Positions 1-64,000 of a DNA stretch of 64,000 nt are shown here, one piece after another. This DNA is from Euzebya pacifica. GTDB taxonomy: Bacteria > Actinomycetota > Nitriliruptoria > Euzebyales > Euzebyaceae. A model generated the notes under the pieces. The model saw only the letters and a list, made by a program, of their open reading frames with translations, searched no databases and had not been told where the DNA came from. Every line of letters begins with the position of its first letter. Positions within the stretch are counted from its first letter, which is position 1. Location of the stretch: assembly GCF_003344865.1 (NCBI RefSeq), contig NZ_CP031165.1, positions 3,725,910-3,789,909 of the forward strand, given 5' to 3'. Position numbers and translations under genes: made by a program.

Positions 1-1492
1 GCGTCTGGAACGCCTTGTACACCTCGACGGTCCCACCTGCCGGGCCCTCGCCGCTGATGCGGGCATGCACCGTCTCGTCGATCGCCGCCAACGAGTGGCG
101 GACGAACGCCCCACGGTTCTGCTCGTACATCGCCGGGATCGTGCCCGAGTAGGTCCCGTGGAACTCGGTGCCGTGCTCGAAGGTGTAGATGATCGTCCGG
201 GTCGCGGCGTGGCCCCAGTCGCGGCTCGTGCCCGACGTCGGGTACAGGTTGAACGCCTGGATCGGGTCGTACCCGTTGCCCTCGAACCGTGTGCCCTCGT
301 GGTCGAAGCCGTCGCGCATCTCCCGCGCGATCCGCGACATGACCGGCCAGTCGGGGCTGCGGATCTCCCGCGGCTCGCGACCCCACGGGATCAACATCTG
401 CTGGCCCGAGGTGTGGTGGGTGATGTGGGTGATCGGCAGGTTGCTGCGGACGAGGTCCCGGACGTTGTGGGTCTCGGGCTCGCTGAAGGGCTGGGTGCCG
501 CGGTAGGTCTGGCTCTCCGGGATCGATGACGACCCGGACTCGTCGCCCCAGTGGAAGGGGTAGTTGCGGTTGAGGTCGATGCCGTAGGCGTCGGGCTGCG
601 ACGCCCCCACGGGTGAGCCACCGACGATCGGACCGGTGACCTCCAGCGGTCCCTCGTTGCTGAGCGCACGGACGTTCTTGCGCCACATGTCCCCCTTGCC
701 GGTCACGGCGAGGGGGAAGCCGAGGAAGATGTCGTTGTCGCTGGTCTGTCCGGTGATCGCCGCAGCTTCGACGGTGCGGTCGAACCCGTCGGGGTTGACC
801 AGCGGAAGGATGATCGTGCGGGCGTTGTCGACGATCGAGGCGATGACCGGGTCGCTGTCGTAGTTCTCCAGCAGCTCGTGTGCCCACATCATCGGCATCT
901 CGCCGGCCGGCCACTCACGGCAGTGGTGCATGCCGTCGTGCATGACGACGGGTCGGCCGTCGTCGTTGGCGACGTCGGTCGCGATCTCCACGCCGTACAC
1001 GGTCTTCCCCAGCAGCGACGTCGTGGGCATCTCCAGCAGCCGCACGCGTCCGGTGCCCTCGTGGGCGGCGACGAGCGCCTTGAGGTCGGCCTCGTAGACC
1101 GCCGAGCCCAGGCGGTACTCACCGTTGGTCTCGCCCGGCTGCGGCCCCAGCCCGGCAGGCCTGGCGACACCGGCGTCAGCAGCAGTCGGGACCAGCTCGT
1201 AGTCCATGCCGACCGCGTCGAGCCGAGCGGCGTCGCCGTCCCACAGCAGCACCTCGACGGTGCCGTCGTCGAACGTCGTGTGGGTGTCGTCCAGCTGCGC
1301 CATCAGCAGCCGCTGGGCTGCGGTGGTGGGCCGCACGTGCGCAACGACGGGGCCGGCGGAACCAACGACACCGGCGCCGGAGGAAGTCGACGCGGCCGCA
1401 GGGGCGGCCACGAGCAGGGAGCGGCCGGCGGTCAGCGCGGCGGCACCGGCGCCGGAGTAACGAAGCAGGTCACGACGGGACAGGAAGGTCAT
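1..1492 (-). CDS. Tat-exported M14 zinc carboxypeptidase (partial, 3' end outside window)
   Basis: A metallo-carboxypeptidase that would remove C-terminal residues from extracellular peptides. The reading frame is open from ATG at 1492 to the left window edge, about 497 codons, so the C-terminus is missing. The N-terminus carries a twin-arginine motif (SRRDLLR, residues 5-11) followed by an Ala/Gly-rich hydrophobic stretch, so export by Tat is likely. Family M14 motifs are in order: HCREW with a following Glu (first zinc ligands), the DLNRN substrate-binding motif, a His in the HTSGQQ segment (third ligand) and YTFEHG holding the catalytic Glu. It starts 73 bp downstream of the GH31 gene on the same strand and may be cotranscribed with it. 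No good Shine-Dalgarno is visible. Family assignment is firm; substrate is unknown. Confidence 0.9.
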   Translation of the reverse strand, partial: MTFLSRRDLLRYSGAGAAALTAGRSLLVAAPAAASTSSGAGVVGSAGPVVAHVRPTTAAQRLLMAQLDDTHTTFDDGTVEVLLWDGDAARLDAVGMDYELVPTAADAGVARPAGLGPQPGETNGEYRLGSAVYEADLKALVAAHEGTGRVRLLEMPTTSLLGKTVYGVEIATDVANDDGRPVVMHDGMHHCREWPAGEMPMMWAHELLENYDSDPVIASIVDNARTIILPLVNPDGFDRTVEAAAITGQTSDNDIFLGFPLAVTGKGDMWRKNVRALSNEGPLEVTGPIVGGSPVGASQPDAYGIDLNRNYPFHWGDESGSSSIPESQTYRGTQPFSEPETHNVRDLVRSNLPITHITHHTSGQQMLIPWGREPREIRSPDWPVMSRIAREMRDGFDHEGTRFEGNGYDPIQAFNLYPTSGTSRDWGHAATRTIIYTFEHGTEFHGTYSGTIPAMYEQNRGAFVRHSLAAIDETVHARISGEGPAGGTVEVYKAFQT

Positions 1493-1565
1493 GCGACAGG
1501 GTTCGACGACACGGCGCCCGTTTCCTGCCCCGGGATCGCTCGGATCTCGTGGAGCAACCCCGCGC

Positions 1566-3809
1566 TCAGCGCAGCAGCGCAGCCACCCGTCGGCCGGCGT
1601 CGGTGTCGGGCACGAAGGCGGGGATGCGGTCCAGCGGCGCGGCCACGGTCACGACGCGACCACCGACGAACGACGTGCCGTCCCAGGCGTCCAGCCACTC
1701 CCCCTCCGGCAGGTGGACCGACCACTCCTCCACCCCGGCCTCGGTGACCGGTGCCACGAGGAGGTGGTCGCCCAGCATGTACTGGTACGGATGGGCCCAG
1801 ACCTCTTGGTCCGTGGGCCACATCAGCGCGAGGGGGCGCATCAACGGCAGTCCCCGCTGTATCCCGGCGTGGTACTGCTCGTCGAGGTAGTCGACCAGCC
1901 GTTCACGGATCTCGGTGAACCGCCGGTACGCGGTCAGCACCGTCGGATCGTCGTGCCGTTCGGCGATGTTCCACGGTGTGCGGTCGCGTGAGGGCGAGCG
2001 GTGGTGGTTGTACTCCGAGTGGTACTGCATGATCGGGCACAGCATTGCCATGGCCGCTGAGCGCAGGTACAGCTCCGGGTCGGGGATCTCGCCGGAGAAG
2101 CCACCGTGGTCGAAGCCCCAGGCGAACACGCCCGACACTCCGGCGGACAACCCGGCGGTGATCGAGGCGCGGTAGGCCTGCCAGGTGGAGTCCTCGTCGC
2201 CCGCCCAGTGGCAGGGGAACGCCCCGGCGCCGGTGAACCCGGCTCGCGAGAACGTCACCCCCTCGGTGCCCGTCTCGGCCAGCAGCCGGTGGTAGGCCTC
2301 CGCGTACAGGTTGGCGAAGCGGTTGTTGGTCTCGGCCCCGCGGGTGCCGTCGGCGTAGCGCAGCTCGTCGCCCCAGGCGTGCTCGCCACCGTCGGTCTTG
2401 AAGCCGTCGATGCCGACCTCCTCCAGCAGGTAGCGCCGTCGCGACAGCCACCAGTCGGTGGCCTCGGGAGAAGTGAAGTCGGGCAGCAACGCGCCGGGGA
2501 ACCACCAGCCGCGGTTGTGGTACGGCGAGCCGTCGGCCTCCTGCACGGCCCAGCCGTTGTCGACCAGCACGTCCCGGTCGTGGGCCAGCTGCTCGGCGCC
2601 GAGGCGGTCGGCTGGAACGTCGACCGGCAGGACGGGGATCTGCCACAGCAGCACCTTCGTGCCCTGCTCGTGCAGGCGCCGGACCATCCCGACCGGGTCA
2701 GGCCAGGCGCCGTCGGCGGGGAACTCGAAGTCGTCCAGCCCGAACGCCTTGCCGTCGGCACGGGGGGTGTAGCGCGCGTCCCGGAACGCGGTGAAGGTCG
2801 CCTCGTCGGCCCACGCCTCGATGACGATGACGCCCATCGAGACGCCCTCGTCGTGGCTGCGCTGCACCTCCGCCTCGACCCGCGCCTGGGTGTTCCACTC
2901 GTTGCCCGACGCCCACGGCCGGAACACCCAGCTGGGCACGGCGGCCGGCCGGGCGGTGTCGTCGAGGAAGGCACTGATCACCTCGCCGGGGTCGCCGAGG
3001 TACAACGACAGGTCGACCGCGGGGTCCTCGGGGTCCAGCTCGACCTCGATGACCAGCAGGTCGGCCTGGCCGGCGCCGACGTCGAACCAGCACCGTCGAG
3101 TCGTGTCGACGTGGAACCCCCAGCTGACCGCCCCGCCGACGACCAGTCCGAAGGGCACCGGCAGGTAGGTCCGTTCCCCCTGGTCCTTGTACTGCTCGAA
3201 GACGACGGTGTCGATGCTGCGGCCGCGGTGGTCGAGCGCGTGGAACCGCTCCCCGAGGCCCATGACGTGTTCGTCCTCGCCCAGCTGCAGCGCGAACCTG
3301 GCCCTGACCGCCCGCCCCTCGGCCACGAGGACCTCGGTGGCGAAGTCGTCGACGAGGTGTTCGGCACCGTCGGGACCCTGGATGCGCATCACGTCGTCGG
3401 TCGGCAACCAGACGCCCACCTCGAGGGTGAACCACTCGGTCGCCAGGTCACCGGCGACCCACCGGTAGGACACCGGCTGGCCGGGGCCGTACGGCCCGAG
3501 CTCGACCGCGACCGGGTGCATGCCCTCGACCTGCTCCCCCGCTGCCGCAGCCGCGGCGAGGTGGCTGTCGTCGTCCTCCTCGCCGTCACCGGCCACCACG
3601 AGCGGCGGCGCAGGGAACGACTCGACGTGGTCGTCGAGGTCGACCTCGAGGGTGACGTCGCCCAGCCCGTCGGCGACGAGCGCACGGACCTCGATGACGT
3701 CTCCGGCGATCGGGACGACGGGCACGCGCTGGTCCAGCGACGGCCGGTAGGCGTGCCCGCGGCCGCCCGGCGTGTGCCGGATGGACCGGTCAGGGGGTGA
3801 AGCGGTCAT
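1566..3809 (-). CDS. Glycoside hydrolase family 31 (alpha-glucosidase/alpha-xylosidase type)
   Basis: Predicted retaining exo-alpha-glycosidase of 747 residues, without a signal peptide, so probably cytoplasmic. The GH31 (alpha/beta)8 core is recognisable: GIDGFKTDGGEH near residue 470 holds the nucleophile Asp, and HWAGDEDSTW near 538 holds the acid/base Asp. The N-terminal ~200 residues look like the usual GH31 beta-sandwich, with an acidic insert (DGEEDDD) that resembles a loop. The ATG at 3809 overlaps the stop of the GH15 gene (ATGA), which argues for translational coupling and against the longer open frame up to 4238. It is the last sugar gene of the ROK/ABC operon, so it probably hydrolyses an imported alpha-linked oligosaccharide. 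The exact linkage (1,4-, 1,6-glucoside or xyloside) cannot be told from sequence. Confidence 0.93.
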   Translation of the reverse strand: MTASPPDRSIRHTPGGRGHAYRPSLDQRVPVVPIAGDVIEVRALVADGLGDVTLEVDLDDHVESFPAPPLVVAGDGEEDDDSHLAAAAAAGEQVEGMHPVAVELGPYGPGQPVSYRWVAGDLATEWFTLEVGVWLPTDDVMRIQGPDGAEHLVDDFATEVLVAEGRAVRARFALQLGEDEHVMGLGERFHALDHRGRSIDTVVFEQYKDQGERTYLPVPFGLVVGGAVSWGFHVDTTRRCWFDVGAGQADLLVIEVELDPEDPAVDLSLYLGDPGEVISAFLDDTARPAAVPSWVFRPWASGNEWNTQARVEAEVQRSHDEGVSMGVIVIEAWADEATFTAFRDARYTPRADGKAFGLDDFEFPADGAWPDPVGMVRRLHEQGTKVLLWQIPVLPVDVPADRLGAEQLAHDRDVLVDNGWAVQEADGSPYHNRGWWFPGALLPDFTSPEATDWWLSRRRYLLEEVGIDGFKTDGGEHAWGDELRYADGTRGAETNNRFANLYAEAYHRLLAETGTEGVTFSRAGFTGAGAFPCHWAGDEDSTWQAYRASITAGLSAGVSGVFAWGFDHGGFSGEIPDPELYLRSAAMAMLCPIMQYHSEYNHHRSPSRDRTPWNIAERHDDPTVLTAYRRFTEIRERLVDYLDEQYHAGIQRGLPLMRPLALMWPTDQEVWAHPYQYMLGDHLLVAPVTEAGVEEWSVHLPEGEWLDAWDGTSFVGGRVVTVAAPLDRIPAFVPDTDAGRRVAALLR

Positions 3810-4954
3810 CGGGAGGGGGTCTCCATCAGGTCGGCCACGACGCTGAGCAGCATCGCATGGGACCACAGCAGCGGGCTGGCGCTGGGTCCCCAATTGGCTT
3901 CCCAGCGCGCAAGGTGGTCGGGGTGCAGCATCCCGTCGGCCACCTGCTCGGGCAGGTTGCCGTCGGCGTCGGCGGTACCGGCGATCCACGTCAGCAGCTC
4001 CTCGACCCGCTCGTCGTTGCCGGCCCGGACGTGGTACCAGGCCAGGAACGCAGCGAGCAGGATCCACTGGCCGCCGCCGTAGTAGACGTCGTCGAGGTAC
4101 CGATGGACCCCGGCGGGGGCCAGCTCCTCCTCGATCCGCTCGATCGTCCGGAGGGCGATCGGATGGTCCACGTCGAGGAACCCGAGCGGCACGATGCAGG
4201 CGACGAGGCTGGCGTCCACCGCGGTGCTGCCGAGCCACTTGACCAGCAACCCGTCGACGACCCCGTCGGCTTCGACACGTTCACGGATGTCCGCCGCGGC
4301 TGCAGCCGCCCGCTCGCGAACGTCGGGTGGGACGTCCTCCCACGAGGCCATCGCGTCCAGACCGGCCCAGATGCAGACCATCGTCGAGACATGGCGGTGC
4401 TCGAGGTGCTCCTCCCACCAGTCGTAGGAGGGCTCGTCGGCGAACGTCGCGAGGTACTCGACCAGGCTGTCGATCACGGAGACGGGCACCTCCAGCGGAC
4501 GGCCGGTCCGCCGGTGGTGCTCGCGCAGCGCCCACAGCCACGTGCCGTAGCCGTCGAGCTGGAAGTTCTCCCAGAACCCGTCGGCTTCCCGGCCCTCCAC
4601 GGTGTACCTGGTCCGGAGGTGGTCCTCCGGGGCCGGTAGGTCCCCGCGTCGCGCCCGGGCCACCAGGTCGGCGATCCGGTCACGACGGTCGGTGACGATC
4701 CCGGCGCACCAGCGGTGGAACGCCTCGGCCTCGAGGTGGCGACCGTGACGGCTCATCGCATCCGCGATGAAGGCGCCGTCACGGAACCACGAGTAGTCGT
4801 AGGTCGCGAAGGTCGGCGAGGCCACGAACGCCCCGCTCGGCGCCTGCCCGTCGGCGATGACCCGGAGGCTCGTCTCGATCAGGCCCTTGTCGATAAGGCC
4901 CGTCTCGACCAGATGTCGCAGCGCAGGCGTCGTGGTCCGCACCGTCCTCGTCAC
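3806..4954 (-). CDS. Glycoside hydrolase family 15 (glucoamylase/trehalase-like)
   Basis: Predicted inverting exo-hydrolase of alpha-glucosidic bonds, 382 residues, forming the alpha/alpha-barrel catalytic domain only. It lacks the N-terminal beta-sandwich of longer bacterial glucoamylases. Residues 52-62 read YDYSWFRDGAF, the typical GH15 substrate-site segment; QLDGYGTWLWAL is the matching central helix and LLWSHAM near the end is the usual C-terminal motif. The GTG start at 4954 shares the GTGA overlap with the stop of the solute-binding protein gene, and its own stop overlaps the GH31 start. The longer open frame to 5254 is rejected because it runs antiparallel through low-complexity codons inside the binding-protein gene. 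No signal peptide, so it likely works on sugars brought in by the transporter encoded upstream. Confidence 0.88.
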   Translation of the reverse strand: MTRTVRTTTPALRHLVETGLIDKGLIETSLRVIADGQAPSGAFVASPTFATYDYSWFRDGAFIADAMSRHGRHLEAEAFHRWCAGIVTDRRDRIADLVARARRGDLPAPEDHLRTRYTVEGREADGFWENFQLDGYGTWLWALREHHRRTGRPLEVPVSVIDSLVEYLATFADEPSYDWWEEHLEHRHVSTMVCIWAGLDAMASWEDVPPDVRERAAAAAADIRERVEADGVVDGLLVKWLGSTAVDASLVACIVPLGFLDVDHPIALRTIERIEEELAPAGVHRYLDDVYYGGGQWILLAAFLAWYHVRAGNDERVEELLTWIAGTADADGNLPEQVADGMLHPDHLARWEANWGPSASPLLWSHAMLLSVVADLMETPSR

Positions 4955-6327
4955 GATCCCAGCAGCCCTCGGATGTCGGCGGCGGCCTGGTCGACGGCGG
5001 CCTGCGCGTCGATCTGTCCCAGGCGTGCCTGCTCCAGCGCACCGTCGACGGCGTCCTGCAGCTGCGCCTGCTGGGCGATCACGGGCGGCACGACGACGGC
5101 GTCGAGGGACTCGAAGACCGCGGCACGGTTGGCCGGTGGGGCGATCTCCAGCCACGGCTCGAACAGCGACTCGTCCGACACCGCGGGCAGCTCCCAGTCG
5201 GCGTCGAGGCGCGTCTGCACGGCCGTCTCCGACGACGCGATGTACTGCAGCCACGCGGCCGCCTCATCGGGGTGTTCGGTGGCGGTGGAGGCCACGACGG
5301 CGTTGGCGAAGAAGTGCGAGGCGTCGGTGGTGTTGCCCGGCTCGACGACGACGTCCCAGGTGAAGTCGGCGTCGGCCATCGCGGCGAACTGCCAGATGCC
5401 GTTGTGCCACATGGCCAGCTGCCCGGACTTGAACATCGCGGCGTCGTCCTGGCCGCCCATGTCGGCCTCGGTCGGCATGATCGTGCCGACCTTGGACAGC
5501 AGCCACTCCGCGGCCTCGACGCCCTCGGGGCTGTCGAAGGCCACGTCGCTGCCGTCGGCGGTGAAGAACTCCCCACCGTTCTGGGCGAGGACCTTGAAGT
5601 ACTCGAAGAACGAGACGGGCTGGAAGGTGCCCCAGACGCCGGCGTCGGCGTCGGTCAGCTGCTCGGCAGCGGCACGCTCGTCCTCCCAGGTCCAGTCCGC
5701 GGTCGGGTAGTCCATGCCGGCCGCGTCGAACAGGTCGGCGTTGTAGAAGAGCACGACGTTGGAGAAGGTCGCGGGCAGCCCGTACTGGGTGCCGTCGTGG
5801 GCGAACACCTCGTAGGCACGGGGATAGAACACCGACGGGTCGACGGCGTCACCGACGGTGGCGTCGAGGTCCAACAACGTGCCGGCCTCGGCGTAGGTGA
5901 CGAAGTTCTCGTAGTTCAGCTCGAAGGTGTCGGGAGCACTGCCACCGGCGACACGCGTCTGCAGCTGGGTGAAGTAGTCGTCGAAGGCGGCCGTCTGCAC
6001 CTCGATGGTGACGCCCGGGTTCTCCTCCTCGAAACCCGCGATGATCCGGTCGAGGTCCTCCAGGTGGTCCGGCGCAGCGGAGAAGGTGAAGTAGGTCAGC
6101 TCGACGGCGTCACCGGACGCCTCCCCGTCGGAGTCGGCCTCCTCGTCTACAGCCTCGCCGTCAGCCGCCGAGTCGGTGTCCGCCGAGTCGGTGTCCGCCG
6201 AGTCGGTATCAGCAGAATCGGTGGCGTCGCTGTCGCTGCTGCTGCAGGCGGCGAGGGCCACCATGGCCAGCAGGAGGAAGAGGGTCAGCAGGCGCTGCCC
6301 GAGTCGGTGGGTGGTCGAGGTGACCAT
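4951..6327 (-). CDS. Sugar ABC transporter substrate-binding lipoprotein
   Basis: Extracytoplasmic solute receptor (SBP_bac_1, maltose-binding type), 458 residues. A lipoprotein signal peptide ends at the lipobox ALAAC with Cys28. Residues 29-70 form an Asp/Ser/Thr/Glu linker made in part of tandem DSADT units, encoded by 15-bp DNA repeats at 6166-6225. The fold then follows the family, with an early FTFSA strand, EVQTAAFDDYFTQLQ and the Trp-rich WTWEDERAAAEQL motif common in carbohydrate receptors. AAGGAG lies 8 bases before the ATG. It sits between the permease genes and the two glycosidases, so it should bind an alpha-linked oligosaccharide. No ATPase gene lies in the operon. Confidence 0.95.
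   Translation of the reverse strand: MVTSTTHRLGQRLLTLFLLLAMVALAACSSSDSDATDSADTDSADTDSADTDSAADGEAVDEEADSDGEASGDAVELTYFTFSAAPDHLEDLDRIIAGFEEENPGVTIEVQTAAFDDYFTQLQTRVAGGSAPDTFELNYENFVTYAEAGTLLDLDATVGDAVDPSVFYPRAYEVFAHDGTQYGLPATFSNVVLFYNADLFDAAGMDYPTADWTWEDERAAAEQLTDADAGVWGTFQPVSFFEYFKVLAQNGGEFFTADGSDVAFDSPEGVEAAEWLLSKVGTIMPTEADMGGQDDAAMFKSGQLAMWHNGIWQFAAMADADFTWDVVVEPGNTTDASHFFANAVVASTATEHPDEAAAWLQYIASSETAVQTRLDADWELPAVSDESLFEPWLEIAPPANRAAVFESLDAVVVPPVIAQQAQLQDAVDGALEQARLGQIDAQAAVDQAAADIRGLLGS
6166..6225 (-). repeat. In-gene tandem repeat (four 15-bp units)
   Basis: Four consecutive 15-bp units, the first three almost identical and the fourth diverged, encode the DSADT repeats of the lipoprotein linker. 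Such in-frame units can change copy number by slippage and so alter the tether length between membrane and receptor. Confidence 0.8.
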
Positions 6328-6386
6328 GTCGGCTCCTTGTCGTTGTTGGGGGGTTGCGGATGGCCTGGCCTGCGGGGTCACGCGCG

Positions 6387-7313
6387 TCAGCCCTTGAGGC
6401 CGGACAACGCGACGCCCTGGATGACGTATCGCTGGGTGAACAGGTAGAGCGCGACGATCGGGAGGACCGAGATCGTCGAACCGGCCATCACGAGGTTCCA
6501 CTCGGTGGCGAAGCGGCCGTGCAGCTGCGACAAGCCGAGCGGCAGGGTCATCAGCTGCTCGGAGTTGATGACCACCAGCGGCCACAGGAAGCTGTTCCAC
6601 GCAGCCATGAACGCGAAGACCACGAGGGTGGCGATGGCCGGCTTGGACATCGGCAGCACGATGCGCGTGAAGACCTGCCAGTGCCCCGCCCCGTCGATGC
6701 GCGCGGCCTCCTCGATCTCGGGGGGCAGCCCGAGGAAGAACTGCCGGAGGAGGAAGACGCCGAACGGTGACGCGATCAGGGGCAGCAGCAGCGCGACGTA
6801 GGTGTCCTGCAGGCCGAGCCGCGAGACCTCGATGAACAGCGGCACGATCAGCACCTGCAGCGGAATCATCAGGGTGGCCAGGTAGACGCCGAACAGCAGG
6901 TGCTTGCCGCGGAACTCGAAGCGGGCGAACGCGTAGGCGGCCATGGCGCTGGTGATCACCTGCAGCGTCGTGGACACCACCGCGACGCCGATCGAGTTGG
7001 CCATCCAGCGCCACAGCGGGAAGGTGTCGGCGACCCGCCGGTAGGCGGTCGTGTCGATCGGGTCGGGAATCAGCCGAGGCGTCCCGAACAGCTGGGACTC
7101 GTTGGTCAGCGAGGTCGCGACCATCCAGGCGAAGGGGAACAACATGATCAGCGCCCCGGCCAGGATCAGCGCGGTGCGCAGGATCGATGACAGCTGCCGA
7201 CGTCGACGAACCCGATCGTGCCGGCTGTCGCGACGCACCGGCGTTGTTGTCGGCCGGTCGGCGACCGCCGTGTCGACGTCGGTCCGGTCGACCACGAGGG
7301 AGGGCTCAGCCAT
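6387..7313 (-). CDS. Carbohydrate ABC transporter permease, MalG type
   Basis: Inner-membrane subunit of the sugar importer, 308 residues with six predicted transmembrane segments. The N-terminal ~45 residues are a basic cytoplasmic tail rich in Arg. The EAA loop that docks the ATPase is clear (EEAARIDGAGHWQVFTRIVLP), and the C-terminal end LSGLKG matches MalG/AraQ-type permeases. Its ATG at 7313 overlaps the end of the partner permease gene by 8 bases, so the pair is translated together. A 59-bp gap separates it from the binding-protein gene, which has its own strong ribosome site. Confidence 0.95.
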   Translation of the reverse strand: MAEPSLVVDRTDVDTAVADRPTTTPVRRDSRHDRVRRRRQLSSILRTALILAGALIMLFPFAWMVATSLTNESQLFGTPRLIPDPIDTTAYRRVADTFPLWRWMANSIGVAVVSTTLQVITSAMAAYAFARFEFRGKHLLFGVYLATLMIPLQVLIVPLFIEVSRLGLQDTYVALLLPLIASPFGVFLLRQFFLGLPPEIEEAARIDGAGHWQVFTRIVLPMSKPAIATLVVFAFMAAWNSFLWPLVVINSEQLMTLPLGLSQLHGRFATEWNLVMAGSTISVLPIVALYLFTQRYVIQGVALSGLKG

Positions 7314-8190
7314 AGTGGACCCACCTGTCCTGGGCGCGGAACTGCAGCGCGGTGACGCCGATGATGATGGCGAACAGCACCCAGCTCATCGCCGCCGCGT
7401 AGCCCATCTGGCTGTAGCGGAAGGCGTGGGTGTAGACGCGCTCGACCAGCACCGTGGTCGATCCGGCAGGTCCACCGCCGGTCATGACGAACACCTGGTC
7501 GAAGACCTGGAAGCCGTTGATGAGGCTGATGGTCAGGACGAAGAACGTCGAGGGCGACAGCAGCGGGAGGGTGATGTAACGGAAGCGGGCCCACCAGCCG
7601 GCACCGTCGACCAGGGCCGCCTCGTAGTAGTCGCCCGGGATCGCCTGGAGGCCGGCGAGGAAGATGACCATCACGAAGCCGAGGTCCTTCCACGCCGTGG
7701 CGATGACGACGGCGGGCATCGCCCACGAGGGGTCGGTCCACCAGCCGGGCCCCTGGATCCCCACGAACCCGAGGACGGTGTTGACCAGCCCGGTGGAGGG
7801 GTTCAGCAGCCACTTCCACATCAGCGCGACGACCACCCACGAGGTGACGACCGGGAGGAAGTACATCGACCGCAGCAGCCCGATCGCCCGGACGCCGGTA
7901 TTGAGGGCCAGCGCGATGCCCAGCCCGCCCGTCACCACGAGCGGCAGGTACAGGGCGAGGAACCAGAACGTGTGTCGTACGGCGGCCCAGAACTGCGCGT
8001 CGCCGAGCAGGTCGCGGTAGTTGTCGATGCCCAGCCACTCGGGCGAGGTCAGCAGGTCCCAGTCGAGGAAGCTGATGCCCAGCGAGGCGGCCATCGGGCC
8101 CAGGGTGAACAGCGCGAGGGGCAGCAACGAGGGCAGCAGGAACCCGGCGATCATCAACGCCTTCTTCGGTCCCTGGTCGCCGACGATCAC
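7306..8190 (-). CDS. Carbohydrate ABC transporter permease, MalF type
   Basis: Second membrane subunit of the sugar importer, 294 residues, six transmembrane segments. It shows the family hallmarks: a first helix with GFLLPSLLPLALFTLGP, the SMYFLPVVTSWV segment, and the EAA loop YEAALVDGAGWWARFRYITLPLL. The GTG at 8190 overlaps the ROK stop codon (GTGA), fixing the start; an upstream extension to 8676 is only a shadow of the ROK gene. It pairs with the MalG-type permease just downstream. An ATP-binding subunit is absent from the operon and would have to come from elsewhere, as with the shared MsiK ATPase known in Streptomyces. Confidence 0.95.
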   Translation of the reverse strand: MIVGDQGPKKALMIAGFLLPSLLPLALFTLGPMAASLGISFLDWDLLTSPEWLGIDNYRDLLGDAQFWAAVRHTFWFLALYLPLVVTGGLGIALALNTGVRAIGLLRSMYFLPVVTSWVVVALMWKWLLNPSTGLVNTVLGFVGIQGPGWWTDPSWAMPAVVIATAWKDLGFVMVIFLAGLQAIPGDYYEAALVDGAGWWARFRYITLPLLSPSTFFVLTISLINGFQVFDQVFVMTGGGPAGSTTVLVERVYTHAFRYSQMGYAAAMSWVLFAIIIGVTALQFRAQDRWVHYG

Positions 8191-9413
8191 GCCGTCACCG
8201 CCTCGTGGTCGGCGCCGCCCTGCCCGAGCCCGTCGCTGTCGGTGGCGAACAGGTCCCCTGCAGGGCTGGACGCCGACGGTCCGGCGGTGTCGGGCGATGC
8301 GCCGAGCACCCAGCCGAGCACGAGCGCCGCGGCGCCCTGCGCCCAGGCGTCGTCGGCCCACGGCTCGACGATGACGGTCGTGTCGGTGTGGACGTCGAGG
8401 ATGCCGGCCTCGAACGCCGGGACGAAGCCCTCGGCCAGGAGGGGCCAGGCGACCACACCCTCCCCGGCGACGACGATCGCATCGGGGGCCAGCAGGTTCA
8501 CGAGGTTGGCGACCGCACGCCCCAGATGCGCGCCAGCGGTCGCGAAGACCTCCGCGGCCTCCTCGGAGTCCTTGGCGAGGAGTCGCAGGTCGTCGATGCC
8601 GTCGTCTGGTCCGATGATCCCCCGGTCGCGGGCCTGGGCGACCATGGCCGGCTCGGCGGCGATCGCCTCCAGGCACCCGCGTCGGCCGCAGTCGCAGGGC
8701 GGCCCGTCGATGATGACCAGGGTGTGGCCGAGCTCGCCTGCGCCGCCCCTGCCCCGACGGACGGCCCCGTCGAGGTGGACGCCGAGGCCGATGCCTCGAC
8801 CGATCGTGACGGTCAGGAAGTTCTCGACGTCGCGGGCGGCGCCGTGGAGGTGCTGCCAGGTGGCCAGGGTGTTGACGTCGTTGTCCACCACGACCGGCAC
8901 CCCGAGGACGTCACTGGCGATGCTGCCCAGCGGCAGGTCACGCCAGCCGAACATGGGGGTGGTGACGGCGCCGGCGTCGCCGTTTGCGACCGTGCCGGGC
9001 ACCCCGAGGCCCACACCGACCAGCGGAACATCGCCCACGGTGTCGAGGAGCAGCCGAGCCAGGCGTCCCGCAGCGTCGTCGTCGCGAGGATCGAACGGCA
9101 GGACCCAGCGGCCGGTGATCGACCCGCGGAGGTCGGTGGTGACGGCGGTGACGTGGTCGTCGCTGACCTTGGCACCCAGCACCGTTGCGGCATCCGGAGC
9201 GATGCTGAGCATCTCCAGCGGGCGGCCACGGCGTCCGCTGGCGGGCCGCTTGCCGCTCATGGTGACCAGGCCGGACTCGATCAGCTCCCGGGTGATCGTG
9301 GTGACGGTGGCGCTCGACACACCCAGGGCGTCGGCGATCCGGGTGCGCGGGATCGGTCCGTCCAGCGCGATGACGCGCAGCACGTCGGCACGGCGGCCAG
9401 CGTTGCCCAGCAC
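8187..9413 (-). CDS. ROK-family transcriptional repressor of the sugar operon
   Basis: Sugar-responsive regulator of the NagC/XylR type, 408 residues. Residues about 8-60 form a winged helix-turn-helix (RTRIADALGVSSATVTTITREL), and the rest is a sugar-kinase-like ROK domain with the signature GAGELGH and the zinc-binding cluster CDCGRRGC near residue 238. It is the first gene of an operon running through two permeases, a receptor and two glycosidases, so it most likely represses its own operon until a mono- or oligosaccharide binds. Start is GTG at 9413 with AGAGGG just upstream. A palindromic site lies 15 bases before the start, a good place for autoregulation. The last ~30 residues are low-complexity. 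Confidence 0.93.
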   Translation of the reverse strand: MLGNAGRRADVLRVIALDGPIPRTRIADALGVSSATVTTITRELIESGLVTMSGKRPASGRRGRPLEMLSIAPDAATVLGAKVSDDHVTAVTTDLRGSITGRWVLPFDPRDDDAAGRLARLLLDTVGDVPLVGVGLGVPGTVANGDAGAVTTPMFGWRDLPLGSIASDVLGVPVVVDNDVNTLATWQHLHGAARDVENFLTVTIGRGIGLGVHLDGAVRRGRGGAGELGHTLVIIDGPPCDCGRRGCLEAIAAEPAMVAQARDRGIIGPDDGIDDLRLLAKDSEEAAEVFATAGAHLGRAVANLVNLLAPDAIVVAGEGVVAWPLLAEGFVPAFEAGILDVHTDTTVIVEPWADDAWAQGAAALVLGWVLGASPDTAGPSASSPAGDLFATDSDGLGQGGADHEAVTA

Positions 9414-9427
9414 TCGACCCTCTTTCT

Positions 9428-9453
9428 TTCGGCTACTTAACTTAGTTGCCGAA
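9428..9453 (-). promoter_or_regulatory. Operator candidate in front of the ROK operon
   Basis: The AT-rich patch upstream of the ROK gene contains inverted arms TTCGGC (9428-9433) and GCCGAA (9448-9453), separated by 14 bp. It also has a direct repeat of ACTTAA (9435-9440 and 9453-9458). It is one of the few AT-rich stretches here and lies just before the GTG. Binding by the adjacent ROK protein is inferred. Confidence 0.6.
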
Positions 9454-9495
9454 CTTAAAGAGGAGGACGGTCGGTGTCAAGCCGAAAACGTCCGA

Positions 9496-9523
9496 CGGCC
9501 GTGCTCCTCGAGGAGCACGGCCG
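9496..9523 (-). terminator. Perfect 28-bp palindrome, probable terminator
   Basis: Arms of 14 bp (GACGGCC-type sequence ending CTC / GAG) form an uninterrupted palindrome centred at 9509/9510. It lies 33 bp past the stop of the flavoprotein gene and before the ROK promoter, so it most likely ends the flavoprotein transcript. There is no T-run, as is usual in GC-rich actinobacteria. Confidence 0.55.
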
Positions 9524-9555
9524 CCCGGCGGCTGTCAAGCGGGACCGCACCGCGG

Positions 9556-10956
9556 TCACATCCCGTAGGCCTCCAGGAACCGCAGCCAGATCTCCGACAT
9601 CGTGGGGTAGGCCGGGACGGCGTGCCACAGCCGGTCCAGCGGGACCTCCCCGACGATCGCGATCGTCGCGGCGTGCAACATCTCACCGACGTGCGGGCCG
9701 ACGAACGTGGCGCCCACGATGACCCGCCGGTCGGCGTCGATGACCAGCTGGCTGGTGCCGCTGATGCCCTGCCCCGTGGTCGCCGCACCCGCGGTGTGGC
9801 CCATGTCGTAGCGCACGGTGTCGACGTTGTCGTAGCGCTCACGAGCCTCGGCTTCGGTCATCCCCACCGCCGCGATCTGCGGATCGGTGAAGACCACCCG
9901 CGGGACGGCGGTGTGGTCGGCCCACGCGCCGCGCCCCACGTCCTTGCCGCCGATGTGGTCGCCGGCGATGCGTGCTTGGTACTTGCCCTGGTGGGTCAGC
10001 AGGGCGCGGCCGTTGGCGTCGCCGACGACGTACAGCCACCCACCGTCCACGCCGGTCGCACGCAGGTTGTCGTCCACCTCGACATACCGACCGGGCTCCA
10101 GGCCGACGGTGTCCAGGCCCAGGTCGTCGGTCAACGGCCGCCTGCCGACGGCGACAAGGATCTCGTCACCGGTCACGGTCCGGCCGTCCTCCAGGGTCGC
10201 GGTGACGGGGGCGTCGTCGGCGGCCCGTTCGGCCTTCACCATCCGGGCGCCGGTGATGACCGTGATCCCCATCTCCTCCAGCGCGTCCTGGAGCTCCGCG
10301 CCCGCGAAGTCCTCCTCCCGGGGGATCAGGCGGTCGGCCATCTCCACGATGGTGACCTCCTCACTGCCCAACCAGCGCATGGCCTGGGCCATCTCCACCC
10401 CGATGACCCCGCCACCCAGCACGATCAAGCGGGCGGGGACCTCCTTGGCCTGGGTCACGTCGCGGTTGGTCCAGCTCCGGATCTCGCGCAGCCCGTCGAT
10501 GGGGGGCACCGCCGCGCCGGTGCCCACGCCGATGATCACACCCTTCTCCGCGACCAGCGTGCGGACGCTGCCGTCCTCGGCGGTGACCTCGACGGTCCGC
10601 TCCCCCGCCAGCCGGCCGTGACCGCGGACCAGGTCCATGCCGGCGGAGTCCACCCATTCGACCTGGCCCGAGTCGTCGAGGCCCGCGCTGAGGGAGTCCC
10701 GTCGGGCCAGCGCCTCGTCGACGTCGATCTCGCCCGTGATGGCAGCCCGCGCACCGGGAACCCGCCGGAGCGCCGCAAGCGCCTCGCCCGGGCGCAGCAG
10801 GGCCTTGGACGGCATGCAGCCCCAGTAGGAGCACTCGCCGCCCACCAGCTCCTTCTCGACGATGGCGACGCGCAGTCCGGCCTTCACCGCCCGGTCCCCT
10901 GCGTTCTCTCCGGCCGGCCCTGCGCCGATGACGACGACGTCGTAGGTCTCGTTCAC
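9556..10956 (-). CDS. FAD-dependent pyridine nucleotide-disulfide oxidoreductase, lipoamide dehydrogenase-like
   Basis: Flavoprotein disulfide reductase of 466 residues. The FAD-binding motif GAGPAGENAG starts at residue 11, the redox pair is Cys42 and Cys47 in GGECSYWGCMPSK, and the NAD(P)-binding motif GGGVIGVEMAQ lies near 180. The dimerisation domain ends with a motif resembling the active-site loop of lipoamide dehydrogenase, but the expected His of the H-x-P-T-x-S-E signature is Tyr here (AYPTMSE). So it may not be a true E3 subunit; a quinone reductase or other NAD(P)H oxidoreductase is possible. GTG at 10956 follows GAGGAG. No 2-oxoacid dehydrogenase genes lie nearby. Confidence 0.85.
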   Translation of the reverse strand: MNETYDVVVIGAGPAGENAGDRAVKAGLRVAIVEKELVGGECSYWGCMPSKALLRPGEALAALRRVPGARAAITGEIDVDEALARRDSLSAGLDDSGQVEWVDSAGMDLVRGHGRLAGERTVEVTAEDGSVRTLVAEKGVIIGVGTGAAVPPIDGLREIRSWTNRDVTQAKEVPARLIVLGGGVIGVEMAQAMRWLGSEEVTIVEMADRLIPREEDFAGAELQDALEEMGITVITGARMVKAERAADDAPVTATLEDGRTVTGDEILVAVGRRPLTDDLGLDTVGLEPGRYVEVDDNLRATGVDGGWLYVVGDANGRALLTHQGKYQARIAGDHIGGKDVGRGAWADHTAVPRVVFTDPQIAAVGMTEAEARERYDNVDTVRYDMGHTAGAATTGQGISGTSQLVIDADRRVIVGATFVGPHVGEMLHAATIAIVGEVPLDRLWHAVPAYPTMSEIWLRFLEAYGM

Positions 10957-11266
10957 TGGGTGCTCCTCACCATCGCGGGTTGACTGCAGAACCAACCGCC
11001 CAGCCCCTCGGGATGTTCCGTCGGACGAACCCCGAATGCACACGAAAACGAGTAAGGCCCCGGCGCGGTCCGCAGGGACCGACTTGCCGGAGCCTTATCG
11101 GTTACTTCCCAGGTCGTCGACTTCTCGTATCGACCGCGTTGTCCATGGCCGTGGGCGGAGCCCTGAGCGACTCCTGTTCGGTACGATGCTCGAGGGGATC
11201 AACCTCGTTCTCGACTGGCTCGAACCTACCACGACCACCGATCGTTGGGAACCCCCAACCCGTACA
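10957..11266. other. 310-bp divergent intergenic region with strong hairpin
   Basis: This gap between the flavoprotein and sensor-kinase genes holds a three-part hairpin at 11053-11097: TAAGGC/GCCTTA, CCGG(C)/GCCGG and an inner GGTCC/GGACC. A smaller GTTGGG/CCCAAC hairpin (about 11244-11259) sits just before the kinase start. TACAAT at 11263-11268 overlaps the proposed start ATG and could be a -10 box for a shorter start. No coding region is supported here. Confidence 0.45.
11053..11097. terminator. Three-tier imperfect hairpin in divergent region
   Basis: Outer stem TAAGGC (11053-11058) pairs with GCCTTA (11092-11097); CCGGC/GCCGG continues it with one unpaired base; an inner GGTCC/GGACC stem closes the loop. 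No T-run follows on either strand. It may be a terminator relic, an attenuator in the kinase leader, or a protein-binding site. Confidence 0.4.
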
Positions 11267-13045
11267 ATGACGCCCTTGATGAATGCTGTTCACCAGCCGG
11301 TCGTCCTGAAGCCCCTGTTGGCGACCCTCCTGGTCCTCGCCGTGCTGCTCGGGCCGGCGTGTTCCTCGGCGCCACCCGACGACCTGCTGACCGTCGCCCA
11401 GCGGGACTGGCTGGCCACCGACGGACCGATCCGTGTGGCGGCCGTCAGCACGATCGCCCCCGCTGCGGTCGTGGTCGATGGCGTCGCGAGCGGCGGGTGG
11501 GCGGTGGCGCTGACGGAGCTGATGGCCCTGAAGGTCGGCGCAACCGTGGAGATGGTGGTCTTCGCCGACGTCGACGACGCCGTGCAGGCGTTGGAGGACG
11601 GGGATGTCGACGCCATCGCGGGCCTCGGCGCACGTCCTGACCTCGTCACCTTCGCCGAGCCCATCGAGACGCTGGCGTACTCCCCCATCGCCTTCGCCGT
11701 GGGTCCCGAGGCCACCGACATCGTCTCCGCTGCCGACCTCGAGGGTCGGACCGTGACGACGATCCCCGGGTCGGTGATCGAGGAACAGCTGCTGGCCGAC
11801 CACCCCGAACTCCGCTACGTCCCCTCCTCCTCCATCCCGGACGCGGTCGACGCCGTCCACGACGGCACGGTCGACCTGTGGGCGGGGCCGCTCGCGCTGA
11901 CCACCCACGTGCTGCGGCAGCAGCAGCGCGACACGTTCCGGGTCGTCGGCGAGCCGATCAGCATCGCGGAGGTCACGACCTGGGGCCGGTCGAACTCGCT
12001 GCCCCTGGAGATCCTCGCCGCCGGCCGCACGCTGCTCTCCCGCACCGAGATGTCGGTCATCCACGTCCAGTGGACGGGGTTCGACCTCACTGATCCCGAC
12101 CAGCGGGAGCTGCCGCCGTGGCTGGTCCCGCTTCTCTGGGCGGGCCTGGCGCTGCTGCTCGCCTTCGCGGGTGGCGTGGCCCTGCTGCGCCATCAGGTCC
12201 GGGCCCGAACCGCCCAGCTCGCCGCGTTGAACGACGAGCTGGAGGGGACGGTCGCCCACCGAACCCAGGCGTTGCGGGACCAGTCCGTCGAGCTGTCGGA
12301 GGCCAACGCCAACCTGCTGCGGTCCAACGATGCGCTGGCCAGGTTCGCCCGGCGCGTGGCCCACGACATCCGTGGCCCGCTGGCCGCCATCAAGGGGTTC
12401 GCGCAGATGGCCGCACGGGAGGACATCAGCCCGTCCGTGCGACGGACCAGCCTGCAGACCATCCAGTCCAGCGCGACCACGCTCGCGGACCTCGTGGCGG
12501 AGATGCTGGCCGACGCCCGAGCAGTCGTGCCCAACGCGGAGGCGCCGATCCCGCTCGACGAGCTGCGAACCTGGTTGATCGACTTCACCGCCCTCCAGGC
12601 AGGTCGAGTCGGCGGCACCGTCACGCTCGACAGCGACCACGACCTCGTCGATGCGCCCGTGGCGACGCTCAAGCAGCTGCTGGTCAACCTCGTCGGCAAC
12701 GCCCTGAAGCACGGCGGACGGCACGGCATCAGGGTGGCGGTGGCGATGAAGCGGACCGAGAGCACGTCCCCCTGGTGGACCGTCACGGTCGATGACGACG
12801 GCCAGGGAATCCCCGAGGACCAGCGGGAGCTCGTGTTCGTGTCGGGCTACCGCACCCCCACCGCCTCGGAGATGGGCTCCGGGCTGGGGCTCGCGGCCTG
12901 TCGGGAGGCCGTCCGGGGGCACGGCGGGACGATCGTGGCGGCCCGGTCCCCGGCGGGCGGAACGCGGATCAGGTTCACCCTGCCCGTGACCGAGGCACCC
13001 GACGAGGCGCGACCCGAGGACGTCGCCGAGCTGGACCTCGGCTGA
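11267..13045 (+). CDS. Sensor histidine kinase with periplasmic solute-binding domain
   Basis: Orphan membrane kinase of about 592 residues. After an N-terminal signal/anchor (hydrophobic residues ~13-31, ending GPACSS) comes a periplasmic SBP_bac_3-like domain, about residues 50-275. One transmembrane helix (WLVPLLWAGLALLLAF, ~284-306) is followed by a short coiled coil, a HisKA domain with phospho-acceptor His366 in VAHDIRGPLAAIKGF, and a HATPase domain with N-box LVNLVGNALKHG, G1 DDDGQGIP and G2 GSGLGLA. The periplasmic part probably senses an amino-acid-like or other small solute. No response regulator is adjacent. ATG 11267 is preferred over 11279 or the far-upstream starts, because the signal sequence begins there; the exact start is uncertain. 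Confidence 0.88.
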   Translation: MTPLMNAVHQPVVLKPLLATLLVLAVLLGPACSSAPPDDLLTVAQRDWLATDGPIRVAAVSTIAPAAVVVDGVASGGWAVALTELMALKVGATVEMVVFADVDDAVQALEDGDVDAIAGLGARPDLVTFAEPIETLAYSPIAFAVGPEATDIVSAADLEGRTVTTIPGSVIEEQLLADHPELRYVPSSSIPDAVDAVHDGTVDLWAGPLALTTHVLRQQQRDTFRVVGEPISIAEVTTWGRSNSLPLEILAAGRTLLSRTEMSVIHVQWTGFDLTDPDQRELPPWLVPLLWAGLALLLAFAGGVALLRHQVRARTAQLAALNDELEGTVAHRTQALRDQSVELSEANANLLRSNDALARFARRVAHDIRGPLAAIKGFAQMAAREDISPSVRRTSLQTIQSSATTLADLVAEMLADARAVVPNAEAPIPLDELRTWLIDFTALQAGRVGGTVTLDSDHDLVDAPVATLKQLLVNLVGNALKHGGRHGIRVAVAMKRTESTSPWWTVTVDDDGQGIPEDQRELVFVSGYRTPTASEMGSGLGLAACREAVRGHGGTIVAARSPAGGTRIRFTLPVTEAPDEARPEDVAELDLG

Positions 13046-13051
13046 GCCGGG

Positions 13052-14005
13052 TCAGCCGGTCAGCAACGCCTGCCCGAGGGAGCGCTCGGCTTCCCGCGCA
13101 CCGCCCAACCAGGCGTCGTCGGCCATCGCACGGCGGAGGAAGAGGTGGGGGTCGGCCTCCCAGGTGATGCCGATGCCACCGTGCACCTGCATGCCCCGCT
13201 CGGCGGCGTATATCGCGGCGTTGCCTGCCTTCGCGGTGGCCGCGTCGACCGCCGCGGCGGCGTCCCCCGCGCCCTCCTCCGTTGCCCAGCAGGCGTAGAG
13301 GGCCAACGACCAGGCCAGCTCGACATGGGTCCACGCCTCGGCCAGCTGGTGGCTGACGCCCTGGAAGACGCCGATGACCTTGCCGAACTGCTCGCGCTGG
13401 GTGGCGTGGCCGATGGCACGTTCGATCGCGCCCAGCCCCGTGCCGCACAGACCGGCGGCGACGAGCGCCCGGGCCCGGGACACGCCAGCGCGACCACCCG
13501 TTGCCGCGGTCACGGACGGGGCGCCGAGGGTCAGCTCGCCGATCGAGCGGGTGCGGTCCATCGGCGCGTGGAGCGTCACGTCGAGGACCGGCGCGACCGC
13601 CAGCTCGTCCCCGGTGACGGTGACCGCGTGGGTGGCGGTGGCGGCGTCGCGCACCAGCCCGCCGGTCGACAGGACCCAGCGCGCGCCGGGCGACAACCCC
13701 TCCCCCACGTCCACGCCGGCGGCCACGGCCGCCTGCAGGGCCAGCTGGTGGCTGACCCACGGGGTCGGGCAGACGGTCCGGCCGAGCTCTCGGGCCACGA
13801 TCGCGAGGTCGATCAGCGAGCCGCCCGCGCCCCCGTCCTGCTCGTCGATGCCGAGGCCGTTGAACCCGTCGAACAGGTCCTCGGTCGGCCGCGCGGGCAC
13901 GTCCCCGCCGTCGAGGGTCGTCCGGGCGTCCACCAGGCCGCTGGCGGCCAGGGCCTGGGCCGCTTCGGCCAGGGCTTGCTGTTCCTCGGTGAGCACTGCG
14001 TCCAT
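13052..14005 (-). CDS. Acyl-CoA dehydrogenase, small (FadE) subunit
   Basis: Flavin-dependent acyl-CoA dehydrogenase-like protein of 317 residues, shorter than the ~380 of homotetrameric enzymes. It keeps the C-terminal four-helix region: QREQFGKVIGVFQGVSHQLAEA and QVHGGIGITWEADPHLFLRRA. In mycobacteria, paired FadE proteins of unequal length form alpha2beta2 enzymes acting on sterol side chains; a like pairing with the next gene upstream (14034-15194) is inferred. The ATG at 14005 follows GAAGGAA. The substrate is unknown. Cotranscription with the larger subunit is likely: same strand, 28-bp gap. Confidence 0.9.
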   Translation of the reverse strand: MDAVLTEEQQALAEAAQALAASGLVDARTTLDGGDVPARPTEDLFDGFNGLGIDEQDGGAGGSLIDLAIVARELGRTVCPTPWVSHQLALQAAVAAGVDVGEGLSPGARWVLSTGGLVRDAATATHAVTVTGDELAVAPVLDVTLHAPMDRTRSIGELTLGAPSVTAATGGRAGVSRARALVAAGLCGTGLGAIERAIGHATQREQFGKVIGVFQGVSHQLAEAWTHVELAWSLALYACWATEEGAGDAAAAVDAATAKAGNAAIYAAERGMQVHGGIGITWEADPHLFLRRAMADDAWLGGAREAERSLGQALLTG

Positions 14006-14033
14006 CGGTGTGTTCCTTCGTCGCTGGCGGTCG

Positions 14034-15194
14034 CTACCGGGACCGGGGCAGGCCGAGCACGCGCTCGGCGATGATCGAGCGCTGGACCTCGTCGGTCCCA
14101 CCCTCCACGGAGTTGCCCTTCGCGCGGAGGAAGTCCGAGACCCACGCCGCGTCGTCGACCGCGTCGGTCGTGACCCCGGCGTCGCCTCCCAGGCTGACGG
14201 CCAGCCGGGTCATCGCCTGCATCGTCTGTGCCCATGCCAGCTTGACCGCCGAGCCGTCGCCCCCCGGGGCGTTGCCGTGGGACAGTGCCGACATCTGCCG
14301 CATCGTGGTCAGCGACAGCGACCGGACGTCGGCGGCCAGGCGGCCGATCTCGCGCTGCACGTCGGCGTCGTCGGCCAGGCCCGCGTCGCGCACGCGGACG
14401 ATCAGGCGCTCCAGCGCCGCCTCGGCCTCGGCCGATGTGGCGAAGGCCAGCGACCCCCGCTCGAAGGAGAGGGTGGTCAGTGCCACCCGCCAGCCGTCCC
14501 CGAGCTCGCCGAGCACCCGGTCCTCGGGGACGTGGACGTCGTCGAGGAACATCTCGTTGAAGTCGGCGTCCCCGTTGATCATCACCAGCGGTCGGACGTC
14601 GATGTCGTCGGTGTCGGCCAGGAAGTACGTGATGCCCTTGTGCTTGCTGCCGGTTTCCTCGGTGGTGGAGGTGCGGGCCAGCAGCATGCACCGGTTCGCG
14701 GCGTGGGCGAAGGACGTCCAGACCTTCTGACCGTTGACGACCCAACCGCCGTCGACGCGCTCGGCCCGGCTGCGCAGGCCGGCAAGGTCGCTGCCGGCGC
14801 CGGGCTCGGAGAAGCCCTGGCACCAGATGTCGTCGCCGTTGAGGATCCGTGGCAGGTAGCGGTCGCGCTGCGCCTGGGTGCCGTGCACGAGGATCGTCGG
14901 ACCGGCCAGCAGGATCCCGAGCATGTTGATGCCCACGGGCGCGTGCCGGCGGGCTGACTCGGCGTTGAAGATCCCCTCGTAGGCGATCGGCAGCTCCTTG
15001 CCTCCGTAGGCCTTGGGCCAGGTGATCCCCAGCCAGCCGCCCTCCGCGAGCTGCTCCTGCCACCAGCGCGAGTTGACCGTCTTCTCGGCGTGGTCAGCCG
15101 GGTGCTGATGGGGCACCCGGGTCAGGGTGTCGGCGATCCACCCGGCCGCCTCCTTGCGGAACGCCGCTTCCTCCGCGGTGTCGCGGAAATCCAT
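14034..15194 (-). CDS. Acyl-CoA dehydrogenase, large (FadE) subunit
   Basis: Acyl-CoA dehydrogenase of 386 residues that introduces the alpha-beta double bond in an acyl-CoA. It has the N-terminal helical domain, the beta-domain with WCQGFSEPGAGSDLAGL, and the FAD-contact motif near the C-terminus, GGTDEVQRSIIAERVLGLP. The first gene of the pair, with GGAGG in front of its ATG. A perfect 12-bp palindrome (TGACTCGAGTCA) lies 31 bp upstream and looks like a repressor site. The divergence between the two subunits suggests a heteromeric enzyme for a bulky or branched substrate; which one is not clear. Confidence 0.93.
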   Translation of the reverse strand: MDFRDTAEEAAFRKEAAGWIADTLTRVPHQHPADHAEKTVNSRWWQEQLAEGGWLGITWPKAYGGKELPIAYEGIFNAESARRHAPVGINMLGILLAGPTILVHGTQAQRDRYLPRILNGDDIWCQGFSEPGAGSDLAGLRSRAERVDGGWVVNGQKVWTSFAHAANRCMLLARTSTTEETGSKHKGITYFLADTDDIDVRPLVMINGDADFNEMFLDDVHVPEDRVLGELGDGWRVALTTLSFERGSLAFATSAEAEAALERLIVRVRDAGLADDADVQREIGRLAADVRSLSLTTMRQMSALSHGNAPGGDGSAVKLAWAQTMQAMTRLAVSLGGDAGVTTDAVDDAAWVSDFLRAKGNSVEGGTDEVQRSIIAERVLGLPRSR

Positions 15195-15224
15195 CTGTGC
15201 CTCCGGGTGTTGCCGTACCAGAAC

Positions 15225-15236
15225 TGACTCGAGTCA
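15225..15236. promoter_or_regulatory. Palindromic operator candidate for the acyl-CoA dehydrogenase operon
   Basis: TGACTCGAGTCA is a perfect 12-bp palindrome 31 bp before the first dehydrogenase start codon. A closely related site, TGAGT-CGC-ACTCA, overlaps the promoter of the acyl-CoA carboxylase genes at 31420-31432. The shared motif suggests one regulator (for example TetR type) for both acyl-CoA operons; this is inference. Confidence 0.5.
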
Positions 15237-15266
15237 CCCTAGCCCAGCGACCCCGGGACACACGAA

Positions 15267-15295
15267 CGCCCGGGACCTCTTGGCGGTCCCGGGCG
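15267..15295 (-). terminator. Strong hairpin terminator after the sigma factor gene
   Basis: Perfect 11-bp arms CGCCCGGGACC (15267-15277) and GGTCCCGGGCG (15285-15295) with a 7-base loop. It lies 43 bp beyond the stop of the sigma factor gene and before the dehydrogenase promoter. Confidence 0.75.
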
Positions 15296-15338
15296 AACGA
15301 TGGCGGGTGTCGCGCGAGGCGACACCGATCTTGTTCGG

Positions 15339-16250
15339 CTAGCGGACGTCGGCGCCTGCGCCAGCCATGTCCCGACGGAGGTTCTCCAGCGCGCGGCCCT
15401 CGATCTTGCGGACCGATTCGCGGGAGATGTCGAGCTCCTTGCCGAGCGCGTCGAGCGTCAGCGGGTCACGGCCGTCGAGGCCGAACCGGCGGGTCAGCAC
15501 GTACGCGCTGCGGTCGTCGAGGTGGCCGACGGCCGAGCGCAGCTCGCCGCGGACCTCGTCCTCGGCGATCTCGGTGGTGAACGAGTCCGGCTCGACGGCG
15601 ACGAAGTCACCGAGCTCGCTGGAGTCGCTGTCGTCGCCGACCTGACGGTCGAGGGAGGCAACCGAGCGCATGTGCTCGAGGGCGTCCTCGACCTTCTCGG
15701 GGGTCAGGCGGGTGGCCTCGGCGAGCTCCTCGATCGAGGGCTCCTCGCCGTTCTCTGCCTCCAGCCGCGAGCGTGCGGCGCGGATCTTGACGACCGCGTC
15801 GTGCATGGCGACGGGGAGACGGATGGTCCGCTCGTTGGCGGCGATACCACGCTGGATCGCCTGGCGGATCCACCACGTCGCGTAGGTGGAGAACTTGAAG
15901 CCCTTGCGCCAGTCAAACTTCTCGACGGCGCGGATCAGGCCGAGGTTGCCCTCCTGGATGAGCTCGTCCAGCCCCAGCTTGGTGCGGTTGGAGAACTTGG
16001 CCGCGATGTTGACGACCAGTCGGAGGTTTGCGGATACGAAGTGGTTGAAGGCGTTCTGACCCTCGCGCACCTGGCGGTTCAGCTGCCGCAGGTCCGCGTT
16101 CTCGAACTCGCCCGACTCGAGGATGGCAGCGGCCTCGTTGCCGGCTTCGATAGCCTTGGCAAGGCGCACCTCGTCAGCGGCGGTGAGCAGGTCCACCGTG
16201 CCGAGCTCGTTGAAGTAGAGGTCCAGAAGGTCCTCCGGAACAGTCTTCAT
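15339..16250 (-). CDS. RNA polymerase sigma-70 factor (group 2-like)
   Basis: Promoter-recognition subunit of RNA polymerase, 303 residues. It holds region 1.2 at the very N-terminus (DLLDLYFNELG), the highly conserved regions 2.1-2.4 (ELIQEGNLGLIRAVEKFDWRKGFKFSTYATWWIRQAI), regions 3 and 4.1, and the 4.2 helix-turn-helix (LDISRESVRKIEGRALENLRR). Region 1.1 and the long insert of primary sigma factors are absent, so a group 2 (SigB/HrdA-like) factor is more likely than the housekeeping one. ATG 16250 starts right at region 1.2; the open frame upstream to 16445 shows no conservation. No anti-sigma gene is adjacent. Confidence 0.92.
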   Translation of the reverse strand: MKTVPEDLLDLYFNELGTVDLLTAADEVRLAKAIEAGNEAAAILESGEFENADLRQLNRQVREGQNAFNHFVSANLRLVVNIAAKFSNRTKLGLDELIQEGNLGLIRAVEKFDWRKGFKFSTYATWWIRQAIQRGIAANERTIRLPVAMHDAVVKIRAARSRLEAENGEEPSIEELAEATRLTPEKVEDALEHMRSVASLDRQVGDDSDSSELGDFVAVEPDSFTTEIAEDEVRGELRSAVGHLDDRSAYVLTRRFGLDGRDPLTLDALGKELDISRESVRKIEGRALENLRRDMAGAGADVR

Positions 16251-16498
16251 CAAGGGTCTATCAGACTCCCTCGTGGTGTGAGGCGGGTAGGATTGAGGTT
16301 GCGGGTACACGCGTACAACGCGTTCGTTGGCCCGATGCTTCCCCGTGTGCGTGATTCCCACACACATTTCCGACTCGGGTTCAGTAGGGCGGAACACTGG
16401 CGGGGCCGAGCGGATTCCGGGGGAGCCTGCTAGTTTGCAGCACAATCCTCAAAAACGCAACACGGCGGGCGCCCGCGCGTGTTGGGTACTGTGCGGGT
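16251..16498. other. Divergent promoter region between sigma factor and yqgE
   Basis: Contains GTGTG/CACAC inverted arms around 16349-16369, a repeated ACGCGT and a perfect palindrome GCGGGCGCCCGC at 16465-16476 close to the yqgE start. No convincing -35/-10 pair could be assigned. Confidence 0.3.
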
Positions 16499-17077
16499 GT
16501 GTCAGCAACGCTCCCACCCGCCCGAGGCCGTCTCGTCGTGGCGACCCCGGATCTGGAGGACCCCAACTTCGACGGAACCGTGGTGCTGCTGCTGGAGCAC
16601 GGCCCCGGCGGCGCGCTCGGCGTGGTGCTCAACCGTCCCAGCCCCCTGCCCGTCGGCGAGGCGATGACCGCGGGACCAGCCGGACCGGGTACCTCCTGGT
16701 CGGACCTGGCCACCACACCCGACGTGGTGTTCGTCGGCGGGCCGGTCCAGCCCAACGCCGTCATCGCGCTGGCCAGGGTGCCGGAGGTCAGCGACAACGA
16801 GCGGTGGGAACCGGTCTTCGGTGACGTCGGGGTGATCAACCTCGGCGACGGCCCGCTGCCCGACGTCGGACGGCTGGACGCGCTTCGCGTGTTCGCCGGC
16901 TACGCGGGATGGGGCGAGCAGCAGCTGGAGGAGGAGGTCGCCTCCGGCGCCTGGTTCGTGGTCGATGCGCACGCTGACGACGGGTTCTCCACCGATCCCG
17001 AGCTGCTGTGGCGGACCGTGCTTCGCCGGCAGGGTGGACTGTTCGTGACCGTCACCGACAACCCGGCCCTGAACTGA
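16499..17077 (+). CDS. YqgE/AlgH family protein
   Basis: Conserved protein of 192 residues with the UPF0301/AlgH fold. Typical family features are the N-terminal LVVATPDLEDPNFDGTVVLLLEH, the GALGVVLNRPS motif, VFVGGPVQPNAV and VFAGYAGWGEQQLEEEV. The biochemical role of the family is not settled; AlgH affects alginate regulation in Pseudomonas and the fold may bind nucleotides or redox partners. GTG at 16499 begins the conserved region. A short 72-base gap separates it from the TetR gene downstream. Cytoplasmic; length is as expected for the family. Confidence 0.92.
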   Translation: MSATLPPARGRLVVATPDLEDPNFDGTVVLLLEHGPGGALGVVLNRPSPLPVGEAMTAGPAGPGTSWSDLATTPDVVFVGGPVQPNAVIALARVPEVSDNERWEPVFGDVGVINLGDGPLPDVGRLDALRVFAGYAGWGEQQLEEEVASGAWFVVDAHADDGFSTDPELLWRTVLRRQGGLFVTVTDNPALN

Positions 17078-17089
17078 ACTCATCGTTCT

Positions 17090-17118
17090 GTTGCAAGGCC
17101 AACTGAACTCGGCGCAAC
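17090..17118. promoter_or_regulatory. Weak inverted repeat before the TetR gene
   Basis: GTTGC (17090-17094) and GCAAC (17114-17118) flank a 19-base spacer that includes one of two nearby AACTGAACTC copies. It could be an operator for the TetR protein, but the arms are short. Confidence 0.25.
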
Positions 17119-17149
17119 GGAATACGTGCGTTTTGTTCGCGTCGTGTCT

Positions 17150-17752
17150 ATGGTGCGAATTGTGACCGAGCGCAAGAGCGCGGACGAACGAACCGCCGAC
17201 CTACTGACCGCCGCCGAAGCAATCCTGGCCCGTAACCGTCGGGTGACGGTGTCGGAGATTGCGCGCGAAGCGGGAATCGCGAGTGGAACCTTCTACTTGT
17301 ACTTCCCGTCCAAGGCCCATCTCGAGGCGACGCTCATCGAGCGCTACGTCCTCGGCGCCGTGGACCGGGCCGAACAGGCGATGGCCGACGGCCCGTCCTG
17401 GATCGGGCGCTTCGAGGCCGTGGTCGAGGCCATGGTCGCCCACGCCCTCGACCACCGACCGGTCCTGGAGCTGCAGGTCCTGCACACGCCGACCGCAGGT
17501 ACTCGGGAGACCATCGCGGCGGGGACCGACCGCATGGTGTCGTTGCTGACGCAGATCCTCACCGGTGGGACCGAGACCGGCGAGTTCGAGGTCGACGACC
17601 CCTTCATGACGGCGGCACTCGTCTACCACGGGGTCGATGGGGTGCTCCGCAGCTCGGTGACCTTCGAGCGCGAGCTCGATCCCGACCGCCTGGTCGCCGC
17701 GCTCCACCACAACGTCCGCCAGATGCTGGTCCACGAGATCCGCCTGGACTGA
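17150..17752 (+). CDS. TetR family transcriptional regulator
   Basis: DNA-binding repressor of about 200 residues. The N-terminal helix-turn-helix is clear (TVSEIAREAGIASGTFYLYFPSKAHLEATLIE, residues ~35-66); the C-terminal helical part would bind a ligand and dimerise but is not family-specific. Three starts are possible: GTG 17126, ATG 17150 and GTG 17162; none has a good ribosome site, and 17150 is chosen as the only ATG close to the HTH. It precedes two F420-dependent oxidoreductases on the same strand, so these may be its targets. Ligand unknown. Confidence 0.9.
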   Translation: MVRIVTERKSADERTADLLTAAEAILARNRRVTVSEIAREAGIASGTFYLYFPSKAHLEATLIERYVLGAVDRAEQAMADGPSWIGRFEAVVEAMVAHALDHRPVLELQVLHTPTAGTRETIAAGTDRMVSLLTQILTGGTETGEFEVDDPFMTAALVYHGVDGVLRSSVTFERELDPDRLVAALHHNVRQMLVHEIRLD

Positions 17753-17812
17753 TCGGTCAGCTGTAGGGTCTGGTCCGCTTCGACGAGTTCGATGACGGAA
17801 AGGACCGACCCG

Positions 17813-18805
17813 ATGGGCGGCACGCTCGCCATTTCTCCAGCCTTCGGTGGTTGCTCGCTGGCCGAGACCTTCGACATCGCCCGTGCCGCGGCGGGGTGGG
17901 GGTACACCTCTGCGTGGGCCGACGAGGTCGTCGGCCACGACTGCTTCGCGATGCTCGGTGCGCTGTCACAGGAGGTCGACCTCGACCTCGGCGTTGCGGT
18001 CGCACCGGTGCAGACGCGCTCGGCGTTCGTGCTGGGACGTGCGGCGCTGACGCTGGCGGAGCTGACCGGTGGCCGGTTCTCACTCGGCATCGGGGCGTCC
18101 TCGGAGGTGCTGGTCACCCGGTTCGCCGGCCTCGACTGGGACAAGCCGTTGACCCACGTGCGCGAGACCACCGAGGCGCTGCGGGCGATCCTTGCCGGTC
18201 AGCGGGCAACGGTGGAGGGCGAGAAGGTCCGCGTCGGCGGGTTCAAGTACGGCCTTCCCGCCCCGACGCCGGTGCCCCTGCTCCTGGGGTCGCTGAACCC
18301 CAAGTCGCTGCAGATGGCCGGGGCCATCGCCGACGGGCTGTGCCTCAACCAGCTGGCACCGCGCCACGTGCCGGTGATGCTGGAGGAGGTGCGGCGTGGG
18401 GCCGAGGAGGCCGGGCGGGCGCTTCCCGATGACTTCCCCGTGGTGGCCCGGCTGATGGTCGTCGTCACCGATGACGCGTCGGCGGCCCGCCAGATGCTCA
18501 AGGGGGTCTTCGCGCCCTATGCCGCCACGACCGGCTACAACCGCTTCTTCCGCTGGATCGGCTACGAGGAGGAGGCGACCGCGATCGCCGAGGCGGCGGA
18601 GCGTGGCGACAGGGCCGCCATGATCGAGGCCTACTCCGACGAGATGGCCAACGACGTGCTGGTCATCGGCAACGCCGACGAGGTTGCGACCAAGGTGCGC
18701 GCGTACCTCGACGCGGGCGTGACGATCGCGGCGATCGAGCCGCTTGCCCCCGGCGTCGAGGCGGCCACGATGACGCTCAAGGCCGCATCAGCGGCGCTCG
18801 ACTGA
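17813..18805 (+). CDS. F420-dependent LLM-class oxidoreductase
   Basis: Luciferase-like TIM-barrel oxidoreductase of about 330 residues. It starts with LAISPAFGG, has DEVVGHDCFAMLGALSQEVDLDLGVAV typical of F420-binding members, LTGGRFSLGIGASSE and the C-terminal VIGNADEVATKVRAYLDAG motif. Cofactor F420 rather than FMN is inferred from the subgroup. ATG 17813 is preferred because GGAAAGGA lies 9 bases upstream; ATG 17792 is in frame and possible. It is followed 28 bases later by a second LLM enzyme, and both lie downstream of a TetR gene. Substrate unknown. Confidence 0.9.
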   Translation: MGGTLAISPAFGGCSLAETFDIARAAAGWGYTSAWADEVVGHDCFAMLGALSQEVDLDLGVAVAPVQTRSAFVLGRAALTLAELTGGRFSLGIGASSEVLVTRFAGLDWDKPLTHVRETTEALRAILAGQRATVEGEKVRVGGFKYGLPAPTPVPLLLGSLNPKSLQMAGAIADGLCLNQLAPRHVPVMLEEVRRGAEEAGRALPDDFPVVARLMVVVTDDASAARQMLKGVFAPYAATTGYNRFFRWIGYEEEATAIAEAAERGDRAAMIEAYSDEMANDVLVIGNADEVATKVRAYLDAGVTIAAIEPLAPGVEAATMTLKAASAALD

Positions 18806-18833
18806 CCGTCGATCTGCAGAGGAGACGACCCAC

Positions 18834-19658
18834 ATGGACATCGGGCTGACCTACTTCCCCACCCACGAGACGTTGAGCCCCGTCGACGTCGCCACCTCGG
18901 CCGAGGGGCTCGGCTACGAGTCGGTGTTCGTGACCGAGCACACCCACATCCCCGTCAGCCGCCGGACGCCGTACCCGGCGGGAGGCGACCTGCCGCACGA
19001 GTACGCCGAGACGTGGGACCCGTTCGTGGCCTGCACGGCCATGGCCACGGTCACGACCACGCTGAAGGTGGGCACCGCGATCTGCCTGGTCAACCAGCAC
19101 GACCCGATCGTGCTGGCCAAGACCGTCGCCACCCTGCAGCACCACTCGGGCGGTCGGTTCGTGTTCGGCGTCGGCCCCGGCTGGAACGTCGAGGAGATGA
19201 ACGACCACGGGGTCGCGTTCGACGAACGGTTCGCCGAGATGCGGGAGCGGGTGCACGCCATGAAGGCCATCTGGACCCACGACGAGGCGTCCTACGACGG
19301 CGAGCACGTGTCGTTCGAGCCGATGTGGTCGTGGCCCAAGCCCGGTCACGACGTCCCCGTGCTCGTGGCCGGCTGGGGGCCGACCGTGCTGGACCGGGTG
19401 ATGGACTACGGCGACGGGTGGATCCCGATCGGTGGACGGGGCGCGGTGCTGAAGACCCGGGTCGAGGAGCTGCAGGCCCGTGCATCCGAGGCCGGCCGCG
19501 GGCCCATGGACATCACCATCTACCAGCCCGGGCCGTCGGAGCAGCTGCTGGAGGAGTACGCCGAGGCCGGTGCCACCCGCGTGCTGTGTGCGCTGCCCCA
19601 CGAGGACCCCGACACGATGTCGGCCCGCATCGAGCGCTACGCCGCCTTCATCGGCTGA
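18834..19658 (+). CDS. F420-dependent LLM-class oxidoreductase
   Basis: Second luciferase-like oxidoreductase, 274 residues, only distantly related to the one just upstream. Motifs: VTEHTHIPVSRRTPYPAGG, LKVGTAICLVNQHDPIVLAKTVATL, GGRFVFGVGPGWNVEEMNDHGV and PVLVAGWGPTVLDRVMDYGDGWIP. These match F420-dependent LLM enzymes of the TIGR03619 type. The C-terminal part is short compared with the 330-residue neighbour. GGAG before the ATG (AGAGGAGACG) supports the start. Likely cotranscribed with the previous gene; the pair may act in the same redox pathway. It converges with the hydrolase gene at 19672. Confidence 0.92.
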   Translation: MDIGLTYFPTHETLSPVDVATSAEGLGYESVFVTEHTHIPVSRRTPYPAGGDLPHEYAETWDPFVACTAMATVTTTLKVGTAICLVNQHDPIVLAKTVATLQHHSGGRFVFGVGPGWNVEEMNDHGVAFDERFAEMRERVHAMKAIWTHDEASYDGEHVSFEPMWSWPKPGHDVPVLVAGWGPTVLDRVMDYGDGWIPIGGRGAVLKTRVEELQARASEAGRGPMDITIYQPGPSEQLLEEYAEAGATRVLCALPHEDPDTMSARIERYAAFIG

Positions 19659-19671
19659 GGCACCACACGCC

Positions 19672-20502
19672 TCAGGGGGTCAGGCGGTCGGTGAACAGGT
19701 CGAGGACGCGCTGAAGGGCGTCCTTGGTCGGAGGGCCGTCGAGGTAGTCGCCGCCGAGGACCGCGTGGGGCGTGGGGGTCAGGGCCATGGGCCGCTCGTC
19801 CTCGGGCAGGGAGGCGCGGGTGCGCTTCCACTCCCCCACGTCGAGCTCGACCGCCTCGAACGCGTCACCGAACCGCTCCGCGAGCGCCCGGAACCGGGCC
19901 GCCGGGGCCAGCAGGTCCTTCTCGAACCGCAGGCCGAGGATGCACAGGCCCTCGTCGCGGCAGCGGTCGGCCACGATGTCGGCGTGGTCGTCGGGGATGC
20001 CGAGGTCACGGGCATGCAGGGGGGTCACCGCGACCGGCAGCGACGGCTGGCTGAGCACCGGTGCGAGGACGTGGTCGTCGACCGCCAGGCCCAGGGCGAA
20101 CCCGCCGGTCATGCACATGCCCACCGCCCCGATTCCCGGCCCTCCGGCCCGCGCGTGCAGGTCGCGGCCGAGGGCGCGGAGCCACCGGACGATGGGCCGA
20201 TCGGCACGCAGGGCGAAGGCGCGGAACTCCCTGGAGATGCACAGCTTGGCCATGCTCGCCCCGGCGTACAACGGCTCCAGCGGCCGTCCCGCGTCGCCGA
20301 ACAGGTCGGGCATCGCCACGGTGAAGCCGGCGTCGACCAGCCGTCGGGCGAAGGCGGCGTTGGTCGGGGTGATGCCGGGGACCTCGTGCATGAACAGCAC
20401 GCCCGGCCCCTCCCCTGCCCGGTACACCGTCTTCGTCGACCCGTCGTGGGTGAAAGTGTCGACGGTGAAGTCCGACAGGTCGTCCCAGCCGTCGGTGCCC
20501 AT
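19672..20502 (-). CDS. Dienelactone hydrolase family protein
   Basis: Alpha/beta hydrolase of the DLH family, 276 residues. The nucleophile elbow is GMCMTGGF with Cys as nucleophile, as in carboxymethylenebutenolidase; MHEVPGITP near residue 40 is the family oxyanion segment, and Asp and His of the triad are expected near the C-terminus (HAVLGGDYLDG). The ATG at 20502 overlaps the stop of the hydrolase upstream by one base (TGATG), so the two are coupled. The open frame to 20805 is only a shadow. It could hydrolyse lactones or thioesters from aromatic degradation; no other genes of such a pathway are adjacent. Confidence 0.88.
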   Translation of the reverse strand: MGTDGWDDLSDFTVDTFTHDGSTKTVYRAGEGPGVLFMHEVPGITPTNAAFARRLVDAGFTVAMPDLFGDAGRPLEPLYAGASMAKLCISREFRAFALRADRPIVRWLRALGRDLHARAGGPGIGAVGMCMTGGFALGLAVDDHVLAPVLSQPSLPVAVTPLHARDLGIPDDHADIVADRCRDEGLCILGLRFEKDLLAPAARFRALAERFGDAFEAVELDVGEWKRTRASLPEDERPMALTPTPHAVLGGDYLDGPPTKDALQRVLDLFTDRLTP

Positions 20503-21383
20503 CAGCTGCCGCCGATCAGGGCGATGACGTCGTCGGCCAGCATCCGGCAGACAGCCGGCGGCAGGTCGTGGCCCATGCCCTCGACGATGTGCAGCCGGGC
20601 ACCGGGGATCGCCGCCGCGGTGGCCTCCCCACCGGCCGGCGGGATCAGGTTGTCGACGTCGCCGTGCACCACGAGGGCAGGCAGGTCCAGCTCGGCGAGC
20701 GCCTCGGTACGGTCCCCGTCGGCGATCGTCGCGGCGTACTGGCGGGAGCCCCCGTCGGGGTTGAGGCCCCGTTCGATCAGGCCCTTCGCGAGCTCGAGCT
20801 CCCACTCCTCGTCGAACGCGAACCCCGTGCTGCCGTAGGCGGCCCGTCGATGTGCCCGGCCGGCGAGGTATCCCTCGAGGCCCGGCGCCGCGACCTCCAG
20901 CAGCGCGGCGTTGGCCTCCTTGGTCGCACCGGGCAGGCCCCGCCGGCCCGTGGTGCTCATGACGGAGGTCAACGAGGCCACGCGGTCGGGATGTTCGATG
21001 GCCATGCGCTGCACGATCATGCCGCCCATCGACGGGCCGAGGACATGGACCCGTTCCAACCCGAGGTGGTCCAGCAGCCCGACGGCGTCATCGGCGAGGT
21101 CGCGGATGGTGTAGGCCCAGTCGGGGGTTCCGCCGGCCCTGAGGGTCGCGATGATGCCACCGATGTCGGCCGGGCCCGCCTCGTCCATCCACGTCGAGCA
21201 GCCGACGTCGCGGTTGTCGAAGACGACCGTCCCAATCCCTGCCTCGTGCAGCGGCCGCAGGAGGTGGGGCGGCCAGCTGATCAGCTGCTGCCCCATCCCC
21301 CCGACGAGCAGGAGGACGGGCCCGTCGTCGGGCCCCGATCGCTCGTAGCAGATGGACAGCCCGTTGACGTCGGCGTTCGGCAT
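20502..21383 (-). CDS. Alpha/beta fold hydrolase
   Basis: Serine hydrolase of about 293 residues. Motifs: LLLVGGMGQQLISWPPH (oxyanion loop), FDNRDVGCSTWM, the nucleophile elbow GPSMGGM and a late VVHGDVDNLIPP with the triad Asp, then EGMGHDLP with the catalytic His. ATG 21383 begins the conserved NGLSICYE strand; the longer start at 21416 adds only 11 residues. No signal peptide. It is the first gene of a two-gene unit with the dienelactone hydrolase. Substrates of this subgroup (esters, aromatic ring-cleavage products) cannot be predicted. Confidence 0.9.
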   Translation of the reverse strand: MPNADVNGLSICYERSGPDDGPVLLLVGGMGQQLISWPPHLLRPLHEAGIGTVVFDNRDVGCSTWMDEAGPADIGGIIATLRAGGTPDWAYTIRDLADDAVGLLDHLGLERVHVLGPSMGGMIVQRMAIEHPDRVASLTSVMSTTGRRGLPGATKEANAALLEVAAPGLEGYLAGRAHRRAAYGSTGFAFDEEWELELAKGLIERGLNPDGGSRQYAATIADGDRTEALAELDLPALVVHGDVDNLIPPAGGEATAAAIPGARLHIVEGMGHDLPPAVCRMLADDVIALIGGS

Positions 21384-21411
21384 GACCGGCACGCTAACCC
21401 AAGCGGGACCG

Positions 21412-21477
21412 GACACGACAACGGGACCGGGTCTGGTGACCCGATCCCGTCGTGTGTCATTCGCCCCGGACGGGGCG
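21412..21477 (-). terminator. Double hairpin terminator after the beta-propeller gene
   Basis: A long stem pairs 21412-21432 (GACACGACAACGGGACCGGG...) with 21439-21458 (ACCCGATCCCGTCGTGTGTC) with few mismatches and a 6-base loop. A second perfect hairpin, CGCCCCG-GA-CGGGGCG, follows at 21462-21477. Both lie just past the stop of the 1479-residue gene. Confidence 0.75.
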
Positions 21478-21499
21478 TTCGATCAGCTGGAAACCGCCG

Positions 21500-24400
21500 T
21501 CAGCTGAGGACGGCCACGTCGTCGACGAAGGCGCCGGTCAACGACTCCGCCCCGCAGGTGACGGTCTCCACGGAGTCGCAGATCTCGTCGGCGAACACCA
21601 CGAACCGGACCTGGATGGTGCCGGCGTCGGGGGTGAAGCGGAGCAACTGCTCGGTGAACGCCGGGAAGTCGGCCGACACGCCGTAGCTGGCGAGCCGGGT
21701 CCAGTCGTTGCCGTCCGCGGACCACTCCACGGCCATCTCGTCGAAGCCGCCGCCTTCCATCTGGACCGCATGCCACCAGGCGATGGCGACCTCGGTGCCG
21801 TCGACCTCGATCTCCGGAGAGGTCAGGGTGGCGTTGGCACCGGAGTTGTACTGGTCGACCTGGAAGGACGTGTCGGACTCGTGGCCCGGCTCGCCGCGCG
21901 TCCACATCGACGTGGGCGTGCCGGAGAAGGCGGTGGTCCAGCCCTCGGCGTCCGCCTCGAACCCGTACGGGCCGGCGATGACGTCGGTCGGGGCGGGTTC
22001 GCCCGGCTCGACGTCACCGGGGACGATCGACTGCGCCGGCGGTGGGCGGTAGCCCTCCGGCGGCGGGCAGGCGTCCAGCAGCGCGCTGACCTCGTCCACG
22101 ACCGTGTCGGAGATCGCTGCCGTCCCACCCGCGATGCGGGCGGTGATGACGCTGCAGGCGTTGTCGGTGACGAACCGCCCGCTGTCCAGCGACGCGTCGA
22201 GGCTGGTGGAGTCCACCAGCACGAGCGTGCCCCCGGTAGCGGCCACCGACGGGCCGGAGGACAGCGCGTCGGCGAAGGCGTCGGCGCGGGCCAGCCACAG
22301 GTTGGCCAGGCCGTGGCCGTTGTCGAGGCCGACCTGGGCTGCCGCCACGGAGGTGGCGAAGCGGTTGTCGCCGGCGACCCGCTCGCCCAGGGTCACGACC
22401 CCGCCGAGCTGGTCCTCGACGGCCTGGGACACCGCCGCGGTGCCACCGACGATGCGCGCGTCGTCGATGCCCTCGAGGGCGCCGGTCGTCTCCTCGGGCA
22501 GCCGGTCGGTCTCGGTCAGCAGGATCGGCTGGCCGGCACGGGCGGCGACGGGCGCGATGCTCATCGCGTCGGGCCAGCCGCGGGTCGGGTCGGCGTCGTT
22601 GCCCTTGACCACCCAGGCCGCGCTGGCGTCGGGCAGCTGCCCGGCGATCTGCGCGGCGGTGCCGAACCGGTTGTCGGCGCCGTACCGGGTGATGTCGGTG
22701 ATGCCGAGGTCGGCCAGCTCCTGCTCGATGGCGGGGGTCAGTGCGGCCTCGCCACCCAGCAGGACGGCGCTCGTCGCGCCGAGGCGCTGGATCTCCGCGG
22801 CGACGTCGGGGTGCAGCGCACCGGACGCCGTCAGCAGCAGCGGCGCGCGGAGGTCGGCCGCCAGCGGGGCACCGGCCAGCGCGTCGGCGTACTGGTCGGA
22901 CCTGGCCAGGACGACCACGTCGGCGGACTCGTACAGGTCGGCCGAGACCGCCACGGAGGTGGCCTCGCGGCCGGCGCCTGCCAAGCGCTGGACGGTGCGC
23001 TCGAGGGCGGAGAACTCGGGGAAGTCGTAGCGCATGACGCCACGCCCGTAGACGCCGAGGTAGGCAACGTCGGGGTCGTCGGCCTTCATCTGGATGTCCA
23101 TCACCGGGATGGACAGGGCGTCGGCGCCACCGAGCGGGGCCCACGAGGTGCCCTGCAGGTCAGCGGAGATGAACGCGCCGAGGTCGGTGCCGACCAGCAG
23201 CTGGGTACCGCGCTGCTCGATGGACAGCACTGGGGTGTCGGGCAGGTTGCCGGAGATGTCGGTGAAGGTCTCACCGGCGTCGGTGGAGACGAAGACGTGT
23301 CCGTCGCCGACGTCGGTGGCCTCGTCGGCACCGGTTCCCGGCGGAACCCACTTGCGGGTGTACCCACCGAGGCCGGCGTAGACCGTCTGTGCCGTCGGGT
23401 CGTACGGATCGATCTGCAGGTCGGAGATGTAGCGCTCCGGCAGTCCGTCCGCCGACGCGAAGTGCCAGCCGCTGTCGGTCCCGGGCTCGGGCAGGTCCTG
23501 CGAGCCGATGTTGGTCGCGATGCCCGAGTCGTAGGGGTAGGGCGTCTGCAGGATGTTGCACGGGGCGCAGAAGCCGACGTAGGTGGCGTCGCCGTAGACG
23601 TCGATGGCGCTCGCCTGGCGGATCGGCGGCTCGACGTCGGTCTCGTAGTTGGGCTCGCGCTCGGTGGCGCCCAGCTGCATGGCGATCGACCATGTCGACG
23701 AGGTGGCCTCGCGGCCGGCCAGGTTCTCGATGACGGTGTTGCCCGCCGTGACGACGTGGTCGCTGTTGAGGGGGTTCATCTCCAGCGGCGGGACGAACAG
23801 GAACGTGCCGTCGGAGGGAGTCGGGGTCAGGCTCGTGAAGGTCTGGAACCGGTCGGCGGAGACGCCCAGCAGGGAGTTGGTCTGGCTGGATGCGTAGCCG
23901 TAGTCGGAGTCCTCGGGATCGATGGCGGTCACGGTGCCGTCGGCGCCCTGGACCTCGTACTGGCGGTTGTCCAGCGTCGGGTCGACCAGCATCGTGCCGT
24001 TGTCCTGCAGGCCCGCGAGCGCGGTGCCGTCGTTGGCCACGGCGATGGAGTACGGCAGGAGGGTGCGCAGGCCGTTCTCCTGCTCGAGCGTCCAGCTGCT
24101 CTGGCTGGCCTCGTCACCGGCCCCGAGGATCTGCTGGGACAGCCCACCGTCGTGGCCGACGAGCAGGCGGACGCCGCCGTCGGGTTCACCGTCCTCACCG
24201 ACGCTGGGGATCCAGATGCCGTCGTGCTGGTCGGGGTGGGTCGTCTCGATGCCGAGGTTGGAGGAGACGAGGCAGTCGGTGACCACCAGCAGGCAGTCGA
24301 CACCGCCGTAGTAGGAGCCGATCGTCTGGAAGCTGACCAGCGGCGTGCTGGCCGGGGCGCTCGTGAGGCGGTTCTGGAAGACTTCCTCCAGGCCCATGAC

Positions 24401-25939
24401 CACGCGGGTGGGGACACCGTCGACCTGACGCGTCGGGTCGGGGGCGATCCACATGTTGTACCAGGACTGCACACCGGGCTCGATGGCGCCGGGGATGCAG
24501 AAGACCGACTGGTTGACGGTGCAGAGGGTGCCCATCTCGTCGTCGTTGGACAGCTCGGTCCACGTCGCGCCGAAGTCGTCGGAGTAGTAGACGCCCAGCA
24601 GGTAGGTCGGGTTCGGGCTCAGCAGGCCGGTCGGGTCGACGCCGTCGGGGATCGGGACGTACTGGAAGCCGCCGTTGAACAGCACCGCGTCCTCGATGAC
24701 GGCGTACACGATGTCGTGGTCCTGCTCGTCACCGATGGCGGGGCCGAACTCCATGCGGCCGAGGCGCTCCTGGCCGCCGACGGTGGCATCGAGGCCGTCG
24801 AGCCGCTCGAACGTGCCGGCCTCACCGCTGTCGGAGCGGTAGACGCCGTTGCCCTCGGAGTGGATGAAGTCACCCGAGATGTCCTCGAGCATGCCGGCGC
24901 GGTACCCCACTGCGGCAAGGACCTGTCCGCCCTCGGTGTCCTCGCCCACGCCGCCCGGAGCCTTGACGACCACGTCGGTCACGAAGTGGGCGTAGTTGCA
25001 GGTCTCGATGTTGTAGTCGCCCTGGCAGGTGCCGACGGGCAGCTCGACGTCGACGTAGGTGCGGCCGGCGTCGGCGGAGCGCCACAGGCCCTTGCCGGTC
25101 GCGGCGTAGATCACGTCGGGGTCGGAGGGGTCGACCTCGATGGCGAAGCCGAGGGTGCCGTCCGGGGGACCCTCGGCGCGAGCCCAGGTCTCGCCCAGGT
25201 CGGTGGACCAGAAGGCGCCGAGGCCGGTGAAGGCCGACCCGCCGAAGGTGTGCTCACCGGTGATGACCACGACCGTGCCGTCGGGGCCGCCCGAGGGGGT
25301 CCAGGACACGCCGGAGGTGATGTTGGTCGGCAGGGAGTCACCGATGGACGTCCAGGACTCGCCGAGGTCGGTCGACATCCACACGCCGGAGGTGCCGATG
25401 GCGGCGAAGAGCCGGTCGTTGGCCTCGTCGTAGAAGAAGTCGTCGATGCGACCCGTGGAGTCCACGATTCCCTGGCCGGAGTCGTAGGGCTCCTCGTCGA
25501 AGTTCAGGGGACCCTCACCGACGAAGGACAGCTCGCCGTCGCTGCCCGGCACGGTGGCACCGCTGGTGAGCATGGTCTGCCGCTGCTGCGCAGCCGACCA
25601 GCGCGCTCCCTCGGCGGGCTGCATGAAGGGCGCGCTGGTGCGGGCGTCGGCCTGGGCGTTGCGCAGGGCGAGCTCGGCGAAGGACTCCACGCGGTCGGGC
25701 TTGCAGTCGCCCGGGAACTCCATCGCCTCGGCGGGGCCGCGGTACTCCGGCGGCAGGAGGTCCTGCTGGTCCGGCGGCACGAGGCGCGCCTCGGGGCCGG
25801 TGATGGGGACGGTTCCGGGCGGACACTCGACGGCGGTGTCACCGACGGTGGTGACGGCCACGGCGACCGAGGCCACCACGGCCACGGACGCGAGGGCGGC
25901 GAGGCCGCGGGTGAACACGCGGCGGCTGGCACGAGGCAT
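21500..25939 (-). CDS. Secreted beta-propeller (BNR/sortilin-like) protein with cell-wall-binding repeats
   Basis: Very large exported protein, 1479 residues. A Sec signal peptide covers about residues 1-32 (RRVFTRGLAALASVAVVASVAVAV). Residues ~110-960 carry many WD40/BNR-like blades with the signature of glycosyl hydrolase/sortilin repeats (VWMSTDLGESWTSIG, YYSDDFGATWTEL, VFVSTDAGETFTDISGNLP). From about 980 to 1290 come three cell-wall-binding repeat 2 modules (VVVLARSDQYADALAGAPLA, NRFGTAAQIA, LVGGTAAVS-type segments), then a Cys-containing jelly-roll-like domain (~1326-1479). It would sit on or near the cell wall; the propeller could bind glycans or proteins. No catalytic residues of sialidases are apparent. 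Single gene, own terminator. Confidence 0.9.
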   Translation of the reverse strand: MPRASRRVFTRGLAALASVAVVASVAVAVTTVGDTAVECPPGTVPITGPEARLVPPDQQDLLPPEYRGPAEAMEFPGDCKPDRVESFAELALRNAQADARTSAPFMQPAEGARWSAAQQRQTMLTSGATVPGSDGELSFVGEGPLNFDEEPYDSGQGIVDSTGRIDDFFYDEANDRLFAAIGTSGVWMSTDLGESWTSIGDSLPTNITSGVSWTPSGGPDGTVVVITGEHTFGGSAFTGLGAFWSTDLGETWARAEGPPDGTLGFAIEVDPSDPDVIYAATGKGLWRSADAGRTYVDVELPVGTCQGDYNIETCNYAHFVTDVVVKAPGGVGEDTEGGQVLAAVGYRAGMLEDISGDFIHSEGNGVYRSDSGEAGTFERLDGLDATVGGQERLGRMEFGPAIGDEQDHDIVYAVIEDAVLFNGGFQYVPIPDGVDPTGLLSPNPTYLLGVYYSDDFGATWTELSNDDEMGTLCTVNQSVFCIPGAIEPGVQSWYNMWIAPDPTRQVDGVPTRVVMGLEEVFQNRLTSAPASTPLVSFQTIGSYYGGVDCLLVVTDCLVSSNLGIETTHPDQHDGIWIPSVGEDGEPDGGVRLLVGHDGGLSQQILGAGDEASQSSWTLEQENGLRTLLPYSIAVANDGTALAGLQDNGTMLVDPTLDNRQYEVQGADGTVTAIDPEDSDYGYASSQTNSLLGVSADRFQTFTSLTPTPSDGTFLFVPPLEMNPLNSDHVVTAGNTVIENLAGREATSSTWSIAMQLGATEREPNYETDVEPPIRQASAIDVYGDATYVGFCAPCNILQTPYPYDSGIATNIGSQDLPEPGTDSGWHFASADGLPERYISDLQIDPYDPTAQTVYAGLGGYTRKWVPPGTGADEATDVGDGHVFVSTDAGETFTDISGNLPDTPVLSIEQRGTQLLVGTDLGAFISADLQGTSWAPLGGADALSIPVMDIQMKADDPDVAYLGVYGRGVMRYDFPEFSALERTVQRLAGAGREATSVAVSADLYESADVVVLARSDQYADALAGAPLAADLRAPLLLTASGALHPDVAAEIQRLGATSAVLLGGEAALTPAIEQELADLGITDITRYGADNRFGTAAQIAGQLPDASAAWVVKGNDADPTRGWPDAMSIAPVAARAGQPILLTETDRLPEETTGALEGIDDARIVGGTAAVSQAVEDQLGGVVTLGERVAGDNRFATSVAAAQVGLDNGHGLANLWLARADAFADALSSGPSVAATGGTLVLVDSTSLDASLDSGRFVTDNACSVITARIAGGTAAISDTVVDEVSALLDACPPPEGYRPPPAQSIVPGDVEPGEPAPTDVIAGPYGFEADAEGWTTAFSGTPTSMWTRGEPGHESDTSFQVDQYNSGANATLTSPEIEVDGTEVAIAWWHAVQMEGGGFDEMAVEWSADGNDWTRLASYGVSADFPAFTEQLLRFTPDAGTIQVRFVVFADEICDSVETVTCGAESLTGAFVDDVAVLS

Positions 25940-26082
25940 GCGAAACGCTTTCTGGCAGGCGGAGGACGGCGATCGACCGGTCGGGCTGGCGCCGACCGAT
26001 TCGAGGGATGGTACGCGATGGGCGTGACATCCCTTACGCGATGACGGTCCCCGAAGTTTCGCCTGCGCCGCAGGTCAGCGCG

Positions 26083-27141
26083 TCATTGGTCCTCGGTGAT
26101 GCCGTAGAAGGACGCGGCAGTGTCGTGGAGGACGGCCCGGCGGTCCGCCTCGTCGAGGTGTTCGGTCAGCAGGTCCATCGCGTCCATCAGGGTGGTGAAG
26201 TCCAACGACACCCGGTCCATCGGGAAGTTGCTGGCCACCATGCAGCGCGAGGGGCCGAACACCTCCAGGGCGTGGTGGACCAGCGGCCGGAATCCCTCGG
26301 CGACCTCCTCGGCGGTGACCGGCACGTCACGACGGTGCCAGCCGAACCCGCTGACCGGCATGGCCAGTCCGCTGAGCTTCACGTGGGCCTGCGGGTGCGC
26401 GGCGACCGCGGCGATGTCGTCGCGCCAGCGTCGGATGATCTCGTCGCGTTCCCTGGCCGTGGTGCCGACCCCGGCGAACGGTCCACCGAAGCCGACGGGA
26501 CTGCCGAGGTGGTCGAGGACGACGGCGGTCTCGGGGTGCGCGCCTAGGAGGGTTGCCACGGACGGCAGCTGGTGCCCGTAGGCCCAGGCGTCGAAGGTCA
26601 GCCCTCGCTCCCCCAGGCGGTCGTACCCGCGGCGCCATGCGGCCTCGGCGGTGCGGTCGGGACGGGACGCCCAGTCCGCCAGCGCATCGTTGCCGTCGCT
26701 GTGGGCCAGGTAGTCGCGGATGCCCCTGAACCGGTGGCTCGCGGCGTGATGGCCGTCCAGGATCGCATCCAACGACGGCGACGCGAGGTCGACGCGTCCC
26801 ACGACGGCCAGCAGGTCGGAGCCGCAGACCTGCTCCAGCCAGCGGGTCTCGTCCACCACCCCCATCGGCCCCTTGGCCTGCCAGTCCGCCTGGACGTGCA
26901 CGAACCCGCGCACCCGGCGCGGGCGTGTGTCGGCACGCCACATGCCCGGCAGGTAGGGGTTCAGGGCCGTCTCGGGGTCGCCGACGAACTCCAGCATGGC
27001 GGTCGGGACGGCCTTCTGCGCCAGCGTCCGCAGCAGTCGGGGATTCCAGCCGAGCGCCTTCACCGCGGGGGTCACCGTTCGGGGGGTGACCCGAGGGTCC
27101 CACTGGTGGATGTGTGCGTCGATCCGCGGCCCGTCGTACAT
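26083..27141 (-). CDS. Amidohydrolase family 2 protein (metal-dependent TIM-barrel hydrolase)
   Basis: Hydrolase of 352 residues in the amidohydrolase_2 family (COG3618, L-fuconolactonase-like). The metal motif IDAHIHQWD begins at residue 7, near the ATG at 27141; later motifs are VVLDHLGSPVGF, HVKLSGLAM and MVASNFPMDRVSLDF, the last holding the catalytic Asp region. Members open lactone rings or act on decarboxylation substrates. The upstream extension to 27186 is Arg-rich and not conserved. It stands alone on the minus strand between the cyclophilin gene and the propeller gene; no sugar pathway genes are adjacent. Confidence 0.9.
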   Translation of the reverse strand: MYDGPRIDAHIHQWDPRVTPRTVTPAVKALGWNPRLLRTLAQKAVPTAMLEFVGDPETALNPYLPGMWRADTRPRRVRGFVHVQADWQAKGPMGVVDETRWLEQVCGSDLLAVVGRVDLASPSLDAILDGHHAASHRFRGIRDYLAHSDGNDALADWASRPDRTAEAAWRRGYDRLGERGLTFDAWAYGHQLPSVATLLGAHPETAVVLDHLGSPVGFGGPFAGVGTTARERDEIIRRWRDDIAAVAAHPQAHVKLSGLAMPVSGFGWHRRDVPVTAEEVAEGFRPLVHHALEVFGPSRCMVASNFPMDRVSLDFTTLMDAMDLLTEHLDEADRRAVLHDTAASFYGITEDQ

Positions 27142-27186
27142 GGCGGGCACTCTACGTCGGCGGCGGCCCCCGACGTCCGGACACAC

Positions 27187-27218
27187 CGACGGGCCGGTCC
27201 CGGAGGACCGACCCGTCG
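27187..27218 (-). terminator. Hairpin terminator of the cyclophilin gene
   Basis: Arms CGACGGG-C-CGGTCC (27187-27200) and GGACCG-A-CCCGTCG (27205-27218) with one mismatch and a 4-base loop, 20 bp past the cyclophilin stop codon. Confidence 0.75.
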
Positions 27219-27237
27219 AGACGATGACGAGGAGTGG

Positions 27238-27741
27238 TTACAGCTGGCCGCAGTCCTCGATGATGACGGGCTCGTCGGTGTCACCGCTGCGGCTGCCGTG
27301 GGACTCGATGGTCCGCACGACGTCCATGCCGTCGATGACCTCGCCGAAGACGACGTGCTTGCCGTCCAGCCAGTCGGTCACGATCGTGGTGATGAAGAAC
27401 TGGGAGCCGTTGGTGTTCGGGCCGGCGTTGGCCATCGACAGCAGACCGGGCTTGGTGTGCTTCAGCTGGAAGTTCTCGTCGGCGAACTTGGCGCCGTAGA
27501 TGGACTTGCCGCCGGTGCCGTTGTGGTTGGTGAAGTCGCCGCCCTGGCACATGAAGTCAGTGATGACCCGGTGGAAGCTGGAGCCCTTGTAGCCGAAGCC
27601 CGGCTCACCGGTGCAGAGCTGGCGGAAGTTCTCCGCCGTCTTGGGCACCACGTCGGCGTACAGCTCGAAGGTGATGCGTCCGACGGGCTTGCCGCCGACG
27701 GACATGTCGAAAAAGACCTGGGGGTTCGCGTTGTCAGTCAC
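27238..27741 (-). CDS. Peptidyl-prolyl cis-trans isomerase, cyclophilin type
   Basis: Protein-folding helper of 167 residues that isomerises X-Pro bonds, cytoplasmic (no signal peptide). It closely follows the eukaryote-like cyclophilin pattern: [51 protein letters not shown] with the catalytic Arg, NGSQFFITT and [14 protein letters not shown]. The GTG at 27741 opens the domain; the upstream frame to 27792 is low-complexity. Own hairpin terminator downstream. Confidence 0.95.
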
Positions 27742-27810
27742 GCCACCGAGCGTAGCCGGGGCAGTGCCCCCGCGGCCCGGCCGACGAGCCACCCCCGCCC
27801 AGGACGTCGG

Positions 27811-28125
27811 CTACAGCCCGTTGAGGGTGCTGCGGAGCCCGGTTGCCGTGCGGACCAGGTCCTCGTCCACGCACTCCGGCCGCTCGTCGACGGCTGACAG
27901 CGCGAAGACGAGCTCGTCTCGCAGCGCGGCGTCGTCGCGACCCGTCCCCACGTAGCTGCGTGCCTCGTCGATGGCGGTGGTGACGATCGCCACCGCGTCC
28001 TCGCACGTGCTGTCGTCGGTCAACGCCGGCAGCAGCGTGTCGCCGCTGCCGCAGGCCACCATCAGGCCGGCCACGGCGACCATGGCCGCGGGGCGGAGTC
28101 GACGTGGAAGGTTCGGGGTCGGCAC
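27811..28125 (-). CDS. Small putative lipoprotein
   Basis: Unrecognised exported protein of about 104 residues. Positively charged N-terminus, hydrophobic core and a lipobox-like MVAC followed by GSG suggest a lipoprotein signal. The mature part has two Cys (TCEDA, ECVDE) that may form a disulfide and is mostly helical, with Asp/Glu/Arg-rich segments. GTG at 28125 is the start; no clear partner genes. Function cannot be assigned. Confidence 0.6.
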   Translation of the reverse strand: MPTPNLPRRLRPAAMVAVAGLMVACGSGDTLLPALTDDSTCEDAVAIVTTAIDEARSYVGTGRDDAALRDELVFALSAVDERPECVDEDLVRTATGLRSTLNGL

Positions 28126-28162
28126 GACGGCCGACCCTATCGGTTCCCGCCGGGGGCCACCC

Positions 28163-28609
28163 TCAGTAGCTGGTGCCCGTCACGTACTCCTGGAGCGACT
28201 CCGCCTCGGTCTGGAGCTCGTCCATCCGGCTCTTCACGACATCGCCGATGGACACGATCCCGACGAGCGCGCCGCCGTCGACGATGGGGACGTGTCGGAA
28301 CCGCCCGGTCGTCATGATCTGCACCAGCTCGTCGATCGTGGCCGCCGGGGTTGCGGTGTGCACGCCGGTCGTCATGGCCGTCGACACCGACACCGACCCC
28401 GTGCCGACCCCGTCGGTGCTGGCGAACTGCCGCACGATGTCGCGTTCGCTGAGGATCCCGTCGACGGTGGTGCCGTCCCGCGAAACGACCACCGCCCCGA
28501 TGTTGTGCTCCGCGAGGAGCGCCGCCGCCTTCGCCAGGGTGGCGGCCGGCCCGATGGTCACCACCTCGCCCCCCTTGCGATCGATGATGTGGGCCACGTT
28601 GGTGGACAT
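28163..28609 (-). CDS. CBS domain-containing protein
   Basis: Two tandem CBS motifs in 148 residues (a Bateman module): residues ~8-65 (GPAATLAKAAALLAEHNIGAVVVSRDG) and ~75-135 (TPAATIDELVQIMTTGRFRHVPIVDGG). Such modules bind adenosyl ligands (AMP, ATP, SAM) and regulate partners. No effector domain is fused. ATG 28609 follows GGAGG. Divergent from the DinB-like gene across a palindrome at 28725-28738. Confidence 0.92.
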   Translation of the reverse strand: MSTNVAHIIDRKGGEVVTIGPAATLAKAAALLAEHNIGAVVVSRDGTTVDGILSERDIVRQFASTDGVGTGSVSVSTAMTTGVHTATPAATIDELVQIMTTGRFRHVPIVDGGALVGIVSIGDVVKSRMDELQTEAESLQEYVTGTSY

Positions 28610-28724
28610 GCCGACCTCCATTCCGCTGGGCGTGTCGGCCGCACCGACACGATGTCTCCACGGTCGATCCTCTCACCCCGGAGGGTCGCTTGTCCCGGCT
28701 GCGGACGGAATCATTCGGCGGGCC

Positions 28725-28738
28725 GGCACCGCGGTGCC
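28725..28738. promoter_or_regulatory. 14-bp perfect palindrome in a divergent region
   Basis: GGCACCGCGGTGCC lies between the CBS gene and the DinB-like gene, about 57 bp before the latter. It could be an operator or a terminator-like hairpin; GC-only composition makes chance occurrence more likely than in AT-rich DNA. Confidence 0.3.
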
Positions 28739-28794
28739 CCTCCCGGTACTACAGTCCACGAACCCGGGGGACCGAGCCGTTGAGAGGATCTGTG

Positions 28795-29355
28795 ATGTCC
28801 GACCCGCAGGCGTTGTACGCCCGCACCGCCGAGTTCGCCCAGCGGGTGCTGGCCGACATCGATCCGGCTCGGCTGGACGACCCCTCCCCCTGCGACGGGT
28901 GGGATGTACGTGACGCCGTCAACCACCTGATCGGTGGGCAGCACTACTTCGCGGCCTGCGCCCGTGGGCGGGGCCTGGAGCCGCAGACCGGTGGACCCCC
29001 GGACTTCACGGCAGGCGACATGGTCGAGGCCCACCAGCAGGCGGCTCGGGCCTGCGCCGACGCCTTCACCGACGCGGTGATGACCTCGGCGCTGCAGACC
29101 GCTCGCGGCGAGATCCCCGGTGGGGTGCTGTTCCAGATCGCCGCGATGGAGAACGTCCTGCACGCCTGGGATGCCGGTCGCGGGGCGGGCCTGTCGCCGG
29201 AGGTGCCCGAGGACATCGCCGAGGCGATCCTCGGCGTCGTCGGGGCCATCGCCGCCAACGCCCGCGGTGACGGCGACTTCGCCGACCCCGTCGAGGTGGG
29301 CGAGGACGCCTCGATGACCGACCGGATCCTGGCGCTGTCCGGACGCACGCCCTGA
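28795..29355 (+). CDS. Mycothiol-dependent maleylpyruvate isomerase-like (TIGR03086) protein
   Basis: DinB/MDMPI-superfamily four-helix bundle, 186 residues. Typical features are the SPCDGWDVRDAVNHLIGGQHYF motif (metal-ligand His in NHLIG), the central GGVLFQIAAMENVLHAWDAGR with a second His, and the C-terminal TDRILALSGR. TIGR03086 proteins are frequent in mycothiol-making actinobacteria; the metal-binding thiol-transferase fold suggests use of mycothiol, but the reaction is unknown. ATG 28795 has GAGAGGATC upstream; the earlier frame to 28690 is non-coding. Stands alone. Confidence 0.9.
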   Translation: MSDPQALYARTAEFAQRVLADIDPARLDDPSPCDGWDVRDAVNHLIGGQHYFAACARGRGLEPQTGGPPDFTAGDMVEAHQQAARACADAFTDAVMTSALQTARGEIPGGVLFQIAAMENVLHAWDAGRGAGLSPEVPEDIAEAILGVVGAIAANARGDGDFADPVEVGEDASMTDRILALSGRTP

Positions 29356-29380
29356 GCGAGCCGACGCCACGCGGGAGGAC

Positions 29381-30160
29381 CTACCGGTCGACGTACTCCG
29401 CCGGCCGGCGCTCCACGAAGCTGTTCATCGACTCCTGCCCATCAGCCGTCTGGCTGGATGCGGCCATCGCCTCGATCGCCACGTCGTAGGCCTGCCGCTG
29501 CTCCAGCCCGATCTGGCTGTAGTAGGTCTGCTTGCCGAGGCCCTTGGACAACCGGCTGCCACGGGTCGCCCGGCCGAGCAGGTCCACGCAGGCCTCGTCG
29601 AGCTCCGACGCCGCGACGGCACGGTTGACCAGCCCCCACGAGGCCGCGGTGGCGGCATCCACGGGGTCCCCGGTCAGCGCCATCTCCAGCGCCCGCTTCG
29701 GGGGCAGCTGGCGGCCGACCGCCACCATCGGCGTGTGGCAGAACCAGCCGGCCTTCCCGCCGGGGACCGAGAACGTCGCGCTGTCGACGGCGACCGCGAG
29801 GTCACAGCTGGCCACGAGCTGGCAGCCGGCCGCGAGCGCCGGTCCCTGGACCCGGGCCAGCACCACCTGGGGGATCTGCTGGACCAGCAGCATCATGTCG
29901 GCGCACCTGCGCAGCAGCTGGCGCATGTCGCCGTAGGACCGTCCGGTCATGTCGGCGAAGTCGTGACCGCTGGAGAAGACGGGGCCCTCGCCCGTCAGCA
30001 GGACCCCGGCCGCATCGCTGGCGGCCACCTCCTGCAGCGCCCCTGTCAGCTCATCGATCATCGCCAACGACAGCGCGTTGCGCCGCCGCGGCAGGGCCAG
30101 CGTCACCTCCGTGTACCAGTCGCAGCGTCGGGTCCTGACCAGCGGGTCCGGGGTGCTCAC
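29381..30160 (-). CDS. Enoyl-CoA hydratase/isomerase family protein
   Basis: Crotonase-fold enzyme of 259 residues acting on an acyl-CoA. The oxyanion-hole segments are FSSGHDFADM and VQGPALAAGCQLVASCDLAVA; the usual catalytic Glu of enoyl-CoA hydratase 1 is not clearly present in the second oxyanion region (FSVPGGKAGWFCHTP), so a different reaction (isomerase, other crotonase) is possible. GTG at 30160 overlaps the stop of the DUF1801 gene (GTGA), so translation is coupled. The longer open frame to 30265 is not conserved. Confidence 0.9.
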   Translation of the reverse strand: MSTPDPLVRTRRCDWYTEVTLALPRRRNALSLAMIDELTGALQEVAASDAAGVLLTGEGPVFSSGHDFADMTGRSYGDMRQLLRRCADMMLLVQQIPQVVLARVQGPALAAGCQLVASCDLAVAVDSATFSVPGGKAGWFCHTPMVAVGRQLPPKRALEMALTGDPVDAATAASWGLVNRAVAASELDEACVDLLGRATRGSRLSKGLGKQTYYSQIGLEQRQAYDVAIEAMAASSQTADGQESMNSFVERRPAEYVDR

Positions 30161-30585
30161 GGTTGGTCCTCTCGTTCGGCCGGGTGGGGGGTGCGGTAAG
30201 AGTCCTCGACCATCGCCCTGAGCACGTCGAGGTCGACGCGGTCGAGCCGGGTGAGGTACAGGCACGACTTGCCGAGGCGGTGGGGCCCCAGCCGCTCGAG
30301 CTGTGCACCGCGGTCCTCGTAGCCGTCCATCAGGTACACGGTGAGGTTGCGTGCCCGGGGCGAGAAGCCGACCTTCATCCAGTCACCCTCGCGACCCGAG
30401 GCGTACACGTAGTGGTACTCCCCGAACCCGACGATGGACGGCCCCCACATCACCGGTGGCTGGCCGGTCGCCTCGGCCATCAGCGCGCAGAGGGTGCGGG
30501 CATCCTCCCGTCGTCGCTCGTCGGGTACCGCGTCGATGAACGCATCGACGTCCCCGTCGTGCTTCTGTGTCTTCGGCTCGCCCAC
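30157..30585 (-). CDS. DUF1801 domain protein
   Basis: Cytoplasmic protein of 142 residues in the DUF1801/YdhG family: KTQKHDGDVDAFIDAVPDERRREDA, MWGPSIVGFG near the centre and LGKSCLYLTRLDRVDLDVLRAMV. Family members are compact alpha/beta proteins of unclear role. GTG 30585 is preferred because GAGGAGGAGCT precedes it. Coupled to the crotonase gene downstream. Divergent from the lipoprotein gene at 30660. Confidence 0.85.
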   Translation of the reverse strand: MGEPKTQKHDGDVDAFIDAVPDERRREDARTLCALMAEATGQPPVMWGPSIVGFGEYHYVYASGREGDWMKVGFSPRARNLTVYLMDGYEDRGAQLERLGPHRLGKSCLYLTRLDRVDLDVLRAMVEDSYRTPHPAEREDQP

Positions 30586-30659
30586 AGCTCCTCCTCGGCT
30601 TCCGTCGAACCGACGATACGCTCGCCGCGACCCGCAGGACGAGGAGAGGCACGGACACG

Positions 30660-31367
30660 ATGGACGCCGCACACCGGATCGCTGGGAGGGTCACCGTCGG
30701 CGTGACGCTGGCGTTGCTGCTGGCCGCGTGCAACGGCGGGGACGACCCCGTCGTCACGGCCCCGACGACCGTCGCGGTGGACGACACGGCCACACCGCAG
30801 GCAGCCGCGACCAAGTCGCCCTCGCCCACGCTGGCCACGCCGACCGGCCCGGCCACGGACCCCGGCGGCCTGGCCACCGACGCCCCCGACCCCGACGGCC
30901 TGCCGCCGATCCAGCAGCCGACGTCGACACCCAACGCCCAGCCCGACACCGAGGAACCGACGGGGAGCGGGCAGGCCGGCTGGGTGTCCGACGTCAGGGT
31001 CAGCACCGTCGAGGGCTACGACCGCATCGTGATCGTGCTCGCCGAACCCGAGATCGACGGCGTCGCCGGCTGGACGGCGGAGTACGTCGAGGAGTACGTG
31101 CCGATCGGTGAGGACGTGCACCCCGACCCGCCGGGCGACGGGACGCTGCAGCTGACCCTCCGCAACGTCGCCCTGCCCTTCGACGACCTCGGCGCGGCGT
31201 TCCCGACCGGGGTCATCCCCGGACCGGGCAGCGCCATCACCCAGGTCGACGTCGTCGGCTGGTTCGAGGGACAGCAGGACTTCGTCATCGGCACCGCCAC
31301 CGAGGGACCGTTCCGCGTCTACAGCGACCACCCGCGCCGCATCGTCGTCGAGGTCGCCCACGCCTGA
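30660..31367 (+). CDS. Putative lipoprotein with AMIN-like C-terminal domain
   Basis: Exported lipoprotein of 235 residues. Signal with lipobox LLAAC (Cys ~22), then a Thr/Pro/Asp-rich linker to about residue 100, then a beta-rich domain with VRVSTVEGYDRIVIVLAEPEIDGVAGW and a terminal DHPRRIVVEVAH, the pattern of AMIN-like domains that often bind cell-wall or outer-surface glycans. ATG 30660 follows GAGGAGAGGC; the earlier frame start (30567) overlaps the DUF1801 gene. Function unknown; location outer face of the membrane. Confidence 0.75.
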   Translation: MDAAHRIAGRVTVGVTLALLLAACNGGDDPVVTAPTTVAVDDTATPQAAATKSPSPTLATPTGPATDPGGLATDAPDPDGLPPIQQPTSTPNAQPDTEEPTGSGQAGWVSDVRVSTVEGYDRIVIVLAEPEIDGVAGWTAEYVEEYVPIGEDVHPDPPGDGTLQLTLRNVALPFDDLGAAFPTGVIPGPGSAITQVDVVGWFEGQQDFVIGTATEGPFRVYSDHPRRIVVEVAHA

Positions 31368-31389
31368 CCGCTGGCCCGGGCCCACCGCC

Positions 31390-31432
31390 TTGACTTCCTG
31401 TGCGGCGTTCACGTTTAGTTGAGTCGCACTCA
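31390..31432 (+). promoter_or_regulatory. Promoter with overlapping palindromic operator, acyl-CoA carboxylase genes
   Basis: TTGACT (31390-31395) and TTTAGT (31414-31419) are spaced by 18 bp and form a good sigma-70-like promoter. The palindrome TGAGT-CGC-ACTCA (31420-31432) abuts the -10 and would block transcription if bound. A partial repeat (GAGTCGAGTC) follows at 31437-31446. A similar palindrome precedes the acyl-CoA dehydrogenase genes. Confidence 0.6.
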
Positions 31433-31458
31433 GGACGAGTCGAGTCGGTGAGGACCAC

Positions 31459-33084
31459 GTGCCCGTATTCCAGTCGAGGACAAACCCCTCCAGCCCGGAG
31501 TTCCGGGCCAACCGCGAGGCCATGCTCGAGCAGGTCGAGCAGATGCGCTCGCTCCAGCAGCGGGCGGTCGACGCCTCGCACCGGCGCGCCGACCGCTTCG
31601 CCGAACGCGGCCAGCTGACCCCCCGGCAGCGGGTCTCTCGCCTCCTCGACCCCGGGGCGCCGTTCCTCGAGCTCCGCACCCATGCCGGTTACCTCGTCGA
31701 CACCGACGACCCCGACCGGTCGATCCCCGGCGCCTCCCAGATCACCGGCATCGGCATGGTCGCCCGCACCCGCTGCATGGTCGTGGCCAACGACTCGGGC
31801 ATCAACGCCGGCGCACTGACCCGGGCGGGTGGCGCCAAGGTGCTCCGCGCCCAGGAGATCGCGCTGGAGAACCGGCTGCCGCTGGTCATGCTGGTCGAGT
31901 CCGCCGGCGCCAACCTGCTGGAGTACCGCGTCGAGCAATGGGCCGAGGGGGGACGGTTCTTCGCCAACATGGCCCGCCTGTCCGCCGCCGGGGTCCCCGT
32001 GATCACGGTGCTGCACGGCTCGTCCACCGCCGGCGGTGCCTACATGCCCGGCATGAGCGACGTGGTGATCGGCGTGAAGGGCCGTGGCCAGGCGTTCCTC
32101 GCCGGGCCCCCGCTGCTGAAGGCCGCGACGGGTGAGGTCGCCGAGGCCGACGACCTGGGTGGGATCGGCATGCACGCGACCGTGTCCGGCCTGATCGAGC
32201 ACGTCGCCGAGGACGACGCCGACGGCCTGCGGATCGCCCGGGAGGTCGTCGGCGCCATGCGCTTCGGCACCGCTCGGACGGCCGAGGCCGACAACCGCGA
32301 CTGGGACCCGCCCGTCCTGGATCCCGACGAGATCGCCGGGGTCGTCCCCGCGGACTACCGGACCGCCTACGACGTCCGCGAGGTCATCGCCCGCATCGTC
32401 GACGGCTCGCGGATCCTCGACGTCAAGCCCCGCTACGGGCCCGCCACCGTCTGCGTCGAGGCTGCGGTCTTCGGTCGTCCCGTCGGGATCGTTGCCAACA
32501 ACGGACCGATCGACAACGACGGCGCGCAGAAGGCCACCCAGTTCGTCCAGCGCTGCGGTCAGCTCGGCACGCCGCTGGTGTTCCTGCAGAACATCACCGG
32601 CTACATGGTCGGGACCGACTCCGAACGCGGCGGCATGATCAAGAACGGGTCGAAGATGATCCAGGCGGTCACCACCGTCGACGTGCCGCGTTTCACCTTC
32701 TTCATCGGGGCCAGCTTCGGGGCCGGCAACTACGGCATGTGCGGTCAGGGGTACGACCCCCGGTTCTCCTTCACCTGGCCCAACGCCAGATCGGGGGTGA
32801 TGGGGGCCGAGCAGGCCGCGACCACGATGCGCATCGTTGCCGAGCAGCGGGCGGAGAAGAAGGGCGAACCGCTCGACGAGGCGATGCTCGACGCCTTCGC
32901 GGGCCAGATCGTCAGCCAGTACGCGGCGCAGGAGTCGGCGCTGGTCACGTCCGGACTCGGCCTCGACGACGGGCTGATCGACCCGCGGGACACCCGTCGC
33001 GTCCTCGGGATCGTCCTGGCCACCGCCCAGGAGGGCGAGGCCACCGACGTCCGTCCGCTCAGCTTCGGGGTGGCGCGGCCGTGA
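31459..33084 (+). CDS. Acyl-CoA carboxylase carboxyltransferase (beta) subunit
   Basis: Transfers CO2 from carboxybiotin to an acyl-CoA; 541 residues. Both crotonase-like halves show oxyanion motifs: N-half GGAYMPGMSD with upstream GSSTAGG, C-half FIGASFGAGNYGMCGQGY. Overall it is closest to methylcrotonoyl- or geranyl-CoA carboxylase beta subunits (SGLIEHVAEDD, LVMLVESAGANLL), which points to leucine or branched terpenoid breakdown, not certain. GTG start at 31459; its stop overlaps the alpha-subunit start (GTGA). Its promoter carries a palindrome related to that of the acyl-CoA dehydrogenase operon. Confidence 0.93.
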   Translation: MPVFQSRTNPSSPEFRANREAMLEQVEQMRSLQQRAVDASHRRADRFAERGQLTPRQRVSRLLDPGAPFLELRTHAGYLVDTDDPDRSIPGASQITGIGMVARTRCMVVANDSGINAGALTRAGGAKVLRAQEIALENRLPLVMLVESAGANLLEYRVEQWAEGGRFFANMARLSAAGVPVITVLHGSSTAGGAYMPGMSDVVIGVKGRGQAFLAGPPLLKAATGEVAEADDLGGIGMHATVSGLIEHVAEDDADGLRIAREVVGAMRFGTARTAEADNRDWDPPVLDPDEIAGVVPADYRTAYDVREVIARIVDGSRILDVKPRYGPATVCVEAAVFGRPVGIVANNGPIDNDGAQKATQFVQRCGQLGTPLVFLQNITGYMVGTDSERGGMIKNGSKMIQAVTTVDVPRFTFFIGASFGAGNYGMCGQGYDPRFSFTWPNARSGVMGAEQAATTMRIVAEQRAEKKGEPLDEAMLDAFAGQIVSQYAAQESALVTSGLGLDDGLIDPRDTRRVLGIVLATAQEGEATDVRPLSFGVARP

Positions 33085-35099
33085 CACGTTCCGATCCCAC
33101 CCCCTTGGACACCACCCTCGTCGACCCTGCCCCCTTCGACACCGTGCTCGTCGCCAACCGTGGCGAGATCGCCGTCCGGGTCATCCGCAGCGCCCGGGCG
33201 CATGGGTACCGCACCGTCGCGGTGTACTCCGACGCCGACGCCGATGCGCCGCACGTGGCGCTGGCCGACGATGCGGTCCGGCTGGGTCCGGCCGCAGCCG
33301 CCCAGTCCTACCTGGACATCGACGCCGTCATCGACGCCGCCCGCACCAGCGGCGCCGGGGCCATCCACCCCGGCTACGGGTTCCTGGCCGAGAACGCCCG
33401 GTTCGCCCGGGCCGTGGCCGAGGCAGGGCTGGTCTTCATCGGCCCGACCCCGGAGGCGATCGACCTGATGGGCGACAAGGCCGCCGCCAAGCGACGGATG
33501 GCCGACGCCGGCGTGCCGCTGCTGCCCGGCTACCAGGGCACCGACCAGTCCGATGAGACGCTGCTGGCCGAAGCCGACCGCATCGGCCTGCCGCTGATGG
33601 TCAAGGCCGCCGCCGGCGGAGGCGGCAAGGGCATGCGCCTGGTCACCGACGCCGCGGACCTGCCCAATGCCCTGGCCGCCGCTCGTCGCGAGGCCACCTC
33701 GGCCTTCGGCGACGACACCCTGATCCTGGAACGGGCGTTGCTGCACCCTCGCCACGTCGAGATCCAGGTGCTGGCCGACACCCACGGCAACGTCGTGGCC
33801 CTGGGCGAACGGGACTGCTCGGTCCAGCGACGCCACCAGAAGGTCGTGGAGGAGGCCCCCTCGCCTGCCATCGACGACGTCACCCGTTCGGCGATGCAGC
33901 AGGCAGCGGTCACCGCCGCCGCCGACATCGGCTACGTCGGCGCCGGCACCGTGGAGTTCCTCCTCGACGTCGAGCGCCGCGACGGTGACCACCAGGCGTT
34001 CGCGTTCCTGGAGATGAACACCCGCCTGCAGGTCGAACATCCGGTCACCGAGCTGGTCACCGGCATCGACCTCGTCGAGTGGCAGCTGCGGGTCGCACGG
34101 GGCGAGGCGCTGGCGTTCGGTCAGGACGACATCGTCCTGGACGGCCACGCCATCGAGGTGCGGCTCTACGCCGAGGATCCCGCCAACGGCTACCTGCCGC
34201 AGACCGGCACCATCGAGGCCTGGCAGCCCCCCACCGGCGTCGGCATCCGCGTCGACGCCGGCATCGCCGCGGGCCAGCAGGTCACCGCCCACTACGACCC
34301 GATGCTGGCGAAGGTCATCGCCCACGGACGCGACCGTGACGAGGCCCGCCGACGGCTCGCCGATGCCCTGGACCGGCTGGTCTGCCTGGGGACAACGACC
34401 AACCGCACGTTCCTTGCCAGGGTGCTGCGGCACCCCGTGTTCGCCGACGGCGGCGCCACCACGTCGTTCCTGACCGACCACGACGTCACCACCGTTGCCC
34501 TCGACCCCCGCGACGTCGCCGCGGTCGCCGGATGGCGCCAGCTGACGGCGACCGCGGATGCCGAGCGCCACTCCCCCGGGCTGGCCGGGTGGACCAACGC
34601 CACCTGGCTGGTCGACGCCCGTCCGCTCCGGGTGGGCGGCGACCACGTGGCCGTGTCCCTGCAGGCCACCGATGCCGGGCTCTCGGTGTCGGTGGAGGGC
34701 GAGCCGTTCCTGGTGACCGGCACACCCGAAGCCCTTCGCGTCGACGGGCGCCCCGTGCACCTGAGCGCCCACCGCCTCGGCGAGGGTCGCCTGCTCGTGC
34801 ACCTGTCCGAGGCCGACCTCGTCGTGTCGGACCCGACCGAGCTCCCTCCCGGGGCCGACGACGCGGCCGGTGCGGGGATCCTCACCGCCCCGATGCACGG
34901 CGCGGTGACCGCGGTGGAGGCCACGGTCGGCCAGGACGTGACCGCCGGCAGCCAGCTGGTCGTGATGGAGGCCATGAAGATGGAGCACGTCATCCGGGCC
35001 GACGTGGCCGGCACGCTCGTGGAGGTCGTCGAGGTCGGGGACCAGGTCGGCGTCGGTGCAGTCGTGGCCCGGATCGAACCGACCGACACCGGGGGCTGA
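33081..35099 (+). CDS. Acyl-CoA carboxylase biotin carboxylase/carrier (alpha) subunit
   Basis: ATP-dependent biotin carboxylase fused to the carrier, 672 residues. Order: biotin carboxylase N (VLVANRGEIAVRVIRSARAHGY), ATP-grasp with KAAAGGGGKGM, C-terminal domain (EMNTRLQVEHPVTE), a BT-type linker, and the biotinyl domain ending with the attachment motif EAMKMEH. Length fits MCC alpha subunits rather than short AccC. It is translationally coupled to the beta subunit. The likely complex is alpha6beta6; substrate inferred from the beta subunit. No acyl-CoA dehydrogenase gene is next to it, unlike classic leucine (liu) clusters. Confidence 0.93.
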   Translation: MTRSDPTPLDTTLVDPAPFDTVLVANRGEIAVRVIRSARAHGYRTVAVYSDADADAPHVALADDAVRLGPAAAAQSYLDIDAVIDAARTSGAGAIHPGYGFLAENARFARAVAEAGLVFIGPTPEAIDLMGDKAAAKRRMADAGVPLLPGYQGTDQSDETLLAEADRIGLPLMVKAAAGGGGKGMRLVTDAADLPNALAAARREATSAFGDDTLILERALLHPRHVEIQVLADTHGNVVALGERDCSVQRRHQKVVEEAPSPAIDDVTRSAMQQAAVTAAADIGYVGAGTVEFLLDVERRDGDHQAFAFLEMNTRLQVEHPVTELVTGIDLVEWQLRVARGEALAFGQDDIVLDGHAIEVRLYAEDPANGYLPQTGTIEAWQPPTGVGIRVDAGIAAGQQVTAHYDPMLAKVIAHGRDRDEARRRLADALDRLVCLGTTTNRTFLARVLRHPVFADGGATTSFLTDHDVTTVALDPRDVAAVAGWRQLTATADAERHSPGLAGWTNATWLVDARPLRVGGDHVAVSLQATDAGLSVSVEGEPFLVTGTPEALRVDGRPVHLSAHRLGEGRLLVHLSEADLVVSDPTELPPGADDAAGAGILTAPMHGAVTAVEATVGQDVTAGSQLVVMEAMKMEHVIRADVAGTLVEVVEVGDQVGVGAVVARIEPTDTGG

Positions 35100-35168
35100 G
35101 CCAACCGGTTTGTCGCCGGCGGGCCGCGTGTCCCAAGCTGACCGCTCCCCCACCGATCCGGAGTCCCC

Positions 35169-35819
35169 GTGCCCACCGTCACACTCCTCCGCCACGGCCA
35201 GGCCTCCTTCGGCGCTGCTGACTACGACAACCTCTCCGAGCTGGGCCACCAGCAGGCCGGGGTCGCGGCCGACACCCTCGCCGACCGGGGGTTGCGGAAC
35301 CCGGTCGTGGCCAGCGGCACCCTCCGACGTCAGCGTGACACCGCTGCCCCGGTGGCCCGTCGGTTCGGCGTCGACGACATCCGGGTCGATCCCCGCTGGA
35401 ACGAGTACGACCACGTGGCGATGGTCGAGCACGCGGTGACCGCATCGGGCCGGTCGATGCCGACCGGCGAGCGGGAGTTCCAGGCCGTGCTCGACACCGC
35501 GCTGAGCCGCTGGGTCACCGACGACGCAGCCGACGGCTGGCGGGCCTTCAGCGGCGGTGCCGTTGCGGCCCTCGAGGAGCTCGTCGAAGGCCTCGAACCG
35601 GGTCGGGACGCGGTCGTTGCCACGTCGGGCGGCGTGATCGCGGCGATCGCCGCGCACCTGCTCCGGGGCGGTGCGGACACCGTGGTCGCGCTCAACCGGG
35701 TCGTCGTCAACGCCGCCTTCACCACCTTGCTGGCCGGCAGGTCGGGCCTGTCACTGCTCGGGTTCAACGATCACGCCCATTTCACGGGCGAACGCAGCGG
35801 ACAACGCACCTATCGGTGA
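35169..35819 (+). CDS. Histidine phosphatase family protein
   Basis: Phosphoglycerate-mutase-like phosphatase, 216 residues. The phospho-accepting motif is LLRHGQASF at residue 6; a Glu/His acid-base region (MVEHAVT) and ATSGGVIAAI near residue 150 complete the site. Typical broad phosphatase; substrate cannot be inferred. GTG 35169 has GGAG upstream. The C-terminus ends just before a small hairpin, and the next gene on this strand is interrupted by the IS21 element. Confidence 0.9.
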   Translation: MPTVTLLRHGQASFGAADYDNLSELGHQQAGVAADTLADRGLRNPVVASGTLRRQRDTAAPVARRFGVDDIRVDPRWNEYDHVAMVEHAVTASGRSMPTGEREFQAVLDTALSRWVTDDAADGWRAFSGGAVAALEELVEGLEPGRDAVVATSGGVIAAIAAHLLRGGADTVVALNRVVVNAAFTTLLAGRSGLSLLGFNDHAHFTGERSGQRTYR

Positions 35820-35846
35820 CCAGTCAGGAATGACCAGGCCGACTGG
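35820..35846 (+). terminator. Small hairpin after the histidine phosphatase gene
   Basis: CCAGTC (35820-35825) pairs with GACTGG (35841-35846) across a 15-base loop, right at the stop codon. Modest stem; terminator use is plausible. Confidence 0.4.
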
Positions 35847-35932
35847 CCCATCGTAACCAACCTCTTGGGATGCCCTTCACGTACGCTGTTTCGAGTCCGA
35901 TACTTCCGATTGAACGCGAGGGCACCGGCGGC

Positions 35933-36003
35933 GTGACGAGAAGGGGTGGGGCGACAGTGGGTGGGGGACGATCGAGCGCGCACGACGCATGGCGGGGTGT
36001 CGC
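35933..36003 (+). pseudogene. Displaced 5' end of the diguanylate cyclase gene (before IS21)
   Basis: Reading through the insertion site with the IS and one GTCGC copy removed, the frame of the GGDEF gene stays open upstream from GTG at 35933, giving about 25 extra codons (VTRRGG...HDAWRGVAGV) in front of the current GTG at 38208. GAGGGC lies 11 bases before 35933. So this piece probably held the original start and the promoter upstream of it. The extra codons are not otherwise supported, so this is inference. Confidence 0.5.
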
Positions 36004-36057
36004 TGTCAACAGCGGGCGAAATCTGACCCCCTTGCAGCGGTTGAATCTTGACCCCCT
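36004..36057 (+). repeat. IS21 left inverted repeat
   Basis: Starts TGTC and contains TGACCCCCT at 36024-36032 and GAATCTTGACCCCCT at 36043-36057. The same words occur inverted at the right end at identical distances from the tip. Confidence 0.9.
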
Positions 36058-36064
36058 CTGGAGT

Positions 36065-36850
36065 TCATGGTGCTGGGTCGGCGGCGGGGACGCGGCCGAG
36101 GTCGCGGTCCTTGAGGCGGTAGCTGTCGCCCTTGAGCGGGACGACGTCGGCGTGGTGGACGAGCCGGTCGATCATGGCTGCGGCCACGACGGGGTCGCCG
36201 AAGACCTCGCCCCACCGGCTGAATGGCTTGTTGGAGCTCATGATCACGCTGGCGCGTTCGTATCTGGCGGCGATGAGTTGGAAGAACAGGTTGGCGGCCT
36301 CGGCCTCAAACGGGATGTAGCCGACCTCGTCGATGACCACGACGGGGACGCGGCCGAGGGCGCGGAGTTCGTCCTGGAGCCGGCCGGCGGCGTGGGCGGC
36401 GCCGAGCCGGTCGACCCATTGGGCGGCGGTGGCGAAGGCGACGCGGTGACCGGCCAGGCAGGCGCGGATGCCCAGCGCGATGGAGAGGTGGGTCTTGCCG
36501 GTGCCGGGCGGGCCGAGGAACACCACGTTGGCGCGGGCGTCGACGAAGTCGAGCTGGCCGAGATGGCCGATCAATTCGCGCTTGACGGAGGTCTGGTGGT
36601 CGAAGTCGAAGTCCTCCAGGGTCTTGCGGGCCGGGAACTTCGCGGCTTTGATGCGGGCCTGGCCGCCGTGGGCGGCGCGGGCGTCGACTTCTTTCTCAAG
36701 GCACGCGGCGAGGAACGCCTCGTGGGTCCAGCCCTCCTCGCGGGCCCGGTCGGCCAGCCGCGGGGCGGCCGCCGCGAGGGACGGGGCCTTCATGGCCCGG
36801 CACAGGTAGGCCAGGTGGCTGTCGGTGGCCGACGCCGGCGTGGTTGCCAT
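36065..36850 (-). CDS. istB: IS21 transposition helper ATPase IstB
   Basis: AAA+ helper of transposition, 261 residues. Walker A is FLGPPGTGKTH near residue 115 and Walker B VVVIDEVGYIPF near 180; the N-terminal helical domain and C-terminal NKPFSRWGEVFGDPVVAAAMIDRLVHHA are typical of IstB. ATG at 36850 overlaps the istA stop by one base (TGATG). It regulates target choice by the IstA transposase. Full length. Confidence 0.97.
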   Translation of the reverse strand: MATTPASATDSHLAYLCRAMKAPSLAAAAPRLADRAREEGWTHEAFLAACLEKEVDARAAHGGQARIKAAKFPARKTLEDFDFDHQTSVKRELIGHLGQLDFVDARANVVFLGPPGTGKTHLSIALGIRACLAGHRVAFATAAQWVDRLGAAHAAGRLQDELRALGRVPVVVIDEVGYIPFEAEAANLFFQLIAARYERASVIMSSNKPFSRWGEVFGDPVVAAAMIDRLVHHADVVPLKGDSYRLKDRDLGRVPAADPAP

Positions 36851-38067
36851 CAGGCCACCCCGAGCAGCCGGTCGTAGTCGGCGAGGTCCCGCTGCTCCAC
36901 ACCGGTGTCGGGGCCGGCGACGGGCAGCTCGAGCAGCTGGGCGCGGGCCTTGCGGGCGGCGTCGTGGGCCGGGTCGGTGATGGTCTGATGCTTGGCGAGG
37001 ACCCGGTCGTGGCGGGCGACCTCGTCGCGGCCACAGGTCACCACGACCTGATCGGCGGTGCGGCGGATGGTGACCTTGCGGCCGATCGCGCCCGGGTGGA
37101 CGGAGTAGTCGTTGGTGTCCACCCGCACCCAGTGGTCGGCGCCCAACCGGACGGTGTGGGTCCAATCGACATCGGGCGGCACCGGCGGCAGCGGCAGCAT
37201 CGCGGCCAGGTCGGCGTCGATGCGTTCGGAGGGCCGCTGGCGCAGCCCGGCGTGGACCCTGACGTTGGCCCGGTCCTCAAGCCACAGGCCCAGCTGGGTG
37301 TTGAAGTCGTCGATCGAGCCGAAGCTGCGTCCGGGCATGAAGCTCGTTTCCAGGTAGCCGTTGGCCCGCTCCACCACCCCCTTGCGCTCCGGGTGGCCCT
37401 TGGCCAGCACGATCGAGCCCATCCCCAACGTGCCTCGGAACGCCAAGTACTCCTGGGTGTAGACCAGCTTGCGGCCCCGCCGGACGCTGATCGCGGGCTC
37501 GCCGTCATACACCCCCTTGCGGGGCACCCGGCCCAGGTCGCGGAGGCACCACAGGTGCCCGCCGAGCACGTCGTGTTTGTCCTTGGACGGGATCATCCGG
37601 GCGGTGATCCACCGCGAGTAGCAGGGCACCCCGACGATCACCGGCAGCACCGCGGTCTGTCCGAACCCGACCGGCACCTTCAGGTCCTCGGGGAACCACA
37701 GGTCCCACTGGGCCAGCTCGCCCTCCCGATAGACGGTGCGGCCATACCCCTCCGGCAGCAGGTAGGCCGGACGCAGCTCACGCACCCGGTCGCGCAGCAC
37801 CGTCATCCCCCGCGACCAGCCGATCCGCTCGGCGATCACCGTGGCCGGCATGTCCGGCGTGGCCTTGAGCAACTGGCGGATCTGCGGCTCGAACGCATCC
37901 ACCGCCGACCCCGCCGCCTCCCGCTCGTACTTCGGTGGCGACGCCGAGCGGATCGCCGCCCGCACCGTGTTGCGCGACAACCCCGTCGCCCGCACGATCG
38001 CCTTGATCGCCATCCCCTCAGCGAAATGCAACCGGCGGACCTCAGCCCACTGCTCCACGTCAATCAC
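36850..38067 (-). CDS. istA: IS21 transposase IstA
   Basis: DDE transposase of 405 residues. N-terminal helix-turn-helix (MAIKAIVRATGLSRNTVRAAIRS), then the catalytic core: WDLWF (first Asp), VYDGEPAI (second Asp) and KGVVERANGYLE (Glu), followed by a C-terminal binding domain. GTG at 38067 is used. Intact, upstream of istB and slightly overlapping it. It cleaves and joins the element's TGTC ends. Confidence 0.95.
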   Translation of the reverse strand: MIDVEQWAEVRRLHFAEGMAIKAIVRATGLSRNTVRAAIRSASPPKYEREAAGSAVDAFEPQIRQLLKATPDMPATVIAERIGWSRGMTVLRDRVRELRPAYLLPEGYGRTVYREGELAQWDLWFPEDLKVPVGFGQTAVLPVIVGVPCYSRWITARMIPSKDKHDVLGGHLWCLRDLGRVPRKGVYDGEPAISVRRGRKLVYTQEYLAFRGTLGMGSIVLAKGHPERKGVVERANGYLETSFMPGRSFGSIDDFNTQLGLWLEDRANVRVHAGLRQRPSERIDADLAAMLPLPPVPPDVDWTHTVRLGADHWVRVDTNDYSVHPGAIGRKVTIRRTADQVVVTCGRDEVARHDRVLAKHQTITDPAHDAARKARAQLLELPVAGPDTGVEQRDLADYDRLLGVA

Positions 38068-38144
38068 AACCCTTCCTCCTGACTCGACGACACGATCGAG
38101 TCAGGGTCAGATCCCACCCGCCCACAGCAGGTGAACCACGACGA

Positions 38145-38198
38145 AGGGGGTCAAGATTCGCCCGTCGTCAGGGGGTCAGTATTGGGCCGCTACCGACA
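38145..38198 (-). repeat. IS21 right inverted repeat
   Basis: Mirror of the left end: AGGGGGTCAAGATTC at 38145-38159 and AGGGGGTCA at 38170-38178, ending GACA at 38198. Positions relative to the tip equal those at the left end. Confidence 0.9.
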
Positions 38199-38207
38199 GT
38201 CGCGGGG

Positions 38208-39368
38208 GTGACCGTCGGGACGCACCTGCTGGTCGTGCTGCTCGTGCTGAGCGCGGGGGCGTGGTCGACACCCCTCCTCACTCCCCGTCTGCCGTGGGCG
38301 GTGTTGGTCGCCGGTTTCGCCGCTACCGGCGCGGCGCGCATCCGCCTGCGGCTGCGTTCGGCGTCCCACGAGTTCGTGGTCGACGAGCTGGCGATCGTCG
38401 TGGGGATCTTCACCGCAACGCCGCTCGCTTTGGCGTCCGCTGCCGGGTTCGCCACGCTGGGCTGGCAGCTGTGGCGTCGCCGTCCCCTGCTGAAAGCCTC
38501 CTTCAACGTGGGCATCGCCATGCTGGAGGCGTCGGTGGCTGCGTGGGTCGCACATGGCCTGCTTGCCCCGCACACGGAGCTCGGACCAGCCCAGTGGGGC
38601 GTGTCGTGGCTGGCCGTCCTGCTGGCCATGTCCGCGAGCACGCTGCTGATCCGGAGGGTGATCGCGTTGACGGCAGACTCCGGGGATGCGCAGGAACCCG
38701 CGCCACCGCCGGTCTCCTACGTCCCGATCTGGATGTTCTCCAGCGCGCTGGTGGGCCTCGTCCTGGCCGGCATGATGCTGGTCCTCGAGGACCCAAGGGC
38801 CGGCGTCCTGCTGGCCGGGCCGGTCGGGGTGGTCCTGCTGGCCTACCGGGCGCATGCCGCTGCGCTCGCCGAACGGGTCCGCCTGCTCCACGAGAGTCAG
38901 CACGACCCCCTCACCGGGCTCGCCAACCGGCGGGGACTGGTCCAGACGATGGCGAACATCCCTCCGAAGGCGCCCGTCACGCTGCTCTCGATCGACCTCG
39001 ACGACTTCAAGGCGATCAACGACGCCCATGGGCACGCGGTCGGCGACGAGGTCCTGCGAGTCATCGGGCTTCGCCTCCGAGGCGTGGCCCGACGTCACGA
39101 CCTGGTCGCTCGGATGGGGGGTGACGAGTTCGTCGTCCTGCTCTCCCCCGCCCCCGAGTACACCGACCAGGTCGTGGAACGGGTCAAGGGTGTCCTCCAC
39201 GAACCGGTGCACGTCGGCGAGCTGACCATCCCGTCCTCCGCCAGCATCGGTGTCGAGACAGGGCCGCTCGATGGGTTGCTCGACCGCGCCGATCGCGCGA
39301 TGTACCGGGCCAAGCGCACACGTGAGCGACCGCTCGAGCTGCCCGCCGCGTCCGACGGCGGCAGCTAA
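38208..39368 (+). CDS. Membrane diguanylate cyclase (GGDEF), 5' region disrupted by IS21
   Basis: Makes cyclic di-GMP, a second messenger. About 386 residues as it now reads: an N-terminal membrane region with several helices (LLVVLLVLSAGAW, WAVLVAGFAATGAARI, WLAVLLAMSASTLL, FSSALVGLVLAGMMLVLE, VGVVLLAYRAHA) then a full GGDEF domain, DPLTGLANRRGL through MGGDEFVVLLSP (motif near residue 304). No allosteric I-site RxxD is evident before the motif. The GTG at 38208 lies only 10 bp beyond the IS end. The natural start was probably upstream of the insertion (35933). Current expression would depend on a new start and promoter from the IS. It overlaps the convergent DUF1684 gene by 4 bp. Confidence 0.88.
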   Translation: MTVGTHLLVVLLVLSAGAWSTPLLTPRLPWAVLVAGFAATGAARIRLRLRSASHEFVVDELAIVVGIFTATPLALASAAGFATLGWQLWRRRPLLKASFNVGIAMLEASVAAWVAHGLLAPHTELGPAQWGVSWLAVLLAMSASTLLIRRVIALTADSGDAQEPAPPPVSYVPIWMFSSALVGLVLAGMMLVLEDPRAGVLLAGPVGVVLLAYRAHAAALAERVRLLHESQHDPLTGLANRRGLVQTMANIPPKAPVTLLSIDLDDFKAINDAHGHAVGDEVLRVIGLRLRGVARRHDLVARMGGDEFVVLLSPAPEYTDQVVERVKGVLHEPVHVGELTIPSSASIGVETGPLDGLLDRADRAMYRAKRTRERPLELPAASDGGS

Positions 39369-40009
39369 CCGGCGAGGCGCTCCCCGGCACGAACAGCGAA
39401 GGGCAGGGTGTTGGTCGGCGGGGCCAACGGGCACGACCAGCGCGGGTCGTGCACGCAGGAGGGGTGGTAGGCGAAGTTGAAGTCCAGGACCAGGCGACGG
39501 TCCGCGCCGCCGAGGTCGGCAGACTTCGCCCCGTCCAGCAGGTAGCGGCCGCCACCGTAGGTCTGGTCGCCGCTGGTCGCGTCGCGGAACGGGAGGAAGA
39601 GTCCGCCGCCGTACTGCCGCAACCAGTAGAGGGTCAGGGTCCCGACGTCGCCGCCGCGGTCGATCCTGACCGTGCCGATCGGCTCGGCCATCGTGACGCC
39701 GTCGCCGGAGTGGGGCAGGCCGACGGGCTGGTCGTCGACCGGCGGGCCGACCTCGACCTCCAGGCGCCAGGTCGGATCGTGGTCCCAGGTCGGGATGGTG
39801 GCCGGCGGCTGTGCGGACTCCGCCCACACCCCGGAGGGGTGGGTGAACAGGGCGTCACGTCCCTCGCGCCACAGCGACCATGCCGACAACGGATCCGGGG
39901 CACGTCGCAGGTCGGCGTAGACCTCGGCCATGCGTCGGCGGTAGTCGGCGAGGTCGAGGACCGTGGCGGGCGATGGACCGGATTCGTCAGCAGGCGCAGG
40001 AGATGTCAC
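39365..40009 (-). CDS. DUF1684 family protein
   Basis: Conserved actinobacterial protein of 214 residues. DUF1684 features: LADYRRRMAEVYADLR near the N-terminus, FRDATSGDQTYGGGRYLLD and the Cys-containing end YHPSCVHDPRWSCPLAPPTNTLPFAVRAGERL. The two Cys in a HPSC...WSCPLAP pattern may bind metal. Function unknown. GTG at 40009. Convergent with the diguanylate cyclase gene; divergent from the ABC operon across a 105-bp gap. Confidence 0.88.
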   Translation of the reverse strand: MTSPAPADESGPSPATVLDLADYRRRMAEVYADLRRAPDPLSAWSLWREGRDALFTHPSGVWAESAQPPATIPTWDHDPTWRLEVEVGPPVDDQPVGLPHSGDGVTMAEPIGTVRIDRGGDVGTLTLYWLRQYGGGLFLPFRDATSGDQTYGGGRYLLDGAKSADLGGADRRLVLDFNFAYHPSCVHDPRWSCPLAPPTNTLPFAVRAGERLAG

Positions 40010-40114
40010 CCTGCGGCCAACACGCGGTCACCGGGGGGATATTTCCATTGTCGCCCGGTTCGGGCTTGAATGACCGGGTCGAGCCGCTGACCGCACAACC
40101 CACTGGAGCAATCG

Positions 40115-41404
40115 ATGCGACGACTTCTGGCGGCCCTGGCCGCAACGACCCTGCTGCTGACCGCCTGCAGCGGCACCGACGACAGCACCGACGACGCGGC
40201 CGTCGAGGCCCCTGCGGACGACAGCGCTGACGACAGCACCGACGACGGTTCCGACGACGGCGAGGGGGCTGCGGAGGACGGCGAACCGTTCGTCTTCGGC
40301 ATGATCCTCGTCGGTCCCCGTGACGACCGCGGCTACTCCCAGGCCCACTTCGAGGGTGGCGAGTACATCGAGGCGAACCTGCCCGGCGCCGAGATGATCG
40401 TCGTGGACTCCGTCAACCCGGCCGACAAGCCCGAGATCTCCGTCGAGTCGGTCGTGACCGACATGATCGACCAGGGTGCGCAGCTGATCTTCGCGACATC
40501 CGACGACATGCGCGACGGCATCCTCGCCGCCGCTGCCGAGCACCCCGACGTGCCGATGATCTGGTCCTCCGGTGACTCCGCGTGGGAGGACGGCGAGGGT
40601 TACCAGCCCGACCTGACCAACCTCGGCAACGTCTTCGGACGGATGGAGCTGACCAAGGCCCTCGCTGGCTGCGCAGCGGCGATGACCACCGAGACCGGCC
40701 ACCTGGCCTACCTCGGTCCCATCGTCAACTCCGAGACCATCCGCCTGGTCAACTCCACCTACCTCGGCGCCCGCCACTGCTGGACCGAGACGCGCGGCGA
40801 GGCCGCGGAGGACCTGACCTTCGAGGTCACCTACATCGGCTTCTGGTTCAACATCCCCGGCGTCACCCTGGACCCGACCCAGGTCGTCAACGACTTCTAC
40901 GCCGGTGGCGCCGACGTCGTCCTGTCCGGCATCGACACCACCGAGGCGATCGTGCGGACCGGGCAGCTCGCCGAGGCCGGCGACGCCGTGCACGCCGTGC
41001 CCTACGACTTCCTCGGCGCCTGCGACGAGGCCCCCGACGTCTGCCTGGGTGTCCCCTACTTCAACTGGGGCCCGGCCTACCTCGAGACCGCCCAGTCCGT
41101 CGTCGACGGCAGCTTCGCCGGTGACTTCCGCTGGCTCGGCCCGGATGCCGACGACATCAACGACCTCGACGCCAGCACCGTGGGCTTCCTCAAGGGCCCG
41201 GGCCTCGGGGACGACGCCGCTGCGGCGGTCGACGAGCTGACCGCTGGCCTGCTGGACGGATCGGTGGGACTGTTCGCCGGCCCGCTGGTCCTGCAGGACG
41301 GCACCACCTACGTCGCCGACGGCGAGGTCGCCACCGACCAGCAGGTCTGGTACTTCCCGGGGCTGCTCGAGGGCATCGACGGCACCGCCGAGACCCAGGA
41401 GTAG
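40115..41404 (+). CDS. BMP-family lipoprotein, nucleoside-type ABC receptor
   Basis: Substrate receptor of the BMP (PnrA/Med) family, 429 residues. Lipobox LLLTAC puts the lipid Cys at residue 18, followed by an Asp-rich linker. Motifs FGMILVGPRDDRGYSQAHFEGGEYI and DGILAAAAEHPDVPMIWSSGDS fit the family. BMP receptors bind nucleosides; the downstream genes form the matching RbsA-type importer. TGGAG lies before the ATG. It is the first gene of a four-gene operon ending at 44891. The upstream gap holds an imperfect hairpin (CCCGGT/ACCGGG) but no clear promoter. Confidence 0.9.
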   Translation: MRRLLAALAATTLLLTACSGTDDSTDDAAVEAPADDSADDSTDDGSDDGEGAAEDGEPFVFGMILVGPRDDRGYSQAHFEGGEYIEANLPGAEMIVVDSVNPADKPEISVESVVTDMIDQGAQLIFATSDDMRDGILAAAAEHPDVPMIWSSGDSAWEDGEGYQPDLTNLGNVFGRMELTKALAGCAAAMTTETGHLAYLGPIVNSETIRLVNSTYLGARHCWTETRGEAAEDLTFEVTYIGFWFNIPGVTLDPTQVVNDFYAGGADVVLSGIDTTEAIVRTGQLAEAGDAVHAVPYDFLGACDEAPDVCLGVPYFNWGPAYLETAQSVVDGSFAGDFRWLGPDADDINDLDASTVGFLKGPGLGDDAAAAVDELTAGLLDGSVGLFAGPLVLQDGTTYVADGEVATDQQVWYFPGLLEGIDGTAETQE

Positions 41405-41413
41405 CGACCCCAC

Positions 41414-42910
41414 GTGCTTGAGGTCATCGACGTCCACAAGCGCTACGGCACGGTGAAGGCCAACGACGGTGTGGCCTTCACCGTGCAGCCGGGCGCGCTG
41501 CACGGCCTCGTCGGCGAGAACGGGGCCGGCAAGTCCACGATCGTCGGCATCGTCTCGGGCGCCCGCCGGGCCGACGCCGGACGGATCCGCCTCGACGGGG
41601 TCGACCTGGACATGTCCGGCCCGCGGGACGGCTTGGCGGCCGGCATCGGCCTGCTGCACCAGGACCCGATGGTGCTCGGCCCCATGACGGTGCTGGAGAA
41701 CTTCCTGCTGGGGAGCCACGGCCACCTGTCGAGGGCGGAGGGTCGTCGTCAGCTGGCCGCAACCTGTGACCGGCTCGGCTTCGAGCTGCCGCCCGACGCG
41801 GTGGCCCGCACCCTGACCGTCGGTGAACGCCAGCAGCTGGAGATGGCGCGGCTGCTGGCCGCGGGTGCCCGGGTGCTGATCCTCGACGAGCCGACGACGG
41901 CGATCTCCGCGGACCAGCGCGAGCTGCTGTTCGCCGCCCTGCGTCGGCTGGCCGACGAGGAGGGGCTCAGCGTCGTCTACGTCACCCACAAGCTGGAGGA
42001 GCTGGCCGAGCTGTGCCACCGGGTGACGGTGATGCGCGCCGGCCGCGTGGTCGGCGAGCGCGACCTGCCCGTCTCCGACGCCGAGCTGGTGGAGCTGATG
42101 TTCGGCAGCAGCCCGGAGCTGGGCGAACGCGAGGCCGTGACCGTCGGCGCACCGCTGCTGCGCCTGCACGGCGTGGGTGCGCTCGACGGATCCACCACGG
42201 TGGCCGACGCCGACCTGGTCGTGCACGCCCGTGAGGTCGTGGGGCTGGCGGGCATGGAGGGGTCGGGCCAGCGCAGCCTGCTGCGGCTGGCCGCCGGGGT
42301 GCTGGCTGCCGAGGCCGGCACGATCGAGCTGGCCGACGCGGGAGCCGACAGCGATGGCCTCGTGGACGTGACGCGCGAGTCTCCCCGTCGGCGGCGGGCG
42401 ATGGGCCTGGAGTTCCTGCCGGCGGACCGCCTCGCCGAGGGGCTGGTTCCCGGGCTGACGGTGGCCGAACACGCCGACCTGGCCGGGGCGGTTCCCGTCC
42501 GGTCGGGCTGGCGGCGCTTCTGGCGCGACGACGACGCGGCGGTTGCCGTCGCCGAGCGGGCCATCGACACCTACCGCATCAAGGCCACCCCGACGTCGAC
42601 CCCGGAGCAGCTGTCGGGCGGCAACCAGCAGCGGCTGCTGCTGTCACTGGTGGGCGACGACGTCGACGTGCTGCTGATGGAGCACCCGACCCGTGGCCTC
42701 GACGTCGCCAGCGCCGAGTGGGTCTGGGACCTGCTGACCGCACGGGCCGACGCCGGTGCCGGGATCGTCTTCTCCTCCTCCGACCTCGACGAGCTGCGCC
42801 GCCGGGCCGACCGCATCCTGGTCTGCTTCGCCGGCCGCATCATCGCCAGCCTCGACGCGGCCGACGCCGACCCCGACACCCTCGGGCACCTGATCGGCGG
42901 CCGCGAATGA
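41414..42910 (+). CDS. Nucleoside ABC transporter ATP-binding protein (two ABC domains)
   Basis: Energises the importer; 498 residues with two ATPase halves in RbsA/YufO manner. The first Walker A is GENGAGKST (residues 34-42) with signature LTVGERQQLEMARLL; the second half has a degenerate Walker A (GMEGSGQRS) but a good signature LSGGNQQR. GTG at 41414 starts 9 bases after the receptor stop. Its stop overlaps the first permease start (ATGA). Cytoplasmic. Confidence 0.95.
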   Translation: MLEVIDVHKRYGTVKANDGVAFTVQPGALHGLVGENGAGKSTIVGIVSGARRADAGRIRLDGVDLDMSGPRDGLAAGIGLLHQDPMVLGPMTVLENFLLGSHGHLSRAEGRRQLAATCDRLGFELPPDAVARTLTVGERQQLEMARLLAAGARVLILDEPTTAISADQRELLFAALRRLADEEGLSVVYVTHKLEELAELCHRVTVMRAGRVVGERDLPVSDAELVELMFGSSPELGEREAVTVGAPLLRLHGVGALDGSTTVADADLVVHAREVVGLAGMEGSGQRSLLRLAAGVLAAEAGTIELADAGADSDGLVDVTRESPRRRRAMGLEFLPADRLAEGLVPGLTVAEHADLAGAVPVRSGWRRFWRDDDAAVAVAERAIDTYRIKATPTSTPEQLSGGNQQRLLLSLVGDDVDVLLMEHPTRGLDVASAEWVWDLLTARADAGAGIVFSSSDLDELRRRADRILVCFAGRIIASLDAADADPDTLGHLIGGRE

Positions 42911-43950
42911 AGCTCGTCACGACCTGGATCGCCCCGGTTGCGGTGGCGCTCCTGGCGCTGGTCGGCCTGATGGTCCTCGCCGACGCCCCACCCGGCGAGG
43001 CGCTGTCGTTGCTGGTCAGCGGCTCGCTCGGTTCGACGACCAAGCTGGCCGACACGTTCGTCGTCTGGGTGCCCCTCGCGCTCGCGGCCGCCTCCCTGTC
43101 GGTGACGTTCACCGCCGGGCTGTGGAACATCGGTGTCGAGGGGCAGATCATCGCCGGCGGCATCGGCGCGGCATGGGCGTCGCGGATCGTGCCCGGCCCG
43201 ACCGTCGTGGTCCTCACCGCAGCGGTGCTGGCCGGGATCGCCGCCGGCATGGCCTGGGGACTGCTCACCGGTGTCCTCAAGGTCCGCGGACGCGTCAACG
43301 AGATCTTCGCGGGCGTCGGCCTGAACTTCGCCGCCACGGGCCTTGCGATCTACCTGATCATCGGCCCGTGGTCGCGCAGCGGTGTGGCGTCGACATCGGG
43401 GACCGACCTGTTCCGGGACGAGGCATGGTTCCCGACCCTCGAGGGCCTGCGCCTGGCGCCGATCGCCCTCGGGCTCGCCCTGGTCGGGGTGCTCGGCGTC
43501 TGGTTGCTGCTGCGCGGCACCCGTTTCGGGCTGCGCCTGCGGGCTGTCGGCGCCAATCCCGCGGCGGCCGAACGGCTCGGCGTGGCCGTGCAGCGCACCA
43601 CCCTCGCGGCGTTCGCGATCGGTGGCGGGCTGGCCGGGCTGGCCGGTGCCCTGCAGGTCGGCGCGGTCCACCACAAGCTCGTCCCCGCCATCTCCGGCGG
43701 CTACGGCTTCGTCGGCATCCTGCTGGTCCTGCTGACGGCGTACCGTGTGCTGCCCGCGGCGGCGCTGGCCGTGTTCTTCGCCGCGGTGGGCGTGGGGGCC
43801 AGCCAGCTGGAGCTGCGGCTGGACCTCGACTCGGCGCTGGCCGGCGTGTTCACCTCCACCCTCGTCCTGCTCGTCCTGATCGCCCGTGGGGTCGGCGGAC
43901 TGCGTCGTCGTCCCTCGGTCGTCGACCCCCTCCGGAAGGTGACCGAGTAG
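42907..43950 (+). CDS. Nucleoside-type ABC transporter permease 1
   Basis: Membrane subunit of the BPD_transp_2 family, 347 residues and about nine or ten helices. TAGLWNIGVEGQIIAGGIGAAW and the central RVNEIFAGVGLNFAATGLAIYLI match the nucleoside permeases (NupB/YufP). ATG overlaps the ATPase stop and its stop overlaps the next start by one base (TAGTG), so the four genes form one tightly coupled unit. Confidence 0.93.
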   Translation: MKLVTTWIAPVAVALLALVGLMVLADAPPGEALSLLVSGSLGSTTKLADTFVVWVPLALAAASLSVTFTAGLWNIGVEGQIIAGGIGAAWASRIVPGPTVVVLTAAVLAGIAAGMAWGLLTGVLKVRGRVNEIFAGVGLNFAATGLAIYLIIGPWSRSGVASTSGTDLFRDEAWFPTLEGLRLAPIALGLALVGVLGVWLLLRGTRFGLRLRAVGANPAAAERLGVAVQRTTLAAFAIGGGLAGLAGALQVGAVHHKLVPAISGGYGFVGILLVLLTAYRVLPAAALAVFFAAVGVGASQLELRLDLDSALAGVFTSTLVLLVLIARGVGGLRRRPSVVDPLRKVTE

Positions 43951-44891
43951 TGGAGGCCACCCTCGCCGCCATCGTTGCGGCCGCTGCCCCGCTGGTCTTC
44001 GCCAGCGTCGGCGAGACCCTGACCGAACGCGCCGGGGTGGTCAACCTGTCCCTGGACGGGTCGATCCTGCTGGCCGCCCTGACCGGATTCGCCGCCGCGT
44101 CGACCTCCGGCAGCGTCCTGGTCGGCTTCGCCGCTGCTGCAGCCGTCGGTGCGGTCGTCGCCGGCATCGTCGCCGTCAGCTCCATCCGCCTCGGGCTGAA
44201 CCAGATCGCCGTCGGGTTCGTCCTCACCCTGCTGTGCGCCGAGCTGTCGTCGTTCCTCGGTGGACCGTTCGTCCGGGTGCCCGGCGAGTCGGTACCGGCC
44301 TGGCCGATCCCGGTGCTGTCGGACATCCCGTTCCTCGGCGAGGTCCTGTTCGACCACAACGCGTCGGTCTACGCCTCGATGCTGGTTGCCCTCATCGCCT
44401 GGTTCTGGCTGTACCGGACCCGCTTCGGGCTGGAGCTGCAGGCCATCGGCGAGCACCCGGCCGCCGCGTGGGTGCGCGGCATCGCCGTCAACCGCCTGCG
44501 TGTGGCCTACACCCTGGTCGGTGGCGCGCTGGTCGGTGTCGCCGGTGCGGCGTTCTCGCTGGACGTCAAGCTCGGCTGGTCGGAGGGGTCGACGACCAAC
44601 TTCGGCTGGATCGCCCTGGCGATCGTCATCTTCGGCGGCTGGGATCCCGTCCGGGCGGCGCTCGGCTGCTACCTGTTCGGGGCGCTGCAGGTGCTGGCGC
44701 TGCAGCTGCAGCCGGTGTTCCCCGGCGTGTCGCAGATCCTGCCGATCATCCCGTTCCCGCTGATGATCCTGACCCTCGTCGTGGTCAACCACTCCACCTT
44801 CCGCACACTGACCGACCGCCGGCCCGGCCTCCGCTGGATCCTGCGCAACGACCCCCCGGCCGCGCTCGGCACCGCCTTCCAGCCCGAGTAG
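43950..44891 (+). CDS. Nucleoside-type ABC transporter permease 2
   Basis: Second permease of the same family, 313 residues. RAGVVNLSLDGSILLAALTGF and LNQIAVGFVLTLLCAEL mark YufQ/NupC-type proteins. GTG 43950 overlaps the previous stop. It ends the operon; 270 bp of repeats follow. The substrate is likely a nucleoside, but no salvage enzyme is linked. Confidence 0.93.
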   Translation: MEATLAAIVAAAAPLVFASVGETLTERAGVVNLSLDGSILLAALTGFAAASTSGSVLVGFAAAAAVGAVVAGIVAVSSIRLGLNQIAVGFVLTLLCAELSSFLGGPFVRVPGESVPAWPIPVLSDIPFLGEVLFDHNASVYASMLVALIAWFWLYRTRFGLELQAIGEHPAAAWVRGIAVNRLRVAYTLVGGALVGVAGAAFSLDVKLGWSEGSTTNFGWIALAIVIFGGWDPVRAALGCYLFGALQVLALQLQPVFPGVSQILPIIPFPLMILTLVVVNHSTFRTLTDRRPGLRWILRNDPPAALGTAFQPE

Positions 44892-44916
44892 CCCGCCCGG
44901 CCAGACGGGTCCCCAC

Positions 44917-44993
44917 GCGGACGAAGCCATCCCGAGCGGACGGAGCCATCGCGAGCGGACGGAGCCATCCCGAGCGGACGGAATCGCCTCCGA
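44917..44993. repeat. Tandem repeat, 19-bp units
   Basis: Three full 19-bp units, GCGGACGAAGCCATCCCGA and two near copies (44917-44935, 44936-44954, 44955-44973), plus a diverged fourth (44974-44993) that turns into GGAATCGCCTCC. They lie directly after the nucleoside-transport operon. Not a CRISPR: no spacers between units. Confidence 0.85.
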
Positions 44994-45107
44994 AATGGCA
45001 GGGGTGGGCGACGGTTGGAGGCGATTCCGTCGGCGAAACCCCGCGTTCGAGCGGTTTGTGCCATCGGCCCGAGGCGATTCCATCCAACGGCGGAGGCGAT
45101 TCCATCC
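44977..45107. repeat. Dispersed inverted/direct 15-bp repeat block
   Basis: GGAGGCGATTCCGTC occurs at 45017-45031 and, as its exact reverse complement, at 44977-44991. Variants GAGGCGATTCCATCC occur at 45071-45085 and 45093-45107. Together with the tandem units the gap 44892-45162 is largely repeat-derived. It can fold into a large hairpin. No promoter was placed with confidence for the next gene. Confidence 0.75.
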
Positions 45108-45162
45108 GGGTGGGGTCGGTCCGTGACAGGTGGCGGCTGCCCGGACACGAGAGGCTGGGCGC

Positions 45163-45633
45163 ATGGAGATCGCACAGGAGAACCGCGTCGACCGAGAGGC
45201 GTTGCTGGACTTCGTCCGCCCGCGCCGAAACCTCGTCCTCGTCACCAGCCGGGCCGACGGCCGGCCGCAGGCCTCGCCGGTCACCGGCGCCGTCGGCAGC
45301 GACGGACGACTGCTGATCAGCAGCTACCCCACCCGGGCCAAGGTGGCCAACCTGCGCCGCTCGCCGGGTTGCGCGGTGATGGTGCAGTCCGACGACTTCA
45401 ACGGCCCCTGGGTGCAGGTCTACGGCGACGCCGAGGTGCTCGACGGCGAGGACGGCGTCGAGGCGCTGGTGGACTACTTCCGCTCGGCTGCCGGCGAACA
45501 CCCCGACTGGGAGGAGTACCGGCAGGCCATGCGCGACCGCGCCAAGGTGGCGATCGCCATCACCATCGACGACTGGGGTCCGATCGCCACGGGCGGCGTG
45601 CCGCCCGAGTTCGCCCCCGACGAGGAAGGCTGA
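45163..45633 (+). CDS. PPOX-class (pyridoxamine 5'-phosphate oxidase-like) flavin/F420 protein
   Basis: Split-barrel flavin- or F420-binding protein, 156 residues. LVLVTSRADGRPQASPVTGAVGSDGRLLISSYPTRAKVANLRRSPGCAVMV is the typical N-terminal half; VQVYGDAEVLDGEDGVEALVDYF the next. Actinobacterial members of this class often use F420 rather than FMN, but sequence alone cannot decide. GAGAGG precedes ATG 45163. It is followed 2 bp later by YjbQ, with which it is probably cotranscribed. Confidence 0.88.
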   Translation: MEIAQENRVDREALLDFVRPRRNLVLVTSRADGRPQASPVTGAVGSDGRLLISSYPTRAKVANLRRSPGCAVMVQSDDFNGPWVQVYGDAEVLDGEDGVEALVDYFRSAAGEHPDWEEYRQAMRDRAKVAIAITIDDWGPIATGGVPPEFAPDEEG

Positions 45634-45635
45634 CG

Positions 45636-46043
45636 ATGCTGACCCGCACACTCCACCTCGAAACGAGCTCCGACCCGGTCACCGATGTGACCGCCGAGGT
45701 CCGTGCTTTCGCCGCCAACGTCGGGCGCAGCGGACTCCTGCACGCCTTCCTGCCCCATGCCACCTGCGGCCTCGCGCTGCTGGAGACCGGGGCCGGGTCC
45801 GAACCCGACCTGGTCACGGCGTTGAACGGGTTGTTGCCTCGCGACGACCGTTGGCAGCACAGCCACGGCTCGCCTGGCCACGGTGCCGACCACGTCCTGC
45901 CGGCGTTCGTCTCCCCGTCCCTCGTCCTGCCCGTCGACGACGGCGAGATCGCGTTGGGCACCTGGCAGTCCGTCGTGGTGGTCGACACAAACGTCGACAA
46001 CCCGCGCCGCACCCTGCGCCTGTCGTTCCTGACCGGCGCCTGA
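45636..46043 (+). CDS. YjbQ family protein
   Basis: Small conserved protein of 135 residues, UPF0047/YjbQ. The conserved signature HATCGLALLETGAGSEPDLVTALNGLLPRDDRWQHSHG and GTWQSVVVVDTNVDNPRRTL contains the His and Glu/Asp residues that bind metal. Some members were reported to make thiamine phosphate as a side activity; the main role is not settled. ATG follows a 2-bp gap from the PPOX gene; a bidirectional terminator comes next. Confidence 0.9.
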   Translation: MLTRTLHLETSSDPVTDVTAEVRAFAANVGRSGLLHAFLPHATCGLALLETGAGSEPDLVTALNGLLPRDDRWQHSHGSPGHGADHVLPAFVSPSLVLPVDDGEIALGTWQSVVVVDTNVDNPRRTLRLSFLTGA

Positions 46044-46099
46044 CGCGCGCCCGGGCCCGACGCGCGTCCGGGCCGAGACACGGCTACCTGAACACGACG

Positions 46100-46125
46100 A
46101 CGCCCCCGACCGAAGTCGGGGGCGT
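46100..46125. terminator. Bidirectional terminator between convergent genes
   Basis: ACGCCCCCGAC (46100-46110) and GTCGGGGGCGT (46115-46125) form a perfect 11-bp stem with a CGAA tetraloop. It lies between the YjbQ gene (plus) and the small lipoprotein gene (minus). Confidence 0.85.
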
Positions 46126-46167
46126 GTCGTACAGCGGACGGTCAGACCGCCCGTTCAGGTCTGTGGG

Positions 46168-46422
46168 TTACTCGGTGGGCTCGACGGCCGGGTCGGCCGC
46201 GGCGTCGCCGTCGGTGTCGATGTCAGCGTCGACGTCGGCCTCGATGTCATCGAGCTCGTCGGCGGCGTCGTCGATTTCCTGGTCGGCCTCGTCGATCGCC
46301 TGGTCGGCGCCCTGCTCGATGTCCTGGGCGTCCTGCTCGACGCCGTCACCGGTGTCGTCACAGGCAACCAGGCCGAATGCGAGGAGGCCGGAAAGGAAGA
46401 TGGTCAGAAGTCGGGAGCGCAT
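46168..46422 (-). CDS. Small acidic lipoprotein
   Basis: 84-residue exported lipoprotein. Hydrophobic signal ends at a lipobox LVAC (Cys ~20) in FGLVACDD. The mature protein is almost all Asp/Glu/Ala heptad-like repeats (QDIEQGADQAIDEADQEIDDAADELDD), predicted helical and highly negative. AAGGAG precedes ATG 46422. No known function; a surface-anchored acidic helix, perhaps a lipoprotein spacer or cation binder. The longer start at 46506 is not supported. Confidence 0.75.
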   Translation of the reverse strand: MRSRLLTIFLSGLLAFGLVACDDTGDGVEQDAQDIEQGADQAIDEADQEIDDAADELDDIEADVDADIDTDGDAAADPAVEPTE

Positions 46423-46562
46423 TGTGGTTCTCCTTGGGGGTTCGGGTACACGCCGTCGACTCGAACGACGTGCGGCTTCCACTGTTGCCACATCACTAGT
46501 CCCCAAACGGGGGTGAGGTTGGCCGTTGGATCAGGTGACCGAACGGCCAACTACTGCGGTAG

Positions 46563-47018
46563 TCAGTGCGCCTCTCGGTGTGCTCCGGTGGCGCCGACTC
46601 GGTCCTCGATGAAGGACTCGAACCGCTCGAGATCGCCACGAACGCGGCGTTCAGCGGCGTTGGTCCAGTCCGCGACCTTCTCCGCGAAGGACTCCGGCGA
46701 CCAGGCCATCGTGACCTCGACCTTGGTGGTGGTGGGGTCGACGGCCTCGAAGGTGACCTTCCCGGCGTGTTCGACCTCGCCCTGGGCACGCCAGGAGATG
46801 ATCCTGTCGGGGATCTGCTCGTCGATGACGGCGTCGAACTCGCGCTTGACCAGACCGATCTCGGTGGTCCAGCGAAGGTGCGTGTCGTCGAGCTGCTCGA
46901 CCTTCTCCACACCTTCCATGAACCGGGGGAACTCCTCGAACTGAGTCCACTGGTCGTAGACGGTGCGAACCGGCTTGTCGACGGTGACGGATTCGGTGAA
47001 CGTGGTGCTTGGTTCCAT
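46563..47018 (-). CDS. SRPBCC (polyketide cyclase/START-like) protein
   Basis: Helix-grip fold protein of 151 residues: FTESVTVDKPVRTVYDQWTQFEEFPRFMEGVEKVEQLDDTHLRW and DRIISWRAQGEVEHAGKVTFEAVDPTTTKVEVTM. Such domains have a hydrophobic ligand cavity; many small actinobacterial SRPBCC proteins lack an assigned role. ATG 47018 with GGAGG about 15 bases upstream. Separated by ~140 bp from the small lipoprotein gene on the same strand. Confidence 0.88.
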   Translation of the reverse strand: MEPSTTFTESVTVDKPVRTVYDQWTQFEEFPRFMEGVEKVEQLDDTHLRWTTEIGLVKREFDAVIDEQIPDRIISWRAQGEVEHAGKVTFEAVDPTTTKVEVTMAWSPESFAEKVADWTNAAERRVRGDLERFESFIEDRVGATGAHREAH

Positions 47019-47104
47019 GACAATGCTCTACCTCCGAACCCCGGTTGCCCAAACCACGAAATTGTCGTGTACGTCACGTCCGGCCCCGCCGATAGCATCG
47101 CCGG

Positions 47105-49198
47105 ATGTCCTTGCCTGACAGCGCCCCTGCCGACAGCACGCCCGCCGACGTCGCCCCCGACGACAACCCCCTGTCCTCCCCGAGCGACCTGCCCTACGGG
47201 TTGCCACCGTTGGACCGGATCACCCCGCAGCACATCGTCGAGGCGATCGAGGCAGGGCTGGAGGCCCAGCGCAAGGAGTGGGAGGCGATCGCCACCGATC
47301 CCGCCGAGCCGACCGTGGACAACACGGTGGTGGCGCTGGAGCGATCCGGCCGGCTGCTCAACCGGGCGCTGACCATCCACTGGACCCAGTCGAGCTCCTG
47401 CATCGACGACGTGGTCACCGATCGCGACGAGTGGCTGGCCCCCCAGCTGGCGGCGCACACCGACGCCCTCTACCTGGACCAGCGCATCTTCCAGCGCCTC
47501 GACGCCGTGCACGACCAGCGAGACGCCCTCGACCTGGACGCCGAGACGTGCCGGCTGGTCGAGCGCATCCACACCGACTTCGTCAGGGCCGGCGCGGCGC
47601 TCGACGCCGAGGACCGCCAGCGGCTGTCGGACCTGAACCGCCAGCTGTCGGAGGCGGGTGCCCGTTTCAAGCGGCTGCTGGTGGAGGGAACGAAGGCCAA
47701 CGCCGTGCACGTGACGGAGGTCGCCGAGCTGGTCGGCATGTCCGAGGACGCCCTGGCATCCGCCGCTGCGTCCGCCCAGGAACATGACCTGGAGGGGTGG
47801 CTGCTGCCGCTGGTCCTGCCGTCGGGTCAGCCGGCGATGTCGTCCCTGACCGACCGGCGCACCCGTCGACGGCTGTACGAGGCGTCGGTCACGCGATGCC
47901 TCGGTGGACCGCACGACACCCGTCCGATCGTCGCGGAGATCGTCGGCCTGCGGGCCGAACGGGCTGCCCTGCTCGGTGCACCGACCCACGCCGCCCATGT
48001 GATCGCCGACCAGACCGCCGGCGATGCGGACACGGCGATGGAGACCCTGCGCGGCCTGGTGGGACCAGCCACGGCCAACGCCCGCGTCGAGGCCGCCGAG
48101 CTCGAGGCGCTGCTGCTGGCCGACGGCGAGGACGGCCCGCTGCAGCCGTGGGACTGGGCGTACTACGCCGAGCGCGTCCGCAGCGACCGCTACGGCGTGG
48201 AGGAGGAGGCGCTGCGGCCCTACTTCGCCTTCGATGCCGTGCTGCGCGACGGGGTGTTCGCCGCGGCAACCGACCTGTACGGGATCACCTTCGTCCAGCG
48301 CGACGACCTGCCCACCTACCACCCCGACGTGCAGCTGTTCGAGGTGTTCGACCACGACGGCGATGGGCTTGGGCTGTGCCTGATCGATCCGTGGTCACGG
48401 CCCTCCAAGCGCGGTGGGGCCTGGATGACGACGCTGGCGGACCAGTCGGCGCTGCTGGGCGGCCGTCCCGTAGTGACGGTCACCCACAACATCCCGCGTC
48501 CCGCCGGTGACGGCCCGGCGCTGATGACCGTGGATGCCGTCCGCACGTTGTTCCACGAGTTCGGCCACGCGCTGCACGGCTTGTTCTCCGATGTCACCTA
48601 CCCACGGTTCTCGGGCACGTCGGTCCCGCGTGACTTCGTGGAGTTCCCCTCGCAGGTCAACGAGATGTGGGCGTTCGACCCGGCGATGCTGGCCCGCTAC
48701 GCCCGCCACCACGAGACCGGCGAGGCGCTGGACCCGGCCGTCGTCGAGCGGCTCGAGGCGGTGGGGACCTACGGGGAGGGATTCGCGACGAGCGAGTACC
48801 TCGCGGCGGCGCTGCTCGACCTCGCCTGGCACACGATCCCGCCGGGCCGCACGGTGGCGGCTGACGACGTCGAGGCGTTCGAGCTCGACGCGCTGGCCGA
48901 GCTCGGGCTGGACCTGCCGTGGATCCCACCCCGCTACCGCACGACCTACTTCGCCCACATCTTCGCCGGCGGGTACAGCGCCGGGTACTACTCCTACATC
49001 TGGTCGGAGGTGCTGGACGCCGAGCTCGTCCAGTGGTTCGGCGAGCAGGGCGGCCTGCGACGCGAGAACGGCCAGGTGTTCCGCGACCGGCTGCTCGCGC
49101 GGGGTGGCGCCGAGGATCCCATGGCGGCGTTCGAGGCGGTGCGAGGCCGTCCCCCGACCCTCGCCCCGCTGCTGGAACGACGCGGGCTCAGCAGCTGA
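47105..49198 (+). CDS. M3 family oligopeptidase (oligopeptidase A/dcp-like)
   Basis: Zinc oligopeptidase of 697 residues that cuts short peptides in the cytoplasm. The thermolysin-like zinc site is LFHEFGHALH with His484, Glu485 and His488; the third ligand Glu follows in FVEFPSQVNEMW. The C-terminal AGGYSAGYYSYIWSEVLDAE is typical of M3A. A disordered N-terminal ~35 residues (APADSTPADVAPDD) precedes the domain, unlike E. coli PrlC. ATG 47105; divergent from the SRPBCC gene. Confidence 0.94.
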   Translation: MSLPDSAPADSTPADVAPDDNPLSSPSDLPYGLPPLDRITPQHIVEAIEAGLEAQRKEWEAIATDPAEPTVDNTVVALERSGRLLNRALTIHWTQSSSCIDDVVTDRDEWLAPQLAAHTDALYLDQRIFQRLDAVHDQRDALDLDAETCRLVERIHTDFVRAGAALDAEDRQRLSDLNRQLSEAGARFKRLLVEGTKANAVHVTEVAELVGMSEDALASAAASAQEHDLEGWLLPLVLPSGQPAMSSLTDRRTRRRLYEASVTRCLGGPHDTRPIVAEIVGLRAERAALLGAPTHAAHVIADQTAGDADTAMETLRGLVGPATANARVEAAELEALLLADGEDGPLQPWDWAYYAERVRSDRYGVEEEALRPYFAFDAVLRDGVFAAATDLYGITFVQRDDLPTYHPDVQLFEVFDHDGDGLGLCLIDPWSRPSKRGGAWMTTLADQSALLGGRPVVTVTHNIPRPAGDGPALMTVDAVRTLFHEFGHALHGLFSDVTYPRFSGTSVPRDFVEFPSQVNEMWAFDPAMLARYARHHETGEALDPAVVERLEAVGTYGEGFATSEYLAAALLDLAWHTIPPGRTVAADDVEAFELDALAELGLDLPWIPPRYRTTYFAHIFAGGYSAGYYSYIWSEVLDAELVQWFGEQGGLRRENGQVFRDRLLARGGAEDPMAAFEAVRGRPPTLAPLLERRGLSS

Positions 49199-49207
49199 AC
49201 CCTGAGG

Positions 49208-49402
49208 TCAGCGGGGCGCCTTCGGGATGACGATCCACAGCACGATGTAGGCGATCTCGCCGGCCCCGACGATGCCGAAGAGGAGGAACGCCAGCCGGAC
49301 CGCACCGACGGAGACCCCGAACCGGGTGGCAAGGGCGGCGCAGACCCCGGCGATCATCTTCCCGTGGCGGGGACGCTGGAGTGCGACGGAATGCGTGGAC
49401 AC
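49208..49402 (-). CDS. PspC domain membrane protein
   Basis: 64-residue protein with a single PspC domain: KMIAGVCAALATRFGVSVGAVRLAFLLFGIVGAGEIAYIVLWIVIP. The helix-GVCAALA-turn and the following transmembrane segment are diagnostic. Such small PspC-only proteins lie in the membrane and are linked to envelope-stress systems, but no phage-shock genes are near. GTG 49402 follows GGAAGGA. Convergent with the oligopeptidase gene. Confidence 0.9.
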   Translation of the reverse strand: MSTHSVALQRPRHGKMIAGVCAALATRFGVSVGAVRLAFLLFGIVGAGEIAYIVLWIVIPKAPR

Positions 49403-49479
49403 GGACAGTCCTTCCAGTTGGGTGATCGGTCTGTGCGAGGACTACCCGGTGACGCGGCGTCGACACGCGTCTGTGGACC

Positions 49480-49986
49480 TCAGGTGGCGGGATACTGGTC
49501 GTGGCGGGCCCACAGCTCGCGCCACTCCTCCTCCGACAGGGTCCGGTCGTTGGTCACCACGTCGACGAGCTCGAGGAAGTACTCCTCCCGGCGGGGGCCG
49601 GGCACGAAGAGGATGAGCATCGTCGACGGGTCCTCGCCCTCCTGCCTGAAGCCGTGGATGCCCCCCTCGGGGACGTAGACGACGTCGCCGGGCCCTCGGG
49701 TCACCCAACGCTGCCCGTCGTACAGGCCGACGGCGCCGTCGAGCACGATGAAGGTCTCGGCGATGTTGCGGTGGAAGTGCGGTGAGGCGCCACCGCTGTC
49801 TGGGCCCATCTCCCAGCGGAAGAGCCCGAACCGCCCCTCGGTCATGTCGTGGGTGACGAGGAACCGCATGGTGGTCGCGCCGAGCTGGTGGGTCTCGGCC
49901 TCGCGCAGGGGGCTGTCGACGGCGGCCACCCGGCCGTCCTGGCCGTACCACTGTCGGTCGGTGGGAAGCGTCACGGCCGGCATCAT
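49480..49986 (-). CDS. Cupin domain protein
   Basis: Single-cupin protein of about 168 residues. Metal-binding first motif is SPHFHRNIAETFIVLDGAVGLYDGQRWV with two His and a Glu; the second motif VPEGGIHGF contains the later His. Small cupins act as dioxygenases, isomerases or regulators. The start is uncertain: ATG 49986 or 49983, or a longer form to 50097; the conserved region favours 49986. Divergent from the lipoprotein gene 50171. Confidence 0.85.
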   Translation of the reverse strand: MMPAVTLPTDRQWYGQDGRVAAVDSPLREAETHQLGATTMRFLVTHDMTEGRFGLFRWEMGPDSGGASPHFHRNIAETFIVLDGAVGLYDGQRWVTRGPGDVVYVPEGGIHGFRQEGEDPSTMLILFVPGPRREEYFLELVDVVTNDRTLSEEEWRELWARHDQYPAT

Positions 49987-50170
49987 CGACCCACCGTCCG
50001 GCGAGGACAACCCCCTGTCGGTCGTCGACCACGATCCCCGGCCGGATGGGCTGTGGCCGTCCGTCCGGGGTGTCGCCTCCCCCGGTGCGGTACTCATGGA
50101 TGCGTCAGTGATGGACAGCGAAGGCGCCCTGCCTTCGCCCGCAGTCTCCCCGCCACCCGAAGGAGCGCAC

Positions 50171-50752
50171 GTGCGCACCCGAACCACCCTCGTCCTGGCC
50201 ATGCTGGCGGTCCTCGCCGTCGTGGCCACCGCCTGCTCCAGCGACGACGCCGACACCACACCGACGGTTGTCCCCACGATCGAGGCAACGGCGACCACCC
50301 CGGCCGACCCGATGGAAACGGCCGCACCGGCCAGCAGCGACCCCGCCGTCACCCCGACGGCGGCCGCCCCGGCCGAGCCGATCCCCACCGAGCAGAACCC
50401 GACCGGCGAGGAGGCCACCCCGGACGACGCCGCGGCCGAGGACGCGGCACCCGGCAGCGCGGCCGCGCTGACGTTCGGGACCGAGAGCCCGCTCGAGGCA
50501 ACTGCCTGTGAGCAGTCCGGAGGCGCCGTGCTGGTCACCAGCACCGCCGGCGATCAGGTCCGGGTCCAGGGTGGCGTCGACGACGCGGCCATGACCTACC
50601 TCTTCGAGGGCGCGGAGATCGCCGCGGAAACCACCACGATCGAGGCTCCGGCCGACGACGTCACCCGCTACGTCGGGACCTTCGACGGCAACGAGACCCT
50701 CGGGACGGAGTCAATCACCGCCGAGTTCAACGTTGGCCTGCCCCTCTGCTGA
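50171..50752 (+). CDS. Putative lipoprotein of unknown function
   Basis: Exported lipoprotein of 193 residues. Signal and lipobox VVATAC (Cys ~21), then a long Thr/Pro/Ala-rich linker (~25-105), then a small beta-rich domain with two Cys (EATACEQSGG, VGLPLC) that may be disulfide-linked. GTG 50171 follows GAAGGAG. Not recognised as a known family; probably surface exposed. It lies between the cupin and serine hydrolase genes. Confidence 0.7.
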   Translation: MRTRTTLVLAMLAVLAVVATACSSDDADTTPTVVPTIEATATTPADPMETAAPASSDPAVTPTAAAPAEPIPTEQNPTGEEATPDDAAAEDAAPGSAAALTFGTESPLEATACEQSGGAVLVTSTAGDQVRVQGGVDDAAMTYLFEGAEIAAETTTIEAPADDVTRYVGTFDGNETLGTESITAEFNVGLPLC

Positions 50753-50803
50753 TCTGGTCTTCCGCGGGGCGGTGACAGGGACCCGCCGAGGCTGCCCCTG
50801 GAT

Positions 50804-52210
50804 TCACGATCCGGGGGCGGTGACGCGGTCGGGCAGCACGGCCCGGTCGATCGGCACGATCCGGGTACCGGACATGTCCAGCGCCTCCACCCGACCGTCG
50901 GCGTCGCGCTCGACGGTCACGGCCTCCCCCACCGAGGCATAACCGGGCCCCTCGACCATGACCCAGCGGTCCGGGTCGTCGGCATCCGGCTCGAGCCGAA
51001 CGGTCGCGGCCACCGGATTGGGGACCGTCGGGGACAACAGGTACGCCCGACCGCCCAGCACGGCGACGTCGCGAACACCCCACAACCATGCGTAGCGGCC
51101 CTCGGGGACCCGCGCCCGGGCGTCGTCCACGGGGCCATCGACGGGCGCCGCTGCGGCGTCGACGAGGCGGATGATCCCTTCGACCAGCTCGGGCGCGGGA
51201 CCGTCGATGGCGTTGGTCAGCACCGACACGACCAGCCCGTCCTCGGGCAGGGCGACCGTGCTGGTGATGTGGCCGGCCCACCCCCCGTTGTGGCCGACCC
51301 CGCTGCGTCCGGCGATTCGCGAGGTGATGAATCCCAGCCCGTAGCCGCCATCGGGCACCCCCTCGACCTGCTGGACGGGTCGTTGCAGGCGGCGCTTCGA
51401 CGCATCCGTGAGGAGGCGTTCGTCGCCCGGCAGGTGGGCCGCCATGTAGGTGCACAGGTCCGCGGCGGTCGACCAGACCCCCGTCGCTGCGGCCATCGCG
51501 TTGGTCGGGACCTGGTCGATGGGGACCCGCCTGTCGGCCCACGCCAGCCCGGTGTGGCCGGTCGCCCACGGGCCGTCGACGTCCGGGGTCCAGTCCGGCC
51601 CGGTGTCGGCGAGCCGGAGCGGGTCGAGGATCCGTTCCTGCACCTCCTCCGCCCAGCTCCGGCCGGTCACGGCCTCGATGACCTGGCCGAGCAGGGCGTA
51701 GCCGATGTTGGAGTACTTGAACCGGACGTCGGCGCCGGTCACCGTTCCCTCGGCCAGCACCCGCTCGGCGAGGGTGTCGGCATCGAGGAACGGCGCCTCG
51801 TGCTGCCAGTGGGCGCTGCTCGCGGAGTCCCGAGGGATGCCGCCCGCGTGGGCGAGCAGCTGGAAGAGGGTCAGGTCGGCCACCGGCGAGTCGCTGTCGT
51901 GCAGCCAGTCCAGGCGGGTACCGACCGGGTCGTCGAGGCGGAGATGCCCCTCCTCCACCATCTGCGCCAGCACCGTCGCGGTCATCGTCTTGGAGTGCGA
52001 GGCGATCCGGAAGCGATGCGCCGCGGTCAGCGCCTCCCCCGACGCCTCGTCGGCGACGCCGTGCGCGGTCGAGAGGACGAGCTCGCCGTCGAACCAGACG
52101 GCGGCCTGCACTCCGGGGACGCGGGTGGCGCGCTGGCGGAACGCCAACCAGCGGTCGGCGTAGCGGACCGCATCGTCGACGGCGGCACGGGTGATCGGAT
52201 GGGAGCCCAT
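50804..52210 (-). CDS. Serine hydrolase, beta-lactamase class C/D-aminopeptidase type
   Basis: Penicillin-binding-like serine hydrolase, 468 residues, probably cytoplasmic (no signal). SxxK motif is S71-H-S-K74 in RIASHSKTMTA; the YxN motif is KYSNIGY at ~166; the third motif is HNGGWAGH near 315 (HxG). The C-terminal ~140 residues form an extra beta-rich region. This subgroup includes D-aminopeptidases, esterases and penicillin-binding-like proteins; antibiotic hydrolysis is not implied. Start ATG 52210 is chosen; the region upstream to 52363 contains an RNA-like hairpin element. Confidence 0.9.
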   Translation of the reverse strand: MGSHPITRAAVDDAVRYADRWLAFRQRATRVPGVQAAVWFDGELVLSTAHGVADEASGEALTAAHRFRIASHSKTMTATVLAQMVEEGHLRLDDPVGTRLDWLHDSDSPVADLTLFQLLAHAGGIPRDSASSAHWQHEAPFLDADTLAERVLAEGTVTGADVRFKYSNIGYALLGQVIEAVTGRSWAEEVQERILDPLRLADTGPDWTPDVDGPWATGHTGLAWADRRVPIDQVPTNAMAAATGVWSTAADLCTYMAAHLPGDERLLTDASKRRLQRPVQQVEGVPDGGYGLGFITSRIAGRSGVGHNGGWAGHITSTVALPEDGLVVSVLTNAIDGPAPELVEGIIRLVDAAAAPVDGPVDDARARVPEGRYAWLWGVRDVAVLGGRAYLLSPTVPNPVAATVRLEPDADDPDRWVMVEGPGYASVGEAVTVERDADGRVEALDMSGTRIVPIDRAVLPDRVTAPGS

Positions 52211-52267
52211 GGCCGGCGATGCTAGACGCCAGCCGGGACGCGGCGGCCCGCTCAGGAGTACGGAGCA

Positions 52268-52386
52268 GGACCGCCGCGTCCAGCGGTCCGAGGCGGCGGA
52301 CGGCTTCCCCACCGCACGCGCACCTCGGGCTGGCGGTGCCTCGAACGGGCCTGGCAGGGCCACGATCGAATCACACGTCTGTAGTT
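52268..52386 (+). ncRNA. Structured element A: 43-nt hairpin unit plus leader-like region (copy 1)
   Basis: The conserved unit is 52286-52328: closing stem CCGAGG/CCTCGG around a loop with GGCTTCCCC. It is 43 nt, ungapped and ~84% identical to copy 2 at 52902-52944. An alternative stem GGACCGC (52268-52274)/GCGGTCC (52283-52289) overlaps its first two bases. Downstream come a second weak hairpin (TCGA/TCGA) and CTGTAGTT at 52379-52386, the same 8-mer also found in copy 2. Likely a 5' leader of gene 52446; not a recognised RNA family. Confidence 0.45.
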
Positions 52387-52413
52387 CTGCCGCCGATGGT
52401 ACCGAAGGCCGGA

Positions 52414-52427
52414 GGGTGGGACCACCC
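52414..52427 (+). promoter_or_regulatory. Hairpin just upstream of the 52446 start
   Basis: GGGTGG-GA-CCACCC, a 6-bp stem with a 2-base loop, ends 18 bases before the GTG. Flanking CCGG bases extend it. Together with element A this makes a structured leader of about 180 nt; the hairpin could act as a terminator or hide the start site. Confidence 0.4.
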
Positions 52428-52445
52428 GGCCGGTAGGGTCGAGGC

Positions 52446-52832
52446 GTGCCCCTCGTCTTCCCCTACGACTTCGATCGCCGCTTCGCCCCCATCTGGTGGC
52501 CCCTCGGCGCCCGAGAAGGGCGCGACGGGGTGACCGTCAGCGCCGACACCTTCGAAGCGACCTACGGCCGCTTCGTGCTGCGCACGCCGATCAGCAACAT
52601 CGCCTCGGCGGAGAACACCGGGCCGTACAACCCGCTGAAGTCCGTGGGCCTGCGGATGTCCATGGCCGACAGCGGGCTGACCATGGGCACCACCGGTGCC
52701 AGCGGCGTGTGCGTCACCTTCCACGAGAAGGTGGGCCGCGTCATCGGTCCGTGGTCGCACCGGGGCCTGACGGTGACCGTGGCCGACCCGGATGGCCTCG
52801 TCCGGGCCCTGGGGTTCGGCGCCGGCAGCTGA
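52446..52832 (+). CDS. Hypothetical protein flanked by duplicated hairpin elements
   Basis: Conserved-looking protein of 128 residues that I do not recognise. Aromatic N-terminus (VFPYDFDRRFAPIWWPLG), then beta-rich sequence: VTVSADTFEATYGRFVLRTPISNIASAENTGPYNP, TMGTTGASGVCVTFHEKV and a Pro/Gly end. Neutral, no signal or membrane segment. The start is GTG 52446; GAGG lies close by. A terminator hairpin follows, then copy 2 of the 43-nt element. So this gene sits between two direct-repeat copies of the element. Confidence 0.7.
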   Translation: MPLVFPYDFDRRFAPIWWPLGAREGRDGVTVSADTFEATYGRFVLRTPISNIASAENTGPYNPLKSVGLRMSMADSGLTMGTTGASGVCVTFHEKVGRVIGPWSHRGLTVTVADPDGLVRALGFGAGS

Positions 52833-52860
52833 GCGGTCGTGGGCTGGCGTCGGCCAACGC

Positions 52861-52896
52861 CGACGGCCCGCCCCACCTGGGTGGAACGGGCCGTCG
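52861..52896 (+). terminator. Hairpin terminator of the 52446 gene
   Basis: CGACGGCCCG (52861-52870) and CGGGCCGTCG (52887-52896) form a perfect 10-bp stem with inner CCAC/GTGG pairs, 28 bp after the stop codon. Confidence 0.8.
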
Positions 52897-52901
52897 AGGT
52901 T

Positions 52902-53019
52902 GTCCGAGGCGGCTGAAGGCTTCCCCTCCCTCAGCGCACCTCGGAGGCTTGAGACTAGCCGCCGAACTCCCTGAGGAGCCCATCGGCTGTGGGCACAAGC
53001 GTACTACATGCCTGTAGTT
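52902..53019 (+). ncRNA. Structured element B: 43-nt hairpin unit (copy 2)
   Basis: 52902-52944 repeats the 43-nt unit of element A. Besides the identical closing stem CCGAGG/CCTCGG, an inner stem GCTGA/TCAGC forms; where A has G at the third base it has C opposite, a compensating change. A second hairpin follows (AGCCG/CGGCT with ACTCC/GGAG inside). GGCGGCT (52908-52914) can also pair with AGCCGCC (52957-52963), a competing fold. ACTACA-TGCC-TGTAGT at 53003-53018 is a palindrome holding the shared CTGTAGTT. It precedes the PfkB-SurE genes by 133 nt. Confidence 0.45.
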
Positions 53020-53151
53020 ACACGGCAAGCCGTATGGCGAACTTTTCGCCTCACCCGCCGCGCGGGGGCACGAGACGGCGTCTGGATGGACGGGTTCCCG
53101 AGCACTGGCGAGGGGTATCACCTGTCGACACCAGCGTCATCGGAGGCACGC

Positions 53152-54225
53152 ATGTCGACGGTCAGCGCAGTCCCGCAGCCCATTCCACCCCCGCCCGACC
53201 CCACGGTCGACCTCACCGAGGGCGCTCCGCCGGACGTGGCCCCGGTCGCCGACGTGTGCGTGTTCGCCCCGTCGATGCTGCTCACGGTCACCGTGGAGGC
53301 CACCGGATCCGACGAGGAGGGCCCTGGCGAGGTGCACGTGCACGCCGGCGGCCAGGGGTACTGGTTGACCCGGCTGCTGTGCGGCCTCGGACACCGTCCC
53401 ATCCTCTGCACGTCGCTGGGCGGCGAGACCGGGGCGGTCATCCGTGGCCTGCTGGCCGCAGAGGGCCTGGCCGTCGACCTCGTGACCGTCGAGGGCGCCA
53501 CCGCCGCCTACGTGCACGATCGACGCTGTGGCGACCGACAGGAGGTCGTCCGCACCGGCGACCCCGGCCTGTCCCGCCACGAACGCGACGACCTGTACGG
53601 CGCAACGCTGGAGTCGGCCATCACCACCGGCGTCTGCGTGCTGACCGGGCGGCCCACCCCCGCCGCGATCGAGACCGGCTTCTACCGCCGGCTGGGTGCC
53701 GACCTTGGCACGACCGGCGTCGCGGTGATCGGTGACCTGCACGGCGAGGAGCTCGATGCGTTCCTCGAGGAGGGCCGGCTGCAGGTGCTGAAGGTCTCCG
53801 ACGAGGACCTCCTGGCCGACGGCATGATCACCGAACGCGACCTCGACGACCCCACCGACGCCGGCCTGCGCACCGCGATGTCGTCGCTGGCCGATCGCGG
53901 CGTCGACATGGTCGTGGTCAGCCGTGTCCACCGCCCGACGCTCGCCCTGGTCGGCGGTCGCCTGCTCGCGGCCAGCCCGCCGCGGCTGAGCGAGGCCGAC
54001 CACCACGGGGCCGGGGACTCCATGACCGCCGCGCTCGTACGCGCAACGCTGGAGTCGTTGGAGCCCGCCGATGCGCTGCGGCTGGCCTGCGCTGCGGGGG
54101 CGGCCAACGTCACCCGGCACGGCCTGACCACGGTCGCCCCGTCGCTGGTCGACCGGCTGGCGGAGCTGGTCCAGGTGACCGAGCACCCGACCCCATCCGA
54201 CCGGCCATCGAAGGAGGGCCCGTGA
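53152..54225 (+). CDS. PfkB-family carbohydrate kinase (1-phosphofructokinase-like, divergent)
   Basis: Sugar/nucleoside kinase of the ribokinase fold, 357 residues. The overall pattern is closest to LacC/FruK (VHVHAGGQGYWLTRLLCGLGHRPILCTSLGGETG), with the catalytic Asp in HHGAGDSMTAAL near 289. But the usual GGKGxN substrate motif reads GGQGYW, so Lys and Asn are changed and the substrate may differ from tagatose/fructose phosphate. A Pro-rich N-terminal ~25 residues is unusual. ATG 53152 follows GGAGG. Coupled to surE by GTGA overlap. Confidence 0.85.
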   Translation: MSTVSAVPQPIPPPPDPTVDLTEGAPPDVAPVADVCVFAPSMLLTVTVEATGSDEEGPGEVHVHAGGQGYWLTRLLCGLGHRPILCTSLGGETGAVIRGLLAAEGLAVDLVTVEGATAAYVHDRRCGDRQEVVRTGDPGLSRHERDDLYGATLESAITTGVCVLTGRPTPAAIETGFYRRLGADLGTTGVAVIGDLHGEELDAFLEEGRLQVLKVSDEDLLADGMITERDLDDPTDAGLRTAMSSLADRGVDMVVVSRVHRPTLALVGGRLLAASPPRLSEADHHGAGDSMTAALVRATLESLEPADALRLACAAGAANVTRHGLTTVAPSLVDRLAELVQVTEHPTPSDRPSKEGP

Positions 54226-55067
54226 GCGACGAACCGCACGCACGAAGGATCGACCACGACCCGTCCGACGTCGAGGTCCCGCACCGGCAGCCCGGCCACC
54301 TGTCTGGTCGTGCGCTGGTCACCAACGACGACGGGATCGACAGCCCCGGGCTGCTGTGCCTTGCCCGTGCGGTCCGGCGGGCCGGCCTGGCACCGCTCGT
54401 CGTCGCGCCCGACCGCAACGTCAGCGGGGCAGGGACCGGCATCGGCCAGCTCGACGTCCACGAGGGGGTGGCGTTCCGCACGGTCGAGCGCGAGGGCATG
54501 GACGCCCATGCGCTGGCCGGACCGCCGGGCCTGGCCGTCCTGAGCGCCGCGCTCGGCGCCTTCGGCGACGCGCCCGACCTGGTCGTCTCCGGCATCAACG
54601 CCGGTGCCAACACCGGGCACTCCGTCATCCACTCGGGCACGGTCGGGGCGGCGCTGACCGGCCGGACGTTCGGGTGCAGCGGCCTTGCGGTCAGCCTCGC
54701 CCCACCCCGCGACGACGAGCCGTGGCGCTGGGACACCGCCGAGGAGGTGGCTGGTGAGATGTGCCGCTGGATCATCCGGCTGGGCCGTGACGACGTCGTC
54801 CTCAACGTCAACGTGCCGTCGGTGCCGACGGCCGCGATCCGCGGGTTCCGCTGGACCGAGCTGGAGGCGTTCGGCCACATCCGCGTGGCCAGCGCCGACC
54901 ACGCCGGCCGCCGTGTCGAGTTCGGCGTGCACGGTGACGTCGAGGACCGCTCCCCCACCAGCGACCACCGCTTGCTGGCGGATGGCTGGGTCACCGTGAC
55001 CGCCCTGACGACGGTCGCCCAGGCCCAGCCCCTCGGCCCCGACCTGCCCGCCTTCGTCACCCACTGA
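54222..55067 (+). CDS. surE: SurE 5'/3'-nucleotidase
   Basis: Metal-dependent phosphatase that removes 5'- or 3'-phosphates from nucleotides, stationary-phase survival protein. 281 residues. The metal motif LVTNDDGIDSPG has Asp36 and Asp37; VVAPDRNVSGAGTG, SGINAGANTGHSVIHSGTVGAA complete the active site. An N-terminal ~30-residue extension is atypical. GTG 54222 overlaps the kinase stop (GTGA) so the two are made together: a kinase and a phosphatase on one message. Confidence 0.93.
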   Translation: MSDEPHARRIDHDPSDVEVPHRQPGHLSGRALVTNDDGIDSPGLLCLARAVRRAGLAPLVVAPDRNVSGAGTGIGQLDVHEGVAFRTVEREGMDAHALAGPPGLAVLSAALGAFGDAPDLVVSGINAGANTGHSVIHSGTVGAALTGRTFGCSGLAVSLAPPRDDEPWRWDTAEEVAGEMCRWIIRLGRDDVVLNVNVPSVPTAAIRGFRWTELEAFGHIRVASADHAGRRVEFGVHGDVEDRSPTSDHRLLADGWVTVTALTTVAQAQPLGPDLPAFVTH

Positions 55068-55094
55068 CGGTGGCGGTGCGCGGTGGGCCAGGGG

Positions 55095-56147
55095 TCAGCC
55101 GGGCTGGCGCACCGTCTCGTCGGCGAACAGGAACGACAGCAGCACGAACCGCTCGCCGGCGGTGACGTCGGCGACCTCGTGGAGGAGCGAGCCGCTGAAC
55201 ACGAGGGCCGCGCCGCGCGGGGGTCGGTACAGGTTCGGGCCGTACTCGGGGAAGCGCAGCTCGCCGCCCTGGTAGTCCTCCGACAGGTTCAGGGTCAGCG
55301 CGAACCGACGGTGTGCGGTGGTCGGGCTGAGGTTGTCGCGGTGCAGGCTGAAGAACCCGCGGTCCTCCGCGGTGTAGCGGCCGATCTTGAAGCCCTCGAA
55401 CCGCTTGGGCCGGTAGTTGAAGCAGCGGGCGACCTCGACGAACAGCCGCCGGCCGATCGCGGTTGCGAGCGCCTGCATGCGGTCGGGGTCGCGCACGATG
55501 TGGTCGGCGCGCCGCTTGAGCTTGGCCTCCAGCCGTTCCCCGCGGGTGCTGCCCTCGTTGGTCTCCACGCCCGTCTCGGTGTGGTCGGTGTGCCACAGCG
55601 CGACGAGGTCGTCGCACTCCCCGGGCGACAGCACGTCGGGGACGATCAGCACTGGTGCCTGCATCCCCACGACCCGCGGTGCGGGGGTGGCGGCATCGAT
55701 GGCGTCCAGCCGCTGGCGGACCGCCGAGGCCACGTCGGTGGCCACCGCTCCCCCGTCGGGGACCTCCCAGCCCTCCAGCACCCGCAGGGAGGGGTCGAGG
55801 AGGAACGCCACCGTGCGCCCGTCGGTGCGGTAGGCCGCGGCGGCGCGGCCGTTGCGGTCCACCAGCACGTCGGGGTCCTCGGGACCGTCGAGGGCATCGG
55901 CGACCGTCTGCGGACCGATCACGTGGACGGTGAGGCGTTCGTGGTCCGTCGCCAGGGCAGCCGTCAGGTCGCGGACCGCGGCCAGCCCGTCGTCACGGGT
56001 GTGGACCAACAGCGCCGGCCGGCCACCCGCGTGGGCGTAGTAGTGCGTCGGGGTGCCCTGCGGGGTCGGCAGCACCATGTCGGGTGCCCGTTCACCGCGC
56101 TGGAGTCCCGGCCGGTTCTCGTGGATGTGGTGGGTGTCGTCGGCCAT
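55095..56147 (-). CDS. Redoxin-like/2-oxoglutarate-Fe(II) oxygenase fusion
   Basis: 350 residues in two domains. Residues 1-150 resemble the AhpC/TSA thioredoxin fold (GERAPDMVLPTPQG at 18-31) but contain no Cys at all, so peroxidase activity is not expected. Residues ~165-350 are a prolyl-4-hydroxylase-type 2OG oxygenase: iron ligands His269 and Asp271 (LHRDNLS), His323 (SGSLLHE), and Arg333 (GERFVLLSF) for 2-oxoglutarate. Likely hydroxylates a peptide or small molecule. ATG 56147; divergent from the cytochrome gene. Confidence 0.88.
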   Translation of the reverse strand: MADDTHHIHENRPGLQRGERAPDMVLPTPQGTPTHYYAHAGGRPALLVHTRDDGLAAVRDLTAALATDHERLTVHVIGPQTVADALDGPEDPDVLVDRNGRAAAAYRTDGRTVAFLLDPSLRVLEGWEVPDGGAVATDVASAVRQRLDAIDAATPAPRVVGMQAPVLIVPDVLSPGECDDLVALWHTDHTETGVETNEGSTRGERLEAKLKRRADHIVRDPDRMQALATAIGRRLFVEVARCFNYRPKRFEGFKIGRYTAEDRGFFSLHRDNLSPTTAHRRFALTLNLSEDYQGGELRFPEYGPNLYRPPRGAALVFSGSLLHEVADVTAGERFVLLSFLFADETVRQPG

Positions 56148-56343
56148 CCCCGCGACCCTAGCGGCCCTAGCGGCCGCGGGTCGTAGGCTCCTGTTCGTCG
56201 TTGACCGGGGTCGCGGTCCCCAACCCGAGTGCTCCAGGGCGATGATGGGCCTTGGCGATGTCGCCCGAACCACCAGCCGTGCGTGCCTCGTCACCCGCGC
56301 GAGCACCCTCAACCGGGGGTCGGCAGTCAAGGAGGATCATCAC
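56148..56343. other. Divergent gap upstream of the cytochrome c gene
   Basis: Direct repeat CCTAGCGG occurs twice near 56155-56172. TTGACC at 56201-56206 looks like a -35, but no good -10 follows. No small gene or RNA is supported; the cytochrome start has AAGGAGG. Confidence 0.3.
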
Positions 56344-56799
56344 GTGACAGCACACACGCAACCGCGCGTCCATCTCGGCGACTCGAGGGGGCTCGGAGGA
56401 CGGTCAGGTCGCCGTTGCCGGCTGGTGGCAGCGGCAGTGATCGCCATCGTCACCCTGGCCGGGTGCGCCAGTGCCTCGGATCCTGCGTCCGGGGACAACC
56501 CGGTTCTCGAGGGAGCCGGTGACGTCGCGCTCGGCGCCGACCTGTACGCGGCGAACTGCGCCCAGTGCCACGGCACCGACGCGACCGGCACCGATCAGGG
56601 ACCGCCGTTCGTCCACGACGTCTACGTCCCCTCCCACCATGCTGACGGGGCCTTCCTGCTGGCCGTCCGCAACGGCGTCCAGCCGCATCACTGGGACTTC
56701 GGTCCCATGCCGCCCCGGCCGGGCCTCAGCGACCAGGACGTCGCCGACATCGTGGCCTACGTCCGGTCCGTCCAGCGCGATGCGGGCCTGATCGAGTAG
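56344..56799 (+). CDS. Cytochrome c lipoprotein
   Basis: Membrane-tethered c-type cytochrome, 151 residues. Signal with lipobox LAGC (Cys ~42), then a class I cytochrome c domain: heme-binding CAQCH near residue 72, typical Met ligand in FGPMPPRPG and a C-terminal AYVRSVQ helix. GTG 56344 has a perfect AAGGAGG ribosome site. It lies next to the copper genes and may be part of an oxidase or electron-transfer chain outside the cell membrane. Confidence 0.9.
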   Translation: MTAHTQPRVHLGDSRGLGGRSGRRCRLVAAAVIAIVTLAGCASASDPASGDNPVLEGAGDVALGADLYAANCAQCHGTDATGTDQGPPFVHDVYVPSHHADGAFLLAVRNGVQPHHWDFGPMPPRPGLSDQDVADIVAYVRSVQRDAGLIE

Positions 56800-56875
56800 C
56801 AGGCCCGCGACCTCGGCCTCGTGCTCGTCGTCGCGGCGGTGGGGTCGCCCGATCAGTCCCCGACGCCGTCGGATG

Positions 56876-58438
56876 TCATGGGGAGAGGCCGACGAGCGCC
56901 GAGGTCAGCACCACGGCAGTGGCGAAGGCGGCCAGCTCGACACGCAGCAGGCGGTGGAGGGCACCGTCGGCGGCTCCGGCTCCGGCTCCACCCTCCAGGC
57001 GAGGCACGACGCGGAAGTGGTTGACCGCACCGATGGCACCGATGACGCCGACGACCGCGAGCTTGGCCAGCAGGACCTGTCCGTAGCCCGTGGTCCACAG
57101 CTGCGTCGGGGCGTCCAGTGCGATCACGGTCAACGCCAGTCCCGCGAGACCGACGAGCACGACCGAGGCTGCAGCGACCGACGCGAACCGAGCCGCGATG
57201 ACGTCCACACGACGCGAGGCACGACGTCGACCGGCGACCACCACGAGCAGGGACGCGACGCCCCCGGTCCAGACAGTCGCCGCCCCGACGTGCACGGCAT
57301 CGGCGACCCGAACCAGCGCTGCCGGTTCGCTGCTTGCCGTGTGGCCCGTCAGCTGGAAGGAGAGCACGGCGCCGATGGCCGCAGTCAGCCCGGCGAAGCC
57401 CGGTCCCCCGAGCCGGTGCCACGTGCCCGTGCGGGACGCCGCGAAGGCCAGGGTGGCTGCCGCGATACGGATGGTGGCCGCTGGCACGAGGCCACCATCG
57501 GCCACGATGGCCATCGCGTCGACGTCGAACATGCCGGAGATCCCGTCCCCCGACACCACGACGGTTCGCACGACCAGCTGTGCCACGGACCCAACGGCCA
57601 TCGTCGCCGCCCCGACCACCAGGAGTCGATCCAGGGCCCCCCGGTCCTCGAGCGGGTGGGGATGGACGAGCATGGCGAAGACCAGGACGCCACCGGTGAG
57701 CATGACCCCGACGTAGGCGAGCCACCGCGCGACCACACCGGCCACGGGGACCACCGCGTCTGCACCGGGGGCGTCGACGGCGGCATCGGGGTCCGTCACG
57801 ACTGCGGGCGCGGTGTCAGCGGGCGCGGTGTCGACGGGCGCACTGTCAGCGGGCGCGGTCGCGAGCGGAGCAGCTCCGAGGGGCGGGGCCGGCTCGGATG
57901 GGCGGGGCGACACCGGCACCGCTGCGAGTGGAGTCGATGGGGTCGACGGTGGCGCGACGGTTGGCGTCGGCGTGGTCCCTGCGACGCCCGGTTCGGCTGG
58001 TTGGGCCGGTTGGGCTGGCGTGGGCGCCGGGCCGGTCACCGTGAACGAGTGGGTTCCCTCGATGGGATGGCCGTCGGCGCCGATCACCCGCCACACGACG
58101 ATGTGCTGGCCGGCGGGGGTGGCCTCGGTCACGGGAACCGCAACGGTCACGCGGTCCGCCTGTACGACGGCATCGCCGGTGGCCACGACCCCGGAGGGAC
58201 CCTGCAACGACACGTCGTCGCTCAGCACCCGGACGGGCTGCCCGAAGGTCAGCAGCAGCGTGTCGACTGGACCCTCGACGACGCCATCCACCGCCGGATG
58301 GGCCGACTGCAGGGCCGAGTGCGCCCAGACCGGTGGCATGGCGACGATCAGGAGCACCCCCAAAAGCAGAGGGGTCACGCAAACGGACAGGCTGACGCGA
58401 CGGGTTGCGACTGCTGTCGCGAGGGCAGGGATGGGCAC
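56876..58438 (-). CDS. CopC-CopD fusion (copper resistance/uptake protein)
   Basis: 520 residues. Signal peptide to about Ala39, then a CopC domain (HSALQSAHPAVDGVVEGPVDTLLLTFGQP) whose first mature residue His40 would bind Cu(II). A long Pro/Ala/Thr-rich linker (~140-235) leads to a CopD-type membrane region with eight or so helices (VARWLAYVGVMLTGGVLVFAMLV, HVGAATVWTGGVASLLVVV). Such fusions move copper across the membrane, often inward. GTG 58438 follows AGGAGG. Part of a copper region with the ATPase at 59010. Confidence 0.9.
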   Translation of the reverse strand: MPIPALATAVATRRVSLSVCVTPLLLGVLLIVAMPPVWAHSALQSAHPAVDGVVEGPVDTLLLTFGQPVRVLSDDVSLQGPSGVVATGDAVVQADRVTVAVPVTEATPAGQHIVVWRVIGADGHPIEGTHSFTVTGPAPTPAQPAQPAEPGVAGTTPTPTVAPPSTPSTPLAAVPVSPRPSEPAPPLGAAPLATAPADSAPVDTAPADTAPAVVTDPDAAVDAPGADAVVPVAGVVARWLAYVGVMLTGGVLVFAMLVHPHPLEDRGALDRLLVVGAATMAVGSVAQLVVRTVVVSGDGISGMFDVDAMAIVADGGLVPAATIRIAAATLAFAASRTGTWHRLGGPGFAGLTAAIGAVLSFQLTGHTASSEPAALVRVADAVHVGAATVWTGGVASLLVVVAGRRRASRRVDVIAARFASVAAASVVLVGLAGLALTVIALDAPTQLWTTGYGQVLLAKLAVVGVIGAIGAVNHFRVVPRLEGGAGAGAADGALHRLLRVELAAFATAVVLTSALVGLSP

Positions 58439-58531
58439 GGGGCCTCCTGTATGGGGGTGGCGTGGGCGCAGGCGTCTGCACCCGGCAGGTCTGTTCGACA
58501 CCGGCTCGGTCCCATGGGGACCGGTGTCGCC

Positions 58532-58900
58532 CTAGACCTGTTGCACCACCACGCCCACGAGGCGCTGCCGCGACCCGGCGTAGGGGTCGAACGATCCATG
58601 GTTCCGCCATCTCGCGTGCGGACCGGGCCCGTCGCCGGCATGGCTGTCCCGGACGAATCCGAGTGCAACTGCCCCGAGCAGGCCGAGGACCAGCACGACG
58701 GCGGGGCTCGCACTCGGCGCATCCGGCACGACAGCGTCCGCGTCGACCCTGTCGTCGGTGTGCCCGAAGTGGTCGCCGTCGTTGACCCACACGTGGTGGT
58801 GGGCGGAGTCACCACTCAGATGGGTGTGCGCATGCAGCACGCCAACGGTCTGCAGGACCGCGGCGAGCAGGACCCCGAGGACCACCAGCACGACACGCAT
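58532..58900 (-). CDS. Small His-rich membrane protein in copper region
   Basis: 122 residues, not recognised. N-terminal hydrophobic helix (1-22), then a His-rich loop (HAHTHLSGDSAHHHVWVNDGDHFGH, His at 23, 25, 27, 34-36, 44, 47), a second helix (~66-83) and a polar C-terminus. The His clusters face the outside and could bind Cu or Zn. Located between the CopC-CopD gene and the copper ATPase gene on the same strand. ATG 58900; no strong ribosome site. Confidence 0.6.
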   Translation of the reverse strand: MRVVLVVLGVLLAAVLQTVGVLHAHTHLSGDSAHHHVWVNDGDHFGHTDDRVDADAVVPDAPSASPAVVLVLGLLGAVALGFVRDSHAGDGPGPHARWRNHGSFDPYAGSRQRLVGVVVQQV

Positions 58901-59009
58901 GTTCACTACGCAGCCTATCGGCACGCCACGGTTGATCCTGAACACCGTTCGCTTCGGTCCGGGCCGCCGTCGTGCCCGTGGTCCTCGGTCGGCCTCCGGT
59001 GGTGCGCTG

Positions 59010-61139
59010 TCAGCCGGTCAGGTCAGCACGCCGGAGAAGCTGCGCGTTGGCGGCGACGATGATGGTGGATGCGCTCATCAGCATGGCCCCGATGGCCATC
59101 GGGAGCACGAACCCGACCGGGGCGAGGACCCCGGCAGCCAGCGGAATGGCGACCAGGTTGTAGCCCGCAGCCCACCACAGGTTCTGGACCATCTTCCGGT
59201 AGGTCGCAGCGGACAGCCGCCTGATGGCGATGACCCCACGGGGATCATCGGAGGCGAGGACGATCCCCGCGGACTGGATGGCCACGTCGGTGCCGGCGCC
59301 GATGGCGATGCCGACGTCGGCACGTGCCAGGGCCGGGGCGTCGTTGACACCGTCACCGACCATGGCCACCGTCAGGCCCCGTGCCTGCAGCTCGGCCACC
59401 TTCGCGTCCTTGTCCTCGGGGAGGACTTCGGCGAACACCTCGTCGATGTCCAGCTCAGCAGCCACTGCTTCGGCGACCTGCCGGGCGTCGCCGGTGATCA
59501 TCGCCACCGTGACCCCTGCGTCGTGGAGCTGGCGGACCGCGTCTCGGCTGACGTCCCGTACCTCGTCCTCCAACGCGAACGCGCCCACGACGGTGTCGTC
59601 GAGCAGGACATGCAGGACCGCCGCGCCTCGTTCGGCCCACGGCTGCGTCCGGTCGGCAAGGTCCGGAGGAACGGTCACGCCGCGTTCCCGGAGCAACGCC
59701 GGCCCACCGATCGCCACGTCGTGTCCCTCGACGGTCGCGGTGACGCCCCGTCCGGCGATCGCACGGAACCCCTCGGCCACCGGCAGGTCGCCGACGTCAT
59801 CGGTCGCCCTCGCGTGGATCGCGCGGGCGAGCGGGTGTTCGCTGTCGGCCTCGACCGCGCCGGCGACCCGCAGCAACGTGTTCGTGTCGGTGCCCTCCGC
59901 CGTCGCGACGTCGGTTACGGCGTGCGCGCCCTTGGTCAGGGTGCCGGTCTTGTCGAACAGCACGGCGTCGATCTGGCGCATCCGTTCCAGGGCCAGCCGA
60001 TCCTTCACCAGGATCCCTGCGCGTGCCGATCGGGACGTCGAGATGGCCGTCACCAGCGGAATGGCCAACCCGAGCGCGTGCGGACAGGCGATGATCAGGA
60101 CGGTGACGGTTCGGTCCAGCGCCAGCTCGGGCCGGCCGGCGACCGTCCAAGCGATCGCAGTGATCACGCCCGCCGCGAGAGCCACGTAGAACAGCAACGC
60201 CGCCGCCCTGTCAGCCAGCGCCTGTGCGCGTGAGCGGGACGACTCGGCCTCGGCAACCATCCGCTGGATCCCCGCCAACGCCGTGTCCTCACCGGTAGCG
60301 GTCACCTCGACCCGCAGGCTCGCATCGACCACAACGGTCCCCGCGACCACCCGATCGCCTTCCTCGCGGGCCACGGGGTTGGACTCGCCCGTCAGCATGG
60401 ACTCGTCCACGTCTCCCGACCCGCGCACGATCGTGCCATCGGCCGGCACTCGTGCACCCGGCCGGACCAGGACGACATCACCCGCGGCCAGGTCGGCGAG
60501 CGGCACGACCTCGGTGCCTGAATCGCTCACCCGCTCGGCGTCGTCGGGCAGGAGCTCAGCGAGGGCCTGTAGGGCCCCCTGGGCCTGGCCGATCGCGCGC
60601 ATCTCCAGCCAGTGCCCCAGCAGCATGACCGCGATCAGCAGCGCCAGCTCCCACCAGACCTCCTGGTCGAACACGCCCAGCGCCGTGGCCATCGAGGCCG
60701 CGTACGCCACGGTGATCGCCATGGCGATGAGCAGCATCATCCCGGGCTGGCGGCTGCGGGCTTCCGACAGGCCACCCGTCAGAAACGGCCAGCCGCCGTA
60801 CACGAAGATGACCGATCCGAGGATCGGGCCGATCAGGTCCTGCCCCGGAATCGACGGCGCGACGTACCCGAGCAACTCCTGGACGTGGTGGGACCACACC
60901 ACCACGGGGACTGCCAGCAGCAACGTCAGCCAGAACCGGTCGCGGAACATCGCGGCGTGGTCACCGTGTCCGGCATGCCCGTCGTGGCCGTCGTGCTGGT
61001 GGCCACCGTGCTCGTCGGTGCGCGCGTCGGGGTGGTGGTCCATCCCTTCCGCCGGTTCGATGTCGGTGGTCGGGTCGTTCCCGACGTGCCGTTCGCGCAC
61101 GTCGAGCTGATCGCCCTGGACACGAGACGTCCTTGCCAT
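59010..61139 (-). CDS. Heavy-metal P1B ATPase, CPH (CopB-like) type
   Basis: ATP-driven metal exporter of 709 residues. The metal-site helix has ACPHALG (CPH rather than CPC) near residue 351, typical of P1B-3/CopB. Phosphorylation site DKTGTLT has Asp396; MVGDGVNDAPAL closes the P-domain. The N-terminal 35-61 is a His-rich tail (HQHDGHDGHAGHGDH), replacing the usual CxxC metal domain. Likely exports Cu(II)/Ag from the cell. ATG 61139; the promoter sits in a CsoR-type palindrome at 61192-61218. Confidence 0.93.
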   Translation of the reverse strand: MARTSRVQGDQLDVRERHVGNDPTTDIEPAEGMDHHPDARTDEHGGHQHDGHDGHAGHGDHAAMFRDRFWLTLLLAVPVVVWSHHVQELLGYVAPSIPGQDLIGPILGSVIFVYGGWPFLTGGLSEARSRQPGMMLLIAMAITVAYAASMATALGVFDQEVWWELALLIAVMLLGHWLEMRAIGQAQGALQALAELLPDDAERVSDSGTEVVPLADLAAGDVVLVRPGARVPADGTIVRGSGDVDESMLTGESNPVAREEGDRVVAGTVVVDASLRVEVTATGEDTALAGIQRMVAEAESSRSRAQALADRAAALLFYVALAAGVITAIAWTVAGRPELALDRTVTVLIIACPHALGLAIPLVTAISTSRSARAGILVKDRLALERMRQIDAVLFDKTGTLTKGAHAVTDVATAEGTDTNTLLRVAGAVEADSEHPLARAIHARATDDVGDLPVAEGFRAIAGRGVTATVEGHDVAIGGPALLRERGVTVPPDLADRTQPWAERGAAVLHVLLDDTVVGAFALEDEVRDVSRDAVRQLHDAGVTVAMITGDARQVAEAVAAELDIDEVFAEVLPEDKDAKVAELQARGLTVAMVGDGVNDAPALARADVGIAIGAGTDVAIQSAGIVLASDDPRGVIAIRRLSAATYRKMVQNLWWAAGYNLVAIPLAAGVLAPVGFVLPMAIGAMLMSASTIIVAANAQLLRRADLTG

Positions 61140-61191
61140 GACAGCACCCTTTCGCCTTCGGGGGCCGAAGTCGGCCGCATTTGAAACAACG

Positions 61192-61218
61192 CCAATATAC
61201 CCCCCTGGGGTATATTGG
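61192..61218 (-). promoter_or_regulatory. CsoR-type operator and promoter of the copper ATPase
   Basis: A near-perfect palindrome: CCAATATACCCC (61192-61203), spacer CCT, GGGGTATATTGG (61207-61218). It matches the GTATACCCC...GGGGTATAC style of CsoR sites and is the most AT-rich spot in the area. On the minus strand TATATT makes a -10 with a TCGACC -35 at 17 bp spacing, so a bound repressor would overlap the promoter. No csoR gene lies in the window. Confidence 0.8.
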
Positions 61219-61601
61219 TCGACATGTTTCTGGACCCATCGGGCAACGGCCCGATGACCGGCCGTCCGTCGCCCCTCGGGCGCAGTGGAGGTCTCCCCAG
61301 TCAGCGAGCCGAGAAACCGGACGGACGTCGAGCGGCTTCCGGTTGGACGCCACCGGCGTGTGCGGTCCACGTCCCCCTCGGGCGCCCAACGCACCCACCC
61401 TCGGACCACGTGTGCCTTGCCCGCCCGTCAGGGTCGCCGAACGCGCACGGCGGCCCACCCCGTGCGCGTTGCCGGCCCCATGGCGGCGTCCAACGCACAC
61501 GCCGACCCGGCGGTTCGACCGCCCGTGGTTGCGACAGCCGCCGGCGCGACCGCCCGCGATGGCCACGTGGACGCGGCCAGGGCTCAGCCGGGGTCAACGA
61601 C
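61219..61601. other. Region without recognised gene between copper ATPase and nrdJ
   Basis: About 380 bp. Long open frames exist on both strands but are Arg/Pro/Gly-rich, with no conserved motifs; an ATG (61224) lies 5 bp beyond the CsoR-type palindrome, reading MFLDPSGNGPMTGRP on the plus strand, which looks non-coding. No CsoR sequence, tRNA or other feature seen. Confidence 0.5.
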
Positions 61602-61637
61602 CCAAAAAGCGACGTGCCGCCCCCGAAGGGACGGCAC
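61602..61637 (-). terminator. Intrinsic terminator of nrdJ
   Basis: GTGCCG-C-CCC (61614-61623) pairs with GGG-A-CGGCAC (61628-61637); on the minus strand the stem is followed by GTCGCTTTTTGGG, a T-run. About 70 bp past the nrdJ stop. One of the few classical T-tailed terminators in the window. Confidence 0.85.
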
Positions 61638-61704
61638 GGCCGGTCATTGGACTGCCACCGGGCGGATCGTGGACCCGCGTCGCCGGAGGCGGTCCGGCGT
61701 CACA

Positions 61705-64000
61705 TCACGAGCAGCCGCTCGTGGTTCCGCAGCCGGGGCAGACGTGGCAGCTGCCGGCACGCTGCATCTTGGAGCCGCACTGCAGGCACAGCGGGGCGTC
61801 ACCGTAGATGTCGTCGACCGGGTGGGGCTGCTCCACGGGGAGCACCGTCTGGCCGGTGGCGTCGGCTGGCGGCGTGGTCGCCGAGGGGGCCGCCGGGGCG
61901 GCCGTGGTGGCGGTGCCGTCGAGCTCGGCGGTCCGCTCCTCGGTGGTGTAGATGCCCATGGCCTGACGCTGCTCGGCCGGGAGGTACTCGATGGCCAGGC
62001 GACGGAAGATGTAGTCGGTCAGCGACGTGGCGAACCGGATGTCCGGGTCGTCGGTCATGCCGGCCGGCTCGTACCGCGTGTTGATGAACTTGGAGACGTA
62101 GGCCTCCAGCGGCACGCCGTACTGCAGGCCCAGGGACACGCTGATCGCCAGGGCGTCCATGATCCCCGACAGCGTCGACCCCTGCTTGCCGAGCTTGACG
62201 AAGATCTCGCCGAGCCCGTCGCCGGGGTACTCCCCTGCCGTGACGTAGCCGTCGGCGTCGCCGACCTGGAAGCTGATCGTCTGGCTGGGACGCTGCTTGG
62301 GCAGGCGCCGACGGACGATGCCCTGCTCGGCCGCGGCCTCCTCGGTCACCGGCTGCGCGTCGTCGCTCTTCTTGGAGATCGACAGCGGCTGGGCGACCTT
62401 GCAGTTGTCGCGGTAGATGGCGATGGCCTTGAGGCCCAGGCGCCAGCCCTCGATGTAGAGGTCCTCGATGTCCTGCACCGTGGCCGACTCCGGCAGGTTC
62501 ACGGTCTTGGAGATGGCACCGGAGAGGAACGGCTGGGCCGCCGCCATCATCTTGATGTGGCCACCGGGGGCGATGGAGCGGTCACCCATGGCGCAGTCGA
62601 ACACCGGGATGTGCTCAGGCTTGAGCGCCGGGGCACCCTCGACCGTCGCGTGCTCGTCGATGTAGGCGACGATCGCCTCGACCTGCTCGGGCTGGTAGCC
62701 CAGGTTGGCCAGGGCGTGCGGGACCGTCTGGTTGACGATGCGCATGGTGCCGCCACCGACGAGCTTCTTGGCCTTGACCAGGCCCAGGTCGGGCTCGATG
62801 CCGGTGGTGTCGCAGTCCATCATCAGGCCGATGGTGCCGGTCGGGGCGAGCACCGAGGCCTGGGCGTTGCGCACGCCGTAGTCCTCGGCGACGTCGACGG
62901 CACCGTCCCAGCTGTCCTCGGCCGCAGCCAGGACGTTGGCCGGGGCCAGCACCGGGTCGATGGTGTCGACGGCCGCGCGGTGCTTGCGCAGGACGCGCAG
63001 CGTGCCGTCACGGTCGTCGGCGAACCCGGCGAACGGCCCGGTGACCTTGGCGATCTCCGCGGACGTGCGGTAGGCGTGGCCGGTCATCAGGGCGGTGATG
63101 GCACCGGCCCAGGCACGACCCTCGTCGGAGTCGTAGGGCAGGCCGAGGCTCATCAGCAGGCCACCGAGGTTGGCGTAGCCCATGCCGAGCTGGCGGTACT
63201 TCTCGGCGTTCGCCGCGATCGGCTCGGTCGGGTAGGAGGAGTTCCCGACGATGATCTCCTGTGCGGTGAAGACGACCTCGACCGCGTGGCGGAAGGCCTC
63301 GACGTCGAAGACGCCGCCCACCTCGAACTTGCGCAGGTTCAGGCTGGCGAGGTTGCACGCGGAGTTGTCCAGGTGCATGTACTCGCTGCACGGGTTGGAC
63401 CCGTTGATGGGACCCGCGTTGGGGGTCGTGTGCCAGTCGTTGATCGTCGTGTCGTACTGCACGCCGGGGTCGGCGCAGGCCCAGGCGGCCTCGGCGATCT
63501 GGTTCATCAGGTCGCGGGCCTTCATGGTCTTGGCCGTCTTGCCGGTCAGGACCTCACGAAGGTTGAAGTCGGCGTCGTCGACGACGGCCTGCATGAACTC
63601 GTCGGTGACCCGAACGGAGTTGTTGGCGTTCTGGTACTGCACGCTGGCGGCGTCGGCACCGTCGAGGGACATGTCGAAGCCGGCCGCCTGCAGGGCGCGG
63701 GTCTTGTCCTCCTCGCGCTGCTTGCACCAGATGAACTCCTCCACGTCCGGGTGGTCGACGTTGAGGATGACCATCTTGGCCGCGCGACGGGTCTTGCCGC
63801 CCGACTTGATGGTGCCCGCCGACGCGTCGGCGCCACGCATGAAGCTGACGGGACCGGACGCCTCACCGCCGCCCTTCAGGTGCTCCACGGAGGAGCGGAT
63901 GTTGGACAGGTTCACACCCGAGCCGGACCCACCCTTGAAGATGGTGCCCTCCTCGACGTACCAGTTGAGGATGGAGCTCATCCGGTCCTCGACGCTGAGG
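61705..64000 (-). CDS. nrdJ: Class II (B12-dependent) ribonucleotide reductase, partial
   Basis: Makes deoxyribonucleotides using adenosylcobalamin; oxygen-independent. The frame runs off the right edge, with the first seen residues LSVEDR before MSSILNWYVEEGTIFKGGSG; 765 codons are inside and the N-terminus (~150-200 residues) is missing. Key parts: NPCSEYMHLDNSACNLASLNL with the catalytic Asn, Cys and Glu, AACSA-type loop motifs, and the C-terminal zinc-ribbon tail with CxxC pairs (CLQCGSKMQRAGSCHVCPGCG) and the redox Cys at the end. Fits aerobes and anaerobes alike; typical in Actinobacteria. Followed by a T-tailed terminator. Confidence 0.95.
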   Translation of the reverse strand, partial: LSVEDRMSSILNWYVEEGTIFKGGSGSGVNLSNIRSSVEHLKGGGEASGPVSFMRGADASAGTIKSGGKTRRAAKMVILNVDHPDVEEFIWCKQREEDKTRALQAAGFDMSLDGADAASVQYQNANNSVRVTDEFMQAVVDDADFNLREVLTGKTAKTMKARDLMNQIAEAAWACADPGVQYDTTINDWHTTPNAGPINGSNPCSEYMHLDNSACNLASLNLRKFEVGGVFDVEAFRHAVEVVFTAQEIIVGNSSYPTEPIAANAEKYRQLGMGYANLGGLLMSLGLPYDSDEGRAWAGAITALMTGHAYRTSAEIAKVTGPFAGFADDRDGTLRVLRKHRAAVDTIDPVLAPANVLAAAEDSWDGAVDVAEDYGVRNAQASVLAPTGTIGLMMDCDTTGIEPDLGLVKAKKLVGGGTMRIVNQTVPHALANLGYQPEQVEAIVAYIDEHATVEGAPALKPEHIPVFDCAMGDRSIAPGGHIKMMAAAQPFLSGAISKTVNLPESATVQDIEDLYIEGWRLGLKAIAIYRDNCKVAQPLSISKKSDDAQPVTEEAAAEQGIVRRRLPKQRPSQTISFQVGDADGYVTAGEYPGDGLGEIFVKLGKQGSTLSGIMDALAISVSLGLQYGVPLEAYVSKFINTRYEPAGMTDDPDIRFATSLTDYIFRRLAIEYLPAEQRQAMGIYTTEERTAELDGTATTAAPAAPSATTPPADATGQTVLPVEQPHPVDDIYGDAPLCLQCGSKMQRAGSCHVCPGCGTTSGCS

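Follow-up and report, generated by a model that had tools for sequence, protein, structure and literature searches.

In the 64,000-nt stretch of DNA analysed here (the window), two copies of a short hairpin lie on either side of a small hypothetical gene, which raises the question of what these elements are and which genes, if any, they serve. A first-pass annotation had taken them for a structured RNA element on the plus strand, acting as a switch or attenuator in the leaders of the hypothetical gene and of the pfkB-surE pair. The conservation, structure, covariation, strand preference, synteny and non-coding nature of the elements can be observed in the sequences compared below, and we think it reasonably likely that they are sibling small non-coding RNA genes of ~130–150 nt each, encoded on the minus strand.

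The two hairpins (52286–52328 and 52902–52944, 43–45 nt each) align without gaps over 43 nt at 84% identity. When copy 1 was used as a DNA query against the whole genome of the window (G000; 6.37 Mb, 2 contigs), its sole other match was copy 2 (E 2.7e-6), and a search of the whole genome with a covariance model gave no convincing third copy (next best E 1.2). Both copies contain a CCGAGG/CCTCGG stem with a GGCTTCCCC loop (as read on the plus strand) and are accompanied by CTGTAGTT, at 52379–52386 and 53012–53019. On the minus strand, AACTACAGNNNTGT occurs exactly twice in the window, versus 0.05 occurrences expected by chance, and AACTACAGNNNTGTRRT has exactly two mismatch-free occurrences in the G000 genome. 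The first-pass annotation was therefore right about two gapless copies of about 84% identity, which are the only such pair in the genome, and the common stem, loop and downstream CTGTAGTT that it described were all confirmed.

We compared the locus with three congeners, G001, G002 and G003. The first-pass annotation would have been undermined by a lack of further copies in relatives; in G002 the two are retained in unchanged order on either side of the hypothetical gene's orthologue, and G003 has one. No copy was found in G001, including in the region 3' of its nrdJ gene. Both copies in G000 and G002 score 72–75 bits with the covariance model, and the G003 copy reaches 42 bits (E 3.8e-6) when its own sequence is left out of model building. 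Between G000 and G002 the core hairpins are 97.7% identical each, the GC-rich hairpins on their 3' sides 96% (copy 1) and 95% (copy 2), and the dyads on their 5' sides 94% and 84%, with the changes central in the dyads; a DNA search gives 91% identity for copy 2 in G002. The flanking genes are 79–85% identical and other spacers 74% and 57%. Values of 95–98% for the cores and 3' hairpins, against lower ones for genes and spacers, suggest that the former are under purifying selection. Protein-coding constraint does not seem to be involved: G000 and G002 differ by 1-nt indels around copy 1, no small ORF common to both copies was found in these two genomes, and the elements are non-coding, with no conserved reading frame.

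A compensating inner-stem change (T-A versus G-C) had been reported between the two copies. It is present at model columns 13–32, and further ones appear once G003 is added, whose lower stem has the paired changes A-U to G-C, G-C to C-G and G-C to U-A while its loop is identical. In the gapless alignment three pairs have changes on both sides. In the model-fitted alignment 5 of 16 pairs have changed on both sides (reached by 3 of 500 shuffles) and 95% of cells pair (reached by 1 of 500 shuffles; slid structures give 35–44%), in a small set of five distinct sequences from three closely related species and in a fitted version that is biased toward the model. Compensatory changes thus persist in a larger, still small, alignment, which supports the original view that a structured RNA element is present twice.

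These changes also bear on whether the repeats act as DNA, that is, as an inverted repeat for recombination, replication or protein binding with no RNA role. Inverted repeats accompanied by a dyad would suit such an element, as would the breakpoint of a 2-kb indel ~10 bp or less from the copy 2 dyad. However, the combination of a covarying stem and a conserved, asymmetric loop speaks for RNA, neither G-U pairs nor strand asymmetry would mean anything in duplex DNA, and there are just two copies per genome. We consider a purely DNA-level element very improbable.

The two strands differ in how well they fold. On the minus strand, the core hairpin of copy 1 (a 45-nt model region at 52285–52329, loop TGGGGAAG, covariance model score 72 bits) has a folding energy of -29.2 kcal/mol (z -3.7) and that of copy 2 (52901–52945, loop AGGGGAAG, 74 bits) has -31.1 kcal/mol (z -4.8), versus -22.8 and -22.6 kcal/mol (z -1.8 and -2.9) on the plus strand. 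Folding is stronger on the minus strand because its G-U pairs, at model columns 8–36, 15–30 and 16–29, turn into A-C mismatches on the plus strand. A substitution between G000 and G002 in the larger 3' stem of copy 1, read from the alignment, likewise produces a G-U pair on the minus strand but an A-C mismatch on the plus strand. Full-length folding of copy 2, cited for the minus strand, has a z-score of -3.28, and full-length folding predicts the loop to be unpaired at nearly all positions in all five sequences. The G003 copy folds equally well on either strand. Taken together, the G-U pairs, folding scores and covariation probably favour the minus strand for both elements, and the plus-strand orientation of the first-pass annotation is not supported.

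The neighbouring genes point away from the plus strand as well. The hypothetical gene between the copies (52446–52832, plus strand, 128 aa) belongs to no Pfam or NCBIfam family and, within the genus, was found in G000 and G002 only (82% identical in G002, or 79% in the alignment that gave the percentages above; G001 and G003 do not have it), with differences mainly at third codon positions. Its GTG start at 52446 is preceded by a putative -10 box, TAGGGT, and a 6-nt gap (52434–52445, plus strand), a candidate leaderless promoter that is kept in G002 and lies more than 100 nt past copy 1. Downstream of copy 1, a minus-strand gene (50804–52210) encodes a serine hydrolase of beta-lactamase fold (Pfam PF00144, E 8e-59; 85% identical in G002). 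It has a -10-like box, TAGCAT, at 52219–52224, 8 nt ahead of its ATG, which is also kept in G002 and may be its promoter. TAGGGT-6-GTG and TAGCAT-8-ATG starts are typical of leaderless actinobacterial mRNAs. Since both neighbours have conserved starts of this type, copy 1 is probably outside the mRNAs of both the hypothetical gene and the beta-lactamase-fold gene.

On the far side of copy 2, pfkB-surE (53028–55094) is absent from the same place in G002, in a clean 2.07-kb insertion or deletion whose junctions are ~10 bp or less from the copy 2 dyad and from the stop codon of an oxygenase gene. As the pair stands between the oxygenase gene and the copy 2 dyad and is missing in G002, it was either inserted here or lost there.

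The original proposal would make the copies plus-strand leaders that act as a switch or attenuator for the hypothetical gene and pfkB-surE. Each copy does precede a plus-strand gene, and folding on that strand is possible, but there the copies carry A-C mismatches, fold more weakly and have the strong GC hairpin standing before each core. The positional links are broken too: pfkB-surE is absent beside a conserved copy 2 in G002, the hypothetical gene is absent from G003, which has the element, and the leaderless-type promoter of that gene lies beyond copy 1. This leader role is among the weakest of the explanations considered here and is hardly plausible. As regards copy 2, it is convergent with the hypothetical gene on its favoured strand and therefore cannot be its leader.

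Read 5' to 3' on the minus strand, both copies have the same order of parts: a dyad, a variable hairpin, the core hairpin with its invariant GGGGAAG loop, and a strong GC-rich hairpin. The dyad consensus is ACTACA-N4-TGTRRT, also written AACTACAG-N3-TGTRRT. The dyad 5' of copy 1 (52370–52386, minus strand, AACTACAGACGTGTGAT) is imperfect but conserved, and its exact motif occurs in G000 only at the two copies; the dyad 5' of copy 2 (53003–53019, minus strand, AACTACAGGCATGTAGT) reads ACTACA-N4-TGTAGT, and in G002 its half-sites are invariant and the central bases alone differ. The same motif is present at both copies in G002, and we regard both sites as putative promoters or operators. The variable hairpin of copy 1 (52330–52368, minus strand) is 87% identical in G002 and folds in both genomes; that of copy 2 (52946–53001, minus strand) is 77% identical, yet a hairpin forms in both genomes.

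The strong GC-rich hairpin begins ~0–10 nt after the core in every copy. In copy 1 two such hairpins overlap (52268–52289 and 52236–52281, together 52236–52289, minus strand) and are presumed to terminate RNA 1. In copy 2 it is a 36-nt inverted repeat (52861–52896, minus strand), a presumed terminator that probably also serves the convergent hypothetical gene. Consensus scans detected neither a sigma-70-type promoter nor a U-tract terminator at either copy; the hairpin at 52861–52896 is missing from the scan list because it has no T-run, and at copy 2 the pfkB-surE junction falls in the -35 region, which for this reason is not conserved.

The overlapping hairpins of copy 1 raise the alternative that this copy is a minus-strand leader (attenuator) of the serine hydrolase gene, in which the hairpins would switch between termination and read-through. 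They end ~26–58 nt ahead of the ATG on the same strand, and both alternative hairpins are retained in G002. However, the gene has its own conserved leaderless-type start (TAGCAT-8 nt-ATG), its distant homologue in G003 is without the element, and copy 2 has no downstream gene on its strand, which makes this attenuator distinctly unlikely.

The single copy in G003 is placed differently, ~20 nt 3' of the stop codon of nrdJ, with a GC-rich hairpin right after it and no dyad. In the window, nrdJ (B12-dependent ribonucleotide reductase; 61705–64000, minus strand, NCBIfam NF005122) is ~8.7 kb upstream of copy 2, and in G002 it is ~6 kb upstream. The position in G003, together with the location of nrdJ upstream on the same strand in the other two genomes, suggests that the ancestral place of the element may have been downstream of nrdJ. 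In G001, on contig 16, the gene directly downstream of nrdJ (L061:923–2290) resembles, as we take it, a SMODS/CBASS-type nucleotidyltransferase, possibly within a defence island.

The G003 hairpin resembles part of a 3' UTR, which counts against sRNA genes and leads to their strongest rival. Here the core and the GC-rich hairpin would form a module at the transcript ends of upstream genes, for processing, stabilisation or as a 3'-UTR-derived RNA. The constant pairing of core and GC-rich hairpin fits this, as does the G003 copy right after the nrdJ stop codon; in G002, moreover, the copy 2 dyad starts 17 nt past the stop codon of the same-strand oxygenase gene. In G000, however, there is no minus-strand gene immediately upstream of either copy: next to copy 2 is the divergently oriented pfkB, and copy 1 adjoins the 5' end of the hypothetical gene, which is on the plus strand. 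That a dyad is conserved on the 5' side of each copy further suggests that they have promoters of their own. A 3'-end module is thus a possibility to keep in view, though an unlikely one.

Beyond the genus, no convincing relative of the element was detected. The whole window gave no Rfam match at the gathering threshold, and the region around the element gave chance-level matches only at E up to 5. A DNA search of 40 relatives returned just short, chance-level matches outside G000 and G002. Among 66 genomes of the class (62 of them outside the genus), the covariance model gave, apart from G000, G002 and G003, only weak matches (E 0.0016–0.005), with cores lacking the GGGGAAG loop; those in G006 and G038 appear to be inside protein-coding sequence. 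In a 396-genome sample of the phylum it matched only these three members of the genus, in a search whose strict pre-filters can miss weak matches. The covariance search across Actinobacteria suggested by the first-pass annotation thus yielded further copies in G002 and G003 and none convincing elsewhere in this sample. Applied to the nrdJ regions at 28 loci of the class, some of which end before the nrdJ 3' end, the model found G003 only, and viral contigs, plasmids and phages gave no match.

A pattern search of 84,980 species genomes gave two matches, one in Actinacidiphila, where the outer stem is missing, and one filed under Roseicyclus. The latter contig (CAKZPN010000064.1, L047), from an uncultured Roseicyclus MAG, shows no difference from the window in the 181 bases read around copy 1 and probably belongs to the window's species, having been mis-binned.

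We therefore return to sibling sRNA genes as the preferred explanation, for which we infer transcription, a promoter, termination and action in trans via the loop. RNA 1 would extend from ~52370 down to 52236–52268 and RNA 2 from ~53000 down to 52861, each starting at or near the ACTACA-N4-TGTRRT dyad, which is probably bound by a dimeric regulator. Each RNA would form the variable 5' hairpin and then the conserved core hairpin, and end at the strong GC-rich hairpin as terminator. The invariant single-stranded GGGGAAG loop would be the likely contact site, either for CUUCCCC-type mRNA sites through base pairing or for a protein. This would make the elements a new, narrowly distributed RNA family, apparently restricted to the genus, matching no catalogued RNA family and ordinary in kind. 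A bolder version, which we regard as a long shot, is a new actinobacterial RNA class whose 8-nt loop, (A/U)GGGGAAG, is recognised by a dedicated protein or ligand, and which is carried 3' of nrdJ in one species but takes the form of twin sRNA genes, controlled by a dyad-binding regulator, in others.

A literature search of titles and abstracts (genus name plus small RNA) found no paper on sRNAs of the genus Euzebya. If transcribed, the two RNAs would be sRNAs from a deep-branching lineage of actinobacteria in which RNA has been studied little or not at all, and a compact example of a duplicated sRNA in which core and loop are fixed while the 5' part drifts. The invariant loop provides a concrete target hypothesis.

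Several known systems resemble parts of this arrangement. The 6C RNA of actinobacteria has two C-rich hairpins. Like it, the element here has a single-base run in a hairpin loop, whose complement, CUUCCCC, is rich in C; unlike it, the element has a G-rich loop on the favoured strand and one core hairpin. Identity with 6C RNA was rejected, as the Rfam 6C model was matched neither at the gathering score nor when E values up to 5 were allowed. An NrdR site was rejected for the dyad, since the spacing or order differs. The CopY/BlaI operator, TACANNTGTA (PMC7253601), has the same TACA/TGTA half-sites as the dyad, but with TACA-N2-TGTA spacing, whereas all sites here have N4. The CadR (MerR family) operator, CCTGTAGTTACTACAGG (PMC12301328), has the identical hexamers TGTAGT and ACTACA, but its half-sites are in the opposite order. 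Neither assignment was retained. A third ACTACA-N4-TGTAGT dyad is present in G000 (G000:C1:718509–718524; L028:1502–1517), in the spacer that separates an integrase-like gene from a divergently oriented gene of unknown function. A dyad regulon was likewise discarded, as the other genomic dyads are near the integrase-like gene and unrelated genes with no shared theme.

Sibling (tandem) sRNAs are known elsewhere, as in OmrA/OmrB, PrrF1/PrrF2 and AbcR1/AbcR2 (review PMC4211561). The likeness to these pairs is one of arrangement, and unlike them the two copies have an opposite-strand gene between them. As in those pairs, two related RNA genes would be neighbours on the same strand, their cores nearly identical and the rest diverged.
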